DNA of 64,000 bases from Amphritea sp. GTDB lineage: Bacteria; Pseudomonadota; Gammaproteobacteria; Pseudomonadales; Balneatricaceae. The DNA is taken from the NCBI RefSeq assembly GCF_016744155.1, contig NZ_JADGEW010000020.1, forward strand, positions 1 to 64,000, read 5' to 3'. The number at the start of each line of letters is the position of its first letter. Positions within the stretch are counted from its first letter, which is position 1. The notes beneath the pieces were generated by a model. The model was not told the DNA's origin and did no database searches. It saw only the letters and a program-made list of their open reading frames with translations. Positions 1 through 64,000 of this stretch are shown here, piece by piece. The position numbers and the translations under genes were made by a program.

Positions 1-22
1 CGCCAAGCTTCAAATAAGAGAC

Positions 23-54
23 AGCCCCGATCATTAGTTTGGTCGGGGCTTTTT
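23..54 (+). terminator. Rho-independent terminator
   Basis: Arms AGCCCCGA (23-30) and TCGGGGCT (43-50) form an 8-bp stem followed by TTTT. It ends a transcript that enters from the left of the window. Confidence 0.75.
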
Positions 55-219
55 CGTGTCTGGGATTTAGAAACAAAAAGAAGGGGCTAGACCGCCGCTA
101 CGCGGCTGGCTCGGACGGTACTGCACACCTATCGTAGCTAGAATAAGCGTAAGAGCCAAGTCGTTCTTAATTGAGTTGGGTGTGATAGTTGTAGAGTAGG
201 TGCTTCGTAAGGTGATTCT

Positions 220-247
220 TTCGCCGTGAAGGCACGGCTCCTACAAT
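220..247. repeat. REP-like palindrome
   Basis: Read on the minus strand this is TTGTAGGAGC followed by the hairpin GCCGTG-CCTT-CACGGC and GAA. The layout (GTAGGAGC next to a GC palindrome) resembles Pseudomonas REP elements. Only one copy is seen in non-coding DNA of this window, so its status as a genomic repeat is an inference. Confidence 0.5.
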
Positions 248-485
248 GTGGAAGTTAAACAAATGCTTTCGGTGTCTCTGTTTTCCGGGCTTCGGACAAG
301 TGAAGAGATGGCCCTCAGACGCAACCTAGCGAGCCACTTAACGATCCCGTATGTACAAGCGCTACGTACCAGGAGTGGCTAGGAAAAACGTATGGGCTTT
401 GGTGTGTTGTTTGTGGTGAGGTTCTTCGTAAGCAGGTAGAGCAGATCGCTCTGATCTGGCAAGTCTCGATCTAGCAGCTAAATAA

Positions 486-511
486 AAAACGCGCCGATGG
501 CGCGTTTTTTT
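486..511. terminator. Bidirectional terminator after spoT
   Basis: Stem AAAACGCGCC / GGCGCGTTTT with a 3-base loop is flanked by A and T runs, so it can work in both directions. It lies directly after the spoT stop codon. Confidence 0.8.
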
Positions 512-513
512 AT

Positions 514-2637
514 TTATACCCGTGTGAGTTTATATACGGACTTGAGGGCTTTTAGTTTACGCATCACCGAGGCTAGATGAACTCGGTCTTTGACGGTAAG
601 GTCCATGTGAACGGTATTGAGGGCGTCATCCGTCTCAGTAATGTCTACTTTCAAAAGGTTGGCGCCCGTAGCTGCCGCAGTGGTCGCAAGCGATGCTATC
701 AGGCCTCGCTTGGACTCGACTTTGAGATCCAGATTAACGATAAATTCGTCATCAATGCTATTGGACCATTCGAGGTATACACATTTCTCTGCATCGTCTT
801 TCATGAAGGCGATGTTGCGACAGTCGGTGCGGTGAATCACCAGTCCTCTGCCGGTACTGATATGACCGGTAATGCCATCCCCAGGTATCGGGCCGCAGCA
901 CCGAGCGTAGTGGATAACCATTCCTTCGGTTCCCTGAATAGCCAGGGTGGCTTTTCCGGGCTGAGGGCTTTCCTGCAGCTCTTCCTCCTGATGCTCTGCC
1001 GGGCGCAGGCGCCGAGCAACCACATAGGCCATTCGGTTTCCCATGCCTATATCTTCAAGCAGTTCATCAAGGGAGCTTAACTCGGTTTCTTCTAGTAGGG
1101 TTGTGAGAGAGGCTGGATCGATCTCTTCCAGGCTAGATCCATAGTTTGAAAGAAATTGGGTTAACAGGCGTCGGCCCAGCTCAATAGACTCGCCACGGTG
1201 CTGGACTTTAATAAAGTGACGTATTGCAGAACGGGCCTTACCGGTAACAACAAAGTTCAGCCAGGCCATATTTGGCTGGGCGCTTGGTGTTGTGATGATC
1301 TCAACGGTCTGACCGCTCTGTAGCGGCTGTGAGAGTGGTGCTAAGCGACGATTGATACGACATGATACGCATGAGTTGCCGATGTCGGTATGAACCGCAT
1401 AGGCAAAGTCGACCGCAGTCGCCCTTTGTGGCAACTCAAATATTCGTCCCTGTGGTGAGAAGACATAAACTTCATCAGGAAAGAGGTCGGTCTTAACGGT
1501 CTCGATAAACTCCATGGAGTTGCCGGCGCGTTGCTGCATTTCCAGCAAGCCCTGCACCCATTTGCGTGCACGGTTATAGCCATCAATGGCTGAACTGGAG
1601 TCGCCATAGATTTTATAGTGGCTGTGCTCTGCAATTCCCTGGCCGGCTACCGCATCCATCTCTTTTGTGCGTATCTGAACTTCGATGGTTATATCCCGAG
1701 CCCCGAAAAGATCGGTGTGCAGAGATTGATAACCGTTAGCCTTAGGGATCGCTATATAGTCTTTGAAGCGACCCGGTACCGGTTTGTATAAATTATGCAC
1801 AATACCTAAAGCCCGGTAGCAATCATCAACAGATTCAGTGACGATGCGAAAGGCAAAGACATCCATGATCTCGGCGAAGGATTTCCCCTTCGTTTTCATC
1901 TTGCTGTAGATACTGTAGAGGTGTTTTTCACGGCCAGAAACGGCGCCGGGGAGACCTTCCTGGTTAAGCCTGCTGCGAATAGCGTCCTCAATCGAGGTGA
2001 TGACGTCTTTTCGCTGGCCTCTGGCTTGAACTACCGCTCTGCGAATATATTTCGCCCGCATTGGATGGTAGGACTGGAACGCCAGATCTTCGAGTTCTAG
2101 TTGCAGATCCCGCATGCCTAAACGCGCAGCGACGGGTGCATAGATATCCAGGGTTTCACGGGCAATGCGACGTTGTTTTTCAGGCGGCATAGCGCCGAGG
2201 GTACGCATGTTGTGTAGACGGTCTGCCAGTTTTACCAGAATAACTCTGATATCAACGGCCATCGCCAGCACCATCTTCTGAAAATTCTCCGCCTGCGCTT
2301 CCGCACGGGTTTCAAATTCCAGATGGGTTAACTTACTCACCCCATCGACAATGTCGGCAACTGTTTGTCCGAATTGCCCTTCAAGACCATCCCGCGACAC
2401 CGCAGTATCTTCGATGACATCGTGAAGCATCGCAGCCATGAGGCTTTGGTGGTCCATATGCATGCCAGCAAGGATCGAAGCGACCGAAAGAGGATGGGTG
2501 ACATAGGGTTCACCGCTTTTGCGGCGTTGCCCATCGTGTGCTTGTTCAGCATAGTAATACGCACGCCTAACCAACTTGATCTGTTGCAGATCAAGGTATT
2601 CAGTCAGGCGATCAGAAAGCGCATCAACAGTTGGCAT
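514..2637 (-). CDS. spoT: Bifunctional (p)ppGpp synthetase/hydrolase SpoT
   Basis: RelA/SpoT-family enzyme of 707 residues, making and degrading the stringent-response alarmone (p)ppGpp in the cytoplasm. The N-terminal HD hydrolase domain has HPLSVA, the MLHDVIEDT metal motif and KLADRLHNMRT, so hydrolase activity is expected. The synthetase domain follows (EKHLYSIYSKM, DVFAFRIV, IAIPKANGYQSLHT). A TGS domain lies near residues 385-450 and a C-terminal ACT domain at about 630-707. The ATG at 2637 is preceded by AGGAG; the codon just upstream is TTG. It is the last gene of a yicC-gmk-rpoZ-spoT group; gmk-rpoZ-spoT is the classical enterobacterial order. Confidence 0.97.
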   Translation of the reverse strand: MPTVDALSDRLTEYLDLQQIKLVRRAYYYAEQAHDGQRRKSGEPYVTHPLSVASILAGMHMDHQSLMAAMLHDVIEDTAVSRDGLEGQFGQTVADIVDGVSKLTHLEFETRAEAQAENFQKMVLAMAVDIRVILVKLADRLHNMRTLGAMPPEKQRRIARETLDIYAPVAARLGMRDLQLELEDLAFQSYHPMRAKYIRRAVVQARGQRKDVITSIEDAIRSRLNQEGLPGAVSGREKHLYSIYSKMKTKGKSFAEIMDVFAFRIVTESVDDCYRALGIVHNLYKPVPGRFKDYIAIPKANGYQSLHTDLFGARDITIEVQIRTKEMDAVAGQGIAEHSHYKIYGDSSSAIDGYNRARKWVQGLLEMQQRAGNSMEFIETVKTDLFPDEVYVFSPQGRIFELPQRATAVDFAYAVHTDIGNSCVSCRINRRLAPLSQPLQSGQTVEIITTPSAQPNMAWLNFVVTGKARSAIRHFIKVQHRGESIELGRRLLTQFLSNYGSSLEEIDPASLTTLLEETELSSLDELLEDIGMGNRMAYVVARRLRPAEHQEEELQESPQPGKATLAIQGTEGMVIHYARCCGPIPGDGITGHISTGRGLVIHRTDCRNIAFMKDDAEKCVYLEWSNSIDDEFIVNLDLKVESKRGLIASLATTAAATGANLLKVDITETDDALNTVHMDLTVKDRVHLASVMRKLKALKSVYKLTRV

Positions 2638-2736
2638 CAATTACTCCTATGCCTCAAGAGTAGCCATATTTAAAGGCGACTACAAAACAACAGAAACTAT
2701 AGAGATGATGCCTTATTAGAACGGATTGAAAAAGAG

Positions 2737-2949
2737 TTAATCTTCTTCGCGTTCATCAAGAATTGATACATCGATATGTTTTTCTGCTATTTCACGCAGA
2801 GCAACAACAGTAGGCTTGTCATTTTCCCACTCAACTTTAGGTTCTTTACCACCAGTTGCGATCTGACGAGCACGCTTAGAGGCGATCATTACCAGTTCAA
2901 AACGGTTGTCTACATTTTCCAGACAATCTTCAACAGTTACGCGAGCCAT
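2737..2949 (-). CDS. rpoZ: RNA polymerase omega subunit
   Basis: Small (70 aa) omega subunit, which helps assemble RNA polymerase by binding beta'. The sequence has the typical start [20 protein letters not shown] followed by ASKRARQIA, and an acidic tail (LDEREED). A GAGGT ribosome site precedes the ATG. It lies between gmk and spoT, as in E. coli, which links the alarmone enzyme with an RNA polymerase subunit involved in ppGpp binding. The 99-bp gap to spoT shows no clear terminator, so co-transcription is likely. Confidence 0.96.
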
Positions 2950-3032
2950 TGGCGACCTCGGTTATTGGGTTCAATCACTCAGGCCGGTATTCAGACCTGA
3001 TTCGGAGAGCCGGCCAGTCTACCTGAGAGATT

Positions 3033-3665
<633 letters not shown>

Positions 3666-4529
3666 TTATTCAATATTTTGGATCTGCTCGCGCATCTGCT
3701 CGATCAGAACTTTTAGTTCAACCGCATCCTGTGTGGTATCTGAAACAATCGACTTGGAGGAAAGCGTATTTGCTTCCCGGTTCAGTTCCTGCATCAGGAA
3801 ATCCAGTCTGCGGCCAACCGGGCCCTTGGATTTAAGAACCCGTTTTACTTCCTGAACATGGGTGTTCAGGCGGTCCATCTCTTCATCGACGTCAGCTTTT
3901 TGCGCAAGAATCACCATCTCCTGTTCCAGTCGGCCTTGGTCCAGGTCTGCTTTCAGTTCTTCCAGTCGGGCTTTTAAGTTATCCCGCTGAGCCTGCAGTA
4001 TGCCCGGTAGTTTGCTGCGGACGTCAGCCACAACAGCGCTGATGGCATCGAGTCGCTGATTGATCAGCGTAGCAAGTTCCACACCTTCACGGCCTCGGCT
4101 TTCAATCAGGTCATCGAGGGCTTTGTGGAATAGCTCCAAGGCTGCTTTCTTGACCTTGTCCATATCTAGTTTGGTGTCTTGCAGAACACCCGGCCAGCGC
4201 AACAGCTCCAGAGTATCAATCGGTGTCGACACTGGTAACAGATTTTCTACCTGCTGTGCCGCGTCTAATAGCTCGCGGGCGAAGGATTCATCGACAGTGA
4301 GGGTCTGGGCTTGGGCCTCTGCTACAAAGCGCAGGGTGCACTCGATTTTTCCCCGGCTGAGTTTTTTACGCAGCGACTCCCTTAATGAGCCTTCCAGGTC
4401 ACGCAGGCTCTCCGGCAGGCGCAGGTGAGGTTCCAGATAGCGGTGGTTTACGGAACGTACTTCCCAGATCAGGCTACCCCACTCATGTTGCACTTCCTGA
4501 CGGGCAAAAGCGGTCATACTACGTGTCAT
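3666..4529 (-). CDS. yicC: YicC-family endoribonuclease
   Basis: A 287-residue YicC/YloC family protein. It begins MTRSMTAFARQE, the hallmark N-terminus, has the RSVNHRYLEPHLRLPE motif, and has the C-terminal DUF1732 region ending in KSIVSDTTQDAVELKVLIEQMREQIQN. Members have been described as endoribonucleases acting on RNA, including small RNAs; that function is taken from the family and not from residues checked here. It is the first gene of the leftward gmk-rpoZ-spoT group and is divergent from rph, with about 140 bp between the start codons. Confidence 0.9.
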   Translation of the reverse strand: MTRSMTAFARQEVQHEWGSLIWEVRSVNHRYLEPHLRLPESLRDLEGSLRESLRKKLSRGKIECTLRFVAEAQAQTLTVDESFARELLDAAQQVENLLPVSTPIDTLELLRWPGVLQDTKLDMDKVKKAALELFHKALDDLIESRGREGVELATLINQRLDAISAVVADVRSKLPGILQAQRDNLKARLEELKADLDQGRLEQEMVILAQKADVDEEMDRLNTHVQEVKRVLKSKGPVGRRLDFLMQELNREANTLSSKSIVSDTTQDAVELKVLIEQMREQIQNIE

Positions 4530-4667
4530 ATCGTCTGTTCTCGATTAGAATGCTGTTTTCGTTGTTGGCACTGAGACGAGTGTCGGCGGATTTACCCTTT
4601 ATTCTAACAGCCCTCGACCGCTTACTCTATGTGTCCGGTCGGGTTGTCGAACAGGATTCTTAAGTAC

Positions 4668-5438
4668 ATGAGCTCAACAATTTCAGACCAGTTGCAAAAC
4701 CTGGGGGTTACCTCTTTACGACCGAGTAATCGAAATGTCGATCAGATGCGTGAGGTGCGTATTACGCGTAATTTCACTAAGCACGCTGAAGGTTCTGTGT
4801 TGGTGGAGTTTGGTGATACCAAAGTGATCTGTACCGCATCGGTTGAACGGGGTGTGCCTCGCTTCCTGCGTGGTTCTGGTACGGGTTGGGTGACCGCGGA
4901 ATACGGTATGTTGCCTCGCGCTACGGGTAGTCGTAACGGTCGTGAGGCGTCAAGAGGTAAGCAGGGCGGTCGCACGGTAGAGATTCAGCGTTTGATTGGG
5001 CGCTCTTTACGTGCCTGTCTGGATCTGAAAAAACTGGGTGAGAATACCATTACTATTGATTGTGATGTGATTCAGGCGGACGGTGGAACCCGTACAGCGT
5101 CTATTTCCGGTGCTTATGTGGCTTTGAGAGATGCGATCAACTTTCTGAAAAAAGATAAGCATGGCGCAATGAAAGGTGACCCGATCAAATTTGGTCTGGC
5201 GGCTGTCTCGGTGGGCATTTATAAAGGTGAGGCTGTATTGGATCTGGACTATGCGGAAGATTCTGAAGCGGAAACCGATATGAACGTTATCATGACCGAT
5301 AAGGGCGGTTTTGTAGAAGTTCAAGGCACTGCAGAGGGTGAGCCGTACTCTCAGGATGAACTAAACGCGATGTTGGCGTTGGCTAAGAAGGGGATTGGTG
5401 AAATATCCGAGCTGCAGAAGCAAGCTCTCGCGGATTGA
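4668..5438 (+). CDS. rph: Ribonuclease PH
   Basis: Phosphorolytic 3'-5' exoribonuclease that trims tRNA 3' ends. The core is highly conserved: [30 protein letters not shown] segment ([14 protein letters not shown]), and [15 protein letters not shown]. The protein here has an N-terminal extension of about 16 residues before the usual RPS..DQMR start. ATG 4668 has AGGA about 12 bases upstream; ATG 4629 is an alternative that would add 13 residues. A bidirectional terminator follows the stop. The rph-crc-pyrE neighbourhood is the one known from Pseudomonas. Confidence 0.95.
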
Positions 5439-5454
5439 TCTTCGGATAAGTTAT

Positions 5455-5483
5455 AAAAAAGGGAGCTGATGCTCCCTTTTTTA
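5455..5483. terminator. Bidirectional terminator between rph and crc
   Basis: GGGAGC-TGAT-GCTCCC stem (5461-5476) is flanked by six A and six T, suited to ending both converging genes. Confidence 0.85.
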
Positions 5484-5499
5484 ATGTCCGAATTTCGAC

Positions 5500-6267
5500 T
5501 TAAAGGTCGTAATCAACAATGACCGGGGCATGAGCCGAGAAGCATTCATCCCGATAGATAGACGCAGACTTAACTGTTTTACGCAGATTGGCTGTAGTGA
5601 CCTGGTAATCCAGTCGCGCGCCTTCGTTCAGATCACGGGCTTTATTGTATTCAGGCCACCAGGTGTATTGCTGATCAGTATGGTTAACCTGGCGGAAGGC
5701 GTCTACGTAGCCCATCTCTCCGAACAGATCTTCCATCCACTCTCTTTCCTGAGGAAGGAATCCTGAAACTTTCTGGTTTACATACCAGTTGCTCAGATCC
5801 TGAGGCTTATGAGCGATCTGTAATGGTCCGCAAAAGATAAACTCACGACGTTTACGCAGGGTCTTTGTGAAGTGCCCTTTGAGCAGCCGCAGGTATTCCT
5901 CTTTGGCTACCTGGCATTCGTCGTCCTTCAGGCCTGAGGGTACACTGAGTGCGGCGACGCTGACGTTATCAAAGTCTGCTTGAATAAAACGGCCATTGAA
6001 GTCGCACTGTTCAAACCCAAGTCCGGTCATAATTGCTTTTGGCAATATACGGGTATAGATGGCTACGCCACTATAGCCATCTTCAAATGCGTCAAAGAAG
6101 TACGCTTGATAGCCTTCGGGATGATAACGTTCATCATCCAGCTGATACTCTTTGGCACGCAGATCCTGCAGACACACAACATCTGCATCTTGTTTAACCA
6201 TCCACTGGAAAAACCCATTGTCTGCTGCCTGTTCAATACCCTGAGTATTGAATGTGATGACGCGCAT
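5500..6267 (-). CDS. crc: Catabolite repression control protein Crc (ExoIII-fold)
   Basis: An exonuclease III/endonuclease-fold protein of 255 aa that most resembles Pseudomonas Crc, the Hfq partner in carbon catabolite repression. Crc-like segments include VCLQDLRA, REFIFCGPLQIAH and ARLDYQVTT. Residues needed for ExoIII chemistry look lost: the usual GDFN is CGPLQ (P148 where the catalytic Asp sits), the usual LQE is LQD, and the usual SDH is SAH (A245). That fits Crc, which lacks nuclease activity. Its place between rph and pyrE is the classical crc locus. The alternative is a divergent, active ExoIII paralogue; the degenerate residues argue against it. Confidence 0.85.
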   Translation of the reverse strand: MRVITFNTQGIEQAADNGFFQWMVKQDADVVCLQDLRAKEYQLDDERYHPEGYQAYFFDAFEDGYSGVAIYTRILPKAIMTGLGFEQCDFNGRFIQADFDNVSVAALSVPSGLKDDECQVAKEEYLRLLKGHFTKTLRKRREFIFCGPLQIAHKPQDLSNWYVNQKVSGFLPQEREWMEDLFGEMGYVDAFRQVNHTDQQYTWWPEYNKARDLNEGARLDYQVTTANLRKTVKSASIYRDECFSAHAPVIVDYDL

Positions 6268-6465
6268 AGCTATAAATCCATAAGAAACGGAATTTGATAC
6301 GAGAGCCGCATTGTACTGGGTGTTTAAGCAAATTTGAATCTAAAGCGATGACAATTAGTGTAACGACGGGAAATTCAATGGGTATGTCCTGTCCTGATAT
6401 AGAGGGGCAGGAAGAAACCCTGTATTATACGCGCATCTTTTTTACACAGCTTGTGGAGAGCCCAG

Positions 6466-7107
6466 ATGCAAGATTATCAGAGAGAGTTTATCGAGTTCGC
6501 GATTGATAAAGAGGTGTTGCGATTCGGCGAGTTCACACTGAAGTCTGGTCGTACTAGTCCTTATTTTTTCAATGCCGGCCTCTTCAATACAGGCGCAGCG
6601 TTGGCGCGGTTAGGAAAGTGTTATGCGGCAGCCATTCAGGAATCAGGTATCGAGTACGATGTGATGCTGGGCCCTGCATACAAAGGTATACCGCTGGCAG
6701 CGGCGACGTGTGTCGCATTGGCGACCGAATTTGGCCAGGATGTTCCCTACGTGTTTAATCGTAAGGAAGCTAAAACCCATGGTGAGGGTGGAAAACTGGT
6801 AGGTGCACCATTGGAAGGTCGAGTGTTGATCATTGATGATGTGATTACCGCAGGGACTGCGATCCGTGAAGTGATGGATATCATTGATCAGGCTGGGGCG
6901 ACTCCGGCAGGGACTGTCATTGCCTTGAATCGACAGGAAAAGGGCAAAGGAGAGCTATCAGCGATTCAGGAAGTTGAGCGTGATTATAATATGCCGGTGG
7001 CAAGCATCGTTTCTCTAAATGACCTGCTGACTTACCTAGGTGAGAAGGGTGGGATGGATGCTCAGATCGAAGCGATTTCGGCGTATCGCGCTCAATATGG
7101 CATCTGA
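6466..7107 (+). CDS. pyrE: Orotate phosphoribosyltransferase
   Basis: Converts orotate and PRPP to OMP in pyrimidine synthesis. The 213-residue protein has the [19 protein letters not shown] motif, [13 protein letters not shown] (catalytic Lys/His loop) and the PRPP-binding motif [17 protein letters not shown] 6466 has GGAGAG 5-10 bases upstream; an in-frame TTG at 6451 would add five residues and is less likely. Divergent from crc. The intergenic stretch contains TGTATTATAC near 6421, a possible extended -10 element. Confidence 0.97.
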
Positions 7108-7202
7108 TCGGTTACTTATTAATCAGTAACCTAATGTTTTATCAGACACCCGGGTAATTTAGTTGATTTTTGCCGATCAGGCGTGTTTAATAAGCGCCCG
7201 TT

Positions 7203-7278
7203 GCCCGGATAGCTCAGTCGGTAGAGCAGAGGATTGAAAATCCTCGTGTCCTTGGTTCGATTCCGAGTCCGGGCACCA
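7203..7278 (+). tRNA. tRNA-Phe (GAA)
   Basis: 76-nt cloverleaf. The acceptor stem GCCCGGA pairs with TCCGGGC, followed by A and an encoded CCA. The D-arm AGCTCAGTCGGTAGAGC is standard, the anticodon GAA is at 7236-7238 in a TTGAAAA loop, and the T-arm contains GGTTCGATTCC. A rho-independent terminator follows 18 bp downstream. Confidence 0.98.
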
Positions 7279-7295
7279 CTAATTTGTTTTGAAAG

Positions 7296-7322
7296 AGCCT
7301 CACTTTGTAGTGGGGCTTTTTT
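7296..7322 (+). terminator. Terminator of tRNA-Phe
   Basis: AGCCTCAC (7296-7303) pairs with GTGGGGCT (7310-7317) with one G-U pair and is followed by a T run. The stretch GGGGCTTTTTTGTGTCTGGG that follows is almost the same as bases 45-65 after the first terminator in the window. Confidence 0.85.
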
Positions 7323-7700
7323 GTGTCTGGGCTATCGCAGCTCGGAACACGAACCGGGTTCGATTATTCGTCGCTACGCTCCTCCCCCTACGGGCCATCG
7401 CCAAAGATCAGCGATGTTGTAATGGCCTTCGGCATTGCTCCGAGTCCTGGCACCACTTACTTCAAGCCTTGCAGTCAAATGCAGGGCTTTGTTGTTTCTG
7501 GAGTCTGGTATCTCTTTGGTTTGATCAGCAATTAAGTTCAGGCAGTCAAAGCAGTCTACTGCTGTAAAGTCTATCTATACCGCGCGGTTTCAGCGTCGTT
7601 TATCATTTAAGATCAAGCCCTCTCGGTTTCTAGTCAATCTCATTATGAAAACTGATTATTAATCAGTCTTGGGTACGTACGCGATAATTGTAGAACAGCA
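7323..7700. other. Intergenic region with tRNA 3'-end remnant
   Basis: No gene assigned. At about 7439-7457 the sequence TCCGAGTCCTGGCACCACT nearly repeats the 3' end of the tRNA-Phe (7262-7280). It is followed by a second terminator-like hairpin, so this looks like a decayed duplicate of a tRNA end plus terminator. No complete cloverleaf can be folded. The rest of the region shows nothing further. Confidence 0.55.
7465..7492 (+). terminator. Second terminator-like hairpin
   Basis: AGCCTTGCA (7465-7473) pairs with TGCAGGGCT (7480-7488), followed by TTGTTG. It sits right after the tRNA-like 3'-end remnant. Confidence 0.5.
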
Positions 7701-7808
7701 ATGAGTGCCTTCGACTTTTCTATGAATGTTCAGCGCGAAGCGAATCTTAATGGTGATCGGGTAAATGTGGTGCTTTCTGGTAAGTTTCTACCCTATAAAT
7801 CCTATTGA
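7701..7808 (+). CDS. Possible 35-aa small protein
   Basis: Open frame of 35 codons that starts MSAFDFSMNVQREA and ends LPYKSY; its stop codon directly abuts the stop of the converging hemerythrin-GGDEF gene. No good ribosome site is visible (AACAGC precedes the ATG). I do not recognise it; it may be a remnant of a larger gene or a chance frame. Confidence 0.2.
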   Translation: MSAFDFSMNVQREANLNGDRVNVVLSGKFLPYKSY

Positions 7809-8972
7809 TCAGGCCGGTGAGAGGAGGGGCTGGTCGTTCAGGTCCTCCTGGCTTATTACTCGGTTTCGCCCGTTTCGTTTTGCGAAGTAAAGGCACTTGT
7901 CTGCCTGTTGCATGAGTTTATCTTTGTTATCAGTCGGTTGTGGCAGTCGGCTTATATAGCCTACCGACACGGTGAGAACTTCAGCAGGATTGCTATCAGC
8001 GTTTTCAATGCATAACGCGGCGATCGAATCACAAATAGCTTCAGCAAAACCTCGTTCATCGCTTTCAGGGGCGGTGATAGAGAGTATTGCGAACTCTTCC
8101 CCCCCTAATCGGAACGCGTAATCAGTGGGGCGTTGGCAAAGGGCCAGTAATTGTTGAGCAACCTGTTGTAACGCTATGTCACCCTGTTGGTGGCCGTAGC
8201 GGTCATTAAGGCGTTTGAAATAATCGATGTCTAGTAGGAAGAAGTTAAGCTGCTTCTGTTCTTGGATAGAGCTTCTAAGCGCTTTATCCAATATGTCATC
8301 AAAATGTCTGCGGTTAAACAAGCTGGTGAGTTGGTCGGTAACTGATAGCCGGGCTAATTTTTGGTTGGCTTGCTTAAGTTCTGTTTCTGCCGCAATTCGT
8401 GCCTGACGTTCTCGCATTAGGTTCAGGGTGCGGGAGGAAAGACCGTCATACATGGTGAGCACGATATCAATCAGTATGTTGATCGAGCTATCCATCTCAA
8501 GTTCTGCACGCTTTTTTGCTTCATCGATATCAACGCCAGATTCGATGGCTTTGACGGCAATCGCTAGTCGTTTGTCGTCATCAATGATGTGAAATGCCAG
8601 CCAGCGGGTCAGAAAACGAAGAATCTTTTCAATGACTTCGTGTAGTGGCTGCCCAGCTTCTTTTTCCTGAATTGCTTTAACCGCGGGAAGAAAGGAGGCG
8701 TGGTTATGACTATGCGAGGCTACCCAGTCATCATCTTGTAGGTGTTCGGCCCAGATTGCTTCTTCAGTAACAAAATGGAAATCAGCGTACTCCGCCAGTT
8801 CATTAAAGGCTTCGTTGATCTCCATCGGTTCGTTATGAATCAGCGTGTTAACGAGTCGGTTGATGAGTACGATCAGCCGCTTATGCTGATCATCAATGGC
8901 GGGTATTCCCAGTTCAAACCCTTTATTCCAGGGGAAAGCTTCAAAGAAATCGAGATTGGGGTATGTATTCAT
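7809..8972 (-). CDS. Hemerythrin-domain diguanylate cyclase
   Basis: Soluble 387-aa protein with an N-terminal bacteriohemerythrin domain and a C-terminal GGDEF domain, probably making c-di-GMP in response to oxygen or redox state. The di-iron ligands are all present: H30 (DDQHK), H66 and E70, H87 and H91, H128 and D133. A helical linker (about 165-205) leads to the GGDEF domain, which starts RLSVTDQLTSLFNRRHF and carries LGGEEF as active-site motif, so it should be catalytic. I see no RxxD inhibitory site immediately before GGEEF. It is alone on its strand, without an obvious operon partner. Confidence 0.93.
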   Translation of the reverse strand: MNTYPNLDFFEAFPWNKGFELGIPAIDDQHKRLIVLINRLVNTLIHNEPMEINEAFNELAEYADFHFVTEEAIWAEHLQDDDWVASHSHNHASFLPAVKAIQEKEAGQPLHEVIEKILRFLTRWLAFHIIDDDKRLAIAVKAIESGVDIDEAKKRAELEMDSSINILIDIVLTMYDGLSSRTLNLMRERQARIAAETELKQANQKLARLSVTDQLTSLFNRRHFDDILDKALRSSIQEQKQLNFFLLDIDYFKRLNDRYGHQQGDIALQQVAQQLLALCQRPTDYAFRLGGEEFAILSITAPESDERGFAEAICDSIAALCIENADSNPAEVLTVSVGYISRLPQPTDNKDKLMQQADKCLYFAKRNGRNRVISQEDLNDQPLLSPA

Positions 8973-9156
8973 TAAAGGGCTACGTTTTTTGCCTGCGTCC
9001 TGCCTGCGGAGTTTTATTGTTATGTTGAAGCGGAGTTCCGATTTCCAGCTTTTTTTTATTCTAGCAGATAAAGCCCTATAAAACGTAGTGCTTTATTGCC
9101 GCCTCAGATACGACTAAGGTCAGTAGGCCTGGTGGGGAAAGTAGAGCGGTTAAATA

Positions 9157-9182
9157 AAAAAAACACCGCATAGCGGTGTTCT
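9157..9182 (-). terminator. Terminator of fabI
   Basis: AACACCGC-ATA-GCGGTGTT with a run of A on the plus strand, giving a U tract for the leftward fabI transcript. Confidence 0.85.
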
Positions 9183-9206
9183 TCTTAGTGCTTTAGAGGG
9201 TACTTG

Positions 9207-9977
9207 TTAACCAACGATACCTACACCATGGTCCACATAGTGGATACTACCGGAGGTTCCTTTGGATAGGTCGCTTAGGTAGAACATCGCTGCATCGCCC
9301 ACCTCTTCGATAGTTGGAAGCTGTTGGTCGACCGCTCTTTGCTGGTTGTACTCCAACATGGTGGCAAAATCTTTAATACCGCCAGCCGCACGAGTTGCAA
9401 TAGTACCCGGAGAGATCGAATTAACGCGGATGTGACGTGGACCAAGATCACGGGCCAGATAGCGAGTTGCGGCTTCAAGTGCTGCTTTAGCGCAGCCCAT
9501 GACGTTGTAATCGCCGGTTGCCAGAGCGCTACCAAGATATGAGAAGTTGATCATCGAACCACCATCTTTCATCAGATCTTTTGCAAAAGAGGCCATGTGG
9601 ATGAAAGAGAAACATGAGACATCCATCGCCTGGACAAAGCCCTCTCTGGAACATTCTGAGATAGGGGCGTGGAGATCTTCAAGGGGACAGAAGGCCAGCG
9701 AGTGGACCAATCCGTCCAGAGAACCCCAGGCTTCTTCTATCGCTTTAAACAGATCAACCATCTGCTGCTCCTGGGTAACATCCAGAGGCATGATGATTGA
9801 GGCGCCGACCTCTTCAGCAAGGGGGCGAACAAAGCGTTCAGCTTTATCATTAAGATAAGTAATTGCGAGTTCTGCACCTTGTTCGTGCAGTTTTTTTGCA
9901 ACGCCGTAAGCGATGCTTTTATCGTTGGCAATTCCGACAATAAGAACTTTTTTTCCAGCCATTAATAAGTTAGACAT
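9207..9977 (-). CDS. fabI: Enoyl-[ACP] reductase (NADH), FabI type
   Basis: Last reductive step of fatty-acid elongation. The 256-aa short-chain dehydrogenase-like protein has MAGKKVLIVGIANDKSIAYG as nucleotide-binding start, the FabI pattern SYLG...DYNVMGCAKAALEA with both tyrosines and the lysine, and IRVNSISPGTIATRAAGGI. The C-terminus HYVDHGVGIVG differs from the more common VDGGY form, so this is a divergent FabI. It stands alone between two terminators, and a run of AT-rich DNA upstream probably holds its promoter. Confidence 0.9.
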   Translation of the reverse strand: MSNLLMAGKKVLIVGIANDKSIAYGVAKKLHEQGAELAITYLNDKAERFVRPLAEEVGASIIMPLDVTQEQQMVDLFKAIEEAWGSLDGLVHSLAFCPLEDLHAPISECSREGFVQAMDVSCFSFIHMASFAKDLMKDGGSMINFSYLGSALATGDYNVMGCAKAALEAATRYLARDLGPRHIRVNSISPGTIATRAAGGIKDFATMLEYNQQRAVDQQLPTIEEVGDAAMFYLSDLSKGTSGSIHYVDHGVGIVG

Positions 9978-10219
9978 TTCGATACACCATATATTTATAA
10001 ATCAATAGGTTAAATATAAACGAAACTGATTTCAGAATTATGAAAGGCTGTTTTTATAGGCTCAATCGGTATCGCTATAACTCTTTTGTGCTCTGCACAA
10101 TTTCTATGTTAAGTATATCGACTAAAGTCGACGAATGTTTACAAATTAAGTCCCAAAATGGGTATGGGTTTCTTGATGTGTCTGGGAAGTTATAAAAAGA
10201 GGGAGTGGTTATAGGGGGA

Positions 10220-10256
10220 AAGCATCTGGCCTGCTTTGAGAAGAGGGCAGATGCTT
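10220..10256. terminator. Hairpin downstream of ggt
   Basis: AAGCATCTGGCC (10220-10231) and GGGCAGATGCTT (10245-10256) form an almost perfect 12-bp stem 16 bp beyond the ggt stop. The following U tract is weak, so termination is a guess. Confidence 0.5.
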
Positions 10257-10272
10257 GTATCGGGGTCGCAAT

Positions 10273-12021
10273 TTAATCGCCTAGAGCGGTGCCCTCTCTG
10301 CGGGGGTCAACGGCGCTTTTCCAGGAGCCATCAGACTGGCGGAAAAAACCATGCAGACCACTATTAAGGTCTCTGATTTTTATCTCGTGGCCCAACGTCT
10401 TGAGTGGTTCGGCAAGTTGCTCTGCGGAAGTACCTGCTTCCAGTTCAGTCACGCCGTTGCGATTAACCACGTGAGGGGTATTGAAGGCCTGTTGCAGGGA
10501 TAGATCAGAACTGAGTTTGAGGTAGAGGTTTTTTGCGACATAGCTAATGATCCGGCTGCCTCCAGGGGAGCCGAGTGCAGCGACCAGGTGATTATTTTTA
10601 TCAAACACCATTATGGGAGACATTGAACTGCGGGGACGCTTGCCTGGCTGAACCCGATTGGCAACGGGTTTTCCATCCTGTTCGGCGACGAAGGAAAAAT
10701 CAGTGAGTTGGTTGTTTAGAAGAAAACCCCCAGCCATCAGAGTGGAGCCAAAGGCCATCTCGATGCTGCTGGTAATAGAAACGGCGTTACCCCAGCGATC
10801 GACAATAACAAAGTGGCTGGTGGAGGGGAGTTCTGGAGACTGGTCATCAGCCCGGCTGAGCCTGTTAGGTAATTCACCGGGGTTGGCTCTGCCCATATCC
10901 GTCAATGGGGAGATCAGCATACTGCGCTGTCGTAGATAGCTTTCGTCCAGGAGCTGATCCATCGGGACATCGACAAAATCACTGTCAGCCAGATAACGTG
11001 CCCGGTCGGCATAGGCTAAACGACTTGCCTGAGTGAAGAGTTGATAGAATTCTATAGAGTTCGGTTGTAGCTGTTTCGGCTCGGCCAGCTCCATAAGTTT
11101 AATGATCTGCAGTGTTGTTATGCCGCCGGACGTGGGGGGCGGGAAACCACAGACTCGATAATCTCTGAATGGGCGACAAACGGCCTGACGTTCAACTGCC
11201 TGATAGTTTTTCAGGTCATTCAACTGAAGCTTGCCGGGGTTATCAGTCGCTTGCTTTACCGCGTCGATAATATTCTCTGCCAGCTCCCCTTGATAAAATG
11301 CAGTTGCGCCTTTTCCAGCAATCTGACGCAATGAGTTTGCCAATTCTGGATTGGTTAGTTGGTGCCCTACCGGTAAAGCCTCCCCCTCTGGCGTAAAGAA
11401 ATAGTCACGGGCCTGAGGGTATTTTCCCAAGCCCGGATTTATTTTAGATGTGAGCAGTTGATTGAGTCTTGGGCTCACCTTAAAACCGCTTTCTGAGGTT
11501 TTAATTGCATCGTCGAATAGCGAGGCCCATGGCACCTTCCCGTATTGTTTCTGGCTCAATTCCAGCATCGCCAGAACGCCAGGGGTGCCAACTGAACGGC
11601 CGCCAACCATCGCGTCCCACCACCGCATCGGTTTTCCCTCGTCAGTCATAAATAGATTTTCATCAGCGGATGCGGGGGCTGTTTCCCTGCCGTCGAATGC
11701 CTTTAATTGTTTGTTGGCGTTATCCCAGTAAAGCATGAATGCGCCACCGCCGATGCCGGATGACTGGGGCTCGACCAGGGTAAGCATTGCCTGAACAGCA
11801 ACCGCTGCATCAGCGGCGCTACCTCCCTGTTGTAATATCCGATACCCGGCTCGGGTGGCTAAGGGATGGGCGGTAACAACCAGTTGATGCCGGGCTTCGA
11901 CACTTTGCTTAACCAGAGTTCCGGTAGCGGATTCCGGCGCTAAATCTTCATTGACCGCGAATAAAAGTGTCGGAAGGAGGGTGAGTGTACCCAAAATGAC
12001 AGAGAGAGTAGGCCTGCGCAT
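10273..12021 (-). CDS. ggt: Gamma-glutamyltransferase
   Basis: Periplasmic enzyme that hydrolyses or transfers the gamma-glutamyl group of glutathione. The precursor has 582 aa with an N-terminal signal sequence (hydrophobic stretch to about residue 23, ending LLFAVNED). Family motifs present are DAAVAVQAMLTLVEPQSSGIGGG, FDGRETAPASA, GFPPPTSGGI and the autocleavage site STSHFVIVD, whose Thr becomes the N-terminal nucleophile of the small subunit. SSMSPIMVF and GSPGGSRII near the end bind substrate. It is not in an evident operon. gshA, for glutathione synthesis, lies 18 kb away in the same window. Confidence 0.95.
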   Translation of the reverse strand: MRRPTLSVILGTLTLLPTLLFAVNEDLAPESATGTLVKQSVEARHQLVVTAHPLATRAGYRILQQGGSAADAAVAVQAMLTLVEPQSSGIGGGAFMLYWDNANKQLKAFDGRETAPASADENLFMTDEGKPMRWWDAMVGGRSVGTPGVLAMLELSQKQYGKVPWASLFDDAIKTSESGFKVSPRLNQLLTSKINPGLGKYPQARDYFFTPEGEALPVGHQLTNPELANSLRQIAGKGATAFYQGELAENIIDAVKQATDNPGKLQLNDLKNYQAVERQAVCRPFRDYRVCGFPPPTSGGITTLQIIKLMELAEPKQLQPNSIEFYQLFTQASRLAYADRARYLADSDFVDVPMDQLLDESYLRQRSMLISPLTDMGRANPGELPNRLSRADDQSPELPSTSHFVIVDRWGNAVSITSSIEMAFGSTLMAGGFLLNNQLTDFSFVAEQDGKPVANRVQPGKRPRSSMSPIMVFDKNNHLVAALGSPGGSRIISYVAKNLYLKLSSDLSLQQAFNTPHVVNRNGVTELEAGTSAEQLAEPLKTLGHEIKIRDLNSGLHGFFRQSDGSWKSAVDPRREGTALGD

Positions 12022-12233
12022 AGCTTTATTCCTGAGGAAAATTGGTCGATTGCCGATTATTGGAACCGTTATTATTAAAGCAGAAATTTAATCAAATTGT
12101 TGTCACTGTATTAAATTTATCTTTAAAGTCATAGGGTTGAATGGGCGCTTGAGAGAACTGGCGGGCCATCGGTAATGTCTATGTTTAATCATTATCGGAG
12201 GGTGATAGCCGTCGCTCGAAATGGGTAGCATCT

Positions 12234-13652
12234 GTGGTGCTGGCAAGCATTGCTTTATCTATACTGGAGTTAGTTAAAGATCAAACCGCTCGGGCCGATA
12301 GCATTCCGACGGACAGTGATAATGGAGATTCCCCTTTGTCTATAGCAGTCAAACCTATCTACAACGCAGGCAGTGACGCCAAAGAGACACGCGTAGTGTT
12401 ACTGAATGACCATGAAGGCAAAGCGCTTGTTATTTTGCCAGCCAATATGCTGTTAAATCTGGTTAGCATTTGGAAACACTCAGGCCGACATCTGCAACCT
12501 GTCAGAGGGCAGGATGCTATGAAATTTTTTGGTCAGCCAGCTTTACAGGTCAATGCCGGGCAGAAGAAGCTTTTTCAATTGCCTGTATATATAGATCAGT
12601 CAATTGCTGACTACGATAAGCTTGAGGTTATCGAGCCTTATACCGGTTTAGCCTTCGTGGCTCAAAAACAGTGGTTTCAGGATCATGTATCGCTTTGTGC
12701 CTTAGGATTGACGGTTAACGGAATCAATCAGCAGCAGCCCGATGGTAACGATGAACAGGTCATTACTCGTGCTGTTGAACGTTTTACAACGTTGAGAATT
12801 CAGCAGCGTCTAGAAGATACTTTAGGGTTGCCCTCATTACCGCCTTCGATGAAACGGCTGGTTGAGCTGCGTTCTGATCCGGCCGCGGGAATTGATGACC
12901 TGGTCCCTCTTGTCCGCGGTGATGCCAGTCTTGCAGCTCAAGTTATGAGCTGGGCTGCCTCTCCTTACTATGCGGCGCCTGGTGACGTACATTCCGTTGA
13001 GGATGCGGTGATTCGTGTTTTAGGCTTTGATCTGGTGGTTAATCTGGCACTAGGTGTGGCTATGGGTAAAGCGTTGTCAGTACCGGAAGATACTCCCCGT
13101 GATGGTGTTCCATACTGGCAACAGTCGGTATATACCGCCGCCGCCGCAGAACTTCTGTGCAAAAAAATACCTGCAGAGATCAGGCCCAAACCCGGTCTGG
13201 TTTATCTAGCCGGTTTACTGCAAAACTTCGGATACCTGATACTTGCACACCTATTTCCGCCTCATTTTTCTCTGTTATCACGTTATATCGAAGCGAATCC
13301 ACATATGCCCCTGGAGTTTGTCGAAAAGCAGGTGCTCAATGTTACCCGGGAGCAGGTCGGAAGCTGGCTTTTGGAAAACTGGGGGCTGCCAGATGTCGTT
13401 GTTGAAGCGGTGCGTCATCATAATGATTTGGCTTATGAGGGGCTTGCCAGTCACGAAGCGAAGTTGCTACATATTGTGAGTCGTGGTTTGCGTGCACTGG
13501 AGATGGCAGATGGGCCAGTTGAATCAGTTCCGAAGACGATTCTTGCTGAGCTGAAACTGACTCAGACGGATATTGATAATGTATTGGAGCAAGTCACGGA
13601 AAGCCGGGCAGAGCTCGATTCTCTGGTACATACCATAATGCATGCACACTGA
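12234..13652 (+). CDS. YbaK-like / HDOD signalling protein
   Basis: 472-aa protein with two parts. Residues about 40-165 look like a degenerate YbaK/aminoacyl-tRNA deacylase-type domain (ETRVVLLNDHEGKALVILPAN ... GLAFVA). Residues about 185-410 are an HDOD domain (LPSLPPSMKRLVELR, DASLAAQVMSWAASPYY, VLGFDLVVNLALGVAMG, HHND). HDOD proteins act in signalling, often with c-di-GMP pathways, but a defined role cannot be given. The start is uncertain: the frame is open back to 12189 but has no ATG and no ribosome site, only GTG at 12234 or 12237. Confidence 0.8.
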   Translation: MVLASIALSILELVKDQTARADSIPTDSDNGDSPLSIAVKPIYNAGSDAKETRVVLLNDHEGKALVILPANMLLNLVSIWKHSGRHLQPVRGQDAMKFFGQPALQVNAGQKKLFQLPVYIDQSIADYDKLEVIEPYTGLAFVAQKQWFQDHVSLCALGLTVNGINQQQPDGNDEQVITRAVERFTTLRIQQRLEDTLGLPSLPPSMKRLVELRSDPAAGIDDLVPLVRGDASLAAQVMSWAASPYYAAPGDVHSVEDAVIRVLGFDLVVNLALGVAMGKALSVPEDTPRDGVPYWQQSVYTAAAAELLCKKIPAEIRPKPGLVYLAGLLQNFGYLILAHLFPPHFSLLSRYIEANPHMPLEFVEKQVLNVTREQVGSWLLENWGLPDVVVEAVRHHNDLAYEGLASHEAKLLHIVSRGLRALEMADGPVESVPKTILAELKLTQTDIDNVLEQVTESRAELDSLVHTIMHAH

Positions 13653-13685
13653 CTTTATCCGGGTTCACCTGTTAGAGTCAGTGTT

Positions 13686-13714
13686 GAAACAACGGTCGCT
13701 CAGATCGTTGTTTC
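13686..13714. terminator. Hairpin between converging HDOD and ABC-F genes
   Basis: Perfect 9-bp arms GAAACAACG and CGTTGTTTC with an 11-base loop. The right arm overlaps the last codons of the leftward ABC-F gene. Confidence 0.5.
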
Positions 13715-15610
13715 GCTTTCCAGCTGCTCCAGTTCCTCGAGTTTATCCAGCCAGTCAGCTTCGATCTTTTCAGATTTTTGCTGTAGCTCGCCCTGTTGTT
13801 GCAACAGTTGTTTCAAGTTCTCTTTGTTAGCCTCTTCGTAAAGACTGTTATCTGCAAGCTGGCTTTCCAGTTGCTGTAGCTTAGCTGTGGTCTTGTCCAG
13901 TTCTGTTTCGAGCTTATCAACAGCGTTGCGTAATGGCCGAAGGGCTTTACGGCGCTCAGCTTCAAGACGTTTTTGCTCTTTCTTTTCAGCGGCACTTACT
14001 GAACGATTTTCCCTCGGTGTATCAGTCGTTTGAGTCTGTGTCCGGCGTTGCGTGGCCAGCCATTGTTGGTAGTCATCCATATCACCGTCAAAAGGGGTTA
14101 CGCTGCCATTGGCGACCAGCATAAACTGGTCAACAGTGTTGCGTAGCAGGTGACGGTCGTGGGACACCAGGATCAGCGCGCCTTCAAAGCTTTGTAACGC
14201 CAGTGTCAGAGCGTGTCTGACTTCGAGATCCAGGTGGTTGGTAGGCTCATCTAATAGCAGCAGGTTAGGACGCTGCCAGGCGATAAGTGCTAAGGCAACC
14301 CGGGCCTTTTCTCCGCCGGAGAATAATTTGACGGGTTCTAGCGCCCGATCACCATTGAAATCAAAACTACCCAGATAGTTTCTGATCTCCTGATCACTAG
14401 CTTTGGGAGAGATGCGCTGGATATGTAGCGAGGGTGATGCCTCAAGATCCAAAGCTTCAAGCTGATGCTGTGCAAAATAACCGATTTTAAGGTGTTCACC
14501 CGCTTTATATAGACCGTTAATCTGAGGCAGGTCTTGAGTCAGCGTTTTAATCAGGGTCGACTTACCCGCCCCATTGGGCCCAAGGAGACCGATACGGTCA
14601 CCAGGGGATAACGTCAGTTTTACATTATTCAACACCGGCTGTTGATAACCTAAAGCACAATTATCCAGGCTTAACAGAGGAAAAGATATTTTGTCAGAAG
14701 ACTGAAACGTGAAGCTGAACGGACTGTCCACATGGGCCGGAGCGATGCGCTCCATCCGTTCCAGTTCTTTAACTCGGCTTTGAGCTTGCTTTGCCTTAGT
14801 CGCTTTGGCTTTAAAGCGGGTAACAAAACTCTCTATTTCGGCAATTCTGACCTGTTGTTTTTCAAATTGAGACTGCTGCTGAGCTAGCCGTTCCGCTCTG
14901 CGCAGCTCAAAATCGCTGTAGCCGCCTTTGTACAGCTCAGTTTTCTGATTGTACATATGTACGATATGGGTGCTGACCGCATCCAGAAAATCCCGGTCAT
15001 GGGAGATCAGCAGCAGGGTGCCCTGATAGTTTCGCAGCCACTGTTCCAGCCAGATAGTTGCATCCAGATCCAGGTGGTTGGTAGGCTCATCAAGTAGCAA
15101 AATATCAGAATAGCTCATGAGTGCCTGAGCCAGATTAAGGCGAATGCGCCAGCCGCCGGAAAAAGTATTAACCGGTCGTTCTGCATCTGCAGTGGTAAAA
15201 CTAAGCCCGTTCAGCAGTTGATGGGCCCGGGATTCGGCAGTGTAGCCATCGACCGCATCTAGCTGCGCATGCAGTTCACCAATACGGTGATGATCTCCGG
15301 ACTGTTCAGCATCTGCCAGGGCTTGCTGAACGCTACGTAATCGCTTGTCACCGTCCAGGACGTAATCAATAGCGCGTTGAACGCTGTCGCCAACCTCTTG
15401 AGCCATATGTGCAATGGTCAGGTTTGCTGGTAGCTGAAGATCGCCTTCATCGGGCTGAAGCTGGCCGAGAATAAGTTTGAAAAGGGAGGATTTACCTACG
15501 CCATTGGCGCCGACAATACCGACTTTTTGATTGGCGTGAATAGTTAATTGCGCTCTATCTAGCAGGCGCATGTGTCCACGTTGTAAGCTAAGCTGGTTTA
15601 ACTGAATCAT
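13700..15610 (-). CDS. yheS: ABC-F family ATP-binding protein (YheS-like)
   Basis: Soluble 636-aa protein with two ABC ATPase domains and no membrane part; ABC-F proteins act at the ribosome. Walker A motifs are GANGVGKSSL and GPNGAGKSTL; signatures are TFSGGWRIRLNLAQAL and LFSGGEKARVALAL; both Walker B motifs read LLLDEPTNHLDL. The linker has a long charged helix (about 220-290), and a C-terminal coiled coil (about 530-636) is rich in Lys, Glu and Gln. The start MIQLNQLSLQRG at 15610 matches YheS; 18 further in-frame residues up to 15664 would overlap the divergent gene at 15631. Confidence 0.9.
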   Translation of the reverse strand: MIQLNQLSLQRGHMRLLDRAQLTIHANQKVGIVGANGVGKSSLFKLILGQLQPDEGDLQLPANLTIAHMAQEVGDSVQRAIDYVLDGDKRLRSVQQALADAEQSGDHHRIGELHAQLDAVDGYTAESRAHQLLNGLSFTTADAERPVNTFSGGWRIRLNLAQALMSYSDILLLDEPTNHLDLDATIWLEQWLRNYQGTLLLISHDRDFLDAVSTHIVHMYNQKTELYKGGYSDFELRRAERLAQQQSQFEKQQVRIAEIESFVTRFKAKATKAKQAQSRVKELERMERIAPAHVDSPFSFTFQSSDKISFPLLSLDNCALGYQQPVLNNVKLTLSPGDRIGLLGPNGAGKSTLIKTLTQDLPQINGLYKAGEHLKIGYFAQHQLEALDLEASPSLHIQRISPKASDQEIRNYLGSFDFNGDRALEPVKLFSGGEKARVALALIAWQRPNLLLLDEPTNHLDLEVRHALTLALQSFEGALILVSHDRHLLRNTVDQFMLVANGSVTPFDGDMDDYQQWLATQRRTQTQTTDTPRENRSVSAAEKKEQKRLEAERRKALRPLRNAVDKLETELDKTTAKLQQLESQLADNSLYEEANKENLKQLLQQQGELQQKSEKIEADWLDKLEELEQLESETTI

Positions 15611-15630
15611 GGCGGCGGATTTTAGCATAG

Positions 15631-16116
15631 ATGAATGAAGATAATGAGTTTTGGAGCTATGCAATCAAGGTTTATTCAGATCCGGAAATAGCCGAGGTTT
15701 GCCAGGCGTTGCAAAATCGCTTTCAGCTGAGCGTAAACCGCCTGCTATTTGCGCTTTGGCTTGCTGAACAGGGGCGTGTTTTACCTATGGATTTGGACGA
15801 GGCCGATAGCCGAGAGTGGCGTTTGACACTGCTTGAACCCCTAAGATCGCTTCGCTATAAACTGCGGAAATCAAAGCGGTCAGTTGAAGAGGAAAATTGT
15901 TATCAGCAATTAAAAATAGCCGAATTATCAGCGGAAAAGGTGGAGATTGGATTGTTGTTTAAGCTAAAAGATCATTGCTCTACAACAGCTAAGCTATCAG
16001 GGCTTAGGTATCAGAACCTTTGTGTCGCGGCGGATACAGGAACAGACGGGGCAGGAGAGTTACAAGTTTTATTAACTCAATTAAGCGATAAAGCCGCTGT
16101 GAACGGTAGTATTTAA
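15631..16116 (+). CDS. TIGR02444-family protein
   Basis: 161-aa protein resembling the TIGR02444 family of unknown function (FWSYAIKVYSDPEIAEVCQ, FQLSVNRLLFALWLAEQG). No signal peptide or membrane segment; likely cytoplasmic and helical. It starts only 20 bp from the divergent ABC-F gene, a pairing seen in related bacteria as far as I recall. Function unknown. Confidence 0.75.
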   Translation: MNEDNEFWSYAIKVYSDPEIAEVCQALQNRFQLSVNRLLFALWLAEQGRVLPMDLDEADSREWRLTLLEPLRSLRYKLRKSKRSVEEENCYQQLKIAELSAEKVEIGLLFKLKDHCSTTAKLSGLRYQNLCVAADTGTDGAGELQVLLTQLSDKAAVNGSI

Positions 16117-16181
16117 TGGAACTTTTCAGTTTAATGGCTTACTAATCGCTGATAACTGACTCTTGGATTAAAGGAATGACA

Positions 16182-16904
16182 ATGAAAAAGACGCTGGTGG
16201 CTGTGGCCGTAGCAAGTATTGTATTGGTGGGATGTAGCGCTGATAAAGAGCCGGCTGCACCGGTTGAGAAACCTTATACCCTGGAAACTGACCAGCAGAA
16301 GCTGGGCTACAGCCTGGGCCTGATGCTGGGTGAACGCCTTAAATCAGATGTAGAAGAGCTGGATGTAGACGCTCTGCGTCGCGCTGTCGAGACTGTTTAC
16401 TCCGGTGCAGAGCCATTGCTGAAGCCGGAAGAAGTTGAAGCGACTATGATGGCCTTCCAAAAGAAAAAGATTGAGGAGCAGCAGGCGGCTGTAACTAAAA
16501 TGGCTGAGGGTAACTTAGCTAAAGGCCAGGCGTACATGGCTGAAAATGGAAAGAAAGAAGGTGTAGTTACCACAGAATCTGGACTTCAATACGAAGTATT
16601 GACCGCCGGTGAAGGCGCATCGCCAAAAGCTGAGGATACCGTTAAGGTACATTACCGTGGCTCCCTGATCAGCGGTACTGATTTTGATAGCTCTTATAGT
16701 CGAGGAGAGCCTGTTTCTTTCCCACTTAACGGGGTAATTCCTGGTTGGACTGAAGGCCTGCAGCTGATGAAAGTGGGTGAAAAGTCGCGTTTAGTGCTTC
16801 CTGCTGAACTAGCTTATGGTCCTGGAGGTATGGGCGAGGCTATCGGGCCGAATGAAACTCTAGTATTTGAAGTTGAATTGCTAGATATCAATCCTACTGA
16901 GTAA
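16182..16904 (+). CDS. FKBP-type peptidyl-prolyl isomerase lipoprotein
   Basis: Periplasmic folding helper of the FkpA/Mip group, 240 aa. A lipobox LVGC at about residues 15-18 suggests a lipid-anchored form. The N-terminal dimerisation part (QKLGYSLGLMLGERL) is followed by a long helix and a C-terminal FKBP domain (VKVHYRGSLISGTDFDSSYSRG, GVIPGWTEGLQLMKVGEK, AYGPGG). ATG 16182 is chosen because AAGGA (16171-16175) lies six bases upstream; the earlier ATG at 16176 is too close to it. A terminator follows the stop. Confidence 0.93.
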   Translation: MKKTLVAVAVASIVLVGCSADKEPAAPVEKPYTLETDQQKLGYSLGLMLGERLKSDVEELDVDALRRAVETVYSGAEPLLKPEEVEATMMAFQKKKIEEQQAAVTKMAEGNLAKGQAYMAENGKKEGVVTTESGLQYEVLTAGEGASPKAEDTVKVHYRGSLISGTDFDSSYSRGEPVSFPLNGVIPGWTEGLQLMKVGEKSRLVLPAELAYGPGGMGEAIGPNETLVFEVELLDINPTE

Positions 16905-16930
16905 AGCGCCAACATTGGTCATAAAGTTAA

Positions 16931-16957
16931 AACCACCCTTATGGGTGGTTTTTTTTG
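16931..16957 (+). terminator. Terminator after the FKBP gene
   Basis: AACCACCC-TTAT-GGGTGGTT followed by a run of T. Confidence 0.9.
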
Positions 16958-17243
16958 GTGCATCAAAAACAGCTCTGATCGAAAATGTCACTAATATCAA
17001 GCGTTTTTGACAGTTCATTTGTAAAAATATTACAACATTATTAGGGCGTAATATAACGGGCAATCAGTCGTTTCTGTACAGAAGTAAAACAGTTGCTACA
17101 CTTAAAGACTGAAAGTTAACTATATGGATTAAAAGAATAAAGAAGTGGAATGCTCTTTGCAGAGCCTAAACGTATAGCAATGTTACTCAATACGACCCTG
17201 CTTTTTATTATTCATTAATACGTTCAAAGAGAGGAAGTATCCG

Positions 17244-18257
17244 ATGAAGAAAACCCTTATCTCCGCTACCGCGCTTATGGCTGCAATGGCGGGTACTGCA
17301 ATGGCTGGCACTTTGGAAAACGTTCAAGAACGTGGTGCTATACAGTGCGGCGTAACCAGTGGTGTACCAGGCTTCTCCGTACCTGACGATAAAGGTAATT
17401 GGAAAGGTCTTGATGTCGACTTGTGTCGTGCGGTTGCCGCAGCAGTATTTGGCGATGCGACAAAAGTTAAATTTATTCCACTGAATGCGAAAGAGCGTTT
17501 TACCGCGTTGGTTTCTGGTGAAATTGATGTGCTGTCCCGGGTAACTACCTGGACTCAGACTCGTGATACACAGCTCGGTATCAACTTTGCTGGCGTTAAC
17601 TACTATGATGGCCAGGGTTTCTTGGTTAAGAACGAGCTGGGCCTGAAAAGCGTTAAAGAGCTTGATGGTGCGACAGTATGTGTACAGTCTGGTACCACTA
17701 CCGAATTGAATATGGCGGATTATTTCCGCGCACAGGGTATTTCGTACACGCCAGTAGTCTTCGATACGAATGATCAGGCAGCCCAGGCGTTTGACAGTGG
17801 TCGTTGTGATTCCTTCACGACTGACTTGTCACAGGCAGCAGGTCTGCGTACTCGAATGCAAGATCCATCTTCCGTTGGCGCACTACCAGAAGTTATCTCT
17901 AAAGAACCTCTGGGACCTGTTGTACGTCAGGGTGACGACACTTGGTTTAACATTGTTAAGTGGAGCCACAATGCGATGCTGAACGCTGAAGAGCTGGGCA
18001 TCACTTCTGCGAACGTTGATAAAATGAAAGCGGAAAGCACTAATCCAAACGTTAAGCGTCTGGTTGGTCTTGATGGGCCAAAAGGCAAAGGCATGGATCT
18101 GCCTGATGACTGGGCATACCAGATCGTTAAGCAGGTGGGTAACTACGGTGAAGCTTATGAGCGAAACGTAGGTAAAGGTTCACCACTGGGACTGGAGCGC
18201 GGACTGAATGCGCTATGGAACCAGGGTGGCTTGCAGTACGCACCACCTATGCGTTAA
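17244..18257 (+). CDS. aapJ: Amino-acid ABC transporter substrate-binding protein AapJ
   Basis: Periplasmic binding protein (337 aa) of a general L-amino-acid transporter. A signal peptide ends at about residue 21 (GTAMAGTLENV). The body has the family-3 solute-binding pattern QCGVTSGVPGFSVPDDKGNWKGLDVDLCRAVAAAVFGD and FTTDLSQAAGLR. It is the first gene of aapJQMP. GAGG precedes the ATG. A hairpin with T run after the stop probably lets the binding protein be made in excess over the membrane parts. An upstream region of about 290 bp should hold the promoter; TTGACA near 16999 is a possible -35. Confidence 0.95.
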   Translation: MKKTLISATALMAAMAGTAMAGTLENVQERGAIQCGVTSGVPGFSVPDDKGNWKGLDVDLCRAVAAAVFGDATKVKFIPLNAKERFTALVSGEIDVLSRVTTWTQTRDTQLGINFAGVNYYDGQGFLVKNELGLKSVKELDGATVCVQSGTTTELNMADYFRAQGISYTPVVFDTNDQAAQAFDSGRCDSFTTDLSQAAGLRTRMQDPSSVGALPEVISKEPLGPVVRQGDDTWFNIVKWSHNAMLNAEELGITSANVDKMKAESTNPNVKRLVGLDGPKGKGMDLPDDWAYQIVKQVGNYGEAYERNVGKGSPLGLERGLNALWNQGGLQYAPPMR

Positions 18258-18269
18258 TACGCTGATTAG

Positions 18270-18296
18270 CGGCTGGCCGAAAGGCTGGCCGTTTTT
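18270..18296 (+). terminator. Attenuator-like hairpin between aapJ and aapQ
   Basis: Nine-base-pair stem with two G-U pairs and a GAAA loop (18270-18291), followed by TTTTT. It probably gives partial termination within the operon. Confidence 0.7.
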
Positions 18297-18360
18297 GTAT
18301 CTGCTTCCAAAATTTATAGAGGGGGCAAATAGATCTGTGTACTGACTTCTGGAGTAAACA

Positions 18361-19587
18361 ATGTCCTCAGACATTTCGAATTCGGGTCACAACCCTGAAG
18401 GCGGCCCGGCTAAGCCAAAGGCGCCTCCGCAGAACAAACCAAAATTCTGGAACGACCCGAAGAAAAGGTCGTTACTATTCCAGGTGCTATTGTTGTCGGC
18501 ACTAGGATTTGTTTTCTATTCCATCATTGATAATACCCTGACCAACCTAGAACAGCGTGGTATCACCACAGGTTTCGACTTCCTGACCGAGGAAGCGGGT
18601 TTCGGTATCGCGATGAGTCTGATCGATTACACCGAAGCATCAAGTTATGGTATGACCTTTATCGTCGGCCTGATGAACACCATTTTGATCGCATTAATGG
18701 GTATCTTTGCGGCGACCATACTGGGTTTCCTGTTGGGTGTAGCGAGATTGTCAGATAACTGGCTGATCTCTAAAGCCTCTACTATCTACATCGAAACGTT
18801 CCGTAATATTCCATTACTGCTGCAGATCTTTTTCTGGTATTACGCGGTACTGCGAACACTTCCTCATCCACGCCAGAGCATGGAGTTTTTCGGGACCTTT
18901 CTTAACAATCGTGGGTTTATTGTGCCAGCGCCGGTCGCTGAAGATGGTTTCGGGGTGGTGGTATTTGGCTTCTTTGCCGCTTTGATTGGAAGCTGGTTGA
19001 TTTCTCGTTGGTCGAAGAAGCGCCAGGAACTTACCGGTCAGCAATTCCCCGTCTTCTGGGCCAGCCTTGGATTGATTGTCGGCATACCATTAGTACTCTT
19101 TATGCTGAGTGGAATGCCTCTAGGCCTTGATCATCCTGAGTTGAAAGGTTTTAACTTTAAGGGTGGCATCACGGTTATACCTGAGCTGATTGCGCTCTGG
19201 TTTGCGTTGAGTATCTATACAGCGGCTTTCATTGCTGAAACTGTCCGGGCAGGTATTCTGGCGGTGTCCCATGGTCAGACTGAGGCTGCAACGGCACTGG
19301 GTATGTCGAAAGCAAAAACGCTGCGGTTAATCGTTATTCCTCAGGCGCTGCGTGTGGTTATCCCACCGTTGACCAGCCAGTATCTGAATCTGACTAAGAA
19401 CTCATCTCTGGCAACCGCGATCGGTTATCCGGATTTGGTTAACGTATTTGCAGGTACTACTTTGAATCAGACGGGACAGGCGATTGAGGTAATTGCGATG
19501 ACGATGGCTGTTTATCTGACGCTGAGTCTGCTGACATCGACATTTATGAACTGGTATAACTCCAGAATTCAGCTGACCGAACGATAG
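18361..19587 (+). CDS. aapQ: Amino-acid ABC transporter permease AapQ
   Basis: Inner-membrane permease, 408 aa, of the His/Glu/Gln/Arg/opine type. It has a proline-rich cytoplasmic N-terminus (about 1-40), a first membrane helix near 42-60, and the permease core with TFRNIPLLLQIFFWYYAVL and the EAA loop AATALGMSKAKTLRLIVIPQALRVVIPP. Forms a heterodimer with AapM. Starts about 100 bp after aapJ, beyond the hairpin, and is 11 bp from aapM. Confidence 0.95.
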   Translation: MSSDISNSGHNPEGGPAKPKAPPQNKPKFWNDPKKRSLLFQVLLLSALGFVFYSIIDNTLTNLEQRGITTGFDFLTEEAGFGIAMSLIDYTEASSYGMTFIVGLMNTILIALMGIFAATILGFLLGVARLSDNWLISKASTIYIETFRNIPLLLQIFFWYYAVLRTLPHPRQSMEFFGTFLNNRGFIVPAPVAEDGFGVVVFGFFAALIGSWLISRWSKKRQELTGQQFPVFWASLGLIVGIPLVLFMLSGMPLGLDHPELKGFNFKGGITVIPELIALWFALSIYTAAFIAETVRAGILAVSHGQTEAATALGMSKAKTLRLIVIPQALRVVIPPLTSQYLNLTKNSSLATAIGYPDLVNVFAGTTLNQTGQAIEVIAMTMAVYLTLSLLTSTFMNWYNSRIQLTER

Positions 19588-19598
19588 AAGGGGATGCT

Positions 19599-20687
19599 AT
19601 GAAATATGAAATACAACCCACGCTGCCCCCACCTGCGAGTATGGTCGGAGTGATTGGTTGGATGCGTAAGCATCTGTTTAATGGGCCAATTAACTCGGTA
19701 GCGACTATTGTTGTCGGGTATTTTCTGATCAGCTTTCTGGTTCCTACTATTCAGTGGATCTTTATCGATGCTGATTGGGTCGGCGATAGCCGCGATGCTT
19801 GCACCAGTGGCGGTGCCTGTTGGGTCTTTATTAACAATCGACTTGACCAGTTTCTGTATGGTTTCTATCCGGAAGCGGAACATTGGCGAGTGCAGACAGC
19901 CTTTATTCTACTAATCGGTTCGATTATCTGGCTAGTGATGCCGCAGACGCCGAAGAAAGGGCTGGTGGCTGCGTTACTGTTAGTGGTTTATCCAGTCGTT
20001 GCCTTCTTCCTGCTGTATGGGGATATCTTCGGCTTGGAGACTGTCGAAACTCACCTGTGGGGAGGTCTTAGCCTGACGTTAGTGTTGGCGGTGGTTGGTA
20101 TTGTCGCTTCGCTGCCGCTCGGTATTCTGTTGGCGCTGGGGCGTCAGTCGGAGATGCCGATCGTGAAATCGGTCTGTGTTATCTTCATTGAGATCTGGCG
20201 TGGCGTGCCTTTGATTACAGTGCTGTTTATGGCTTCGGTTATGTTGCCACTGTTTTTCCCGGAAGGGATGAGCTTTGACAAGCTGCTCAGGGCGTTGATC
20301 GGTATTACCCTGTTCCAGTCTGCCTATATGGCGGAAGTTATCAGGGGTGGTCTGCAGGCGATCCCTAAGGGACAGTATGAAGCGGCGGATGCTTTGGGTC
20401 TGGGTTACTGGCAGAAGATGATTCTGATCATCATGCCACAGGCGTTGAAGCTGATGATCCCAGGCATAGTGAATACCTTTATTGCCCTCTTTAAGGATAC
20501 CAGTCTGGTACTGATTATCGGTCTGTTTGACGTACTGGCGATTGGCCAGGCGGCGAATCAGGATCCGAAATGGATCGGTTACTCCACCGAAAGCTATTTG
20601 TTTGTTGCCCTGTTGTTCTGGGTCTTCTGTTTCAGTATGTCGCGCTATTCGCAGCAGCTGGAGAGACAACTTCACACCGGGCACTGA
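19599..20687 (+). CDS. aapM: Amino-acid ABC transporter permease AapM
   Basis: Second permease of the transporter, 362 aa. Membrane segments cover most of the chain, with a periplasmic loop (about 50-90) containing two Cys (DACTSGGACWVF). The core motifs are IFIEIWRGVPLITVLFMASVMLP and the EAA loop AADALGLGYWQKMILIIMPQALKLMIPG. It follows aapQ by 11 bp (GAAGGGGATGCT holds the ribosome site) and precedes aapP by 24 bp. Confidence 0.95.
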   Translation: MKYEIQPTLPPPASMVGVIGWMRKHLFNGPINSVATIVVGYFLISFLVPTIQWIFIDADWVGDSRDACTSGGACWVFINNRLDQFLYGFYPEAEHWRVQTAFILLIGSIIWLVMPQTPKKGLVAALLLVVYPVVAFFLLYGDIFGLETVETHLWGGLSLTLVLAVVGIVASLPLGILLALGRQSEMPIVKSVCVIFIEIWRGVPLITVLFMASVMLPLFFPEGMSFDKLLRALIGITLFQSAYMAEVIRGGLQAIPKGQYEAADALGLGYWQKMILIIMPQALKLMIPGIVNTFIALFKDTSLVLIIGLFDVLAIGQAANQDPKWIGYSTESYLFVALLFWVFCFSMSRYSQQLERQLHTGH

Positions 20688-20711
20688 GCCTGATAACAGA
20701 GAGATTTAGAG

Positions 20712-21470
20712 ATGAGTCATTCACAAGCTAGTGACAAATTGATGGTGGAACTGCGCGACCTGAATAAATGGTACGGCGAGTTTCATGTTTTGAAGAATAT
20801 TAATCTGGAAGTGAAGCAAGGCGAGAAGATTGTTATCTGTGGCCCATCGGGGTCCGGTAAATCAACTATGATCCGTTGCATTAACCATTTGGAAGAGCAT
20901 CAGAAGGGAGATATCGTTGTCAGTGGTATCCCCCTTAATGAAGATATTAAGAATATCGAAGCGATCCGTAAGGAAGTGGGAATGGTGTTTCAGCACTTTA
21001 ATTTATTCCCGCATCTGACTGTACTGGAAAACTGTGTACTGGCGCCTATTTGGGTAAAGAAAATGCCTCGCAAGGAAGCTGAAGCCCAAGCGATGGAGCT
21101 GCTTGAGCGGGTTAAAATTCCCGACCAGGCGCTTAAGTATCCGGGCCAGTTGTCAGGAGGGCAGCAGCAACGGGTAGCGATCGCCCGATCACTCTGTATG
21201 AATCCTGATGTAATGCTATTCGACGAGCCGACCTCTGCACTCGACCCTGAGATGATTAAAGAGGTATTGGATGTAATGATTGAGCTGGCCACAGAAGGTA
21301 TGACCATGCTTTGTGTAACCCATGAGATGGGCTTCGCGAAGACCGTAGCTGATAGGGTTATCTTCATGGATGGCGGACAGATTGTTGAAGAAAATGAGCC
21401 TCATGAGTTCTTTAACAATCCGCAGCATGAACGAACCCAGCTGTTTCTGAGTCAGATACTTCAGCACTAA
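20712..21470 (+). CDS. aapP: Amino-acid ABC transporter ATP-binding protein AapP
   Basis: 252-aa ATPase that powers the AapQM permease. Walker [14 protein letters not shown]-loop in [11 protein letters not shown], signature [15 protein letters not shown], Walker [14 protein letters not shown] and switch His in [10 protein letters not shown] are all intact. Last gene of the operon; a strong terminator lies about 80 bp downstream. Confidence 0.97.
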
Positions 21471-21550
21471 CGCCGTGTAGTTGTTAGGCGCGGCTTTGTC
21501 GCTTGATAGACGTCGCTTCGCGACTTACTCGCTGCTATAAAAGCACAAAA

Positions 21551-21579
21551 AAAACCGCCTATCTGGGCGGTTTTTTTGT
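21551..21579. terminator. Terminator of aapJQMP
   Basis: ACCGCC / GGCGGT stem flanked by eight A and seven T; may also serve the converging EF-hand gene. Confidence 0.9.
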
Positions 21580-21634
21580 TTTCTAGCAATAGCATAAAGG
21601 GATCTAAGGTTCTGCTTGGATCCAGATCTAGCTA

Positions 21635-21859
21635 TTAGCCGTGGGTAAGTTCTTCGTATTCGGCTTCGCTCAATTTACCATCTTTATCGATGTCAGCGCC
21701 TATAAACGCCGCTTCAAGACCATTAACACTTTTAGCCTCTTCCAGATTGATAACACCATCAGCGTTGATATCAACGGTTTGAAAGTCTGGCATCTCTACG
21801 GCAAAAGCTGTGGCTGAAACGGTTGTCAGGGCGATGGCGCATAGGGTTTTGATGTTCAT
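21635..21859 (-). CDS. Small exported EF-hand protein
   Basis: 74-aa protein with a signal peptide (MNIKTLCAIALTTVSATAFA) and two EF-hand calcium-binding loops, DINADGVINLEE and DIDKDGKLSEAE, each with the DxNxDG/DxDxDG pattern. Probably a periplasmic calcium-binding protein; partner unknown. ATG 21859 is preceded by AGGAG; an upstream in-frame start would place residues before the signal peptide and is unlikely. Confidence 0.85.
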   Translation of the reverse strand: MNIKTLCAIALTTVSATAFAVEMPDFQTVDINADGVINLEEAKSVNGLEAAFIGADIDKDGKLSEAEYEELTHG

Positions 21860-22193
21860 ATTTAAAGCTCCTAGATTTAAGTTAACAAAGTGTTTATTGA
21901 TAACCTCTGTATAGCAGTCTTTGTGCCAACGTAGATTTATATATATATATATCAACAGCTTAAGCGAGGAAGTTTTATTTGTTCAGAAGATAACTGTCTC
22001 TATAGAGCATCGGGATATTAAGGCTCTTTAATAAGTAATTGATTTATAAGCATTTTAACTGTCTTCGCCCAGAGACTGGGCTAAATGCATGTAAACGATT
22101 TATCTGGGCTGTTTATGTATCTGAAGGCAAGGGTCGAGGTGCATGGAGGTTGCTTGAAGGTAATAGGAGTTATAAAGCCCTTATGCTGATTCG
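21860..22193. other. Intergenic region
   Basis: 334 bp between the EF-hand gene and the GGDEF-EAL gene. It holds a short TA microsatellite at about 21935-21950 and AT-rich DNA that may be the EF-hand promoter. No convincing gene or RNA seen. Confidence 0.5.
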
Positions 22194-24953
22194 TTACGAA
22201 CTGTCGCCAGCGTTTACAACAGCATATTTTCGCTCAAACTGATCGGCAGGTATCGGTTTGCAGAAGTAATATCCCTGACCATAGTCGCAACCCCACTGAG
22301 CCAGCAACTCAAGTTGCTCTTTAGTTTCGATACCTTCAGCAATAACTTTGATACCTAATTTATGAGCCATTGCGATAACCGATTCACAGATGGCTGAATC
22401 ATCGCTATCCGCTGTTAAGTTGCTGACAAAAGTCTGGTCAATCTTGAGATAATCTACGTCGTATTTTTTGATGTAAGAAAGCGAGGAATACCCTGTACCA
22501 AAGTCATCCAAAGCAATTTGCATCCCGGCATCACTCATGGCGAATAATTTACTCGCGACAATAGGGCCTGAATCCATCAACAGCCCTTCTGTCATTTCAA
22601 CCACGATGGCCTCGCCTGTCAGTCCGTGTTGGCTTAAGTAGTCAAACCAGTCATATATATGAACGTCCTCACTCTTGAATTGAATCGGTGATTTGTTAAT
22701 GCTTATTTGAAAATTAGAAGCGATCGTTTCGCGCCAAGATTCGACCTGGTTCACGGCCTCTTTAAATACCCAATTACCTATCTCAATAATTGCTCCCGTT
22801 GCTTCTGCCACAGGAATGAAGTCAGCAGGACTAATGATACCCTGCTGTGGATGATGCCATCGAATTAATGCCTCTGCTTTATGAATAGAACGCGTTTTCA
22901 AATCTACAATCGGTTGATAGAACAGTTGAAACTGATTGCAGGCTAAAGCCTTTCTTAAGTCGGCGCTAACCGCATATTTATATTGCGTTGACTGCTTCAT
23001 CATCGGCACGTAATAACTACGTTGGTTACGACCTTGTTGTTTTGCGCTCTCCAACGCTAGATTAGAGCATTGAATCAATACTTCAGACGTTGATGCATGG
23101 GTCGGAAAAGACGCGATGCCGATACTGCTAGTCAGATAGACATTATGATTTTCAATATCGAATGCGGTTGCCAGTATCGCCTGAATACGTTTAACAATAC
23201 TTTCTACATCGTTCTGAGAGCTTTCATCGGGCAATATAACAGCAAATACATCCCCCGCAATTCGTGCCACCAGATGGGAGGCTTGCAGGCAATTTAGAAT
23301 TTTTTCCGCTGATTGTTTTATAAGCTCATCACCAACCAGATAGCCGAGGCTATCATTAATTTCAGTTAAGCGATCTAAATCAATCAGCAATAAATGGATT
23401 GGATATTCTTGTACGGTGGCAAGGTCTATTTCATGGTTCAAATGTTCGATAAACATGTGACGATTAGGTAGGCCAGTCAGGCTATCAAAATTTGCTTGCC
23501 GTTTGATTAAGTCTTCAGACGCTTTACGCTGAGAGATATCACTGAAGAGACCGATTCGTCGATAGGGCTGATTGCTTTCATCATAAATCGTGTTAATCGA
23601 TAGCCACTCAGCATATATTTCACCATTCTTACGCTGGTTCCATATCTCTCCTTCCCATTGTCCTGTTGAATTAAGTTTATTCCACATTTTTTGATGAAAG
23701 GAGCGATCTTGTTTGCCTGATTTCAAAATGCTGTGGGTTTTACCGACGACTTCCGGTTGAGAATAGCCTGTGATTTTTGAAAAAGCTGCGTTGACACTTA
23801 ATATAATGCCGGCTTCATCCGTTACACTTATGGCCTCTTGGCTATTTTCATAAACGGAAGATGACAATCTCAGTGCTTCTTCTTTCTTTTTTTGAATAGT
23901 AATATCCAGCGTTGTAATTAACACGATGTCCATCGAATCTTCATAGCCAGGCATAATGGCATGTCGTACTTCAACCCATCGCTGCTCACCGTTCAAATCA
24001 ATAAAAATTGACTCACACTCATAGACTTTTTTACCCTGCATAAATGCATCAAGTACTTCTATAAACTGCTCGATACTGGATTGATCAAAAAATTGAGTAA
24101 TGCCTTCGGTTAACTGATCTTTCGAGACAGCCCCCGAAACCCTCAGTGCCGCATCATTTACATCAACTATTTTAATTGAGTTAACAAGACCCCAAGCTTT
24201 CTCTCGATGTTTTAGGAAGTAATCGGATACAGAAATATCAGGGTAGTCACGTCGTATAACTTTCAGAGCGGAGCTTACTGCTGACCAATCTTCCTCCCAG
24301 ATGGCCGCAGGGGCATGATAATAAAGACCCTTCATGCGCTCTTCACTGAACACTAAAGCTTTAGATAAGCGCACTTGTTTTAGACGATCTATAAACAAAA
24401 AACTGAGCATAACTATTGCAAGTGGATACACGACTAAAACAGGCAATGCAATAACCCATAGTATTTGTAGTGCCTTATCAATAGGGAATAAAAACAGTGA
24501 AGCTAAGTAGGCTAGATGAATAATAAGCCCAAAGCACCATAACTCTTTCAGTGATAGTTCGATTAAGCCTTTGGGGAGTCTATATGTACGCCATAGTACG
24601 CCAATAATTCCAGACGAAATAATACCGGCAACACCTGGGATAACACCATCTCCCCCCAGAGAGATCCGTACAACGGCGGCAATCAATATCGCAATCGAAG
24701 TCGGTGTTACACCCAGGCATAAGCCTGATACGCCTAATAGGATAGAGCGAGCATCAAAGATGATGCCCTCTTCATAGTGCCATGATGTCAACATAGTGAC
24801 AGTGACAATCAAGCCAACGGTAATGCCTGTAACCAAGTCTTTAAGATGCGGCTTTTCTGTATCCCATTGGCGAGATATAAAGTCATAAATAAATAGCATT
24901 GCTATTAATAATGCTACATTTTGAGATAGAACCAAAAAAACTGAATTGATCAT
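22194..24953 (-). CDS. Membrane-bound PAS-GGDEF-EAL protein
   Basis: 919-aa c-di-GMP enzyme. The N-terminus (about 1-200) has six or so membrane segments like the LytS-type 5TMR-LYT sensor (LGVTPTSIAILIAAVVRISLGG). Two PAS-like regions follow (about 215-360 and 370-490), then GGDEF (DSLTGLPNRHMFIEHLNH) and EAL domains. The GGDEF active site reads AGDVF instead of GGDEF, so cyclase activity is probably lost. The EAL domain keeps EALIRWHHP, DDFGTGYSSL, KIDQTFV and IAEGIE, so it is probably an active phosphodiesterase. The N-terminal ligand is unknown. Confidence 0.9.
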   Translation of the reverse strand: MINSVFLVLSQNVALLIAMLFIYDFISRQWDTEKPHLKDLVTGITVGLIVTVTMLTSWHYEEGIIFDARSILLGVSGLCLGVTPTSIAILIAAVVRISLGGDGVIPGVAGIISSGIIGVLWRTYRLPKGLIELSLKELWCFGLIIHLAYLASLFLFPIDKALQILWVIALPVLVVYPLAIVMLSFLFIDRLKQVRLSKALVFSEERMKGLYYHAPAAIWEEDWSAVSSALKVIRRDYPDISVSDYFLKHREKAWGLVNSIKIVDVNDAALRVSGAVSKDQLTEGITQFFDQSSIEQFIEVLDAFMQGKKVYECESIFIDLNGEQRWVEVRHAIMPGYEDSMDIVLITTLDITIQKKKEEALRLSSSVYENSQEAISVTDEAGIILSVNAAFSKITGYSQPEVVGKTHSILKSGKQDRSFHQKMWNKLNSTGQWEGEIWNQRKNGEIYAEWLSINTIYDESNQPYRRIGLFSDISQRKASEDLIKRQANFDSLTGLPNRHMFIEHLNHEIDLATVQEYPIHLLLIDLDRLTEINDSLGYLVGDELIKQSAEKILNCLQASHLVARIAGDVFAVILPDESSQNDVESIVKRIQAILATAFDIENHNVYLTSSIGIASFPTHASTSEVLIQCSNLALESAKQQGRNQRSYYVPMMKQSTQYKYAVSADLRKALACNQFQLFYQPIVDLKTRSIHKAEALIRWHHPQQGIISPADFIPVAEATGAIIEIGNWVFKEAVNQVESWRETIASNFQISINKSPIQFKSEDVHIYDWFDYLSQHGLTGEAIVVEMTEGLLMDSGPIVASKLFAMSDAGMQIALDDFGTGYSSLSYIKKYDVDYLKIDQTFVSNLTADSDDSAICESVIAMAHKLGIKVIAEGIETKEQLELLAQWGCDYGQGYYFCKPIPADQFERKYAVVNAGDSS

Positions 24954-25461
24954 ACAACAGTCGTCCTTAGCATCCAGTGCCTTAACAAATGATCACCAAC
25001 TTTAATGCTTCACTATACTAACCAGCGGGTATGGGCTGAACGATATCTCATATCTCATATCTCATACCTCAACCGTTGCTTGATTTTGCAAACCTTTGCC
25101 TATTTATGAAGCGGGCTAAACAAACAAGTATTCATCATACCCACAATTTATACAATGATAATAGTCAAGTGGCATCAGCTAGTGGATTTGCCACGATTAG
25201 TCGTAGTATTGCCTCTAAAGAAAGATAAACGTAGTGTCCGCTTTCGAGGAATTGGATAGATAGAGTTGTGATCTAGCGGTTCGAACGTAATTGTCGCCTT
25301 CAGGTCGAAAGGTGGCTCTGTGCTGCTTTCAGAGGTTCTATATATATGCCAAAAGCGGACTAACGGACCTAGCCTAGAACTTCTGGGATGCGCTAGTTGC
25401 TCACGCTCTTTCGTCCTAGCCTGTGAATAACTGTATTGCGAGTTGTACAAGGAGTGTTTAG
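24954..25461. other. Intergenic region
   Basis: About 500 bp with no supportable gene. It contains the 7-bp tandem repeat described separately and a pair of inverted segments (GTCCGCTTT near 25238 and AAAGCGGAC near 25353). A 91-codon open frame on the minus strand (25175-25450) has no ribosome site and unusual composition, and I do not accept it. Confidence 0.5.
25043..25070. repeat. 7-bp tandem repeat
   Basis: Three exact copies of ATATCTC plus a fourth, ATACCTC. Too short to suggest function; length could vary by slippage. Confidence 0.8.
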
Positions 25462-25830
25462 TTAATTACTTTCTATTTTGCAGCTTTTAATGGACTTCAC
25501 TATGACGATACTAATAGCGATAGTACTGACTGAAATTAACTTGAAAATGAGGTCGTTGGCAACAACAAAGGAATAGCAGCCAGCAAACATCATAGAACTT
25601 ATAGCAATATATTTAGCTTTTACTGGGATGTAACGCTGGCACTCCCATTGCCTGATTATGGCCCCAAACAGCTTATTGCTAACGAGCCTTGCGTGCAGTT
25701 TCGGCGATGATTTTGCGAAACACCATGCGGACAGTAATACAAAACATGTTGTAGGCATCAGTGGTAAGAAAATCCCAAGTGTGCCTAAACCTAGTGAGAT
25801 AAACCCTGCGGTCTTATAGAATAGTTTCAT
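25462..25830 (-). CDS. ybaN: DUF454 (YbaN-like) inner-membrane protein
   Basis: 122-aa membrane protein of the YbaN/DUF454 family. The N-terminus GFISLGLGTLGIFLPLMPTTCFVLLSAWCFAKSSP is diagnostic. Membrane segments lie at about 8-27, 28-42 and 75-112. Function unknown. Single gene, no operon partner seen. Confidence 0.88.
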   Translation of the reverse strand: MKLFYKTAGFISLGLGTLGIFLPLMPTTCFVLLSAWCFAKSSPKLHARLVSNKLFGAIIRQWECQRYIPVKAKYIAISSMMFAGCYSFVVANDLIFKLISVSTIAISIVIVKSIKSCKIESN

Positions 25831-25915
25831 GATAGACCTCGTCGATTAGAATTAAAGGTGAGTGTTAATGCAGCACAACGAAGTTCTGCATTAACACTCT
25901 TGTTGGCTGCTCAGT

Positions 25916-27355
25916 CTAATCCAGTGATATACCCAGCGCCTTAGCGACTCCGGCGCCGTAAGCCTGATCAGCTTTTAGACAGTTGCCGATATGTCTCCTT
26001 TGGATTTCAACAGATGCTCCACCCACGGACCGGGCCGTATTCTCGAACAGCAGTTGCTGTTGTTCTGGGCTCATCAGGCGGAACAGTGTACCGGGTTGTG
26101 AATAGTAGTCATCATCTTCTCGGTGATCCCAGCGTGAGGCTGCCCCTGATAATGACAGCGGTGGTTCAGCGTACTCCGGCTGCTCTTGCCACTCGCGCTG
26201 GCTATTGGGTTCATAACCAATAGTGCCACCGTAGTTATCATCAACCCGCATAGCCCCATCTCGATGATAGCTATGTACCGGACAGCGGGGTGCATTAACC
26301 GGAATCTGATGATGGTTTACGCCCAGACGATAGCGTTGCGCATCTCCGTATGAGAACAGACGCCCTTGCAGCATTTTGTCCGGTGAGAAACTAATTCCCG
26401 GCACTACGCTAGCTGGATTGAATGCAGACTGTTCGACTTCAGCAAAATAATTTGAAGGATTGCTATTAAGCTCCATCGTGCCGACTTCAAGTAGGGGGTA
26501 ATCAGCTTTTGGCCAGATTTTGGTTAAGTCGAATGGATTGAATAAGCTGCTTTCCGCTTGTTCTTCCGTCATCACCTGAATGCTCATGGTCCAGGAAGGG
26601 TAATCGCCATTTTCAATGGACTCATATAAATCACGCTGGTGGCTTTCTCTATCTCGGCCGATCAGTTGTTCAGATTCTCCATCGGTAAGGTTTTTAATTC
26701 CTTGATTGGATTTGAAATGAAATTTGACCCATGTGCGCTCATTGTTAGCGTTAATCATACTGAAAGTATGACTGCCAAATCCGTGCATCTGTCGATAGGA
26801 GGCTGGTATGCCCCGGTCACTCATGACTATAGTGACCTGATGTAAGGCTTCAGGAAGCAGCGTCCAGAAGTCCCAATTGTTTTGGGCACTGCGCATGTTC
26901 GTACGCGGGTCGCGCTTGACGGCGTGGTTCAAATCGGGGAATTTAAGCGGATCACGCAAGAAGAATACCGGTGTATTGTTACCCACCAGGTCCCAATTTC
27001 CCTCTTCTGTGTAGAATTTTAACGCAAAACCACGAATGTCTCGTTCTGCATCGGCAGCGCCACGTTCACCTGCGACGGTCGTAAAGCGTGCGAACATTTC
27101 TGTTTGTTTACCGACCTCCGAAAAAATCTTTGCGCGGGAATATTTTCTAATATCGTTGGTAACGGTGAAGGTACCATAAGCACCTGAGCCCTTAGCGTGC
27201 ATGCGTCGTTCCGGTATAACTTCGCGGTCAAAATGTGCCAGTTTTTCCAGAAACCAAACGTCCTGGAGTAATTGTGGTCCACGGGGGCCTGCGGTTGTCG
27301 TGTTCTGGTTATCGGCCACGGGACAGCCGGATGCCGTAGTTAATTTCTTAGTCAT
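25916..27355 (-). CDS. katA: Monofunctional heme catalase (small-subunit type)
   Basis: 479-aa catalase that breaks down hydrogen peroxide. Catalytic His lies in [12 protein letters not shown], the distal Asn in [21 protein letters not shown], and the proximal heme-binding Tyr in [14 protein letters not shown]. Length and lack of a C-terminal domain place it with small-subunit (clade 3) catalases. No signal peptide. A strong AGGAGAAC ribosome site precedes the ATG. Regulation by OxyR is usual for this family, but I found no site I can defend. Confidence 0.95.
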
Positions 27356-27760
27356 GTTGTTCTCCTGCTAGATGTCTACTTCTTTAGCTTAGGAGAATAT
27401 ATGTATATATAAAATTAATTATAATTATGTTTATTATAGCTTTTATCTATTTTTGGCTAAAAGAGGCCCAATATGAAGACTTATATAAGGCTATATAGCG
27501 AGTAATGCTGTTTGCAGGAATGGGGCGTTTACAGTTAGTTAGATCGAAAGGTAGTTCTTCATTGCTTTAGGATATTCTGATGTCTGCTATATGCTGTGTT
27601 GCAACGATTCACTGAGCCCACAGTCGAACGCAGGACTATAAAAGTCACGACAAATAAGTTCCGCCTCGCCGCTTTCTCGAGCAAGCGAAGCGCCTAGTTT
27701 TTAGCAAACTGCACTCTTTTCGGCGTTTTGGTCTATCAAAGACTAAGGCGTCAGAATCAC
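27356..27760. other. Intergenic region upstream of katA
   Basis: 405 bp between the katA start and the WD40-like lipoprotein stop. AT-rich next to katA (presumably its promoter). An imperfect stem lies near 27722-27755 beyond the stop of the converging-side gene. No gene seen. Confidence 0.5.
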
Positions 27761-28741
27761 TCACTTCAGCTCGTTAATGATTCCGTTTGAGCCAATCGCA
27801 TAATAAATCCCATTGCCAAAGCCTACCGAATAAACACCGGTGCTGGTGGGACCATATGGATCGCGTTTATGAATTTCCCAGTTGCGCAACATAGCACCGC
27901 TGCTGGTATCCCATAGCTGAACTGAGCCTGAGGCTGTGCCAGTGAGGAGTTGAGTGCTATCCGGCGAAAAGCGGGCTGAGAGGAAGCTCAGGCGTCTTCC
28001 GAATAGATCACGGTTGTCTGATAGGGTATGCAACACTTGACCGTCCTGAGTGCTCCAGATGAGCGCTCGATCAAGGCTTCCTGAACTAAACGCAAGCTGT
28101 TTGTTGGGTGAGAGTGCGACGGTATCGACGATATTGCCAAGTTTCAGGCTGTGGATAACTTTATTGCTTTGAACGTCCCAGAGTTGTGCGTTGTAGTCAT
28201 CATCTCCGGTGAGGGCCAGAAGTGCATCTTCGCTTAGGTCGACAGACTTTACCCGGGCACTGTGGCGGAAGGTTTGCTTAACACCACCTTGTTTGACGTC
28301 GAAGTATACGGCGGTATGGTCTGCCAGTCCCAGAAGTGCATAACTACCATTCGGAGAGAGATCCATTGCCAGAATTTCGGCCGGTGAACTCCAGAACCCT
28401 TCTGGCTGGCCATTGCTCAGGTTCCAAAGTACCAGATCTTGCTGATTGGCAGTTGCGGCGTAGAGTTCGTCAGGAGAGAACGCACTGGCGGCGATAAGGC
28501 TGAAGTCTCCGGCCCGATGGTTCCAGTTATACAGTCTTTCATGATCAGCCAGGCTCCACAGGCTGCCGCCATGGTTAAAGGAGCCGATAGTGGCGTAACG
28601 GGCTGTGGGGGAAATGGATGCCGAATATGCGCCTTGCAGGGCATACTCTACATGCTTAGCCGGTTTATCACCTCCGCTACAGCCAGTGAGGACTGCGGTG
28701 GCTAAAAGTGCGCAACCAAAAGCGCCCAGCCTGTTGTTCAT
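27761..28741 (-). CDS. WD40-repeat lipoprotein
   Basis: 326-aa protein with a lipoprotein signal (lipobox LTGC, ATAVLTGCSGG) and a chain of WD40-like blades (SLWSLADHERLYNW, DLVLWNLSNGQ, AQLWDVQSNKVIHSL, ALIWSTQDGQVLHTL, VQLWDTSSGAMLRNWE), giving a predicted beta-propeller. Probably anchored to a membrane on the periplasmic side; partner unknown. ATG 28741 is chosen because AGGGA lies eight bases upstream and the signal peptide then has normal length. It directly follows rsd (47 bp), so the two may be co-transcribed. Confidence 0.85.
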   Translation of the reverse strand: MNNRLGAFGCALLATAVLTGCSGGDKPAKHVEYALQGAYSASISPTARYATIGSFNHGGSLWSLADHERLYNWNHRAGDFSLIAASAFSPDELYAATANQQDLVLWNLSNGQPEGFWSSPAEILAMDLSPNGSYALLGLADHTAVYFDVKQGGVKQTFRHSARVKSVDLSEDALLALTGDDDYNAQLWDVQSNKVIHSLKLGNIVDTVALSPNKQLAFSSGSLDRALIWSTQDGQVLHTLSDNRDLFGRRLSFLSARFSPDSTQLLTGTASGSVQLWDTSSGAMLRNWEIHKRDPYGPTSTGVYSVGFGNGIYYAIGSNGIINELK

Positions 28742-28787
28742 AACGTTTCCCTGCAATCTCTATAGGCGATTTGGTAAAAGCTTTGTA

Positions 28788-29270
28788 TTAGACCTGGGCT
28801 TCAGTGAACACCTGCTCACGATGGGCGGTATGCAGAACTTCGATCATCTTATCTTCGAGAGCAAAGCGCTCTTCCAGAGACTCGCCTAATGTGGAGAGCT
28901 GGCAGGTGAGTTCATGCATCTCCTGCAATGTCTGGCCATCAAAGGTCGAGTAGAGGTCATTGAAATCCAGCGCGGCATCGGTACTGGTCTGAATGCGGGG
29001 GAATAGTTCCTGCGCTTTTTCCAGGCTACCATCGTTGAATTCACTGCCTTCTTTCAACAGTTGTTCATACACTTCAAAGTGGCCGGATGATATATAGTCC
29101 ATCATTAGCTGAGAGAATTCCAGGATGTGTTCTTTCAGAGCTTCATCGGCATTCTTTTGTGGCAGCGCGACAAAGGTGCTAATTAGTTTCTGACGTTCTT
29201 CAAGCCAGCTATCTATTATATCGCTGACACCTCCCCAGCGTTCCTGGGCGTTTCGGCATTTTTCTAGCAT
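28788..29270 (-). CDS. rsd: Rsd/AlgQ anti-sigma-70 regulator
   Basis: 160-aa protein of the Rsd/AlgQ family, which binds the RNA polymerase sigma-70 factor and helps alternative sigma factors. The start MLEKCRNAQERWGGVSDIID and WLEERQKLI are typical. Helical, cytoplasmic. The presence of sigma-54 promoters in this window (dctP, fapA) gives it a plausible local relevance, but that is only inference. Confidence 0.9.
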   Translation of the reverse strand: MLEKCRNAQERWGGVSDIIDSWLEERQKLISTFVALPQKNADEALKEHILEFSQLMMDYISSGHFEVYEQLLKEGSEFNDGSLEKAQELFPRIQTSTDAALDFNDLYSTFDGQTLQEMHELTCQLSTLGESLEERFALEDKMIEVLHTAHREQVFTEAQV

Positions 29271-29498
29271 AGCTGGCCTCCTTATTATAAAAACAGTACT
29301 CGCGACTACTTGTTCTCAATACTAATCCTATCGTTGTGAACTAGGCAATAGCAGAAGTACTTTCCTTTGAGGTTACTCAAAGTTAGATGAGGGACGCTGA
29401 TATTTTTTGTCAGAAATGGTACAAATAGAGCTAACTCTATGATTAATTCGTTGTTTTGAGATTGAATGGGTCTCTTTAACCCGGTTAGGAAGCTTAAT

Positions 29499-29906
29499 AT
29501 GTTGAAACGTTTATTGCTGATGGTGTTTCTGGGAGCGCTGTTACAGCCTGCCTGGGCAGCAGATGAGCCTGTAGAAGGCGCTGAAGATGACTATGTAAAC
29601 TATATTGAACTGAAGCCCTTTGTGTCCAATTTTGTCAGCCCGGGTAAGCTGCGGTTTTTGAAATGTGAGATTACCATTGAGGTGACCAGTCCGGCAGCGC
29701 ACCATGCGGTGAACTATCATAAGCCCGAAGTGCGGCATGAAATTTTGATGCTGCTGAGCTCAAAAGAGGAAGATCAGCTCAAGACGGTTGATGCCCAGCA
29801 TGTTCTGGCTCAGGAAGCGCTTGAAAAGGTGCAGAAGGTGCTGCTAGCGGAGGAAGGCGAGGCTTTTGTAGCAGATCTGTTTTTTACCAGTTTCGTACTG
29901 CAGTAA
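29499..29906 (+). CDS. FliL-like exported protein
   Basis: 135-aa protein with an N-terminal signal sequence (MLKRLLLMVFLGALLQPAWAADE) and a domain resembling flagellar FliL (YIELKPFVSNFVSPGKLRFLKCEITIEV, then KPEVRHEILMLLSSKEEDQLKT). FliL paralogues outside flagellar operons are common; no flagellar gene is nearby, so a motor role is not shown. AGGA lies eight bases before ATG 29499. A strong terminator follows. Confidence 0.8.
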   Translation: MLKRLLLMVFLGALLQPAWAADEPVEGAEDDYVNYIELKPFVSNFVSPGKLRFLKCEITIEVTSPAAHHAVNYHKPEVRHEILMLLSSKEEDQLKTVDAQHVLAQEALEKVQKVLLAEEGEAFVADLFFTSFVLQ

Positions 29907-29913
29907 GTTGAAG

Positions 29914-29945
29914 TAAAAAAAGCCCGCATAGCGGGCTTTTTTTTT
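29914..29945. terminator. Terminator between fliL-like gene and gshA
   Basis: AGCCCGC-ATA-GCGGGCT flanked by A and T runs; works for both converging genes. Confidence 0.9.
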
Positions 29946-29966
29946 GCGTTGTTTTTCATGAATGAC

Positions 29967-31532
29967 TTATTGGGCGAGATAGTCCGCCAGATAATCATCA
30001 AATCCCTGTGTATCACTCATCTCTATCTGAGTCTGCTCATCCTTAGAACTAACGGTTAGCTTGTCCAGATAATCCTGCTGCTCTGTACTTAAGCCTATGT
30101 CGGTGATGCTCTCCCGATGCTTTCGACTTTGTTGCAAGGTGAATGCTTCATAGCCCAACCCAGATGTCTTCATCGCCTCCAGAATCTGTGCCGAGGGCGT
30201 TAGTTGCGGGTTATCAAGTTTCGCTTGTTGTGCTGTAACGGCTTCTGAGTAGCGGGTGTCGCCGGCTATCTCATCCAGAACCACCGCTGTTTTACGAATA
30301 TCATTAAGAATTTGCCCGCCCCATTCAGAAACACTTAATTGCTGATCATTTCGAGTCAGCGTAAGGCCGGGCTCGCGCCCTCTGTTTACGACCAGGTTAT
30401 TGTTCTTATCAATCAGATCGCATTCCTTATCGGAGACTTCGCCAGGGTCTGATAGCAAGCATGTCACCAGGAATGCATCGAGGAAGTTAGACTGTTGCTG
30501 ATCGATACCCAGCGGTAGCAGTGGATTGATATCGGTATTACGTACTTCTATATACTCCACGCCCCGCTCACTGAGTGCATGTATCGGTTTTTCTCCCGAT
30601 AGCGCTACCCGCTTAGGGCGAATATCGCTGTAGTATTCGTTTTCGATCTGCAGCACGCAGTTATTCAGCTGTTTATAGCCCTGGTCTGTCTTGACCCCGA
30701 GCTGCTCGTAAGCTGGGTAAGGGGTGTTGATTGCAAGCGTCAGGGTGTGGATATAGGTGTCCAGATGATTGAAACAGATATTCAGATCGGCTTGAGCTTT
30801 GTTGGAATATCCTAAGTCGCTCATACGCAGCGAAGTTGCATAAGGGCGATAGAGTGTCTTTTCATCCCAGGACTCCAGGTCGTGGCTCTGGCCGCACATA
30901 AAACTGGAGGAGAGCGCTGGAGACGCGCCAAACAGGTAAAGTAGTAACCATGACGAGCGACGGAAGTTGCGGATGAGTGTGAAATAGCCGGACGAACGGA
31001 ACTGTTGCAGGCTATCCTGACTGCCTTGCAGTTCACGCAGGACTGGCCAGAGGGCTTCTGGCAGCGAAAAGTTGTAGTGAATGCCTGCGATTGCCTGCAT
31101 CATTTTGCCGTAACGATGCTCTAGACCAATGCGATAAATATATTTTAGTCGGCCGACATTGGAGCTGCCAAAACGAGCGATCTGGATCGCGTCTTCATCC
31201 TTAATTCTACAAGGCATGCTGGCGGCCCAAAGCTCCTCTTCTCCTAGCTGCTGGTAGGTATAGCAGTGAAGTTGTTGGAGAAAGTCCAGCGCATCTCCGG
31301 ATTCTTTGAATGCGGGGGTAATGAATTCTAGCAACGCTTCCGAGTAGTCGGTTGTGATGTGGCTATGAGTCAGCGCAGAGCCCAGAGTGGTAGGATGGCC
31401 GGTCTGACTGATGGAACACTGAGTGTCGACCCGCAGGCCTTCCTTCTCTATACCGTGAAGGATGCCGTCGAGCGCCAGAATCTGGCCATTCTCAGTAAGT
31501 AATTTCAGATTCTGTTTCAGTGCCTCAGACAC
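29967..31532 (-). CDS. gshA: Glutamate-cysteine ligase
   Basis: First enzyme of glutathione synthesis, proteobacterial type 1, 521 aa. Typical segments: GILHGIEKEGLRVDTQCSISQTGHP, HSHITTDYSEALLEFITP, GIHYNFSLPEALW, RNFRRSSWLLLYLFGASPALSSSF and EYIEVRNTDINPL. The start codon is GTG (31532). Single gene; glutathione made here can feed the periplasmic gamma-glutamyltransferase encoded at 10.3-12.0 kb. Confidence 0.96.
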   Translation of the reverse strand: MSEALKQNLKLLTENGQILALDGILHGIEKEGLRVDTQCSISQTGHPTTLGSALTHSHITTDYSEALLEFITPAFKESGDALDFLQQLHCYTYQQLGEEELWAASMPCRIKDEDAIQIARFGSSNVGRLKYIYRIGLEHRYGKMMQAIAGIHYNFSLPEALWPVLRELQGSQDSLQQFRSSGYFTLIRNFRRSSWLLLYLFGASPALSSSFMCGQSHDLESWDEKTLYRPYATSLRMSDLGYSNKAQADLNICFNHLDTYIHTLTLAINTPYPAYEQLGVKTDQGYKQLNNCVLQIENEYYSDIRPKRVALSGEKPIHALSERGVEYIEVRNTDINPLLPLGIDQQQSNFLDAFLVTCLLSDPGEVSDKECDLIDKNNNLVVNRGREPGLTLTRNDQQLSVSEWGGQILNDIRKTAVVLDEIAGDTRYSEAVTAQQAKLDNPQLTPSAQILEAMKTSGLGYEAFTLQQSRKHRESITDIGLSTEQQDYLDKLTVSSKDEQTQIEMSDTQGFDDYLADYLAQ

Positions 31533-31642
31533 GTCGGGATACCTTTACCAGAGAAAAAGAGCGCTATTATAGCGCAGCATTTGCTAAACATAACCCTGTG
31601 ATATCTACAGGTACAGGGAATTATGCTTTTTGACAGAAAGGG

Positions 31643-31683
31643 TAGAGCAGCCCGATAGAGAGTTTTATCGGACTGCTGCTCTA
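31643..31683 (-). terminator. Long hairpin after pyruvate kinase
   Basis: TAGAGCAG pairs with CTGCTCTA and the inner CCGATA with TATCGG, forming a long stem 10 bp after the pyk stop. The U tract is poor, so this may act as RNA end protection as well as terminator. Confidence 0.55.
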
Positions 31684-31693
31684 TGAGAAGGTA

Positions 31694-33133
31694 TCAGGGT
31701 ACCTGAAGAACCTGCATGGAGTTGGTGCCATGTCCACTTCCGATGACAGCACCGCGGGTCAGAAGAACCAGGTCGCCACTACTGAGGTGCCCTTTTGCTT
31801 TCAGGTTCTCAAGTACCTGAGTGTTGAGCTCTTCTATCTCCAGCCCGGTAGCGTCGAACATCATAGGCTCGACTCCACGGTATAGTGCCATACGGCGCAT
31901 AGCGCGTTCATTTCGCGTGAGGGCGATGATAGGGAGACCAGATCGAATGCGGGACATCCAGCGGGGCGTTGATCCTGACTCGGTGAGACAGATAATTGCT
32001 TTTACGCCGACCAGGTGGTTTGCGGTATACATCGCTGAGCGGGCAATGGTTTCATCGATATGTTCACAACGCTGGGTGATACCTGTAGGAGCAGGCCGCG
32101 ACAGCTGGTGTTTTTCTGCTCCCAGGCAGATCTTCGTCATAGCCTGCACTACTTCAACGGGATAGTCGCCAGCGGCAGTTTCTGCGGAAAGCATGACCGC
32201 ATCGGTACCATCGAGGACCGCGTTGGCTACATCGAATACCTCTGCACGAGTAGGCATCGGGTTTTGAACCATGGTTTCCATCATCTGCGTTGCGGTGATG
32301 ATGAATCGGTTCAACTCACGTGCGCGACGAATCATATGTTTCTGCACGCCGATCAGCTCAGCATCGCCTATCTCAACTCCCAGGTCTCCACGGGCAACCA
32401 TAACGCCATCGGAGGCGAGAATGATATCGTCCAGTGCTTCGTTAGAGCTGACAGTCTCTGCCCGTTCTACTTTAGCAATAATCTCTGCTTTGCTGCCTGC
32501 CTGGTCGAGTAGCTGACGTGCTTCGATCAGATCTGCCGAGCTGCGTGGGAAGGAGACCGCGATATAGTCCACATCAATATCAGCGGCGACCAGAATGTCT
32601 TGTTTATCTTTATCAGTCAGTGCTGCTGCGGAAAGACCGCCGCCTTGACGGTTGATCCCTTTGTTGTTGGACAGCGGACCACCAATGATGACTTCGCAGT
32701 TGATCCGGGTACCTTGCACATCAAGAACTTTGAACTGTACGCGACCGTCATCAAGCAACAATATATCGCCGGGGCGACTGTCTCCTGGGAGTGCTTTGTA
32801 GTCGATACCGACCTGTGTTTGATCACCTGCATAGGTGTCCAAAGCCGAATCAAGGGCAAAATGGTCACCGAGGGCCAGTTTGATTTTCATATCATTTTTA
32901 AAGCGGGCGATGCGGATTTTCGGGCCTTGGAGATCGCCGAGAACCGCTACAGGTATTGCCAGCTGCTGAGATAGGTTGCGCACTTCTGCGGCACGCTGAC
33001 GGTGATCGTCGGCACTGCCGTGAGAAAAGTTGAGTCGTACAACATTCACGCCAGCGCGTATCAGTTGATCGAGAATGCCTGGCTTATCAGTGGAAGGGCC
33101 GAGAGTAGCAACGATTTTAGTGCGTTTTTGCAT
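31694..33133 (-). CDS. pyk: Pyruvate kinase
   Basis: 479-aa glycolytic enzyme converting PEP and ADP to pyruvate and ATP. Motifs: [30 protein letters not shown], the catalytic Lys region [29 protein letters not shown] and [20 protein letters not shown]. The C-terminal domain ends with [18 protein letters not shown]. Resembles the PykA (type II) group. Single gene, divergent from dctB. Confidence 0.96.
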
Positions 33134-33374
33134 GATTAGTTTATCCGGTGGACGGTGGTACAGTTTTACCTGTTAGACTTTATAAGCTGTTTCTATTACA
33201 ACATATGGATATAGCAATAGTATTTAAAGCCGTTAGGCTCTATTTGTTAAGCTTATATCAACATTCTTGTAAATATATTACAGGAATTATCTTTGTTTAG
33301 TCGATTTAAAATGAGTTATAGGCTTAATCAGCTATAAGTATTTTATTTTTTGTAATTGTACTACAGGTTATTAA

Positions 33375-35618
33375 GTGATTAAAACACGGTTACGCCCGCT
33401 GCTGGTTCTGCTGTTATTAGCGCTGTTTACTCTGGTTATTTATCAGACGGTTTCTATGAGTCGCACCCGGGCGATTGGCGACCTTCAGCAAAGTGCATCT
33501 GCAGATCTTAATCGATACGTACTGAGCCTGCAGCAGGAGCTTGATCGCTACAAAGATCTGCCAAAACTGCTGTCCTCACATTCTGAACTGGTGAACCTCC
33601 TTCTTTTGCCTGAAAGCGATGGGATATTCAGAGCAAACCTCTATCTTGAAAAAGTGAATAAAACCATCGGTGCTTCGGATTCTTATCTGATGGATACTGA
33701 AGGAAATACCCTGGCGGCGAGTAACTGGTCTCAGGAAGGAACTTTCGTGGGGCGTAATTTTTCTTTCAGGCCTTATTTTAAGGATGCAATAGGGGGCGAA
33801 GAAGGGCGTTATTTTGCTCTGGGCTCTACTTCTAAGAAGCGAGGATACTTTTTCTCTTATCCGGTGGAGTATCGGGGCAATATTCTCGGGGTGATCGTGG
33901 TTAAGATCGATCTCAATGATATTGAAACCGACTGGAATGACCCTCAGACCGATATTTTGGTAACCGATGAAGATGGGGTTATTTTTATTAGTACCCGCTC
34001 GGAATGGAAGTTCCGCACATTGGAGCCACTACCTCAGTCCGATTTGAAGAGGATTATTTCCAGTCTGCGGTACGGAGATCATGAATTAACTTCACTGCCG
34101 ATTTTGGAGCGTAAGCGTCTTCTTGACAGTGAGGTGGTGACCCTCATCGAGGGAGATAGAATTGATAACCAAGCCCTGGATGGGGTCGAGACCCGTAAAT
34201 ACCTCCAGCAGATCCGAATGGTGCCCGACGCGGGATTTAATGTTTCTATCCTTGCAGATCTTAAATCGGTAGATCGACGGGTTATTAATAATGCTCTGTT
34301 GGCAGGTTTTATCTATAGCGCCCTAGTATTCCTTGTACTGTTTCTGATGGCCCGGAGAAGAATTTCCCATGAGCGAGCCCGGTTCAAGCGTCAGCAAACG
34401 CTGTCGTTAGAGCGAAGTGAAGCAAGGGTTAGGGCGATAATCGATAACACGCATGCCGGCCTGATTACGCTGGATACTCATGGTTTGATCGAATCATTCA
34501 ATCCAACGGCTGAAAAGCTGTTTGGTTACAATGCTGACCTGATTGCGGGAGAGTACTTTAGTAAGCTAATCGGACAGGAGGATCGGGCCGTCTGTTGGCA
34601 GCATATCTCCCATCAGAATGAGGTCAGCCAGCCAGCTGAGCTGATGATTGAAGCCTCAGGGGTACGGGCTAATGGTTCGATGTTTCCTATTGAATTGATT
34701 ATCGGCAGGATGTCCGACAGCAATGCCAGTCGTTTTGTCGTTACCATTCATGATGTCACCGAGCGTAAAGAGAATGAGGAGCAGCTGCGAGAAGCACGGG
34801 ATCAGCTTGAATACCGGGTGTCTGAGCGTACCCAGGATCTAACCCGGGCGAATGCCCGACTTCTGCAGGAAGTTGAAGAGCACAAGCATACTCAGAATGA
34901 GCTGATTCAGACCGCCAAGCTAGCCGCAATAGGGCAGATGTCGGCGGGGATAAATCATGAACTTAATCAGCCGCTGACTGCCATTCGAAGTTACACCGAT
35001 AATGCGCTCTCTTTTCTTAAAATGGGTAAAACAGAACCGGTTAATTCTAATCTGCGTGAAATTAGCGGTCTGACCCAGCGGATGGCGAAAATAATTGCGC
35101 CGCTGAAAGAGTTTTCCCGTAAAACGACCGGTCAGTCGACCTTAGTTAGCCTGAAAGCGGTCCGTGATGGCGCGATGTCGATCATGTATGGCAGGCTTGA
35201 TAAGGCCAACGCTAAGATTGAGTGGCCGGATAAGCTCGATCAGGTCTTCGTGCTAGGGGATATGTTGCGTCTCGAGCAAGTGGTCGTTAATTTGATCAGT
35301 AATGCGCTGCAGGCGATGGAAGGCCAATCTGAAAAGTGGATCGAGATTGCGATAGCACGAGAGAAAAACCGGCTACTTATCTCATTTCGTGATCATGGCC
35401 CCGGTATTCCTGTATCGGAATTGGGGAAAGTCTTCGAACCTTTTTACACAACCAAAAAAGCAGGTCAGGGCTTAGGGCTGGGTTTGTCCATTTCCCATCG
35501 TATTATAGAGTCTATGGATGGTCAGTTGAGTGTGGGTAACCACCCGCTGGGTGGTGCGATGTTTACCATCAATTTACCGACGACTGATGCGTCGGCGTCA
35601 CTAGTCGGGTTAGAATAA
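33375..35618 (+). CDS. dctB: C4-dicarboxylate sensor histidine kinase DctB
   Basis: 747-aa membrane kinase. A membrane helix (about 9-25), a periplasmic double-PAS sensor (about 30-300; VGRNFSFRPYFKDAI and YFFSYPVEYRGNILGVIVVKIDL are typical of DctB), a second helix (about 308-326), an added cytoplasmic PAS domain (about 350-470), a coiled linker, HisKA with phospho-acceptor His in SAGINHELNQPLTAIRSY, and HATPase with NLISNALQAM, DHGPGIP and GLGLGLSIS. Start is GTG 33375. It should phosphorylate DctD, whose gene follows 30 bp on. Confidence 0.93.
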   Translation: MIKTRLRPLLVLLLLALFTLVIYQTVSMSRTRAIGDLQQSASADLNRYVLSLQQELDRYKDLPKLLSSHSELVNLLLLPESDGIFRANLYLEKVNKTIGASDSYLMDTEGNTLAASNWSQEGTFVGRNFSFRPYFKDAIGGEEGRYFALGSTSKKRGYFFSYPVEYRGNILGVIVVKIDLNDIETDWNDPQTDILVTDEDGVIFISTRSEWKFRTLEPLPQSDLKRIISSLRYGDHELTSLPILERKRLLDSEVVTLIEGDRIDNQALDGVETRKYLQQIRMVPDAGFNVSILADLKSVDRRVINNALLAGFIYSALVFLVLFLMARRRISHERARFKRQQTLSLERSEARVRAIIDNTHAGLITLDTHGLIESFNPTAEKLFGYNADLIAGEYFSKLIGQEDRAVCWQHISHQNEVSQPAELMIEASGVRANGSMFPIELIIGRMSDSNASRFVVTIHDVTERKENEEQLREARDQLEYRVSERTQDLTRANARLLQEVEEHKHTQNELIQTAKLAAIGQMSAGINHELNQPLTAIRSYTDNALSFLKMGKTEPVNSNLREISGLTQRMAKIIAPLKEFSRKTTGQSTLVSLKAVRDGAMSIMYGRLDKANAKIEWPDKLDQVFVLGDMLRLEQVVVNLISNALQAMEGQSEKWIEIAIAREKNRLLISFRDHGPGIPVSELGKVFEPFYTTKKAGQGLGLGLSISHRIIESMDGQLSVGNHPLGGAMFTINLPTTDASASLVGLE

Positions 35619-35648
35619 TTTGAAACCGTTATGGAAGAAGAGCTGTCG

Positions 35649-37025
35649 ATGAGTGCTGAAATTCCGGCTGAAGAGAAATCCCCGCATCAGATATTGTTAG
35701 TTGATGATGAAAAGCATATCCGGATCGCCGTCGGGCAGACTCTGGAGCTTGCTGGTTATGAAGTCGTGGCAGCAGATAGTGCAGAGAAGGCGTTGAGCCT
35801 TCTCGACAGTGACTGGCCAGGGGTCGTAGTCAGCGATATTAATATGCCAGGCATCGATGGTCTTGAGTTGATGCAACGGATCATAAAAATCGATGCGGAC
35901 CTGCCGGTTATCCTGATTACCGGACATGGCGATATATCTATGGCCGTGAGCGCCATGCGTGATGGTGCTTACGACTTTATTGAAAAGCCCTTTTCTTCTG
36001 AACTGCTGAATGATGTCGTGCGCCGGGCGGCAGAGAAGCGTCGCCTGACCCTTGAGAACAGAAGCTTACGTAAAGCACTTGAAGCTCAGGGGGGAATTGG
36101 TCCCCGGATTATTGGTAATTCGCAACGCATCCAACAACTTCGGGGAATGATTCAGCAAATTGCTGATACTCCGGCTGATATTTTGGTTCAGGCTGAAACG
36201 GGTTCGGGTAAAGATCTGGTTGCGCGTTATATTCACGAGCATAGTAATCGACGTGATAAGAATTTTGTGGCGATAAACTGTGGTGCGGTGCCGGAACATC
36301 TGATTGAAAGCGAGTTGTTTGGCCACGAAAAAGGGGCATTTACCGACGCTAAAAGTCGCCGGATAGGAAAGTTTGAACATGCCAATGGTGGCACTCTGTT
36401 TCTCGATGAAATTGAGAGCATGTCGCCGTCGTTACAAGTTAAGTTATTGCGGGTGCTCGAGGAGAGAACGATTGAGCGGTTGGGCTCCAATGAGCTAATT
36501 GCTTTGGATATTCGGGTAGTGGCCGCCACCAAAGTGAACCTGAGAGAACTCAGTGAGCAGGGTGAGTATCGGGAAGATCTATACTATCGACTCAATGTCG
36601 TGAGTCTTGAAGTGCCCCCGTTGAGAGAGCGCCGTGAAGATATTCCGATGCTGTTTCAGCACTTTGCGCTAATTGCATCGGCCCAGTATCAGAAAGAGGT
36701 GCCGCAGCTGAGTGCTGAAAAGCTGAGAGCGCTGGTAGCGCATCATTGGCCGGGTAATGTTAGAGAGCTACGCAATATTGCAGAGCGTTATGTGTTGTTA
36801 GGTGCGAACTATGATTTTTCAGTAGGGGTGCAGAGTGAGCAGTCGCCGGGCAAATGCATGACGTTACCAGAGCAGGTTGAGCAGTTTGAGAAGTTAGTGC
36901 TGGAAGAGGAACTCTCCCGTAACAATGGTTCACTCAAGCTTACTCAGGAGACCTTAGGGCTTCCCCGCAAAACGCTGTATGACAAAATGCAAAAGTATGA
37001 ACTGGATAAGAAAGACTACAAGTAA
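35649..37025 (+). CDS. dctD: C4-dicarboxylate response regulator DctD
   Basis: NtrC-type activator of sigma-54 RNA polymerase. Receiver domain (about 15-130) with ILLVDDE and phospho-acceptor Asp in VVVSDINMPGIDGLEL; AAA+ domain (about 155-385) with Walker A AETGSGKDLVAR and Walker B GGTLFLDEIES; C-terminal Fis-type helix-turn-helix. The sigma-54 contact loop reads GAFTDA, where most activators have GAFTGA. Its target is probably the sigma-54 promoter of dctPQM. ATG 35649 has a purine-rich site (GGAAGAAGAG) upstream; ATG 35631 would add six residues. Confidence 0.93.
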   Translation: MSAEIPAEEKSPHQILLVDDEKHIRIAVGQTLELAGYEVVAADSAEKALSLLDSDWPGVVVSDINMPGIDGLELMQRIIKIDADLPVILITGHGDISMAVSAMRDGAYDFIEKPFSSELLNDVVRRAAEKRRLTLENRSLRKALEAQGGIGPRIIGNSQRIQQLRGMIQQIADTPADILVQAETGSGKDLVARYIHEHSNRRDKNFVAINCGAVPEHLIESELFGHEKGAFTDAKSRRIGKFEHANGGTLFLDEIESMSPSLQVKLLRVLEERTIERLGSNELIALDIRVVAATKVNLRELSEQGEYREDLYYRLNVVSLEVPPLRERREDIPMLFQHFALIASAQYQKEVPQLSAEKLRALVAHHWPGNVRELRNIAERYVLLGANYDFSVGVQSEQSPGKCMTLPEQVEQFEKLVLEEELSRNNGSLKLTQETLGLPRKTLYDKMQKYELDKKDYK

Positions 37026-37042
37026 CCTCAGTAGCAGATATA

Positions 37043-37071
37043 AAAACGGCGGCCATAGGCCGCCGTTTTTA
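37043..37071. terminator. Bidirectional terminator between dctD and the chemoreceptor
   Basis: ACGGCGGCC-ATA-GGCCGCCGT stem flanked by A and T runs. Confidence 0.92.
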
Positions 37072-37086
37072 TGCTTTGATTCTGGA

Positions 37087-38682
37087 TCAGAGCTTAAACT
37101 GCTTAGCTTTCTTGTTTAGCTCAGTAGCCAGATTATTCAACTGCACAGCGATTGATGATAAACGTACCACTCTGTCTTTGGCGTGCTCACTGCCCTCATT
37201 GATCTCGTTAACCGCCCCTTCGATCTCCAGAGTTGCAGCACCGCTCTGCTTCACTGATTCGGATATGCTGTGGTTAGTTTCAGTAATCGCTTCCATCTCT
37301 TTTTGAATATTAAAGAGAACGGCGGATGTTTCCTGAACCTCTTTAACGTTCGATTCTGTTTCTTTGCTCGCCTGCCCCATTACCTGAGCAGCGCCTTTTG
37401 CGTTTTGTTGTAGCGAGCCGATGATGCCGTTGATTTCGACGGTAGCGTTCTGAGTTCGCTGGGAGAGCGTACGAACTTCATCCGCCACTACGGCAAAGCC
37501 GCGACCTTGCTCGCCTGCGCGGGCGGCCTCAATCGCAGCGTTAAGCGCCAGCAGATTGGTTTGTTCGGCAATGTCCTGAATAACACTCAGTACAGCGTCG
37601 ATGTTATAGCTTTGCTGCTCTAGCTGAACGATCACCTCAGTTGCGTGTTGGATCTGTTGTTGCAGTGATTCGATCTTCTTCACGGTTCCGGATGTGATCT
37701 CAACACCGCTGCGGGTTTCCTGTAGAGCTTTATCGGATGCTTTGATAGTGACGTCGGCGGTAGCGGAAACATTCTGAGTTGCCCCATCCATTGCGATCAT
37801 CGCGTTGGTAACAGCTTCTGCCCGGCTAATCTGCTTTGCAGTACCGGTGTTGGCCATTTCAGAAATCTCATTGATATGATGGCTGCACTGTCCCAACATC
37901 TCGATTGACTGGACTACATGCTCGATACTGTTATGGAAGGTTCGCAGCATGCTGTTGAATGACGCTGACATCTGACCAATCTCATCATTAGATTGAATCT
38001 CCAGTTGTTGTGTCAGATCTGCATTCTGCTCAATATCTCGAATGGTATCGTTCATCTTGTTGATCGGTTTTATAATGATTCGATGAATCATCCAACCGAC
38101 CAGAAATAAAGCGATAACGAACATGGCCAATTCGATAAGCGCTATATTCCTGATGTTAGTGAATATGTGCTGATCAACTTTATCAAAGCTATAAGTGACC
38201 CGTACAGCACCCAGGATGGTGCCCTCTTCAACCGGGTGACAGCTAAGACAGTTAGTGCCTTTGTAATCAGATTTGGCGCGCATCGGGTGGATGATAGTTA
38301 GCCTATGGCCTTTATCGTCATCCAGCTCGATCGCGATGTCCTCGCCATTCATTGCCCGTTTATCCAAATCATCCTGGATATATGAATCCGGAGTGCCTTC
38401 GCCGTACATACTGCTAACCGCTTCAGCTCGAATAATACGAGCTTCAGTCAGATCAGGGTTGGCCAGAATTTTTGACTGGAGAGCCTGTCGGTTCGCCATA
38501 GCGCCGCTCAGCATCATGATATTGATACTGTCAAAGTACGCATCAGCTGTGCTCTTCGTGTTTTGCAAAGCAATATCGGATGAAAGACCGGTTTCGCTTT
38601 TATAGATCGCAGTGACGGAGGTGATCAGTACGATTAAGAAGACAAAGGCTAAGCTTAAATTTACTTTAGTTTGAATCGCCAT
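37087..38682 (-). CDS. Methyl-accepting chemotaxis protein with periplasmic CXXCH motif
   Basis: 531-aa chemoreceptor. Membrane helices at about 9-27 and 183-203 bound a periplasmic sensor that carries CLSCH (residues 145-149), a c-type heme attachment motif, within a region resembling heme sensor family DUF3365/Tll0287. HAMP follows (about 204-258) and then the signalling domain with the tip [38 protein letters not shown]. Probably a redox or gas-sensing receptor. It lies between dctD and dctP on the opposite strand, so a role in dicarboxylate taxis is possible but not shown. Confidence 0.9.
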
Positions 38683-39062
38683 AATTAGATATCCGGATGA
38701 ATTATCAGGCTTTTTGAATTTGCCACTAATATACCCGTCTGTAACGCCCGGTGCGACTGTCTATGTCAGCATTTTGGGTAATTATTAAGAACAGTTTTTT
38801 TTGCTTTGTGTGGAAATCCCCCGTTGTTCTCGTTGCTAATGAGTGGTTCTCCACTCATTTTGAATTAACTGTGATGAGCAGGTTGAAAGTATGCTTGCTG
38901 TTTAATTTATTGATTTATAAGTGCTTAGTGTTTTAATTTCACTGTTTTATTTGCCTTGGCCTATCTTTTGCTTTGATTACAGGGTGCAAATAAAAATTGA
39001 GCGTGGGTTCTGCTGTTAGGCCCCAAAAAAGCGCCTGAATAATTAAAATATTGGAGAAGCAT
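38683..39062. other. Intergenic region upstream of dctP
   Basis: 380 bp between two divergent genes. It holds the sigma-54 promoter of dctP at 38956-38972, described separately. DctD sites are expected upstream of it, but I could not pick out a convincing pair by eye. Confidence 0.6.
38956..38972 (+). promoter_or_regulatory. Sigma-54 (-24/-12) promoter of dctPQM
   Basis: TTGGCCTATCTTTTGCT has GG at 38958-38959 and GC at 38970-38971, the exact spacing of the -24/-12 consensus TTGGCAC-N5-TTGCT. It lies about 90 bp before the dctP start. A sigma-54 promoter is expected for a DctB/DctD-controlled transporter, and dctBD are next door. Confidence 0.8.
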
Positions 39063-40046
39063 ATGCGTTTACTTACTGCAGCCGTTACGGCAATGGCTCT
39101 GACTCTTGGTGCAACATCAGCAATGGCTGCCCCGATCGAAATTAAGTTCTCTCACGTAGTGGCAGAAAATACGCCTAAAGGTCAGATGGCCAATAAGTTC
39201 GCTGAGCTGGTCGCTGAGCGCCTGGCTGGTAAAGTTAAAGTTAATGTATTCCCTAGCTCACAGCTTTTCGGTGATAACAAAGTTCTGGAGGCGATGCTGC
39301 TGGGCGATGTGCAGATGGCGGCTCCATCTTTGTCTAAGTTCCAGAAATACACACCAACCCTGCAACTGTTTGATCTGCCGTTCCTGTTCAAGGATATGGC
39401 AGCCGTTGAGCGTTTCCAGGGTAGCGCTGATGGTCAGAAGATGCTGACCTCTCTTGAGTCTAAAGGTCTGGTAGGTCTGGGTTACCTGCACAACGGTATG
39501 AAGCAGCTGTCTGCAAGTGATCCATTGAAAGTGCCTGCTGACGCGAGCGGTAAAAAATTCCGTATCATGACTTCCGATGTGCTTCAGGCACAGTTTGAAG
39601 CGATTGACGCGGTGCCTCTGAAGAAGCCTTTTTCTGAAGTGTTTACTCTGCTGCAAACCAGAGCGATTGATGGTCAGGAAAATACCTGGTCTAACATTTA
39701 TTCTAAGAAATTCTTCGAAGTACAGCCTTTCATCACTGAGTCTAACCACGGTGTACTGGACTACATGGTCGTAACTTCGGCTGAGTTCTGGGGTGATCTG
39801 GATGCTGATCTGCGCACTGAAATCAAAGCGGCACTGGATGAAGCGATTGCCTTTGGTAACGGTATCGCAGCTGAAAAAGCGAACAGCGATAAGCAGGCGA
39901 TCATCGATTCTAAGCGTTCTGAAGTAATCGAAATATCTGCTGAAGATCGTGCCCTATGGGTTGCGGCTATGAAGCCGGTTTGGGCTCAGTTCTCCGATGA
40001 TATCGGTGCTGATCTGATCAAAGCTGCTGAAGCCTCTAACCAGTAA
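39063..40046 (+). CDS. dctP: TRAP dicarboxylate binding protein DctP
   Basis: Periplasmic binding protein of a tripartite ATP-independent transporter, 327 aa. Signal peptide ends at about residue 23 (ATSAMAAPIEI). Typical family segments: IKFSHVVAENTPKGQMANKFAELV, LQLFDLPFLFKD, and the ligand Arg region KKFRIMTSDVLQAQFEAI followed by GQENTWSNIYSKKFFEVQ. ATG 39063 has GGAG six bases upstream; an in-frame TTG at 39051 is less likely. First gene of dctPQM. Confidence 0.95.
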   Translation: MRLLTAAVTAMALTLGATSAMAAPIEIKFSHVVAENTPKGQMANKFAELVAERLAGKVKVNVFPSSQLFGDNKVLEAMLLGDVQMAAPSLSKFQKYTPTLQLFDLPFLFKDMAAVERFQGSADGQKMLTSLESKGLVGLGYLHNGMKQLSASDPLKVPADASGKKFRIMTSDVLQAQFEAIDAVPLKKPFSEVFTLLQTRAIDGQENTWSNIYSKKFFEVQPFITESNHGVLDYMVVTSAEFWGDLDADLRTEIKAALDEAIAFGNGIAAEKANSDKQAIIDSKRSEVIEISAEDRALWVAAMKPVWAQFSDDIGADLIKAAEASNQ

Positions 40047-40287
40047 AATTGGTTTCTGGTGCTCCTTAATGGAGTGCCATCCCTGTTGCTGTGGTGGGAG
40101 TATAGGTCCCACTGCAGCTCCCTCTATATTCTAAGTTGTATGTAAGGCTGCACAGGAGAGTCATGCCAGCTAATACTGGCGATGCTCTATAGCTGCAAGG
40201 CTGTCCTGTGTGGCAAATACAAAAATAATAATCACAGAGAATCTATTTTCAACTGAATGATCACTCTGTTGTTATAAGGGGGCCGTT
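40047..40287 (+). promoter_or_regulatory. Hairpin-rich spacer between dctP and dctQ
   Basis: 241 bp between two genes of one operon contain three inverted repeats. GGTGCTCC/GGAGTGCC lies near 40059-40079. GTGGGA/TCCCAC spans 40094-40112. A larger nested stem has arms CACAGGA (40151-40157) and TCCTGTG (40204-40210) around a smaller stem (about 40157-40188). None has a clear T tract. They probably stabilise or process the dctP mRNA so that the binding protein is made in excess. Confidence 0.6.
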
Positions 40288-40875
40288 ATGGTTCGTAATC
40301 TGTTCAACCAATTGGAAGAGGCTTTCCTCTCCCTTCTGCTGGTAGCGATGACGTTACTGGTTTTTGTCGAAGTGGTTATGCGCTTCGGGTTTAATACCGG
40401 TATCCACTGGGCGCAGGAGATGACTCTGCTGCTGGCTGCTTGGTTTGTCCTTTATGGCGCATCCTATGGGGTAAAAGTGGGTGCTCACATCGGTGTTGAT
40501 GTGTTTGTAAAACTCTTACCTAACAAAGCTCAACGCTTCTTTACCCTTGTGGCGGTGGCTCTCTGCCTGATCTATTGCGGCCTGTTCTTATACGGCTCAT
40601 GGGTCTACCTAAGCAAGATGAAAATGATCGGTATCGAGCTGGAAGATATGCCAGTAGAGAAATGGATAGCGATGAGCATTCTGCTGATCGGTTTTGCCAT
40701 GCTTATGTTTCGTTTCCTTCAATTGGGTTGGAAAGTAATCACCCATCAGGCGGATGGTTTTCACTTCACGGATGAAGCGGAAGATAGTATGGAGATTGCT
40801 AGAGAACTGCAGGAGATGGAAGCGAAAGAGCAAGCCGAAAAAACTGCAAATAGTGATAAGGGGAGCCGATCATGA
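40288..40875 (+). CDS. dctQ: TRAP transporter small permease DctQ
   Basis: 195-aa inner-membrane protein with four helices. Typical features are FVEVVMRFGFNTGIHWAQEMTLLLAAWFVLYGASYGVKVGAHIGVDV and the fourth segment around IAMSILLIGFAMLMFRFLQ. A long charged C-terminal tail (about 155-195, rich in Glu, Lys) is an extension beyond the core. The stop overlaps the dctM start (ATGA), showing translational coupling. Confidence 0.94.
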   Translation: MVRNLFNQLEEAFLSLLLVAMTLLVFVEVVMRFGFNTGIHWAQEMTLLLAAWFVLYGASYGVKVGAHIGVDVFVKLLPNKAQRFFTLVAVALCLIYCGLFLYGSWVYLSKMKMIGIELEDMPVEKWIAMSILLIGFAMLMFRFLQLGWKVITHQADGFHFTDEAEDSMEIARELQEMEAKEQAEKTANSDKGSRS

Positions 40876-42269
40876 CTATTGCTGCGCTATTTATTCTTTT
40901 ATTTGGCTGTATGTTCATGGGCATGCCAATTGCGATTGCGTTGGGCTTGTCCAGTGTCGCAACGATTTTGATGTTCTCAAACGACTCCCTGGCTTCTATT
41001 TCGCTGAAGTTGTTTGAAGCGACGTCGGAACATTACACTCTGTTAGCGATTCCCTTCTTTATTTTGTCGTCTGCATTTCTTTCCACGGGTGGTGTGGCTA
41101 AGCGACTGATCAACTTTGCCGTTGATAGTGTAGGCCATGTTCGTGGTGGTCTGGCAATGGCTTCGGTAATGGCTTGTATGCTGTTTGCTGCTGTATCGGG
41201 TTCTTCCCCTGCGACGGTAGCGGCTATCGGTACGATCGTTATCGCCGGTATGGTGCGTTCCGGCTATCCGGAATCCTTTGCTGCGGGTGTTATCGCAAAT
41301 GCGGGTACTCTGGGTATTCTGATTCCGCCTTCCATTGTAATGCTGGTGTATTCAGCGGCTACTGAGGTATCGGCCTCGCGCATGTTTATGGCTGGTTTCC
41401 TTCCTGGCCTGATGATGGGCGGTATTCTGATGATCGCCATCTACATCGCCGCGCGTATTATGAAATTGCCAGCAGAGCCTTTCCCAGGTGTGATGCATCT
41501 GGGTAAATCATTCCTGATTGCTTTGGGCGGCCTGATGCTGATTATCATTGTGCTGGGCTCTATCTACGGTGGTATTGCCAGCCCTACAGAAGCGGCGGCG
41601 GTTGCAGCGGTATATGCTTATCTGGTATCGGTGCTGGGGTATCGGGATATCGGTCCGATGAAAGGTGTCTCATGGCGTAACGCAGACGAGGCTCTAGCTA
41701 CGGCTGCGGTACGTAATGTTCTGCAGATGTTGTGGGCGATTCCTAAGTCTATCCGTCACCCTGAAGTGCGTAAGGTTATTCTGGATGCCACTAAGGTGTC
41801 TCTGATGTTGCTGTTCATCATCGCTAATGCGATGCTGTTTGCCCACGTACTGACTACCGAACGGATTCCACATCAGATAGCAGAAACGATTATTCAATGG
41901 GGACTGCCAGCATGGGGCTTCCTGATTGTGGTGAATATCCTGTTGCTGATAGCCGGTAACTTTATGGAGCCATCTGCAATCATACTTATCATGGCGCCTA
42001 TTCTGTTTCCAATCGCAACACAGCTGGGAATCGATCCGGTTCACCTGGGTATTATCATGGTGGTCAATATGGAGATCGGGATGCTGACGCCGCCTGTGGG
42101 GCTTAACCTCTTTGTCACGGCGGGGATCACCGGTAAGAACATGATCTGGGTGATAAAGGCTTGTTTGCCCTGGTTAAGTTTACTGCTGATGTTCCTGATG
42201 CTGATAACTTATATTCCACAGATATCGCTGTTCTTGCCTGAATATATTGATCAGTTGAACGGTTATTAA
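40872..42269 (+). CDS. dctM: TRAP transporter large permease DctM
   Basis: 465-aa sodium-coupled permease with about 12 membrane segments. Family segments: GMPIAIALGLSSVATI, AIPFFILSSAFLSTGGVAKRLI, AVSGSSPATVAAIGTIVIAGM, ANAGTLGILIPPSIVMLVYS, GGIASPTEAAAVAAVYA and the C-terminal MEIGMLTPPVGLNLFV. A cytoplasmic insertion (about 255-305) makes it longer than the usual 425-residue members. It ends the dctPQM operon; a terminator lies about 50 bp downstream. Confidence 0.96.
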   Translation: MTIAALFILLFGCMFMGMPIAIALGLSSVATILMFSNDSLASISLKLFEATSEHYTLLAIPFFILSSAFLSTGGVAKRLINFAVDSVGHVRGGLAMASVMACMLFAAVSGSSPATVAAIGTIVIAGMVRSGYPESFAAGVIANAGTLGILIPPSIVMLVYSAATEVSASRMFMAGFLPGLMMGGILMIAIYIAARIMKLPAEPFPGVMHLGKSFLIALGGLMLIIIVLGSIYGGIASPTEAAAVAAVYAYLVSVLGYRDIGPMKGVSWRNADEALATAAVRNVLQMLWAIPKSIRHPEVRKVILDATKVSLMLLFIIANAMLFAHVLTTERIPHQIAETIIQWGLPAWGFLIVVNILLLIAGNFMEPSAIILIMAPILFPIATQLGIDPVHLGIIMVVNMEIGMLTPPVGLNLFVTAGITGKNMIWVIKACLPWLSLLLMFLMLITYIPQISLFLPEYIDQLNGY

Positions 42270-42315
42270 TTTGTAATCAGTCGTTCATCCACCCAATCCG
42301 GATGAGTATCTGTTT

Positions 42316-42355
42316 AGGGCCGCATTTTCTTAATGAATCTGCGGCCCTTTTTTTA
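42316..42355 (+). terminator. Terminator of dctPQM
   Basis: AGGGCCGC (42316-42323) pairs with GCGGCCCT (42341-42348) and is followed by a T run. Confidence 0.9.
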
Positions 42356-42365
42356 TCGTTAATAA

Positions 42366-42900
42366 AAGGAGTGTCTACTGCTAGTGACGGTGGGAGGATC
42401 AGAATGTTCTACTTCTGTCTGGGAGTTTTTCAGATGCTATGGGCTAGTCTAAATTGTTTCGCCACCTGAGGTCCCTAAGGTTGTACGGGGTGCTTCAAAG
42501 CTTCTCTTAGCAGGCTATCACGATGTTACTTGCGCATGTTCTCACCACAGAGTGGCGTTCTCGGTAAATATCGGAACTATTATTCAGCCGGGTGACCGTT
42601 TTTAGTTGTGCCAATATTTGACGGTTGATTGAGGCTGGTGTTGCAGAACTATCAGTAATTTCTCTCATAATGGCTTTGGTGCTGTTCTTAATGCCCCTCA
42701 GCTAGGAATCGACCTGTTCACTTATGTATGATCCTATAAGGGCGCTTGAATATAGGCATGATGATACCTCCGATTAGCTAAATATACTTGTGTAGAGGGT
42801 ATAACTGGAAACTTGTTATTTATGAAATAACATCTTGTTTATATGAGTTATTTTATTTCTCTGACCTGCGTGAATTATATTGACTCCGCTGATTTTATTA
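42366..42900 (+). pseudogene. Decayed copy of the 3' part of dctM
   Basis: This stretch, which looks empty, aligns along its length with dctM from about 41660 to the end. Clear anchors: 42425-42480 (VFQMLWA, then CCTGAGGTCCCTAAGGTT) against 41718-41775; 42522-42552 (MLLAHVLTTE) against dctM MLFAHVLTTE; 42696-42720 (CAGCTAGGAATCGACC) against CAGCTGGGAATCGATCC; 42750-42775 against the MEIGMLTPPVG codons. It is broken by several stops and frameshifts. Similarity before 42425 and after 42775 is weaker. It is an old duplication or the rest of a second TRAP operon; no dctP or dctQ remnant is seen. Confidence 0.75.
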
Positions 42901-43187
42901 TTGCTATAGAGAGGGGTTGAAAGGATCTTTAAAAACCGATGCTTTAGGACATTTGCCCTATAGGTAATTAGGGGGGAATGTATCAAAAGTCACTTGCTGC
43001 CTTATTTCCTTAATGAAATATTGTCAAGTTAAATGTCCCTGTTTTGGGGTGATTTAATAACCCCAACTGTTTTTATCAACTATCCTCTTAATCTGCGACA
43101 CAGGTTTGTCGCTAAATGGAGAACGAATCCTTAGGTGCAGTATCACATGGATAAATGGTGCTGAATAAGGGAATAGGGGGGGTGTGT
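42901..43187. other. Leader region of the sigma-54 activator gene
   Basis: AT-rich DNA between the dctM remnant and the activator gene. It should carry the activator's promoter, but no clear -35/-10 pair or -24/-12 element stands out. A perfect short inverted repeat GTTATTT/AAATAAC lies just before it at 42815-42831, within the weakly aligned part of the remnant. Confidence 0.4.
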
Positions 43188-44555
43188 GTGAATATTCCAA
43201 TTGTGGAATGTCGTCGTCCAGTTTTATATGTACGGACAAATAATAAGAGTGATTCTATTAGCAAAGCCGTTATTTCTACCCAGGGCTGGGATATTAAAGA
43301 AGTAGACGGGCTGCAGGAAGCAAGGAATAGCATTGGTAGTCAGAAGTATAGTGTCGGCTTAATTCAGCTTGTAAGTGTTGAGCCAGAACAGCTTCGCGCA
43401 GTAGAAGCTCTGTTAACTGATCATCGCACCATCGAGTGGGTGATTATAACGAGCACTGAATGTTTGCAGCAGCGAACTTTTTGTAAGCTTATTCGTGAAA
43501 CCTGCCATGACTATTACACTTTGCCTTTGTCGGATGTAGATTATATGCGGCTGCTGTCGACGTTGGGTCATGCTCATGGAATGGCAAGTCTCTGCTTAGA
43601 TGACTTAGAGCAAGGTTACGATGACTATGAGATGGTGGGGAGTAGCCCGCCGATGCTTAAACTGTTTGGCTCGATTCGTAAGGTGGCCAGTGTCGATGCA
43701 CCGGTTTTGATATACGGTGAAAGTGGAACAGGAAAGGAGTTGATCGCTAGGGCTGTCCATGAGCGTTCTGCCCGTGCAGAGATGCCATTCATTGCTGTGA
43801 ACTGCGGCGCTATTCCTGAAAGCCTCATTCAATCTGAGTTATTTGGCTATGAAAAGGGTGCATTTACCGGTGCTAATACCCAGAAGTGTGGGCAGATCGA
43901 GGCTGCAGCCGGAGGGACTCTCTTTCTGGATGAGATTGGCGACCTACCTTTTGATATGCAAGTCAACCTACTGCGTTTCTTGCAGGAAAAAGTGATTCAG
44001 CGATTGGGTGGCAATACAGAAATTCCGGTGGATGTCAGAGTCGTTGCGGCGACGAATGTTGATCTTGATGCCGCCGTTAAATGTGGTAGGTTTCGTGAAG
44101 ATTTACTTTATCGGTTGAATGTTTTGCAGCTGCAGCCGCCCCCATTGCGAGAAAGGGAAGGAGACACTCAGCTGATGGCGAAATTTTTCTTCGATCGCTT
44201 TGTTTCAGATGGACAGGCAAAACTTAAAGGGTTCTCTCAGGCATCTCTACAGGTGATGGAGCGATATACCTGGCCGGGTAATGTCAGGGAACTGATTAAT
44301 CGAATACGCCGGGCAATTGTTATGTGCGATGGCCGGTTGATTAAACCGGACGATCTGGACCTGCAGAGCTGCAGTGCTGATGATGCCCGCCCGGTTATCT
44401 CATTGGAAGAGGCCAGAGAAAAGGCGGAGAAAGAGGCTGTTATCAGTGCGATAAGGTACTGCCATAACAATATGACTCAGACTGCTAAGGTGTTGGGTGT
44501 GTCCAGAGTGACTTTGTATCGGATCATCGAAAAGTATCAATTGTCTGTTTCATAG
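43188..44555 (+). CDS. VpsR/NtrC-like sigma-54-dependent activator
   Basis: 455-aa regulator with an atypical N-terminal receiver-like domain (about 1-135) that lacks an evident phospho-acceptor Asp (VGLIQL where VGLIDL would be expected), an AAA+ domain (about 150-380) with Walker A GESGTGKELIAR, GAFTGA sigma-54 contact loop and Walker B GGTLFLDEIGDL, and a Fis-type helix-turn-helix at the C-terminus. The architecture is like VpsR, a c-di-GMP-responsive matrix activator. It lies directly upstream of the fap-like operon with its sigma-54 promoter, its probable target. GTG 43188 follows an AGGGGGGG site; ATG 43155 is the alternative. Confidence 0.85.
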   Translation: MNIPIVECRRPVLYVRTNNKSDSISKAVISTQGWDIKEVDGLQEARNSIGSQKYSVGLIQLVSVEPEQLRAVEALLTDHRTIEWVIITSTECLQQRTFCKLIRETCHDYYTLPLSDVDYMRLLSTLGHAHGMASLCLDDLEQGYDDYEMVGSSPPMLKLFGSIRKVASVDAPVLIYGESGTGKELIARAVHERSARAEMPFIAVNCGAIPESLIQSELFGYEKGAFTGANTQKCGQIEAAAGGTLFLDEIGDLPFDMQVNLLRFLQEKVIQRLGGNTEIPVDVRVVAATNVDLDAAVKCGRFREDLLYRLNVLQLQPPPLREREGDTQLMAKFFFDRFVSDGQAKLKGFSQASLQVMERYTWPGNVRELINRIRRAIVMCDGRLIKPDDLDLQSCSADDARPVISLEEAREKAEKEAVISAIRYCHNNMTQTAKVLGVSRVTLYRIIEKYQLSVS

Positions 44556-44588
44556 TAATTGTTTCTTAATATTTTGAATTTTAAGTAA

Positions 44589-44614
44589 AAAAACCGCCAA
44601 TGGCGGTTTTTTTT
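44589..44614 (+). terminator. Terminator after the activator gene
   Basis: AAACCGCCA / TGGCGGTTT stem followed by a T run. Confidence 0.9.
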
Positions 44615-44615
44615 C

Positions 44616-44637
44616 GTCTTATCGATACCGATAAGAC
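44616..44637. repeat. Perfect inverted repeat
   Basis: Arms GTCTTATCG and CGATAAGAC with an ATAC loop, directly after the activator terminator and about 190 bp before the fap promoter. No T tract follows. Could be an operator or a second terminator stem. Confidence 0.5.
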
Positions 44638-44787
44638 CCCTCGTATGACGATTGTAATGCTGCCTTTACACTTATCGATGAATATCTAACTGTCTGATAT
44701 TAAACTATTTTAGTTTCGATTCTTAAATTGTTGTTAACCTCCTGAAACAGTTACAGCCTCTCTCTCGCTTAGAAGAGGGCTCTGTAG

Positions 44788-44810
44788 ATGATTAATCTTA
44801 TGTAAATCAT
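44788..44810. promoter_or_regulatory. Possible activator-binding inverted repeat
   Basis: ATGATT (44788-44793) and AATCAT (44805-44810) form an inverted repeat about 15 bp upstream of the sigma-54 promoter. A site so close is unusual for NtrC-type activators (which often bind 80-150 bp upstream) but known for VpsR-like ones. Function is inference. Confidence 0.35.
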
Positions 44811-44823
44811 ATAGATAGTTTTT

Positions 44824-44840
44824 TTGGTTCTGTTTTTGCT
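44824..44840 (+). promoter_or_regulatory. Sigma-54 (-24/-12) promoter of the fap-like operon
   Basis: TTGGTTCTGTTTTTGCT has GG at 44826-44827 and GC at 44838-44839, the correct 12-base phase for a -24/-12 element. It lies about 40 bp upstream of the fapA start, between a sigma-54 activator gene and the operon. The only weakness is the lack of the usual CAC after TTGG. Confidence 0.75.
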
Positions 44841-44880
44841 TTGTAGTAAGTGAACTTAGTCCACTTATCAGGTGATCAGA

Positions 44881-45213
44881 ATGATCAATAGGTTAACCCC
44901 AATCAGTATTGAAAAAGTTTTAGCAGTTACTTTGCTATCGCTTGCTGGATTGTGGTGGGCGCCTGCGCTGATGGCTGATCAACGGGTGGGGGATCAGTTA
45001 TTTGCGTCTGATTCAGGCATTGCAGTAGCAATGTTGGATGAGGGTCAACTTGGAGCTGTTCGCGGACAAGGAATAGATCACGCGATTCCGTCGGCTCAGA
45101 TGGAACTGGGCATTATTCTCTGGGATGAAGGGAGTATTAAAAAAGGGAATCGAAATATTCAAGGTTATGGCAATTCAGTTGTAACCGTCAAAGTCTATCT
45201 GGAGGGGCGCTGA
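44881..45213 (+). CDS. fapA: FapA-like small exported protein
   Basis: 110-aa protein, first gene of the fap-like operon. Signal peptide to about residue 32 (WWAPALMADQ). Residues 52-64, LDEGQLGAVRGQG, match the motif LxDxELxxxRGR of the fapE-like product in this operon. The C-terminal half is beta-rich (MELGIILWDEG, SVVTVKVYLEGR). The name rests on gene position and the exported, small size; the similarity to Pseudomonas FapA (proposed chaperone) is weak by eye. ATG 44881 is preceded by AGGTGA; GTG at 44872 is less likely. The next gene starts 2 bp after its stop. Confidence 0.6.
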   Translation: MINRLTPISIEKVLAVTLLSLAGLWWAPALMADQRVGDQLFASDSGIAVAMLDEGQLGAVRGQGIDHAIPSAQMELGIILWDEGSIKKGNRNIQGYGNSVVTVKVYLEGR

Positions 45214-45215
45214 TT

Positions 45216-45854
45216 ATGAAAGGCTCTCTCTCTACTCAACCTGTTAATTGTTTATTGATGCTGCTGATGGCTGCTAGTGCTGCTGCCGAAACGCCACTGG
45301 CGGTTGAACAATTTGAATACAGTAATCAGGCAGTGATTGGTGATTTTGCTTTGGAAAGTAGTCGCGGAATTATCGGCGTCAATGTTGTCGCAGGGGATTC
45401 TAATGCTCAGCTTAATGCTCGTGCTCTTGCTGTAAGTATCGGTCAGGGTTTGGGTGCAACGGCACAGATCAAAGCTTCACAACATGTTGGCCTTCCCGGG
45501 GGGGGGCTTTATTCAGCTGTCAGTCTGATTGAGGGCAATGCATTTTCCAATGCTTCTGGCCTTATCTCTATTAACCATGCAAGTGGTTCCGGTAATGCAC
45601 AACTCAATGACGTTGCTATCGGTTTTGCTTTAGGCGGGGTTGCGGTTTCTGAAAGTGAGTTAAGTCTCACGGTAACCGGTCAATCTGCCAGCCAGCTTAC
45701 CAGTGATAGTAATGGACAACATCGGCAAGTATCGATCGGTGAGGGTGCCTTTAATGGAGCCAGTGGCGTAGTACAGATCAACCAATTGGCAGGTTCAGGA
45801 AATGCAACAAGTAACAGTTTTGGTCTCAGTGTTTCGTTGGGAACAAAAAAATAA
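45216..45854 (+). CDS. fapB: FapB-like minor amyloid subunit
   Basis: 212-aa exported protein with a signal peptide (about 1-24, SAAAETP) and three amyloid-type repeats near residues 44-74, 107-138 and 177-207. Each has the form G-(I/L/V)-x-x-(I/V)-N-x-x-(A/S)-G-x-(S/G)-N-A-x-x-N (GVNVVAGDSNAQLN, SINHASGSGNAQLN, QINQLAGSGNATSN), the repeat core known for Fap fibril proteins. FapB is regarded as the fibril nucleator. Linkers between repeats are about 35-40 residues and rich in Ser and Gly. There is no cysteine in the mature part, while Pseudomonas FapB/FapC carry a C-terminal CxxC. GGAGGGG ribosome site precedes the ATG. Confidence 0.75.
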   Translation: MKGSLSTQPVNCLLMLLMAASAAAETPLAVEQFEYSNQAVIGDFALESSRGIIGVNVVAGDSNAQLNARALAVSIGQGLGATAQIKASQHVGLPGGGLYSAVSLIEGNAFSNASGLISINHASGSGNAQLNDVAIGFALGGVAVSESELSLTVTGQSASQLTSDSNGQHRQVSIGEGAFNGASGVVQINQLAGSGNATSNSFGLSVSLGTKK

Positions 45855-45899
45855 TCGGGAATATACCCCGGTGCTTGAAGAATAAAAAGGAGAAGGACC

Positions 45900-47213
45900 A
45901 TGAAACAGGTATTTAAAATGGCGCCGTTGGCCGTCGCAGTAGCTGCACTTAGCTTTTCAGGTTTCGCCCTCGCAGAAGGTAACTCTCATGGCGACTCTGG
46001 GGCCCATTTAAGTAAGCATGTCCATGTTAAAAAAAGTGTTGAGTACTCAGGTGATGTTGCAATCACAGGTCGTATTCGTGTCGATTCTTTGGGTATGGCT
46101 GTGGTTGATCAAGAACAGGATAGTGATAATAACCTGACCATAAATGACCGCGTGGATAACTCTGCCACACTTGACGGTAACGCCCTCAAAGGTGCTAAAG
46201 GTAATATTGGCGTGAACATCAGTGCCGGTGATCATAACGTGCAGAGTAATGCTGCAGCGCTGGCTGCTGCCGATGCCGGGTTTGTGTTTGGCTCCGCCGA
46301 TGCTGAGATCTTTATGGATCAGAATGCGGAAGATAATGTCGCGTTCAACTGGGGGACAATCAATACCGCTGACTTTAGTGGTAATGCGCTAGAGAATGCC
46401 CGGGGTAATATCGGTGTAAATATTGCGGCGGGTAGTAGTAACGTCCAGGCAAACTCTTTTGCTGGCTCTGTTGCTTCTGGCTCTATGGGTGAAGCGACTG
46501 TATCGGTTGCTCAGGAAACCGAAAATAATCAGGTTCATAACTTGCCTGAAGAAACCCATGAAATAATTACCACTCAGGTTTCTATGAATGGTGCTATGGG
46601 TGGTAGTTATAACGGTTCTGGTAGCGGAAGTTATAGCGGTACGAACTCCGGTGCTAGCTATAGTGGTGTTAATAGCGCTGCTCGCTATAGTGGCAGTAAT
46701 GGTCCTGCAACGTATTCAGGCACTTCAAGTCAAAGTAACGATGTTTATCCAGAAGTCTGGATTAATGGTGATGGCCATGAACAGGGAGGCGGCACCTCTT
46801 ATTGGGGGCATATTGATTTTGATAACGATAACGTTTCACCTGGTGGTGATAATGACGATCCAGGTCGCTTTGAATTTACTGAAAGCGGCACTATCTCAGG
46901 TTCAAGAGAAAATGGTGTCGTTTCCGCTCATGGTGAAAGAGGCCGTGTTGGTCCGAGCAGAGAGAGAGGTCGTGTAGGTTTCTCTGAAGCAGGTACGCAA
47001 TCCCTCAGCGGCACCTTCACTGGTAGTGTTGAGCACCTGGTTAGCCGTTATGTGCGTCATGAGAACAACGCAGCAATGGGTGACAATGTATTACGTGGTG
47101 CGAAGGGTAATATCGGCGTGAACATTACTGCCGGTACTAGTAATCTGCAAAATAATAGTCTGGCTATGACTAAGGTAGACAGTACGGCTATTACAACACC
47201 TTCGGGTGAGTGA
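45900..47213 (+). CDS. fapC: FapC-like major amyloid subunit
   Basis: 437-aa exported protein, the likely main fibril subunit. Signal peptide to about residue 25 (GFALAEG). Three strongly similar repeats lie at about 93-122, 161-190 and 395-423, each containing (G/N)A(K/R)GNIGVNI-x-AG-xx-N-(V/L)Q-x-N. The first linker is about 40 residues; the second is over 200 and contains an imperfect Tyr-Ser-Gly repeat tract (about 235-280) and an RGRV-type tract (about 345-362). The mature protein has no Cys. A strong AAGGAGAAGG site before the ATG suggests high expression. Confidence 0.8.
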   Translation: MKQVFKMAPLAVAVAALSFSGFALAEGNSHGDSGAHLSKHVHVKKSVEYSGDVAITGRIRVDSLGMAVVDQEQDSDNNLTINDRVDNSATLDGNALKGAKGNIGVNISAGDHNVQSNAAALAAADAGFVFGSADAEIFMDQNAEDNVAFNWGTINTADFSGNALENARGNIGVNIAAGSSNVQANSFAGSVASGSMGEATVSVAQETENNQVHNLPEETHEIITTQVSMNGAMGGSYNGSGSGSYSGTNSGASYSGVNSAARYSGSNGPATYSGTSSQSNDVYPEVWINGDGHEQGGGTSYWGHIDFDNDNVSPGGDNDDPGRFEFTESGTISGSRENGVVSAHGERGRVGPSRERGRVGFSEAGTQSLSGTFTGSVEHLVSRYVRHENNAAMGDNVLRGAKGNIGVNITAGTSNLQNNSLAMTKVDSTAITTPSGE

Positions 47214-47300
47214 AAGTTCTAATATATAAACTTTTGCTGAGATGATCTGAGCCGGGCTGTTAAATCAGCCTGGCTTCAGACTGTTATAAGCGGGCTTATT

Positions 47301-48026
47301 ATGATGATTAGCAAGATTACTATTAGTTGCGCCAGGATTCCAGATGCCGTTTTGGCTCTGGTTCTGGTGCTATTTATTAACTCCCCTGTATATGCCGCTC
47401 AGATTGAGTTGGCTAACGTTCTTCCCGGTAGCTCAAACCTGAGTAAGCCGGTGATCAGTATGCGTGAGCAACGCTATCAGCATCTTATAAAACAGCAGAC
47501 TGACTTTAGTTGTGGCGCCGCGGCATTGGCTACTGTGCTCAGGTATGGCTACGGCCTGCGAGTCACAGAAGAAGATATGCTGGATGGTCTGTTTGCCGTT
47601 AGTGATATTGAACAAGTTCGGGCACGGGGGTTTTCGCTACTAAATATTAAACACTATCTGGAGCGCGTGGGTATGCGTGGCCGGGGTTATAAAGTTGAGC
47701 CTGATACTCTGCAAGGAATAAAGATACCAACCATTGTTCTGCTGGATCTCAAAGGTTATAAGCACTTCGTTGTATTAAAGAAGACCGAAGAGAATCTTGT
47801 CTATCTGGCGGATCCAGCTTTGGGTAATAAAATCATGCCAATAGATGATTTTTTATCGAGTTGGAACGGTATTGTCTTTGCTGTCATTGGGCGTGGATTT
47901 AATAAATCATCTGTTTTGATTAATCCACAGCGTCAACTAACCGCCCGGAGCTTAAGCAATACATTCGCACCTCTGAGTGACGCGCAGTTACTGGAACATG
48001 GTTTTCGCCATGCCGAACTGTTTTAA
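47301..48026 (+). CDS. fapD: FapD-like C39-family cysteine peptidase
   Basis: 241-aa exported peptidase of the C39 (bacteriocin-leader) type without transporter domains. Signal peptide to about residue 33 (NSPVYAAQ). The catalytic triad is visible: Cys71 in TDFSCGAAALATVL, with Gln65/66 upstream as oxyanion residue, His155 in KGYKHFVVLKK and Asp171 in YLADPALG. In Pseudomonas, FapD is needed for fibril export and processing. Its substrates here are not known; the RG motifs of the fapA- and fapE-like proteins are candidates. Gap of 87 bp from fapC shows no terminator. Confidence 0.85.
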   Translation: MMISKITISCARIPDAVLALVLVLFINSPVYAAQIELANVLPGSSNLSKPVISMREQRYQHLIKQQTDFSCGAAALATVLRYGYGLRVTEEDMLDGLFAVSDIEQVRARGFSLLNIKHYLERVGMRGRGYKVEPDTLQGIKIPTIVLLDLKGYKHFVVLKKTEENLVYLADPALGNKIMPIDDFLSSWNGIVFAVIGRGFNKSSVLINPQRQLTARSLSNTFAPLSDAQLLEHGFRHAELF

Positions 48027-48050
48027 CTTCCCGAAAGGGAGGAGTAAGTC

Positions 48051-48863
48051 ATGAACAGCTGTCAATGGAATAAAAGAATAGGAGTAACAGCAGGGCCGGC
48101 AATTTTAAGTTTGTTTTTATTGTTGCCAAATAGTTCAAATGCGGCCCAACAAACAGGCCCATTTGGTTTACAGGGAGGAGTAGTAAGTGATGTTGAGCTT
48201 GCCGCAATGCGAGGGCGTTTTGTCGATGGGCGCAAAGTAGCATTTTTTGGTATACGTATGCGTACGGACTGGCAACGCCAGGGGGGGCGCGACTTTAATA
48301 TGGAGATGCGTGTCAATTTTGATTTTGGCCGCGATCGCTACCGTCCGCATATGACGATGTACCGTAGCCGAAATATTGGCTTGTCAGTGCCGTCGGAAGA
48401 GGTGCAACAGTCATCTTTAGATAATGTGTCGGACAATGGCGCTCTGGAAAATATCTCCGGGGTAGTGCAGAGCATTCAGGTCGCTGGAGATCGTAATAGT
48501 GTCCACAATGCTGTCGATTGGACGGTGACTGATTCTGAGATTGTTCCTGATACTGAAGGGCTGATAGAGGTAGATGATACGGGTACCCGCAGTCATCTGA
48601 GCGATGAAGGTGTTAATACCCAGGTCTCTGTTGATGCTGAAGGTGTTGGTTATCAGGTTGATATTCCTGATTTTGGTTCGGTGTCTCAGCAAATTACCCG
48701 CTCACAGTTTTCCGGCGGGAATATACTCCAGAGTACTCAGCTAAATAGCGATTTAAATCAGGTGCTTAACCGTATTGGTTTGACTGTCGAGCTAAGCTCG
48801 TCGCTATCGGAGTTTCGTCCTAATGGAGTCCTCCGATCTTTGAATCATCTCAGAGGTTTATAG
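48051..48863 (+). CDS. fapE: FapE-like exported protein
   Basis: 270-aa protein with a signal peptide (about 1-31, NSSNAAQQ). Residues 44-57, VVSDVELAAMRGRF, carry the motif shared with the fapA-like product, followed by FFGIRMRTDWQRQGG and a basic/aromatic segment. Further on there is one degenerate Fap-type repeat, GALENISGVVQSIQVAGDRNSVHNAV (about 130-155 in two parts), and a Gln/Asn-rich C-terminal region. In Pseudomonas FapE is found in the fibrils at low level. Ribosome site GGGAGGAG before ATG 48051. Confidence 0.65.
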   Translation: MNSCQWNKRIGVTAGPAILSLFLLLPNSSNAAQQTGPFGLQGGVVSDVELAAMRGRFVDGRKVAFFGIRMRTDWQRQGGRDFNMEMRVNFDFGRDRYRPHMTMYRSRNIGLSVPSEEVQQSSLDNVSDNGALENISGVVQSIQVAGDRNSVHNAVDWTVTDSEIVPDTEGLIEVDDTGTRSHLSDEGVNTQVSVDAEGVGYQVDIPDFGSVSQQITRSQFSGGNILQSTQLNSDLNQVLNRIGLTVELSSSLSEFRPNGVLRSLNHLRGL

Positions 48864-48957
48864 AGCGGCAGGCTGAATACCTGCTACTTTTAACTATGGG
48901 TATGTGCAAAGTGATCCGTCGGATCGCTTTGCATTTTCAGGGAAAGGGGGAAGTAAA

Positions 48958-50184
48958 ATGATTTACAGATCACATTGGGGCCGGTCAGGGATGGCTGTGA
49001 GCCTGTTAAGTCTGGCGGTATGTCAGGTCGTCTTGGCTGAAGAAGCTGCGATGGTAAGTGATGGAGAGCAGTTAAAATTCGAAATTCAACAATTAAAACT
49101 AATTAATGAACGACAGGCGCAAACGCTTAGAGAGATGGAACAGCGGCTCTATTCACTGGAGAATGGCGGGCAATCTATACAAGCTAAACCTCAGCAGCAA
49201 ACGGCTCAGAATAAAGTAGTGAAATCAGCCGCGCCCAGCTCCAGTGTTGATAATATAATGCAAGAGGAGCATGCACTTTTCAGTAATAACTTTACGGTAG
49301 AGCTGGGCATGAATTATAGCCATTACGACCGTAAGGAACTCGTGTTGGAAGGTTTTCTGGCGCTGGATGCTATCTTCTTGGGTGACATCTCGGTTGATGA
49401 TATCTCAGCAGATATTTATACCTTCGATGCAACGGGGCGTTATAACGTCAACGATCGCTGGCAGGTTGGTGCCAATTTGCCCTTTGTTTACAGGAACACA
49501 TCGTTTCAACGTAATGTAAATGGTGTTGGCGCTGAAGCGACTGTGGATGAAGCTGATTTAGGCGACATCACTCTAACGTCTGCGTACAAACTCTTTAATG
49601 AAACGGGTAGCAGGCCAGATATAGTCTGGAACCTGAGTATTAAAGCGCCTACCGGCAGTCACCCCTATGGAACACCAACGGTCACCAAGTCAGTAACCAA
49701 CGCTAGTGGTACTGATACCGTTACTTATCCCAAGGAGCTGCCTACCGGAAGTGGTTTATGGAGTATCAGCAATAGTCTGTCTTTTGTAAAAACGACGGAT
49801 CCCGCCATTCTTTTTGCCAATGTGGGTTATACCCATAACCTGGATGGGAGTTTTGATGATATTAGTTCTACTTCGGGGGATCAGCCTGGGGATGTTCGTT
49901 TAGGTGACTCTATTTTCTATGGTCTGGGAATGGCGTTTGCGATGAATGAGCGCATGAGTATGAGTGTGTCATTATCACAGAGAATCAGTCAGAAAAGTGA
50001 GACGCGGTTGGAGGGAAGTGATTGGCAAGATATCTTTGGTAGTGATGGTAATGCGGCGACCTTTAATACCGGCATTACTTATGCTTTGAGTGATAAGCTA
50101 TCAATGTCAACCACTCTTGGTATTGGTCTCACTCCCGATGCGCCTGACTTCTCTCTCGGAATAAAATTCCCCTACCGCTTTTAA
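48958..50184 (+). CDS. fapF: FapF-like outer-membrane export pore
   Basis: 408-aa outer-membrane protein. Signal peptide to about residue 27 (VVLAEEA), a coiled coil at about 37-70 (LKFEIQQLKLINERQAQTLREMEQ...), a Gln/Ser/Lys-rich linker to about 100, and a beta-barrel that begins near NNFTVELGMNYSHYD and ends in a C-terminal Phe (KFPYRF), typical of barrel proteins. Pseudomonas FapF has the same order and forms a trimeric pore that secretes the fibril subunits. ATG 48958 follows AAAGGGGG; the frame extends upstream, but without a ribosome site. A hairpin follows the stop. Confidence 0.8.
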   Translation: MIYRSHWGRSGMAVSLLSLAVCQVVLAEEAAMVSDGEQLKFEIQQLKLINERQAQTLREMEQRLYSLENGGQSIQAKPQQQTAQNKVVKSAAPSSSVDNIMQEEHALFSNNFTVELGMNYSHYDRKELVLEGFLALDAIFLGDISVDDISADIYTFDATGRYNVNDRWQVGANLPFVYRNTSFQRNVNGVGAEATVDEADLGDITLTSAYKLFNETGSRPDIVWNLSIKAPTGSHPYGTPTVTKSVTNASGTDTVTYPKELPTGSGLWSISNSLSFVKTTDPAILFANVGYTHNLDGSFDDISSTSGDQPGDVRLGDSIFYGLGMAFAMNERMSMSVSLSQRISQKSETRLEGSDWQDIFGSDGNAATFNTGITYALSDKLSMSTTLGIGLTPDAPDFSLGIKFPYRF

Positions 50185-50197
50185 AATTATAAAATTC

Positions 50198-50226
50198 CCG
50201 GGCCAGAGATGGCCCGGATATTCTTT
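50198..50226 (+). terminator. Terminator of the fap-like operon
   Basis: CCGGGCC (50198-50204) pairs with GGCCCGG (50211-50217); the T tract is short (ATATTCTTT), so strength is moderate. Confidence 0.6.
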
Positions 50227-50276
50227 ACTGAGTAAGTATCCACTATAATGGCGGCTTCTCTGGAATCATTGATGGT

Positions 50277-50783
50277 TTGCCTGTGTTGGGTCGTATTGCA
50301 GTTTTATGGGGTTTTGCCGGCATTGCCTTTGTTTTTGGCAATGCGATTGTGCGTCTGGGGGCTATCGGGTTCGATACCTTCCTCTTCTCGCTTAGCTGGT
50401 ATCACTGGGTGGCTTTAGCCGTCAGTGTTGTGTTTATGGGGTTTGCCGAAGGTTATAAAGGGTTTCAGAGAGGTTACTCGCCCCGAGTTGCTGCTCGATT
50501 ATTGTTTCTTCGAGATAATGTGACCCCTCTGCGCTTTATTCTTGCGCCTCTATTTTGTATGGGGTTTTTCGATATACAGCGTAAAAGGATGATTGTCAGT
50601 TACTGTCTGTTGTTGGGGATTCTGATGCTAGTGCAGCTGGTGCATATGTTGGAGCAACCCTGGCGAGGGATTGTTGACCTAGGGGTGGTGGTAGGCCTGA
50701 CTTGGGGCAGTACCTCAATCATTCTATTTACTCTGAAAGCGTTCTTTACCGACCGCTTTGAGCACTCGCCTGAGATGCCTTAA
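50277..50783 (+). CDS. Conserved inner-membrane protein, unknown function
   Basis: 168-aa protein with four to five membrane segments (about 3-25, 42-60, 86-100, 105-122, 132-155). I do not recognise the family with certainty. A positively charged loop (GYKGFQRGYSPRVAARLL) lies after the second segment. The start is unclear: TTG 50277 or GTG 50283; no strong ribosome site. It is not part of the fap-like operon because a hairpin separates them. Confidence 0.7.
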   Translation: MPVLGRIAVLWGFAGIAFVFGNAIVRLGAIGFDTFLFSLSWYHWVALAVSVVFMGFAEGYKGFQRGYSPRVAARLLFLRDNVTPLRFILAPLFCMGFFDIQRKRMIVSYCLLLGILMLVQLVHMLEQPWRGIVDLGVVVGLTWGSTSIILFTLKAFFTDRFEHSPEMP

Positions 50784-50796
50784 AAATAGAGGCTAC

Positions 50797-50825
50797 AAAA
50801 AAACGCACCTTAGGGTGCGTTTTGT
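50797..50825. terminator. Bidirectional terminator beside ilvA
   Basis: AACGCACC-TTA-GGGTGCGTT with A and T runs on either side; serves the two converging genes. Confidence 0.85.
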
Positions 50826-50845
50826 TTGTTTGGGTAACGGAGTGT

Positions 50846-52363
50846 TCAGCCAAGAAACAGCTTATAAGCCGGGTTCTCAGTCTCTTCCCAATAGTTGTAA
50901 CCGATATCATCAAGGAAGTCCGTTACTTGTGGGTGTTCCTCTTCAGGCACCTGTAGTCCGACTAGTACCCGACCATACGCCGCCCCGTGATTACGATAGT
51001 GGAACATAGAGATGTTCCAGCGCCCTCCCAGCTTCTTGAGGAAATTCATCAGCGCGCCTGGGCGTTCCGGGAACTCAAAGCGGTAGAGTATCTCGTTGGT
51101 TACCGATTCCGGTGCACGGCCTCCCACCATATAGCGGACATGGAGTTTAGCCATCTCGTTATCGGACAGATCGATAACCTTATAGGACTCATGTTTCAGG
51201 TCTTCGATCAGCTCTTTACGGCCGTCTCCACCTTTGCGCAGCTGAACACCGACAAAGATCTGAGCATCAGTATCATCGGCATACCGGTAATTAAACTCGG
51301 TGATGTTGCGGTTGCCCAGGTCGTTACAGAACTGCTTAAAACTACCGGGCTTTTCCGGAATCTTAACGGCAATAATTGCTTCGCGGTTTTCACCCAGGTC
51401 TGCGCGTTCTGCAATATGTCGTAAACGATCAAAGTTAACGTTTGCTCCGCTATCGATCGCGATCAGAGTCGTATCTTTAACCTGATCCCGAGCGACATAC
51501 TTTTTCATGCCGGCTACGGCTAATGCTCCAGCAGGTTCAGTGATTGATCGGGTATCTTCAAAAATATCTTTGATTGCTGCGCAGATTTCATCGGTATTTA
51601 CCGTGATCACTTCATCAACATATTGGCGACAGAGATCGAAAGTGTGCTCTCCGATCTGAGCGACAGCGACACCGTCAGCAAAGATGCCGACTTGCGGCAG
51701 AATGACCCGCTCGCCGGCTTCAAGGGCTGCTTTAAGGCAAGCAGAATCTTCGGACTCAACCCCGATGACCTTGGTTTCTGGACGCAGATATTTAATATAA
51801 ACAGAGATCCCAGCGATCAGGCCTCCACCACCGACCGGTACAAAGACCGCATCGATATGTCCACTTTCCTGGCGTAGAAGTTCCATCGCAATGGTGCCCT
51901 GGCCAGCAATAACATCGACGTCATCATAAGGGTGAACGTAGGTCAGGCCCTGTTCTTCAACCAACTTCCTGGAGTGAGCGGCCGCTTCGTCAAAGGCAGC
52001 ACCGTGCAGTATTACTTTGGCTCCCAGCGCCAGAACATTATTAATCTTAATGTCAGGGGTGGTTTTTGGCATCACGATAGTCGCGTCGACGCCTAGAATT
52101 TTGGCTGACATTGCCAATCCCTGAGCGTGGTTGCCTGCGGATGCTGCAATCACACCACGCTGGCGTTCTTCTTCAGACAGCTGGGCCATTTTGTTATAGG
52201 CGCCACGGAGCTTGAAGGAGAATACCGGTTGCAGATCTTCCCGTTTCAGCAGCACTCGGTTGCCCAGCCGGTTACTGAGGCTCATCGCCTCGTCCAGTGG
52301 GGTTTCGATTGCGGCATCATAGACGCGGGCATCAAGAATTTTCTTTATATATCGGTGAGCCAT
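50846..52363 (-). CDS. ilvA: Threonine ammonia-lyase, biosynthetic
   Basis: PLP enzyme that makes 2-oxobutanoate from threonine, the first step of isoleucine synthesis. 505 aa. The PLP lysine is in FSFKLRGAYNKM, with SAGNHAQG and GGGGLIAG for phosphate binding. Two C-terminal ACT-like regulatory domains (about 330-400 and 425-495) indicate isoleucine/valine control, as in the long biosynthetic form. Divergent from rpiA, a neighbourhood common in gammaproteobacteria. Confidence 0.96.
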   Translation of the reverse strand: MAHRYIKKILDARVYDAAIETPLDEAMSLSNRLGNRVLLKREDLQPVFSFKLRGAYNKMAQLSEEERQRGVIAASAGNHAQGLAMSAKILGVDATIVMPKTTPDIKINNVLALGAKVILHGAAFDEAAAHSRKLVEEQGLTYVHPYDDVDVIAGQGTIAMELLRQESGHIDAVFVPVGGGGLIAGISVYIKYLRPETKVIGVESEDSACLKAALEAGERVILPQVGIFADGVAVAQIGEHTFDLCRQYVDEVITVNTDEICAAIKDIFEDTRSITEPAGALAVAGMKKYVARDQVKDTTLIAIDSGANVNFDRLRHIAERADLGENREAIIAVKIPEKPGSFKQFCNDLGNRNITEFNYRYADDTDAQIFVGVQLRKGGDGRKELIEDLKHESYKVIDLSDNEMAKLHVRYMVGGRAPESVTNEILYRFEFPERPGALMNFLKKLGGRWNISMFHYRNHGAAYGRVLVGLQVPEEEHPQVTDFLDDIGYNYWEETENPAYKLFLG

Positions 52364-52519
52364 CGGGTGCTTTCAGTTGGTTGTCGCGGTCCGAAATAGA
52401 ACGCAGTATGAATAATGCACTAAATGGTAATCTCTGGGGCGGTTTTCGTCTATAAGATATCGTTCAATCCGCGTATAATCTCGGCCAGTTACCGACATTT
52501 ATACGGGGTTTCCCACGAT

Positions 52520-53191
52520 ATGACACAGGATGAGATGAAACTGGCAGTTGCTCAGGCTGCAGTTGCCTATATCCAGCCAAAGCTAAGCCGCGACTCGATC
52601 GTTGGCGTTGGTACTGGTTCCACAGCGAACTTCTTTATCGATGAGCTGGCGAAGATCAAACAACTTTTTGAAGCGGCTGTGGCTAGTTCAGAGGCAACGG
52701 CTGAACGTCTTCGGAGTCACGGTATCGAAGTTTATGATATGAACTCCGTTGACCAGATGGAGGTCTATGTTGATGGCGCTGATGAATTCGATGGCCGACT
52801 GAACCTGATTAAAGGCGGCGGCGCTGCATTGACCCGTGAGAAGATCGTAGCCGATGTGGCCAAAGAGTTTGTTTGCATTGTTGATGCAACGAAAAAAGTT
52901 GATCTGCTAGGCGTTTTCCCTCTGCCGGTTGAAGTGATTCCAATGGCGCGTTCACAGGTAGCGCGGGAGCTGGTGAAGCTGGATTGTATACCGGTATATC
53001 GGGACGGTGTTGTAACCGATAACGGTAACGTTATTCTGGATCTGCACGGGCTTGAGATTGAGCAACCAGAAGCGTTAGAAACTCAGATTAATAACATCGT
53101 TGGTGTCGTGACTAATGGATTGTTTGCCCGACGAGGCGCTAATGTTGTTTTGATGGGCACGCCCGAGGGTGTTGTGACGCTAACCCGCTAA
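52520..53191 (+). CDS. rpiA: Ribose-5-phosphate isomerase A
   Basis: 223-aa enzyme of the non-oxidative pentose phosphate pathway. Motifs: [41 protein letters not shown], and [16 protein letters not shown]. The start [14 protein letters not shown] at 52520 matches homologues; 32 extra in-frame residues upstream are not supported. Strong terminator downstream. Confidence 0.96.
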
Positions 53192-53213
53192 CCCGGGGTA
53201 GTGTGCAGATAAT

Positions 53214-53242
53214 AAAAAAGGCCTTCAGATGAAGGCCTTTTT
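53214..53242. terminator. Bidirectional terminator
   Basis: AAGGCCTTC-AGAT-GAAGGCCTT with A and T runs; ends rpiA on one side and the small gene at 53262-53387 on the other. Confidence 0.9.
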
Positions 53243-53261
53243 TATGTTTAACCGTAGCAGC

Positions 53262-53387
53262 TTACATCTGGAGAACATTACTCCAGCCGATGATTGCTGG
53301 CATGCATATCCATGCCAATGCACCAGCATTGATAAGAATCCAGATTGGACCTGAGCTGTCACGGAAACTTTCGTCATGGTTTGCCAT
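53262..53387 (-). CDS. 41-aa small membrane protein
   Basis: Short open frame encoding MANHDESFRDSSGPIWILI followed by a hydrophobic helix (about 14-37, with NAGALAWICMPAIIGW) and ending NVLQM. GGGTGA lies about eight bases before the ATG, and a rho-independent terminator starts about 20 bp after the stop, so it forms a complete small transcription unit. The hydrophilic start and single helix suggest an inner-membrane small protein. I do not know a function. Confidence 0.6.
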   Translation of the reverse strand: MANHDESFRDSSGPIWILINAGALAWICMPAIIGWSNVLQM

Positions 53388-53656
53388 GATGTGTCACCCG
53401 TAAGTCGTTGATAGAACTGTTTTGAATCGAACTGCTATGTACCTTAAGGCATCTTTTATAAGCGATTCGGCGGCGATTTTAACAGTATGCGAGGTTGCTG
53501 GGTAGCTATTACTTGGTCTTAGTTTGTTTGGCTTAGTGGATGCCGGTGCCGGTAAGTTGTGGTCCCAAAGCCAGACGCGGTAATGACAGATTTCCTCTCT
53601 CCATAAACAAGCTGCTAATATCATAAGACGATGATAGATAAGTAGATGGACTGATT

Positions 53657-56278
53657 ATGAGTGTAAAAGGTTTTTTACGTGGCAGTATCATCGCCATGCT
53701 GACGGTTTTTTTGTTACTGCATACGGCAATCCAACTGGGCAGAGACTTTGCGGTTCAATGGTTGCTTGATCAGGGTGCGAGTAACGCCCAAATTCACTCA
53801 TTATCAATAAATTGGTTTACCGGCCGGATAACCCTATTGGGTGTATCGGTCATCACTCCAGATCAACCCGAGCTAAAGCTGGGCAGGTTGATAGTGGATT
53901 TGGATTACTCATCATTGCTGGAACAACGCATTCTGATCAGTGACCTGATACTTGAAGAGGGGGCTATTGATCTGCGTGAAGAGGTACTCGCAGAATCCAG
54001 TCGCTTCTATATAGGTCCGATCGCGCTGCCTGAAGCAACCGCTGAAGAGCCCTCAGAGCCGGATGAGCCTTCTACTCTGTTATTTGGTTTGAATCGCCTT
54101 AGCATTGCCGACTTTAGCTGGCAGGCCCGGCTGAAAGAGGGCGATTATCAGCTGACTATCGACCAGGGTAATCTGGATACCTTCTATATGTGGCAAGAGG
54201 AGGCGATCACTAATCTCACCTTAAACGGTGCGATTAACGGAGCTCCCTTTAGTTTAGACACACAGGCTCAGCCGCTGACAGAAGCGAAGCGCTCTGAGTT
54301 ACATATTAAACTCGATCATCTGCCTATTCATTCCTTTACCGCTCCCTTTGTACCTGAGTTGCGAGCGACGCTTACCACCGATTTGAAATTTACGGCGATG
54401 ATGGGAGAGAAAATCACCATTACTCAAGGTGGTGAGTTTCGGATAGATGATTTTAGCTGGAAACAGTCCGACCTTAATGTGGGTCAGCAATCACTTACAT
54501 GGAAAGGTAAGACTGATGTGACTCTGCGCTCAGGAAAGCCTGAATCAGTGGCTTTGGATGGGGTGTTGAATATGGCAGGGCTCGAGCTTTCTGCCGAGGC
54601 GATGTCGGTGAATATGAAAGCGGGCAATTGGCAGGGCGCTACTGGATTAGCTTTTAATGAATCAGGTCTGGATAAGGTCGATGTTAAGGGTCAGCTGACT
54701 GCGGATGGATTGACCTATCAGCAACCTGAACGGATGCAGGCAATTATTGCGAGTACCGATTGGCAAGGCGCGGTCACCCTGCTGTTACAGCAACAACCGC
54801 TGGTCATTAACAGCGACGAAGGTCAACTCTCTCTCTCGCAGGTGGAAGTTAAGGCATTACAGAATGATCAGGTACTGCTGACGCTGGCCGCTGCCCATCT
54901 GAAAGCTATCAAGCTCGCACTGCCACAAGAGGTCAGTGTTGGTGGGCTGAAGGGGAACGGTCTGATGGTCGCTCCTGCGGTGGATAATACTCTGGCGCAG
55001 TTGAATCTGGATATCACGAATACCCGTTTTCAATTTGGTAAAGCGCTGACGATTGAACGGGTCGAGCTACAGAATCTGCTAGTTCAGGAGCAACTGAGCG
55101 GGGATAAGAAGCCGGTCAATGTCGAGCGTTTGCAGGCTGGATTAAACAGCTTGAGTGAAACGCAAGCTGAGGTCGTTGCATCGTCCGGTGACGCGCCGGC
55201 ATCCGAACCCGCCCTGCGGATTCAGGTGAATGAGCTGGTGGTGAATGGCGAGAGTAAAGTAATGTTTACCGATAACAGTACCGAGCCGGCCTTTAATAGC
55301 GAAATTCAAATTAATAAAGCTCAGTTATTAGGGCTGGATAGCGCAAGCAAGACCCCCGCAAAATTTGGGCTGGGTCTCAAATTGAATGGTTTTACGACGC
55401 TTGATCTGACGGGTGATACTAATCTGGCCGGTGGTGGAGAGAAAGCCAGCTGGAAGGGCCAGCTTAAACAGCTTGAGATGCCTCGTTTGAGCCCCTATAG
55501 CATCCAGTACACCGGTTATTATTTGCAGAACGGGCAGATGGAGTTGAATAGCTCAGGTGAGCTGAATGCTGGCAAAATTAAGGGTAAAAACGAGATTAAG
55601 ATACATCGACTGGAGGTTGAACCGGCTGATCAGGAGCAGATGGCAAAATTCAGTAAAAAGCTGTCAATGCCTCTGGGTACTGCTATCTCAGTTCTACAGG
55701 ATGGCGATGATAATATCGATCTGGATGTGCCGATTAGCGGTTCTTTAGAAGATCCTAATTTTGGTTTGCAGAGTGTTGTGCAGCGATTGGCAGGAAAAGG
55801 GCTTAAAAAAGCGGCATTCAGTATCCTGACAAAATCGCTGGAGCCCTACAGTACGCTGATTAGTCTGGTGATAGGTGCCGCTACCGACGGTAGTTTCATC
55901 CGATTAGATCCGATCGCTTTTGCTCCAGGTAGCACTGAGCTTGACATCCATGGGCAGGGATATCTGACTAAAATCGAGTCAATGCTGAGTGAGCGAAAAG
56001 GGATGCGTCTGAATATTTGTGGGCAGGTGGTACAGCAAGATCAGCTGCTGCTCAGAGCGGAACTGGAAGCACAAAATAAGAAACGAGAAAAACCACTGAC
56101 CGCTGACAAATTGATGGAGCAGGAAAAAGCGAGTTTGATCGAACTTGCACAGCAGCGTTCTGATCGGGTGAAGCAGCAGCTGATAAAGAAAATAAAGGGT
56201 GAGCGCCTATTCACCTGCTTTCCAGTGCCTGCGCTGGAAGACCCTAAGGCTCTACCGAGCGTAACGCTTGGCTTATAG
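53657..56278 (+). CDS. DUF748 (AsmA-like) protein
   Basis: 873-aa protein with an N-terminal membrane anchor (about 7-25) and a large repeated beta-rich region of the DUF748/AsmA-like type, typical of envelope proteins that span the periplasm. Recognisable segments are LSINWFTGRITLLGVSV, a Glu/Pro-rich stretch (about 130-140), LDVPISGSLEDPNFGL and LDPIAFAPGSTELD (an OmpA-like phrase). The C-terminus is rich in charged helices. Role probably in lipid or envelope transport; not shown. Hairpin after the stop. Confidence 0.85.
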   Translation: MSVKGFLRGSIIAMLTVFLLLHTAIQLGRDFAVQWLLDQGASNAQIHSLSINWFTGRITLLGVSVITPDQPELKLGRLIVDLDYSSLLEQRILISDLILEEGAIDLREEVLAESSRFYIGPIALPEATAEEPSEPDEPSTLLFGLNRLSIADFSWQARLKEGDYQLTIDQGNLDTFYMWQEEAITNLTLNGAINGAPFSLDTQAQPLTEAKRSELHIKLDHLPIHSFTAPFVPELRATLTTDLKFTAMMGEKITITQGGEFRIDDFSWKQSDLNVGQQSLTWKGKTDVTLRSGKPESVALDGVLNMAGLELSAEAMSVNMKAGNWQGATGLAFNESGLDKVDVKGQLTADGLTYQQPERMQAIIASTDWQGAVTLLLQQQPLVINSDEGQLSLSQVEVKALQNDQVLLTLAAAHLKAIKLALPQEVSVGGLKGNGLMVAPAVDNTLAQLNLDITNTRFQFGKALTIERVELQNLLVQEQLSGDKKPVNVERLQAGLNSLSETQAEVVASSGDAPASEPALRIQVNELVVNGESKVMFTDNSTEPAFNSEIQINKAQLLGLDSASKTPAKFGLGLKLNGFTTLDLTGDTNLAGGGEKASWKGQLKQLEMPRLSPYSIQYTGYYLQNGQMELNSSGELNAGKIKGKNEIKIHRLEVEPADQEQMAKFSKKLSMPLGTAISVLQDGDDNIDLDVPISGSLEDPNFGLQSVVQRLAGKGLKKAAFSILTKSLEPYSTLISLVIGAATDGSFIRLDPIAFAPGSTELDIHGQGYLTKIESMLSERKGMRLNICGQVVQQDQLLLRAELEAQNKKREKPLTADKLMEQEKASLIELAQQRSDRVKQQLIKKIKGERLFTCFPVPALEDPKALPSVTLGL

Positions 56279-56282
56279 TTAT

Positions 56283-56309
56283 GAGGAAGGAACTTTTCGC
56301 GCCTTCCTC
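56283..56309. terminator. Hairpin between DUF748 gene and YbbP-like gene
   Basis: GAGGAAGG and CCTTCCTC form a perfect 8-bp stem with an 11-base loop; it touches the stop of the converging gene. Weak T tract. Confidence 0.55.
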
Positions 56310-58770
56310 AAGTTTGTCGTAGCTGTTGGTAACCACTGCGTCGACGGCTGATCAGGGTGCCCAGTGTAAATACTGCGCAGCCGGTCAGAGGGAGAAGCAC
56401 CCAAATGGATGGGTGCAGGATGAGCGGTAAGTTAAGCAACCGATAACTGATCAGCCCGGTCACTATCTCTGCCAGGACCGCCGCCATCGCTCCACTGGTA
56501 AAACCTAGCAGGGCAAATTCCAACAGATCTAACCGTCGTGTCTGTCCTGGCGTGCTGCCTAATACTTGTAACAATGCATTTTCGTGACGCCGTTGTTCCA
56601 GTTCCTGATATAGCAGTAGTTGCACTAAGAGTAAGCCGGCGCAGAGTGTGAGCCCCAGAATCAGTGTTGATGCTTGAATCAGGCGAGTAATGAGTTCGCT
56701 GGCTTGATCTATCCACTGACTGACATCGATCAGGGTGAGAGCGGGGAACTGTTTAAGTAGTTCACGGCTTAGTTCAGCTTGTTCGCCGGAAAGTTTGAAG
56801 CTGGTGATATAGGTTTGTGGGTACTGCTCCATCGCTTTAGGGCTGAAAATCAGATAGAAATTGGGTCGGAATGAGCGCCACTCTACCTGCCGTATATTAC
56901 TCACGGTTGCACTGAGTTTTTGTCCTGCTATTTCAAAACCGACGGTATCACCCAGTTTTAGCCCTAAGCTTTCAGCCAACTCCTGTTCAACTGAGATCAG
57001 GTTATCCGGGGTGTCCGTTGGCCACCACTTTCCTGCTATTACCTGGTTATGCTTCGGTGCCTGAGCTGCCCAGCTAAGATTCAGTTCTCGTCTCAGTGAG
57101 TTATGTTGCAGCTGTTCTGGGGTCAGAACATCGGCGGGTAGCTGGTCGTTAATCAAGGTGATACGACCACGAATCATGGGGTAAAGATTGGGTGACAGAC
57201 CGGCTTGCTGGAGGAACTCGCTCAAAGGCTCAAGTTCCCAAGGTTGAATGTTGATAACAAACTGGTTCGGGGTGTCTTGAGGTATCTGCTCGCGCCAGCG
57301 GTTTACCAGTTCTGTCTGGCTGAGTAGAAGGCTGCTTAACAGCGCCAGTAACAGGCTCATAATTCCCAGTTGAATGCGGTGCCACTGGCGTTGCTGGCGT
57401 ATCCGGAAACCCAGTAAACGCCCCAGACGTGAATAGCGGGCTAAGAAGCGCCCTGCCGGTGGCAGAAAAAGACTGGCAAAGACACCGGCCACCAGAATAG
57501 TGCCAACGGTTAATAGAATAGCAACCAGCGCATTGATTGCAGATCCGAGATAAAACGCGATGACCACGCCGGTCAGAAGCAAGATGGTCAGCCGGGCAGG
57601 CCAGCTCAGTCCCTGGTGGCTGAGTTGGTCTCGGCGCAGTAGCCCCATAACCGGTATTCGGCTGATCTGCAGTAATGGTGAAAAGCCGATCACTAATAGC
57701 AGCGCCAGGCTGAGTAATGGGCCGACGGCAGACAGGCGGTAATCCGGAGCAGGCAGGCCTGCAGGCAGGATAGTTTGCAGTAGTGAGCCTGTAAGCTGTA
57801 ATAGGATGATACTGATGAGTGAGCCTAGTATTGCCGCCAGGCTCCAGCCGAATATTAGTTTGATCAGATAGAGATGCAGTACCTGTTTAGGCTTTAGCCC
57901 CAAGCACTTTAACAGCGCGCTTCGACGGTATTGAGCACTGCTGTAACGGCGCAGACTCAGGGTGATCAGCAGGCCACATAAAAGTAACCCAAACAGAGAG
58001 GTCATTCGTAGGAAGCTTGAAGCATTTGTTAGCGCGCCCGCCGCCATCGGCTGATCCGCATAAACTGACCAAAGGCGTTGCTGAGGCGTCAAGTCTTCAC
58101 TGAGCTGAGCTGCATACTCTCTTATCTGTGGCTCAGTTCCGCTGAATAGGGTGCGATAGCCTATTCGGCTGCCGGGTTGAACCACCCGGGTTGCCTCCAA
58201 ATCCTGACGATTGATCAGCAGTTGCGGACTAAAGCTTCGAAATCCGTTACCTCGATCCGGTGAACTAATAATGGCAGCGGTAATTTTGAAGCTGGAATAA
58301 CCCAGGCTGATGGTTGTGCCAACCTCCACGCCCATGCGTTGTAATAGCTGTTGCTCAGCCCAGGCGGTACCTGGACGGGGAATCGGGGTTGATTGTGGGG
58401 GGTCGGTTCGCAGCTCTCCGCGTAGAGGGTAGGGGGCTTCTACCGCTCTGATTGAACTGAGTAATATCTGTTCCTCAGTACTCAACATAGAGGAAAATTG
58501 AACTACCTTAGTGTGCTGCAGTTTGAGTGCATCCGCCGTAGCGATGTCGTCTTGAGAAACCGGTTTACTGTCGCTGAGGGTCAGGTCGGCTCCCAGCACA
58601 GAAGCGCTTTGGCGGCTAAGTCCATTTTCTAACTGATTACCCAGTAACGTGAGGAAAGTCGCGAGTGTGGTCGCCAGTAGCAGGGCTAGCAATAATGCGC
58701 GCCACTCGAAGGTTCGCAGATCTGATCGACTCTGCTTCAGCGCCAAATTGATGAGTTGCTTCGGTCTCAT
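56308..58770 (-). CDS. ybbP: ABC transporter permease, YbbP/FtsX-like
   Basis: 820-aa inner-membrane permease of the MacB/FtsX superfamily with ten membrane segments, the first near 25-45, and two FtsX domains with large periplasmic regions. Typical features are LLLALLLATTLATFLTLLGNQL and the C-terminal helices. It works with the adjacent YbbA ATPase; E. coli has the same ybbA-ybbP-tesA arrangement. The substrate is unknown; lipoprotein or lipid handling is the family suggestion. ATG 58770 is preceded by GGAG inside the end of ybbA; the two coding regions are about 1 bp apart. Confidence 0.9.
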   Translation of the reverse strand: MRPKQLINLALKQSRSDLRTFEWRALLLALLLATTLATFLTLLGNQLENGLSRQSASVLGADLTLSDSKPVSQDDIATADALKLQHTKVVQFSSMLSTEEQILLSSIRAVEAPYPLRGELRTDPPQSTPIPRPGTAWAEQQLLQRMGVEVGTTISLGYSSFKITAAIISSPDRGNGFRSFSPQLLINRQDLEATRVVQPGSRIGYRTLFSGTEPQIREYAAQLSEDLTPQQRLWSVYADQPMAAGALTNASSFLRMTSLFGLLLCGLLITLSLRRYSSAQYRRSALLKCLGLKPKQVLHLYLIKLIFGWSLAAILGSLISIILLQLTGSLLQTILPAGLPAPDYRLSAVGPLLSLALLLVIGFSPLLQISRIPVMGLLRRDQLSHQGLSWPARLTILLLTGVVIAFYLGSAINALVAILLTVGTILVAGVFASLFLPPAGRFLARYSRLGRLLGFRIRQQRQWHRIQLGIMSLLLALLSSLLLSQTELVNRWREQIPQDTPNQFVINIQPWELEPLSEFLQQAGLSPNLYPMIRGRITLINDQLPADVLTPEQLQHNSLRRELNLSWAAQAPKHNQVIAGKWWPTDTPDNLISVEQELAESLGLKLGDTVGFEIAGQKLSATVSNIRQVEWRSFRPNFYLIFSPKAMEQYPQTYITSFKLSGEQAELSRELLKQFPALTLIDVSQWIDQASELITRLIQASTLILGLTLCAGLLLVQLLLYQELEQRRHENALLQVLGSTPGQTRRLDLLEFALLGFTSGAMAAVLAEIVTGLISYRLLNLPLILHPSIWVLLPLTGCAVFTLGTLISRRRSGYQQLRQT

Positions 58771-58771
58771 C

Positions 58772-59458
58772 TTAAAGCTCCAGTAATTGACCGTTATGTA
58801 GCTGCAGACGGCGCTGACACCGCTGTGCCAGAGAGGCATCGTGAGTGATCAGAATCAAGGTGGTATTGAGCTGCTGATTGAGCTCAAAGAGTTGATCAAT
58901 GATCTCTGTGCCGGTCTTATCATCGAGATTGCCGGTCGGTTCGTCAGCGAATAGTAAGCTGGGTTCAGTGGCAAAGGCCCGTGCGATAGCGACTCGTTGC
59001 TGCTCTCCGCCAGACATCTGTGCTGGCGTATGCTGGTGGCGCTGTTCTAATCCAACGCGATTAAGCCAGTATCCTGCTTGCTTTAGCGGTTCAGGATGCC
59101 CCTGGATTTCCAGTGCAAGCTGGACATTATCCAGCGCTGTTAGCTCGGGCAATAGCTGGAATGACTGAAATACAAAGCTGATGTGATTTGAACGCAGCTC
59201 TGCCCGTGACTCCTCATCCAGCCCGGTCAGTGACTGGCCTAACAGTTCGATGCTGCCCTGACTCGGTTCATCCAGACCGGCCAATATACTCAGCAGGGTT
59301 GATTTACCCGCACCGGAAGGGCCAATGATCGCGATACTCTCGCCCGCATCGGCGTGGATGCTGATATTATTAAAGATATTCAGTCCGCCGTGATCGCCGG
59401 GGAAGGTTTTATTTAGTCCGGTGGCGATAAGAACAGCATTGGATTCAGGAGTCTGCAT
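58772..59458 (-). CDS. ybbA: ABC transporter ATP-binding protein YbbA
   Basis: 228-aa ATPase of the LolD/MacB class. Walker [16 protein letters not shown]-loop VFQSFQLLP, signature [15 protein letters not shown], Walker [13 protein letters not shown] and ITHDASLA are intact. The start codon at 59456-59458 overlaps that of the divergent tesA (CATG serves both strands). ATG 59518 is an alternative that would add 20 residues and put the start inside tesA. Coupled to the YbbP permease gene. Confidence 0.92.
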
Positions 59459-60089
59459 GTCGAATATACTTGGGGTCTGGTTATTACTTCTGTCTAGCTT
59501 AGCATGGAGTAGTTCCATTTTAGTGATGGGCGACAGCCTTTCTGCTGCTTATGGAATGCCTCAGCAGCAGGGCTGGGTTGCGTTACTTGATCAGAAGTTA
59601 GAAAAAAATGGTTTTAGTTACGAAGTTATCAACGCCAGTATTAGCGGGGAAACCACACACGGAGGTCTTACGCGTTTGCCCGGGGCTTTGGATCAGTATA
59701 AACCGGAGCTGGTGGTGCTCGAGCTAGGCGCTAATGATGGCTTGCGTGGTGCGCCCCTGGCGCTGATCGAGCGGAATCTGACCCGCTTGATCGCACAGGC
59801 CCGTGCTGCGGGGGCTCAGGTGTTACTGCTGGAGATGCGGATTCCGCCCAATTATGGGCCCCGCTACAGTGATGGCTTTACCGCGTTGTTTGAGAAAGTA
59901 GCGCAGATGCAGGATGTATTGATGGTGCCGTTTTTTATGGCGCCGGTAGTGTTACAGCCTGAACTGATGCAGGACGATGGCTTACACCCTAATGAACAAG
60001 CGCAGCCGGTGCTACTGGATCAGCTATGGCAACCTCTGATCTCTTTGCTCCAGTCTCCTTATCAGCCTCAGAAAAATGAAGGGGGATGA
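59457..60089 (+). CDS. tesA: Multifunctional acyl-CoA thioesterase/lysophospholipase TesA
   Basis: Exported SGNH hydrolase of 210 aa. Signal peptide to about residue 19. The GDSL block is VMGDSLSAAYGM with the catalytic Ser; Gly and Asn in ASISGETTHGGL and GANDGLRG; the catalytic Asp/His in DDGLHPNEQAQP. ATG 59457 has CAGGAG seven bases upstream and gives a proper signal peptide; an in-frame ATG at 59421 is unlikely. The last 101 bp overlap the converging histidine-kinase gene. Confidence 0.94.
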   Translation: MSNILGVWLLLLSSLAWSSSILVMGDSLSAAYGMPQQQGWVALLDQKLEKNGFSYEVINASISGETTHGGLTRLPGALDQYKPELVVLELGANDGLRGAPLALIERNLTRLIAQARAAGAQVLLLEMRIPPNYGPRYSDGFTALFEKVAQMQDVLMVPFFMAPVVLQPELMQDDGLHPNEQAQPVLLDQLWQPLISLLQSPYQPQKNEGG

Positions 60090-61761
60090 TGGCAATGATC
60101 CGAGTGCCGCGGTTGTGGTTATGGCGAATCTGAAAGACGCCTTCCAGAGCGCTGACCCGTTCGCGCATACCGATCAGACCAAAGCCCTTCTTAAATGCCT
60201 CTCCTGCTATATCGAAGCCGATACCATCGTCACTGATCATTATTTCTAGGCGATCGCCACTGATCTCTTTACGAGAGCCTTGAGAAACCCTGTGAATATC
60301 GATCCAGACATTACGCGCCCTGGCGTATTTAATAATATTGCTAAAGGCTTCCTGAGCCAGACGGAACAGGGTGATATTGTAGTCTTCTGACATCTCATTC
60401 AATGCACCACGAAAATCTTTATGCAGCGATATACCGTGCTCTTCAAAACGGGAAGAGACAATACACTCCTGAAGTGCATCAACCAGTCCCAGATCATCTA
60501 AAGCCGAGGGGCGTAGTGTGCGCATCATACCGTAGGTCACATCGTATATATTCTGTGCGATGGCATCGATTGATTCAGCTGTTTGATTAACGATACTGCT
60601 CTCTTGCGGATGGATTCGCTTAAGTATTTTTGCATCGGTACGGATTGCAGTTAACGATTGGCCCAGTTCGTCATGTAGTTCCCTCGACAGGTTTCTTCGC
60701 TCGCGTTCCTGCACCGCGAGTACCTGGTGAGTTAGGCGGCGGTTCTCAATCAACTGCTCTCTGAGCTCGCGGGTACGGGTGTGGATACGGGTTTCAAGCT
60801 GCTGTCGTTCATTATTGAGGGTGGCGTAGATAGTGGAATGCTCTATCGCGGACTGAACTTTCTGCCGCAGGTAAGCCATTAACAGGCTATAGGCGCTTAA
60901 CGAGCAGCAGAGCAGAATCAGCAGCATGCCAACGTTGATATTCTTTAAACCAAACTGGTGCGTTATCTGCAATTGGAAGGACTGGCCGAAACGATTAATT
61001 GTGCGCGTCTCTTCTAGTATGGGTAACCATGAAGGTGGCTGCATCTCTTGCTCTGAAAGGTGTTCGTCGAGCAGAGAGCCTTTTTCATCCATCAACTTAA
61101 TACTGGTGTTATCCGAGAGAAAGCTGGTATTGGGTAACATACCTTCAATATTGATTACGAGTGACGCGATATACAGGTTGTCGTTTGTGGGTGCGGTATT
61201 GCGCTCAAAGAAGGCTAAAAAGAGTCCAAAACCGTTCTGCTTCTCGTCCAGTCTGAATGGGGGAGAGGTAATTGGTTGATGGTATTTGCGAGCAAAACCT
61301 ATCGTGCTTGAGAAAATCGGATCGGAAAACAGATCTTTATTGAGCAGGTATCGGGTATCGGGGTTTAAAGGTTCAATAAAGATAATCGGAAAGCGTGCAC
61401 TGAAATCATCGTTGGTCGGATCTAAATTATAATCTGAGGCTTTGCCGTAATTGGTGGTGATGGATTTCTGCTGTTGTTGAATCTGCAACCGCTCTATATG
61501 TGGGTATCTTTTGCGCATTTCGTTGGCAAAGCTGCGGATCGCTTCGTGGTCGTTTGGCGATGAAGAGACTAATACGGTAAAGCTTTGTAACAGTACTTCA
61601 TTTATATAAGCCTTTTCATAGACAGAGGCATAAACGAATTGCGCATCACTAGTGAGATTTTTCTTTAGATGGTTGTAATCGGCGTAGAAGCTCAGCCCAA
61701 CCATAATCAAGGTAAGCAGCAGCCAGCCGGTGGTAATAAACGGGAAGAAATTTCGTTGCAT
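59989..61761 (-). CDS. CHASE-domain sensor histidine kinase (NarL-partner type)
   Basis: 590-aa membrane kinase. Helices at about 10-27 and 277-297 enclose a periplasmic CHASE-like sensor (about 45-270; IIFIEPLNPDTRYLLNKDL). A coiled segment leads to a HisKA_3 domain with phospho-acceptor His363 in RELHDELGQSLTAIRTD, and HATPase with DDGIGFD and GFGLIGMRERV. Such kinases pair with NarL/LuxR-type regulators, but none is present in the window, so it is an orphan here. The 3' end overlaps tesA by 101 bp. Confidence 0.9.
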   Translation of the reverse strand: MQRNFFPFITTGWLLLTLIMVGLSFYADYNHLKKNLTSDAQFVYASVYEKAYINEVLLQSFTVLVSSSPNDHEAIRSFANEMRKRYPHIERLQIQQQQKSITTNYGKASDYNLDPTNDDFSARFPIIFIEPLNPDTRYLLNKDLFSDPIFSSTIGFARKYHQPITSPPFRLDEKQNGFGLFLAFFERNTAPTNDNLYIASLVINIEGMLPNTSFLSDNTSIKLMDEKGSLLDEHLSEQEMQPPSWLPILEETRTINRFGQSFQLQITHQFGLKNINVGMLLILLCCSLSAYSLLMAYLRQKVQSAIEHSTIYATLNNERQQLETRIHTRTRELREQLIENRRLTHQVLAVQERERRNLSRELHDELGQSLTAIRTDAKILKRIHPQESSIVNQTAESIDAIAQNIYDVTYGMMRTLRPSALDDLGLVDALQECIVSSRFEEHGISLHKDFRGALNEMSEDYNITLFRLAQEAFSNIIKYARARNVWIDIHRVSQGSRKEISGDRLEIMISDDGIGFDIAGEAFKKGFGLIGMRERVSALEGVFQIRHNHNRGTRIIAIIPLHFSEADKETGAKRSEVAIADPVAPAALVH

Positions 61762-61844
61762 AACCTGTTTTACGTTCCCTAACCTGTCTTATGAAATCCT
61801 TATCATCCGTCTAGTGTAAACCATTTTCCCCCAGAGCAAAAAAA

Positions 61845-61868
61845 AAGACACCCTAAGGTGTCTTTTTA
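61845..61868. terminator. Terminator of sodB
   Basis: AAGACACC-CTAA-GGTGTCTT with A run (and T run) on each side; ends the leftward sodB transcript. Confidence 0.9.
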
Positions 61869-61885
61869 GTCTGATATCTCAGTTA

Positions 61886-62470
61886 TTATGCAGCAAGGTT
61901 CTGGTTAACAAAGTCCCAGTTAACCAGTGCCCAGAAACCTTTCAGGTAGTCAGGGCGAACGTTGCGATAATCGATGTAGTAAGCGTGTTCCCACAGGTCG
62001 ACAGTCAGCATAGCTGTCTGGCCATTGGTCATCGGAGTGCCAGCATTGCTGGTGTTAACGATTTCCAGAGAACCGTCAGCGTTTTTAACCAACCAGGTCC
62101 AGCTAGCTCCAAAGTTGTTAACCGCTTTGTCGTTTAGTTCTTCCTGGAAAGCTGCGAAAGAGCCCCATTTAGCGTTGATTGCATCAGCAACCGCGCCAGT
62201 TGGCTCACCGCCACCGTTTGGAGACAGGCAGTTCCAGTAGAAAGTGTGGTTCCAAATTTGAGCTGCGTTGTTGAATACGCCGCCAGCTGGAGCTGACACG
62301 ATGATCTCTTCAAGAGACTTACCTTCGTATTCAGTACCTGGTACTAGTCCATTCAGCTTCACAACATAAGTGTTGTGGTGTTTGCCGTGGTGAAAGTCCA
62401 GAGTTTCCGCAGAGATGTGAGGTTCCAGTGCATCTTTGGCGAATGGCAGTGCTGGTAGTTCAAAGCTCAT
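61886..62470 (-). CDS. sodB: Superoxide dismutase [Fe]
   Basis: 194-aa cytoplasmic Fe-type superoxide dismutase. Metal ligands: His in HISAETLDFHHGKHHNTYV, His in IWNHTFYWNCL, and Asp/His in LTVDLWEHAYYIDYRN. FNNAAQIWNHTFYWNC and AxFGSxW-like NFGASWTWLV fit iron-type enzymes. Single gene with terminator. Confidence 0.97.
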   Translation of the reverse strand: MSFELPALPFAKDALEPHISAETLDFHHGKHHNTYVVKLNGLVPGTEYEGKSLEEIIVSAPAGGVFNNAAQIWNHTFYWNCLSPNGGGEPTGAVADAINAKWGSFAAFQEELNDKAVNNFGASWTWLVKNADGSLEIVNTSNAGTPMTNGQTAMLTVDLWEHAYYIDYRNVRPDYLKGFWALVNWDFVNQNLAA

Positions 62471-62751
62471 AAATAGTTACCTTTTAGTGTCAGGTTCAGC
62501 ATAGATAGTGAATCTGTAGTATAGATAGGGTCTGTATAGCAATATTTCAAGCGCTGGAGACCTTCCCTCGCCTGTTTGTGCAGAATCATAGCATCCTTAA
62601 TAGAGCTTTTCATTGCCTGTAAAACCCCTCTTTTCAAGTGGGAAAGGGTTTTCCCGGTAGAGCATTATCAGACTAAAGTTAGCTGACAGAGAGAAAAGAG
62701 CTGTTAGAATCGATCTCCCGATCATAACTACAATGCAGGCGAATACTGGCT

Positions 62752-63033
62752 ATGGGTAAAGTTTTTCTTTGGATTGCAGCGGTGTTGCTGATAGTTTTTA
62801 CAGTGAAGACCCAATATCTGACATCAAAAACCTGGACGCCCTTTAAAGAGGGATGTATGGCTGGTGGAACGGCTACAGAGGCGCAATGCGTTTGTCTGTC
62901 TAATTATGTGCATAAGAACTTCAGTGATAACGAAGTCGAGAAAATTATGCAGGGTACAATCACAGACCCTGCGATACGGCGAAAAGTTGAAGAAACGGTT
63001 CGTGTTGGTGCCAAGGCGTGTAAAGCGCCATAG
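62752..63033 (+). CDS. Small exported or membrane-anchored Cys protein
   Basis: 93-aa protein with an N-terminal hydrophobic helix (about 4-20) and a short soluble part with four cysteines (35, 46, 48 and 90) that could form disulphides in the periplasm. I do not recognise the family with certainty. No clear operon partner; no strong ribosome site (GGCTATG before the start). Confidence 0.7.
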   Translation: MGKVFLWIAAVLLIVFTVKTQYLTSKTWTPFKEGCMAGGTATEAQCVCLSNYVHKNFSDNEVEKIMQGTITDPAIRRKVEETVRVGAKACKAP

Positions 63034-63189
63034 TAATGAGACTGGCCGTTGTGCCTGAGTCTGCTTATCTGAATACTGATTTGCAGGCTTTCCCTGAGGC
63101 CGACACTATAACGCTAATTTAATTGGCCGGCGCTGGACGAATCTCAGAAGCAATGAAATCATTATTTTCTGATTGGATTGCACAGTTTC

Positions 63190-63738
63190 TTACTCTGCTT
63201 TCTGTAGTAGCTCTCTCACCATGAAAAGGGCGGCAATGGCTCTGGCTTCAGAAAAGTCGTCGCGGAGGAATAGTTCATCCAGTTGGCTCAGGGGCCAGCG
63301 AATTACCTCCATCTCTTCCGGTTCATCGCCTTGTAAACGACAGGGAAATAAGCCCTGTGCCATCACTGCGGTGATTTTATGGCCCATGTAATTGGGTGCT
63401 GAGGTCATCTCTTTGATAAAGGTTAGCTGCTCGGCACCGAACCCTGCTTCCTCTTTGAGTTCTCTGTTGGCGGCTTCAAAAGCATCTTCACCCGGGTCGA
63501 TCAGTCCTTTAGGCAGGGTTATCAGATAGTCTTCGAGGCCAACGGCGTACTCTTTTATCAACAGTACGTTTTGTTCATCATCGATGGCGGCGATCATTAC
63601 CGCCCCTCGTCCCCGATTAGCCAGGCGCTCGTAAGTACGTTCTACACCGTTAGAAAAGCGCAGCTCTATCTCTTCAACATGAAACAGTCGGCTTTTAGCG
63701 GCGGGTGTTGTCTTCAAAATATCCGGTTTTACAGGCAT
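63190..63738 (-). CDS. nudE: ADP-compounds hydrolase NudE
   Basis: 182-aa Nudix hydrolase of ADP-ribose, NADH and Ap3A. The Nudix box is intact: GLIDPGEDAFEAANRELKEEAG. MPVKPDILKTTPAAKSRLF at the start and ELRFSNGVERTYERL match NudE. The ATG at 63738 is chosen; the frame extends upstream to 63912, but those residues would overlap the divergent yrfG-like gene. GAGGAA lies 11 bases upstream. nudE and yrfG are close neighbours in E. coli too. Confidence 0.93.
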   Translation of the reverse strand: MPVKPDILKTTPAAKSRLFHVEEIELRFSNGVERTYERLANRGRGAVMIAAIDDEQNVLLIKEYAVGLEDYLITLPKGLIDPGEDAFEAANRELKEEAGFGAEQLTFIKEMTSAPNYMGHKITAVMAQGLFPCRLQGDEPEEMEVIRWPLSQLDELFLRDDFSEARAIAALFMVRELLQKAE

Positions 63739-63822
63739 ACTGGACCGTTCCTCGGCATTCAATGTCGTTAAAGAGCCTGCGAGCAGGTTTCTTAATCTTA
63801 ACCTGAGGCGCTGACTTTTTAT

Positions 63823-64000
63823 ATGGATTGGCAAAATATCGATACGGTGCTTCTGGATATGGATGGCACCCTGCTTGATCTTCATTTTGATACTTTCTTC
63901 TGGCTGGAGCATCTGCCGGTTCGTTATGCCGAGCTACACAGCATTGACAGAGAAGAGGCGACCCGATGGCTACATGAACGAATCATGCAGGAACAGGGTA
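63823..64000 (+). CDS. yrfG: GMP/IMP nucleotidase YrfG-like (partial)
   Basis: Start of a HAD-family phosphatase cut off by the window end. The first 59 codons encode MDWQNIDTVLLDMDGTLLDL, with the catalytic Asp motif DMDGT. The DMDGTLLDLHFD start matches YrfG, a GMP/IMP 5'-nucleotidase. Divergent from nudE. Confidence 0.85.
   Translation, partial: MDWQNIDTVLLDMDGTLLDLHFDTFFWLEHLPVRYAELHSIDREEATRWLHERIMQEQG

Follow-up and report, generated by a model that had tools for sequence, protein, structure and literature searches.

The question raised by this locus is how a six-gene set resembling the Fap functional-amyloid operon of Pseudomonas is switched on, and what part is played by the sigma-54 activator gene that lies in front of it. 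The locus occupies part of a 64,000-nucleotide stretch of Amphritea sp. DNA, the whole of which was analyzed and is referred to here as the window. The reading that we regard as probable is that of a Fap operon with the gene order X-B-C-D-E-F and an adjoining activator of the BrfA type, predicted to switch the operon on through a pair of palindromes placed 94 and 173 bp ahead of a predicted -24/-12 promoter and likely to respond to c-di-GMP. The features on which this reading draws are collected in the table; the hairpin between the activator and the operon is missing from the terminator-scan list.

Features of the fap locus and its activator (positions are those of the window)
Feature	Position	Strand	Detail or basis
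Activator gene, BrfA type	43155..44555	+	VpsR-type N-domain, sigma-54 AAA+ with GAFTGA, Fis-type HTH
Inverted repeat then T run, likely terminator	44591..44614	+	Perfect palindrome; between activator and operon
Distal predicted enhancer palindrome TGTAATGCTGCCTTTACA	44653..44670	.	173 bp before -24 GG
Proximal predicted enhancer palindrome TGTTAACCTCCTGAAACA	44732..44749	.	94 bp before -24 GG
Predicted -24/-12 sigma-54 promoter TTGGTTCTGTTTTTGCT	44824..44840	+	GG 44826, GC 44838
Operon, six co-directional genes after activator, X-fapB-C-D-E-F	last ends 50184	+	ORF list
Gene X, small exported-looking protein	44881..45213	+	LDEGQLGAVRG and ILWDE; ORF-list start GTG 44872
fapB-type gene, three repeats	45216..45854	+	NCBIfam profile, repeat count
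fapC-type gene, three repeats, second linker long	45900..47213	+	NCBIfam profile, alignment
fapD-type gene, C39 peptidase	47301..48026	+	Profiles; Cys71, His155, Asp171 by eye
fapE-type gene, VSDVELAAMRGRF behind signal peptide	48051..48863	+	NCBIfam profile, sequence
fapF-type gene, coiled coil and barrel	48958..50184	+	Profile; ORF-list start GTG 48904
Terminator-like hairpin 3' of fapF	50198..50217	+	Terminator scan

Five of the six operon genes match NCBIfam Fap profiles (E-values of 2.2e-27 for FapB, 9.7e-53 for FapC, 9.7e-84 for FapD, 5.3e-26 for FapE, and 2.9e-122 for FapF), and the five homologues lie in that order. The Fap assignment made in the initial annotation, which had been staked on profile matches for B, C, and F, is thereby upheld, as is its description of fapB and fapC as three-repeat genes: three Fap repeats were counted in each, those of FapC starting at positions 101, 169, and 403. 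FapF is related to the solved FapF secretion barrel (5o65; E 8.2e-112 with a profile of ten relatives). All five of the window's scores lie below the curated equivalog cut-offs, so that the names FapB to FapF designate Fap-type homologues only; among the relatives searched, no genome exceeded the naming cut-off for FapF. A Fil-type pilus system was dropped as a candidate because its profiles score far below those of Fap. The locus is predicted to make secreted amyloid fibers.

The first gene of the operon had been taken for fapA, and this identification must be corrected. By hhalign it matches the small-protein family of gene X, an unnamed family with an ILWDE signature, at 98.8% as compared with 3.3% for Pseudomonas FapA, which is accordingly rejected; canonical fapA is absent from the window's fap operon. 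Of the fapABCDEF order proposed for the locus, the portion from B to F thus stands while its first member is protein X. Canonical FapA is reported in the accessible text of PMC3792158 to be missing in 6 of 16 genera and is therefore not a defining member of Fap systems.

The regulator beside the operon had been described as a VpsR/NtrC-like activator, in agreement with its Pfam matches, which comprise the VpsR domain PF20161 (3.9e-15, above cut-off), Sigma54_activat, and a Fis-type HTH. Its open reading frame runs from 43155, and the GTG at 43188 used as the start in the initial annotation is also plausible. The VpsR domain was above cut-off in all ten fap-linked activators run (10 of the 66 listed; the ten include the protein from the second cluster of L093), and GAFTGA is intact in 10 of 10 activators examined. 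In the receiver-like domain, Asp-59 of VpsR (D59) aligns with Q71, a replacement that makes phosphorylation at that position unlikely. Alignment A4, which served for the fold, consists of 30 chosen sequences. The genome itself encodes one sigma-54 and 66 GGDEF matches, and its single VpsR-domain match is this activator. In a tree from which the frameshifted L027 and L037 were left out, all 75 fap-linked activators fall, with a support of 0.999, into a group distinct from 20 further activators encoded by the genome under study; the group also includes five genus paralogues not adjoining fap.

Between the two lies the presumptive control region. The sigma-54 promoter that had been placed before the first operon gene is recognizable as a -24/-12-like site. 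By score it comes only 13th among the window's 530 GG-N10-GC sites, but its TGG and T.GC do not vary when nine upstream regions from the Amphritea group, including that of the window, are aligned. A sigma-70 scan returned promoter-like sites in numbers not above those of shuffles (9 versus 15.3). Both predicted enhancer sites have the form TGT-N12-ACA, the distal one with a modest score of 9.2, and in the window as a whole the strict palindrome occurs 7 times as compared with 3.5 in shuffles, 5 of 100 of which reach 7.

Whether such an arrangement is meaningful depends on its persistence among relatives. Within the genus, fap is found in 10 of 17 genomes, and nine of these ten, including the one under study, hold the activator at 58-100% identity over its full length and at least 557 bits; in the tenth (G002) it is in frameshifted pieces. 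In the seven fap-less genomes the best match is 421 bits and 48% over the full length, with matches to the AAA domain alone reaching 56%. At the level of the family, the activator adjoins fap in all 11 fap-bearing genomes examined, the present one included (ten upstream, one downstream), so that the conservation on which the initial annotation had made its case depend is indeed found. More broadly, a homologous activator lies within 1.6 kb of fap in 63 of 80 named loci. These were taken from 432 as the 80 whose FapF is most like that of Amphritea, a sample biased toward this group. For full clusters flanked on each side by 1.6 kb or more, the figure is 57 of 64. A dedicated activator beside fap, which had been presented as unusual, is therefore frequent in this sample, and the BrfA pairing has been published. 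The companion claim, that the arrangement is not standard for Pseudomonas, holds for the position of the gene, which in sampled Pseudomonas loci is downstream of fap and convergent, but those loci too have a fap-adjacent sigma-54 activator. Six complete fap loci (L070, L077, L084, L085, L088, and L092, chosen by hand for flanks of roughly 6 kb or longer at either end) have no linked activator, which is thus not indispensable.

These six loci, together with the chromosomal place of the fap set that is common to most genus-mates and could by synteny alone hold the genes together, might be taken to mean that the neighborhood is a historical accident of chance co-inheritance, with fap driven by another promoter. 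We consider this highly improbable: in A. opalescens the set lies at another chromosomal place with the activator on the opposite side of fap, the linkage has been kept through five arrangements across genera, and the fap-less G014 retains only a fragment of the activator (72%). A somewhat less improbable alternative, still to be given little weight, is that some other global regulator binds the palindromes and accounts for their spacing, the linked activator acting without them or elsewhere. The presence in the activator's group of proteins that do not adjoin fap would be compatible with this, as would palindrome-like places elsewhere in the genome, where the pattern TGTWWCAN4TGWWACA with one mismatch occurs at 16 other places versus 5 for the control. 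However, none of these 16 has a sigma-54 site (score of at least 18, either strand) 50-130 bp downstream; 12 of them are inside open reading frames. The genome target search is not exhaustive, since its pattern does not recover the two sites of the window itself, which are more degenerate.

The pattern TGTW-N10-WACA is enriched 14.6-fold, as compared with 0.35- to 3.7-fold for the control spacings n8, n9, n11, and n12 and four permuted-arm patterns. The near-duplicates L023 and L024 were excluded from the palindrome statistics, and L024 also from the training of a palindrome matrix on Amphritea relatives. When this matrix was used to scan 1.5 kb upstream of fapB, sites were found at 43 of the 57 held-out loci that belong to other genera and have a linked activator, but at none of the six complete loci without one. 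Column-permuted matrices gave sites in 0-5 of the 57, and site density upstream of fapB was 0.877 per kb versus 0.020 elsewhere; 14 of the 57 linked loci have no site at threshold. The sites thus track the activator, and they stay in place before the operon as the activator gene moves round it, which argues against their being bound by some other, global regulator. As far as checked, this predicted enhancer code is new, barring a BrfA site in Guo 2024 (Microbiol Res), and it provides an exact and testable account of how a bacterial amyloid may be turned on in many genera.

In the mechanism suggested by a BrfA-type activator, the protein would bind both palindromes and assemble there as a ring, the DNA between palindromes and promoter would bend, and ATP hydrolysis acting through the GAFTGA loop would open the sigma-54 polymerase complex. 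The input would be c-di-GMP, by orthology with BrfA. Control by c-di-GMP, earlier called an attractive idea, may be considered more than that because the Pseudomonas fluorescens PF07 counterpart, BrfA, is reported in the available text of PMC13101488 to sense this messenger. The chief competing view keeps the activator as proposed and changes its input to another ligand, a partner protein, or the amount of the activator itself; it is the weightiest of the alternatives, although we judge it unlikely. It gains from the missing VpsR phospho-acceptor and from the fact that orthology is the single line of argument for c-di-GMP, and it loses from the reports of c-di-GMP binding not only for BrfA but also for VpsR (title of 7v2b) and for BerB, a related or similar activator (PMC5552954, as far as its available text goes).

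The distances between palindrome and promoter add a further regularity. Nearest distances below 130 bp fall into classes of 71-74, 81-84, 94, 104, and 114, about one DNA turn apart; outside the Amphritea group, 29 loci with distances of 50-130 bp divide into 12 at 71-74, 15 at 81-84, and 2 at 114. These classes were first noticed in the same data, and the test made with the medians of five clades (p = 0.0018) is post hoc. Two predictions set in advance were largely borne out: for the first, all eight Pseudomonas-type (f21) loci lie at 81-83; for the second, 5 of 6 are within 2 bp of the ladder, a site being present in 7 of 11 loci of that set, under the expected three quarters. Seven loci have only longer, off-ladder distances in a 1.1-kb window (160, 162, 173, 176, 180, 217, and 236); others off the ladder are L161 (148), L176 (171), L164 (140 and 151), and L166 (80), and L079 has an additional pair at 108. 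Steps of whole turns suggest that the activator must occupy one face of the DNA, a helical-phase rule that is here stated in testable form.

FapE and X also have in common an LSDxELxxMRG-like motif, a candidate recognition site for FapD. The target of this peptidase was termed unclear in 2017 (PMC5557850, available text) and, according to the accessible portion of a 2025 review (PMC12822426), is thought to be the N terminus of FapE and part of FapF; a concrete candidate motif is now offered. In its widest and most tentative form, for which the odds seem to us somewhat unfavorable, the proposal would be that the fap genes are inherited as a module together with a dedicated activator, driven by c-di-GMP and reading a one-face TGT-N12-ACA enhancer, whose distance from the promoter shifts between genera only by whole turns (7, 8, 9, 10, 11), and that FapD recognizes an LSDxELxxMRG leader carried by FapE and X and cleaves it behind RG, in a periplasmic analogy to the processing of double-glycine leaders.

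Comparison with known systems sets the locus among several partial likenesses. Its B-C-D-E-F order, three-repeat FapC, C39 peptidase, and FapF barrel are those of Pseudomonas fapABCDEF as described in the accessible text of PMC3792158 and PMC5557850, from which it differs in having no canonical fapA. With VpsR of Vibrio cholerae (7v2b, 7y19) the activator shares the N-domain family and domain order, but the GAFTGA motif reported as deleted in VpsR, which acts independently of sigma-54 (PMC3162934 and PMC5552954, as available), is intact and D59 is replaced by Q, so that it carries the VpsR domain without the other two marks of VpsR proper. BerB of Burkholderia cenocepacia, compared by description, differs in controlling berA and exopolysaccharide (PMC5552954, same text), and FleQ of Pseudomonas aeruginosa in its N-domain, which is not among the activator's Pfam matches. 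A literature search found no paper uniting VpsR, Fap, amyloid, and c-di-GMP, and a 2018 review (PMC6173800) states, in its available part, that the fap operon encodes no regulatory protein. A new kind of activator-amyloid pairing is nevertheless rejected, since BrfA-fap has already been published for PF07 (PMC9207406 and PMC13101488, in their accessible text), where fap depends on rpoN and brfA and a -24/-12 start has been mapped (PMC9207406). As in PF07, an RpoN-dependent type of enhancer-binding protein, here with GAFTGA, adjoins fap, and a -24/-12 promoter, in the window predicted from conservation, precedes the operon. The window's activator groups with fap-linked activators of sampled Pseudomonas loci, and PF07 BrfA is likened to them by description and by ORF length (1,326 bp in L104 and L150, equal to brfA). 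In PF07, by contrast, brfA is reported to follow fapF in the opposite orientation, whereas the window's activator gene precedes the operon and points the same way, and gene X stands in place of fapA. Many relatives share the layout of activator and palindromes. Pseudomonas, in which a switch of this kind was already known, is one of them, and BrfA, described in that genus, is now seen often to accompany fap in several orders.

Between 43155 and 50184, the forward strand of the window reads as an activator gene followed by six more genes, in a 4.15-Mb genome of the Amphritea group, whose named relatives include Amphritea balenae, A. opalescens, Aliamphritea spongicola, and Marinobacterium. As the initial annotation had anticipated, NCBIfam profiles for FapB, FapC, FapD, FapE, and FapF all match operon proteins, although all five matches fall under the naming cut-offs; the FapF profile matches solved FapF chains at 8.2e-112, and FapB and FapC have three repeats apiece. 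In most Amphritea-group loci examined, the next ORF after fapF has 168 codons and resembles a membrane-protein gene; it is absent 3' of fapF in the relocated A. opalescens cluster and is probably a neighbor outside the Fap system.

Coordinates of features in the window and in relatives' loci (L-numbers)
Feature	Position	Detail
Activator gene	43155-44555 (+)	
Palindromes	44653-44670, 44732-44749	predicted enhancer sites
Gene X	44881-45213 (+)	first operon gene
Leader-like motif of gene X	45034-45066	LDEGQLGAVRG
Leader-like motif of FapE	48183-48221	VSDVELAAMRGRF
ORF after fapF	50277-50783	168 codons
Second FapD-like/FapF-like sets	L093:1042-5082, L098:1403-5584, L099:787-4912	
Activator-like remnant, genome G014	L128:1038-1700	220 codons

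The first operon gene, previously called fapA, belongs to a different family of small proteins, here termed X. Many non-Pseudomonas fap operons among the sampled loci have two small ORFs before fapB, and profile comparison groups the Amphritea-group gene with the first ORF (98.8%, E 1.4e-16), versus only 6.7% with the second and 3.3% with Pseudomonas FapA, which rules it out as FapA. It is the second ORF that is FapA (97.9% with the Pseudomonas protein, versus 0.7% for the first), so that the operon is X-B-C-D-E-F without a canonical fapA. A lack of fapA in six of 16 genera is reported in PMC3792158. A search with the X family profile (signature LxDxxLxxIRG, then ILWDE) matched 37 proteins, the window's own included, of which the named members are all labeled hypothetical or uncharacterized; an A. 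japonica protein is 85% identical to the window's X.

The activator is VpsR/NtrC-like, as had been claimed, with PF20161 (VpsR), sigma-54 AAA+, and Fis HTH domains in Pfam searches and a GAFTGA motif invariant in 10/10 close orthologues. The N-domain of its AlphaFold model is receiver-like (mean pLDDT 84.4, pTM 0.57), and in structure comparison the model matches NtrC-type activators, FleQ, and VpsR. Q71 aligns with D59 of VpsR. It provides the sole VpsR-domain match in its genome. In some genus-mates (L129-L133), a further VpsR-type activator (47-49% identical) lies away from fap, divergent from an ORF that by eye resembles an ExeA-type ATPase.

Conservation of the activator beside fap is extensive. 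Within the genus, fap is present in 10 of 17 genomes and is accompanied by the activator in nine of the ten (58-100% identity), the tenth having frameshifted pieces; with the Marinobacterium genome G024 added, all 11 fap-bearing genomes examined, the window's own among them, have it. The whole set lies elsewhere in A. opalescens, with the activator behind fapF. In G014, a genome without fap, a fragment sharing about 73% identity with the activator adjoins a transposase-like ORF (by eye) and probably remains from the loss of fap. In Aliamphritea spongicola (L027, L037), several frameshifts run through many genes of the fap region and its neighbors, a pattern that speaks for sequencing error more than for decay. 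Among 80 named loci, the best 80 of 432 by likeness to Amphritea FapF and hence biased towards the Amphritea group, 63 have an activator no more than 1.6 kb away: upstream on the same strand (27), downstream and convergent (30, mostly Pseudomonas), upstream and divergent (three, Aeromonas), downstream on the same strand (one), or between a separated fapF and the remaining fap genes (two). The downstream cases include L041 and L060, where the activator gene shares a few bases with fapF, and L037, whose gene is frameshifted, is listed twice. When the count is restricted to full clusters flanked by 1.6 kb or more on each side, 57 of 64 have the activator; it is missing from four Polaromonas clusters, two Halomonas clusters, and L102. 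In a tree, 75 fap-linked activators cluster together (support 0.999), separately from 20 others encoded in the genome; the cluster also takes in three proteins of second clusters and five paralogues from the genus that are not beside fap.

In Aidingimonas and Billgrantia, the main cluster is adjoined by another set of FapD-like and FapF-like genes, which has a VpsR-type activator of its own; the L093 and L098 proteins tested are closer to FapD and FapF than to FilB and FilC, with scores far under cut-off. One Halomonas record (L054, also L158) has two tandem fapBCDE sets and a single fapF.

The sequence upstream of the operon points to how such an activator might act. A predicted sigma-54 promoter before the first operon gene agrees with the earlier proposal, its -24/-12 bases being in register across nine aligned upstream regions. 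All nine contain the palindrome TGTW-N10-WACA (18 copies in 3,075 bp altogether); the 64-kb window has seven copies, including the two fap-upstream sites, spaced 79 bp apart. Across 73 named loci, Amphritea group included, the strict palindrome is 14.6-fold enriched in the 1 kb preceding fapB (48 in 72 kb versus 62 in 1,367 kb), against at most 3.7-fold for shifted or permuted controls. When the 1.5 kb preceding fapB is scanned with a matrix trained solely on 16 Amphritea-group sites, 43 of 57 activator-linked loci from other genera have a site, as do two of four truncated loci without a visible activator, versus none of six complete loci that lack the activator; with eight column-permuted matrices, 0 to 5 of the 57 do. 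The four Polaromonas and two Halomonas clusters (L070, L077, L084, L092, L085, L088), with no linked activator and no palindromes at threshold, are presumably under other control.

In Amphritea, the nearest palindrome lies 94 bp from the -24 GG. The distance is 104 bp in Aliamphritea and 114 bp in Marinobacterium, while Pseudomonas-type loci have 81-84 and Halomonas-type loci 71-74. At 10.4 bp per turn, these values correspond to roughly 7 to 11 turns, and the five clade medians fit a turn-like period (p 0.0018, post hoc). These classes were counted within 50-130 bp only; seven further loci have only longer distances, 160 to 236 in a 1.1-kb window. Two predictions of this ladder were fixed ahead of reading the loci. 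The first, on 12 loci (L158 and L159 repeat the named-set records L054 and L058, and L157 has L047's two sites), found 81-83 in 8/8 family f21 loci, which were treated as Pseudomonas-type; of three family f37 loci, one had 73, one no site, and one neither activator nor site, and L161, at 148, was a miss. The second covered 17 loci, 11 of them new (L163 and L164 are repeats; L165, L174, L175, and L178 were not evaluable). Seven of the 11 have a site, six within range (82, 80, 71, 82, 71, 84) and L176 at 171 only; five of the six are no more than 2 bp off the ladder, where 31% is expected for a random distance. The repeats are off it (L163, 162; L164, 140 and 151).

In the likeliest mechanism, high c-di-GMP would activate the fap-linked protein, which is predicted to bind the palindromes; DNA looping, the established route by which this activator family contacts sigma-54 polymerase, would bring it to the -24/-12 site, where it would open the promoter. 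FapB, FapC, and FapE would then be exported and exit via FapF, with FapD required for secretion, as shown in Pseudomonas (PMC5557850).

What FapD recognizes may be a motif common to FapE and X. Shortly past the signal peptide, FapE has [LVI]SDxEL(A/G)x(L/M)RG(R/K)(F/Y), with RG invariant in 74/74 proteins and the wider motif in 72 of them; a similar motif occurs in 9/9 Amphritea-group X proteins (RG in eight) and 16/17 first-ORF proteins elsewhere (RG in 13). It resembles the double-glycine leaders of C39 substrates, and we propose that FapD cleaves after RG. PMC5557850 describes the FapD target as unclear, the Fap proteins as without canonical C39 sequences, and complete N-terminal processing for FapE alone. 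Against the proposal, FapA is unprocessed there and FapE peptides are missing over the first ~70 residues; a cut after RG would fall near residue 39 in the L042 FapE, too short for that gap. Because cleavage after RG is only a proposal, the joint reading, a fap module with a c-di-GMP-driven activator, whole-turn enhancer phase, and FapD cutting FapE and X after RG, is rather doubtful as a whole.

The initial annotation also held that an activator beside fap departs from the standard Pseudomonas arrangement, a claim to novelty that falls away with the BrfA publications. In P. fluorescens PF07, according to PMC9207406, brfA adjoins fap in reverse orientation, deletion of brfA or rpoN lessens fap transcription, and a -24/-12 promoter has been mapped for fapA. 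A 2026 paper describes BrfA-type factors as widespread across Pseudomonas and BrfA as sensing c-di-GMP directly (PMC13101488), which makes c-di-GMP control of the window's BrfA-type activator plausible by orthology.
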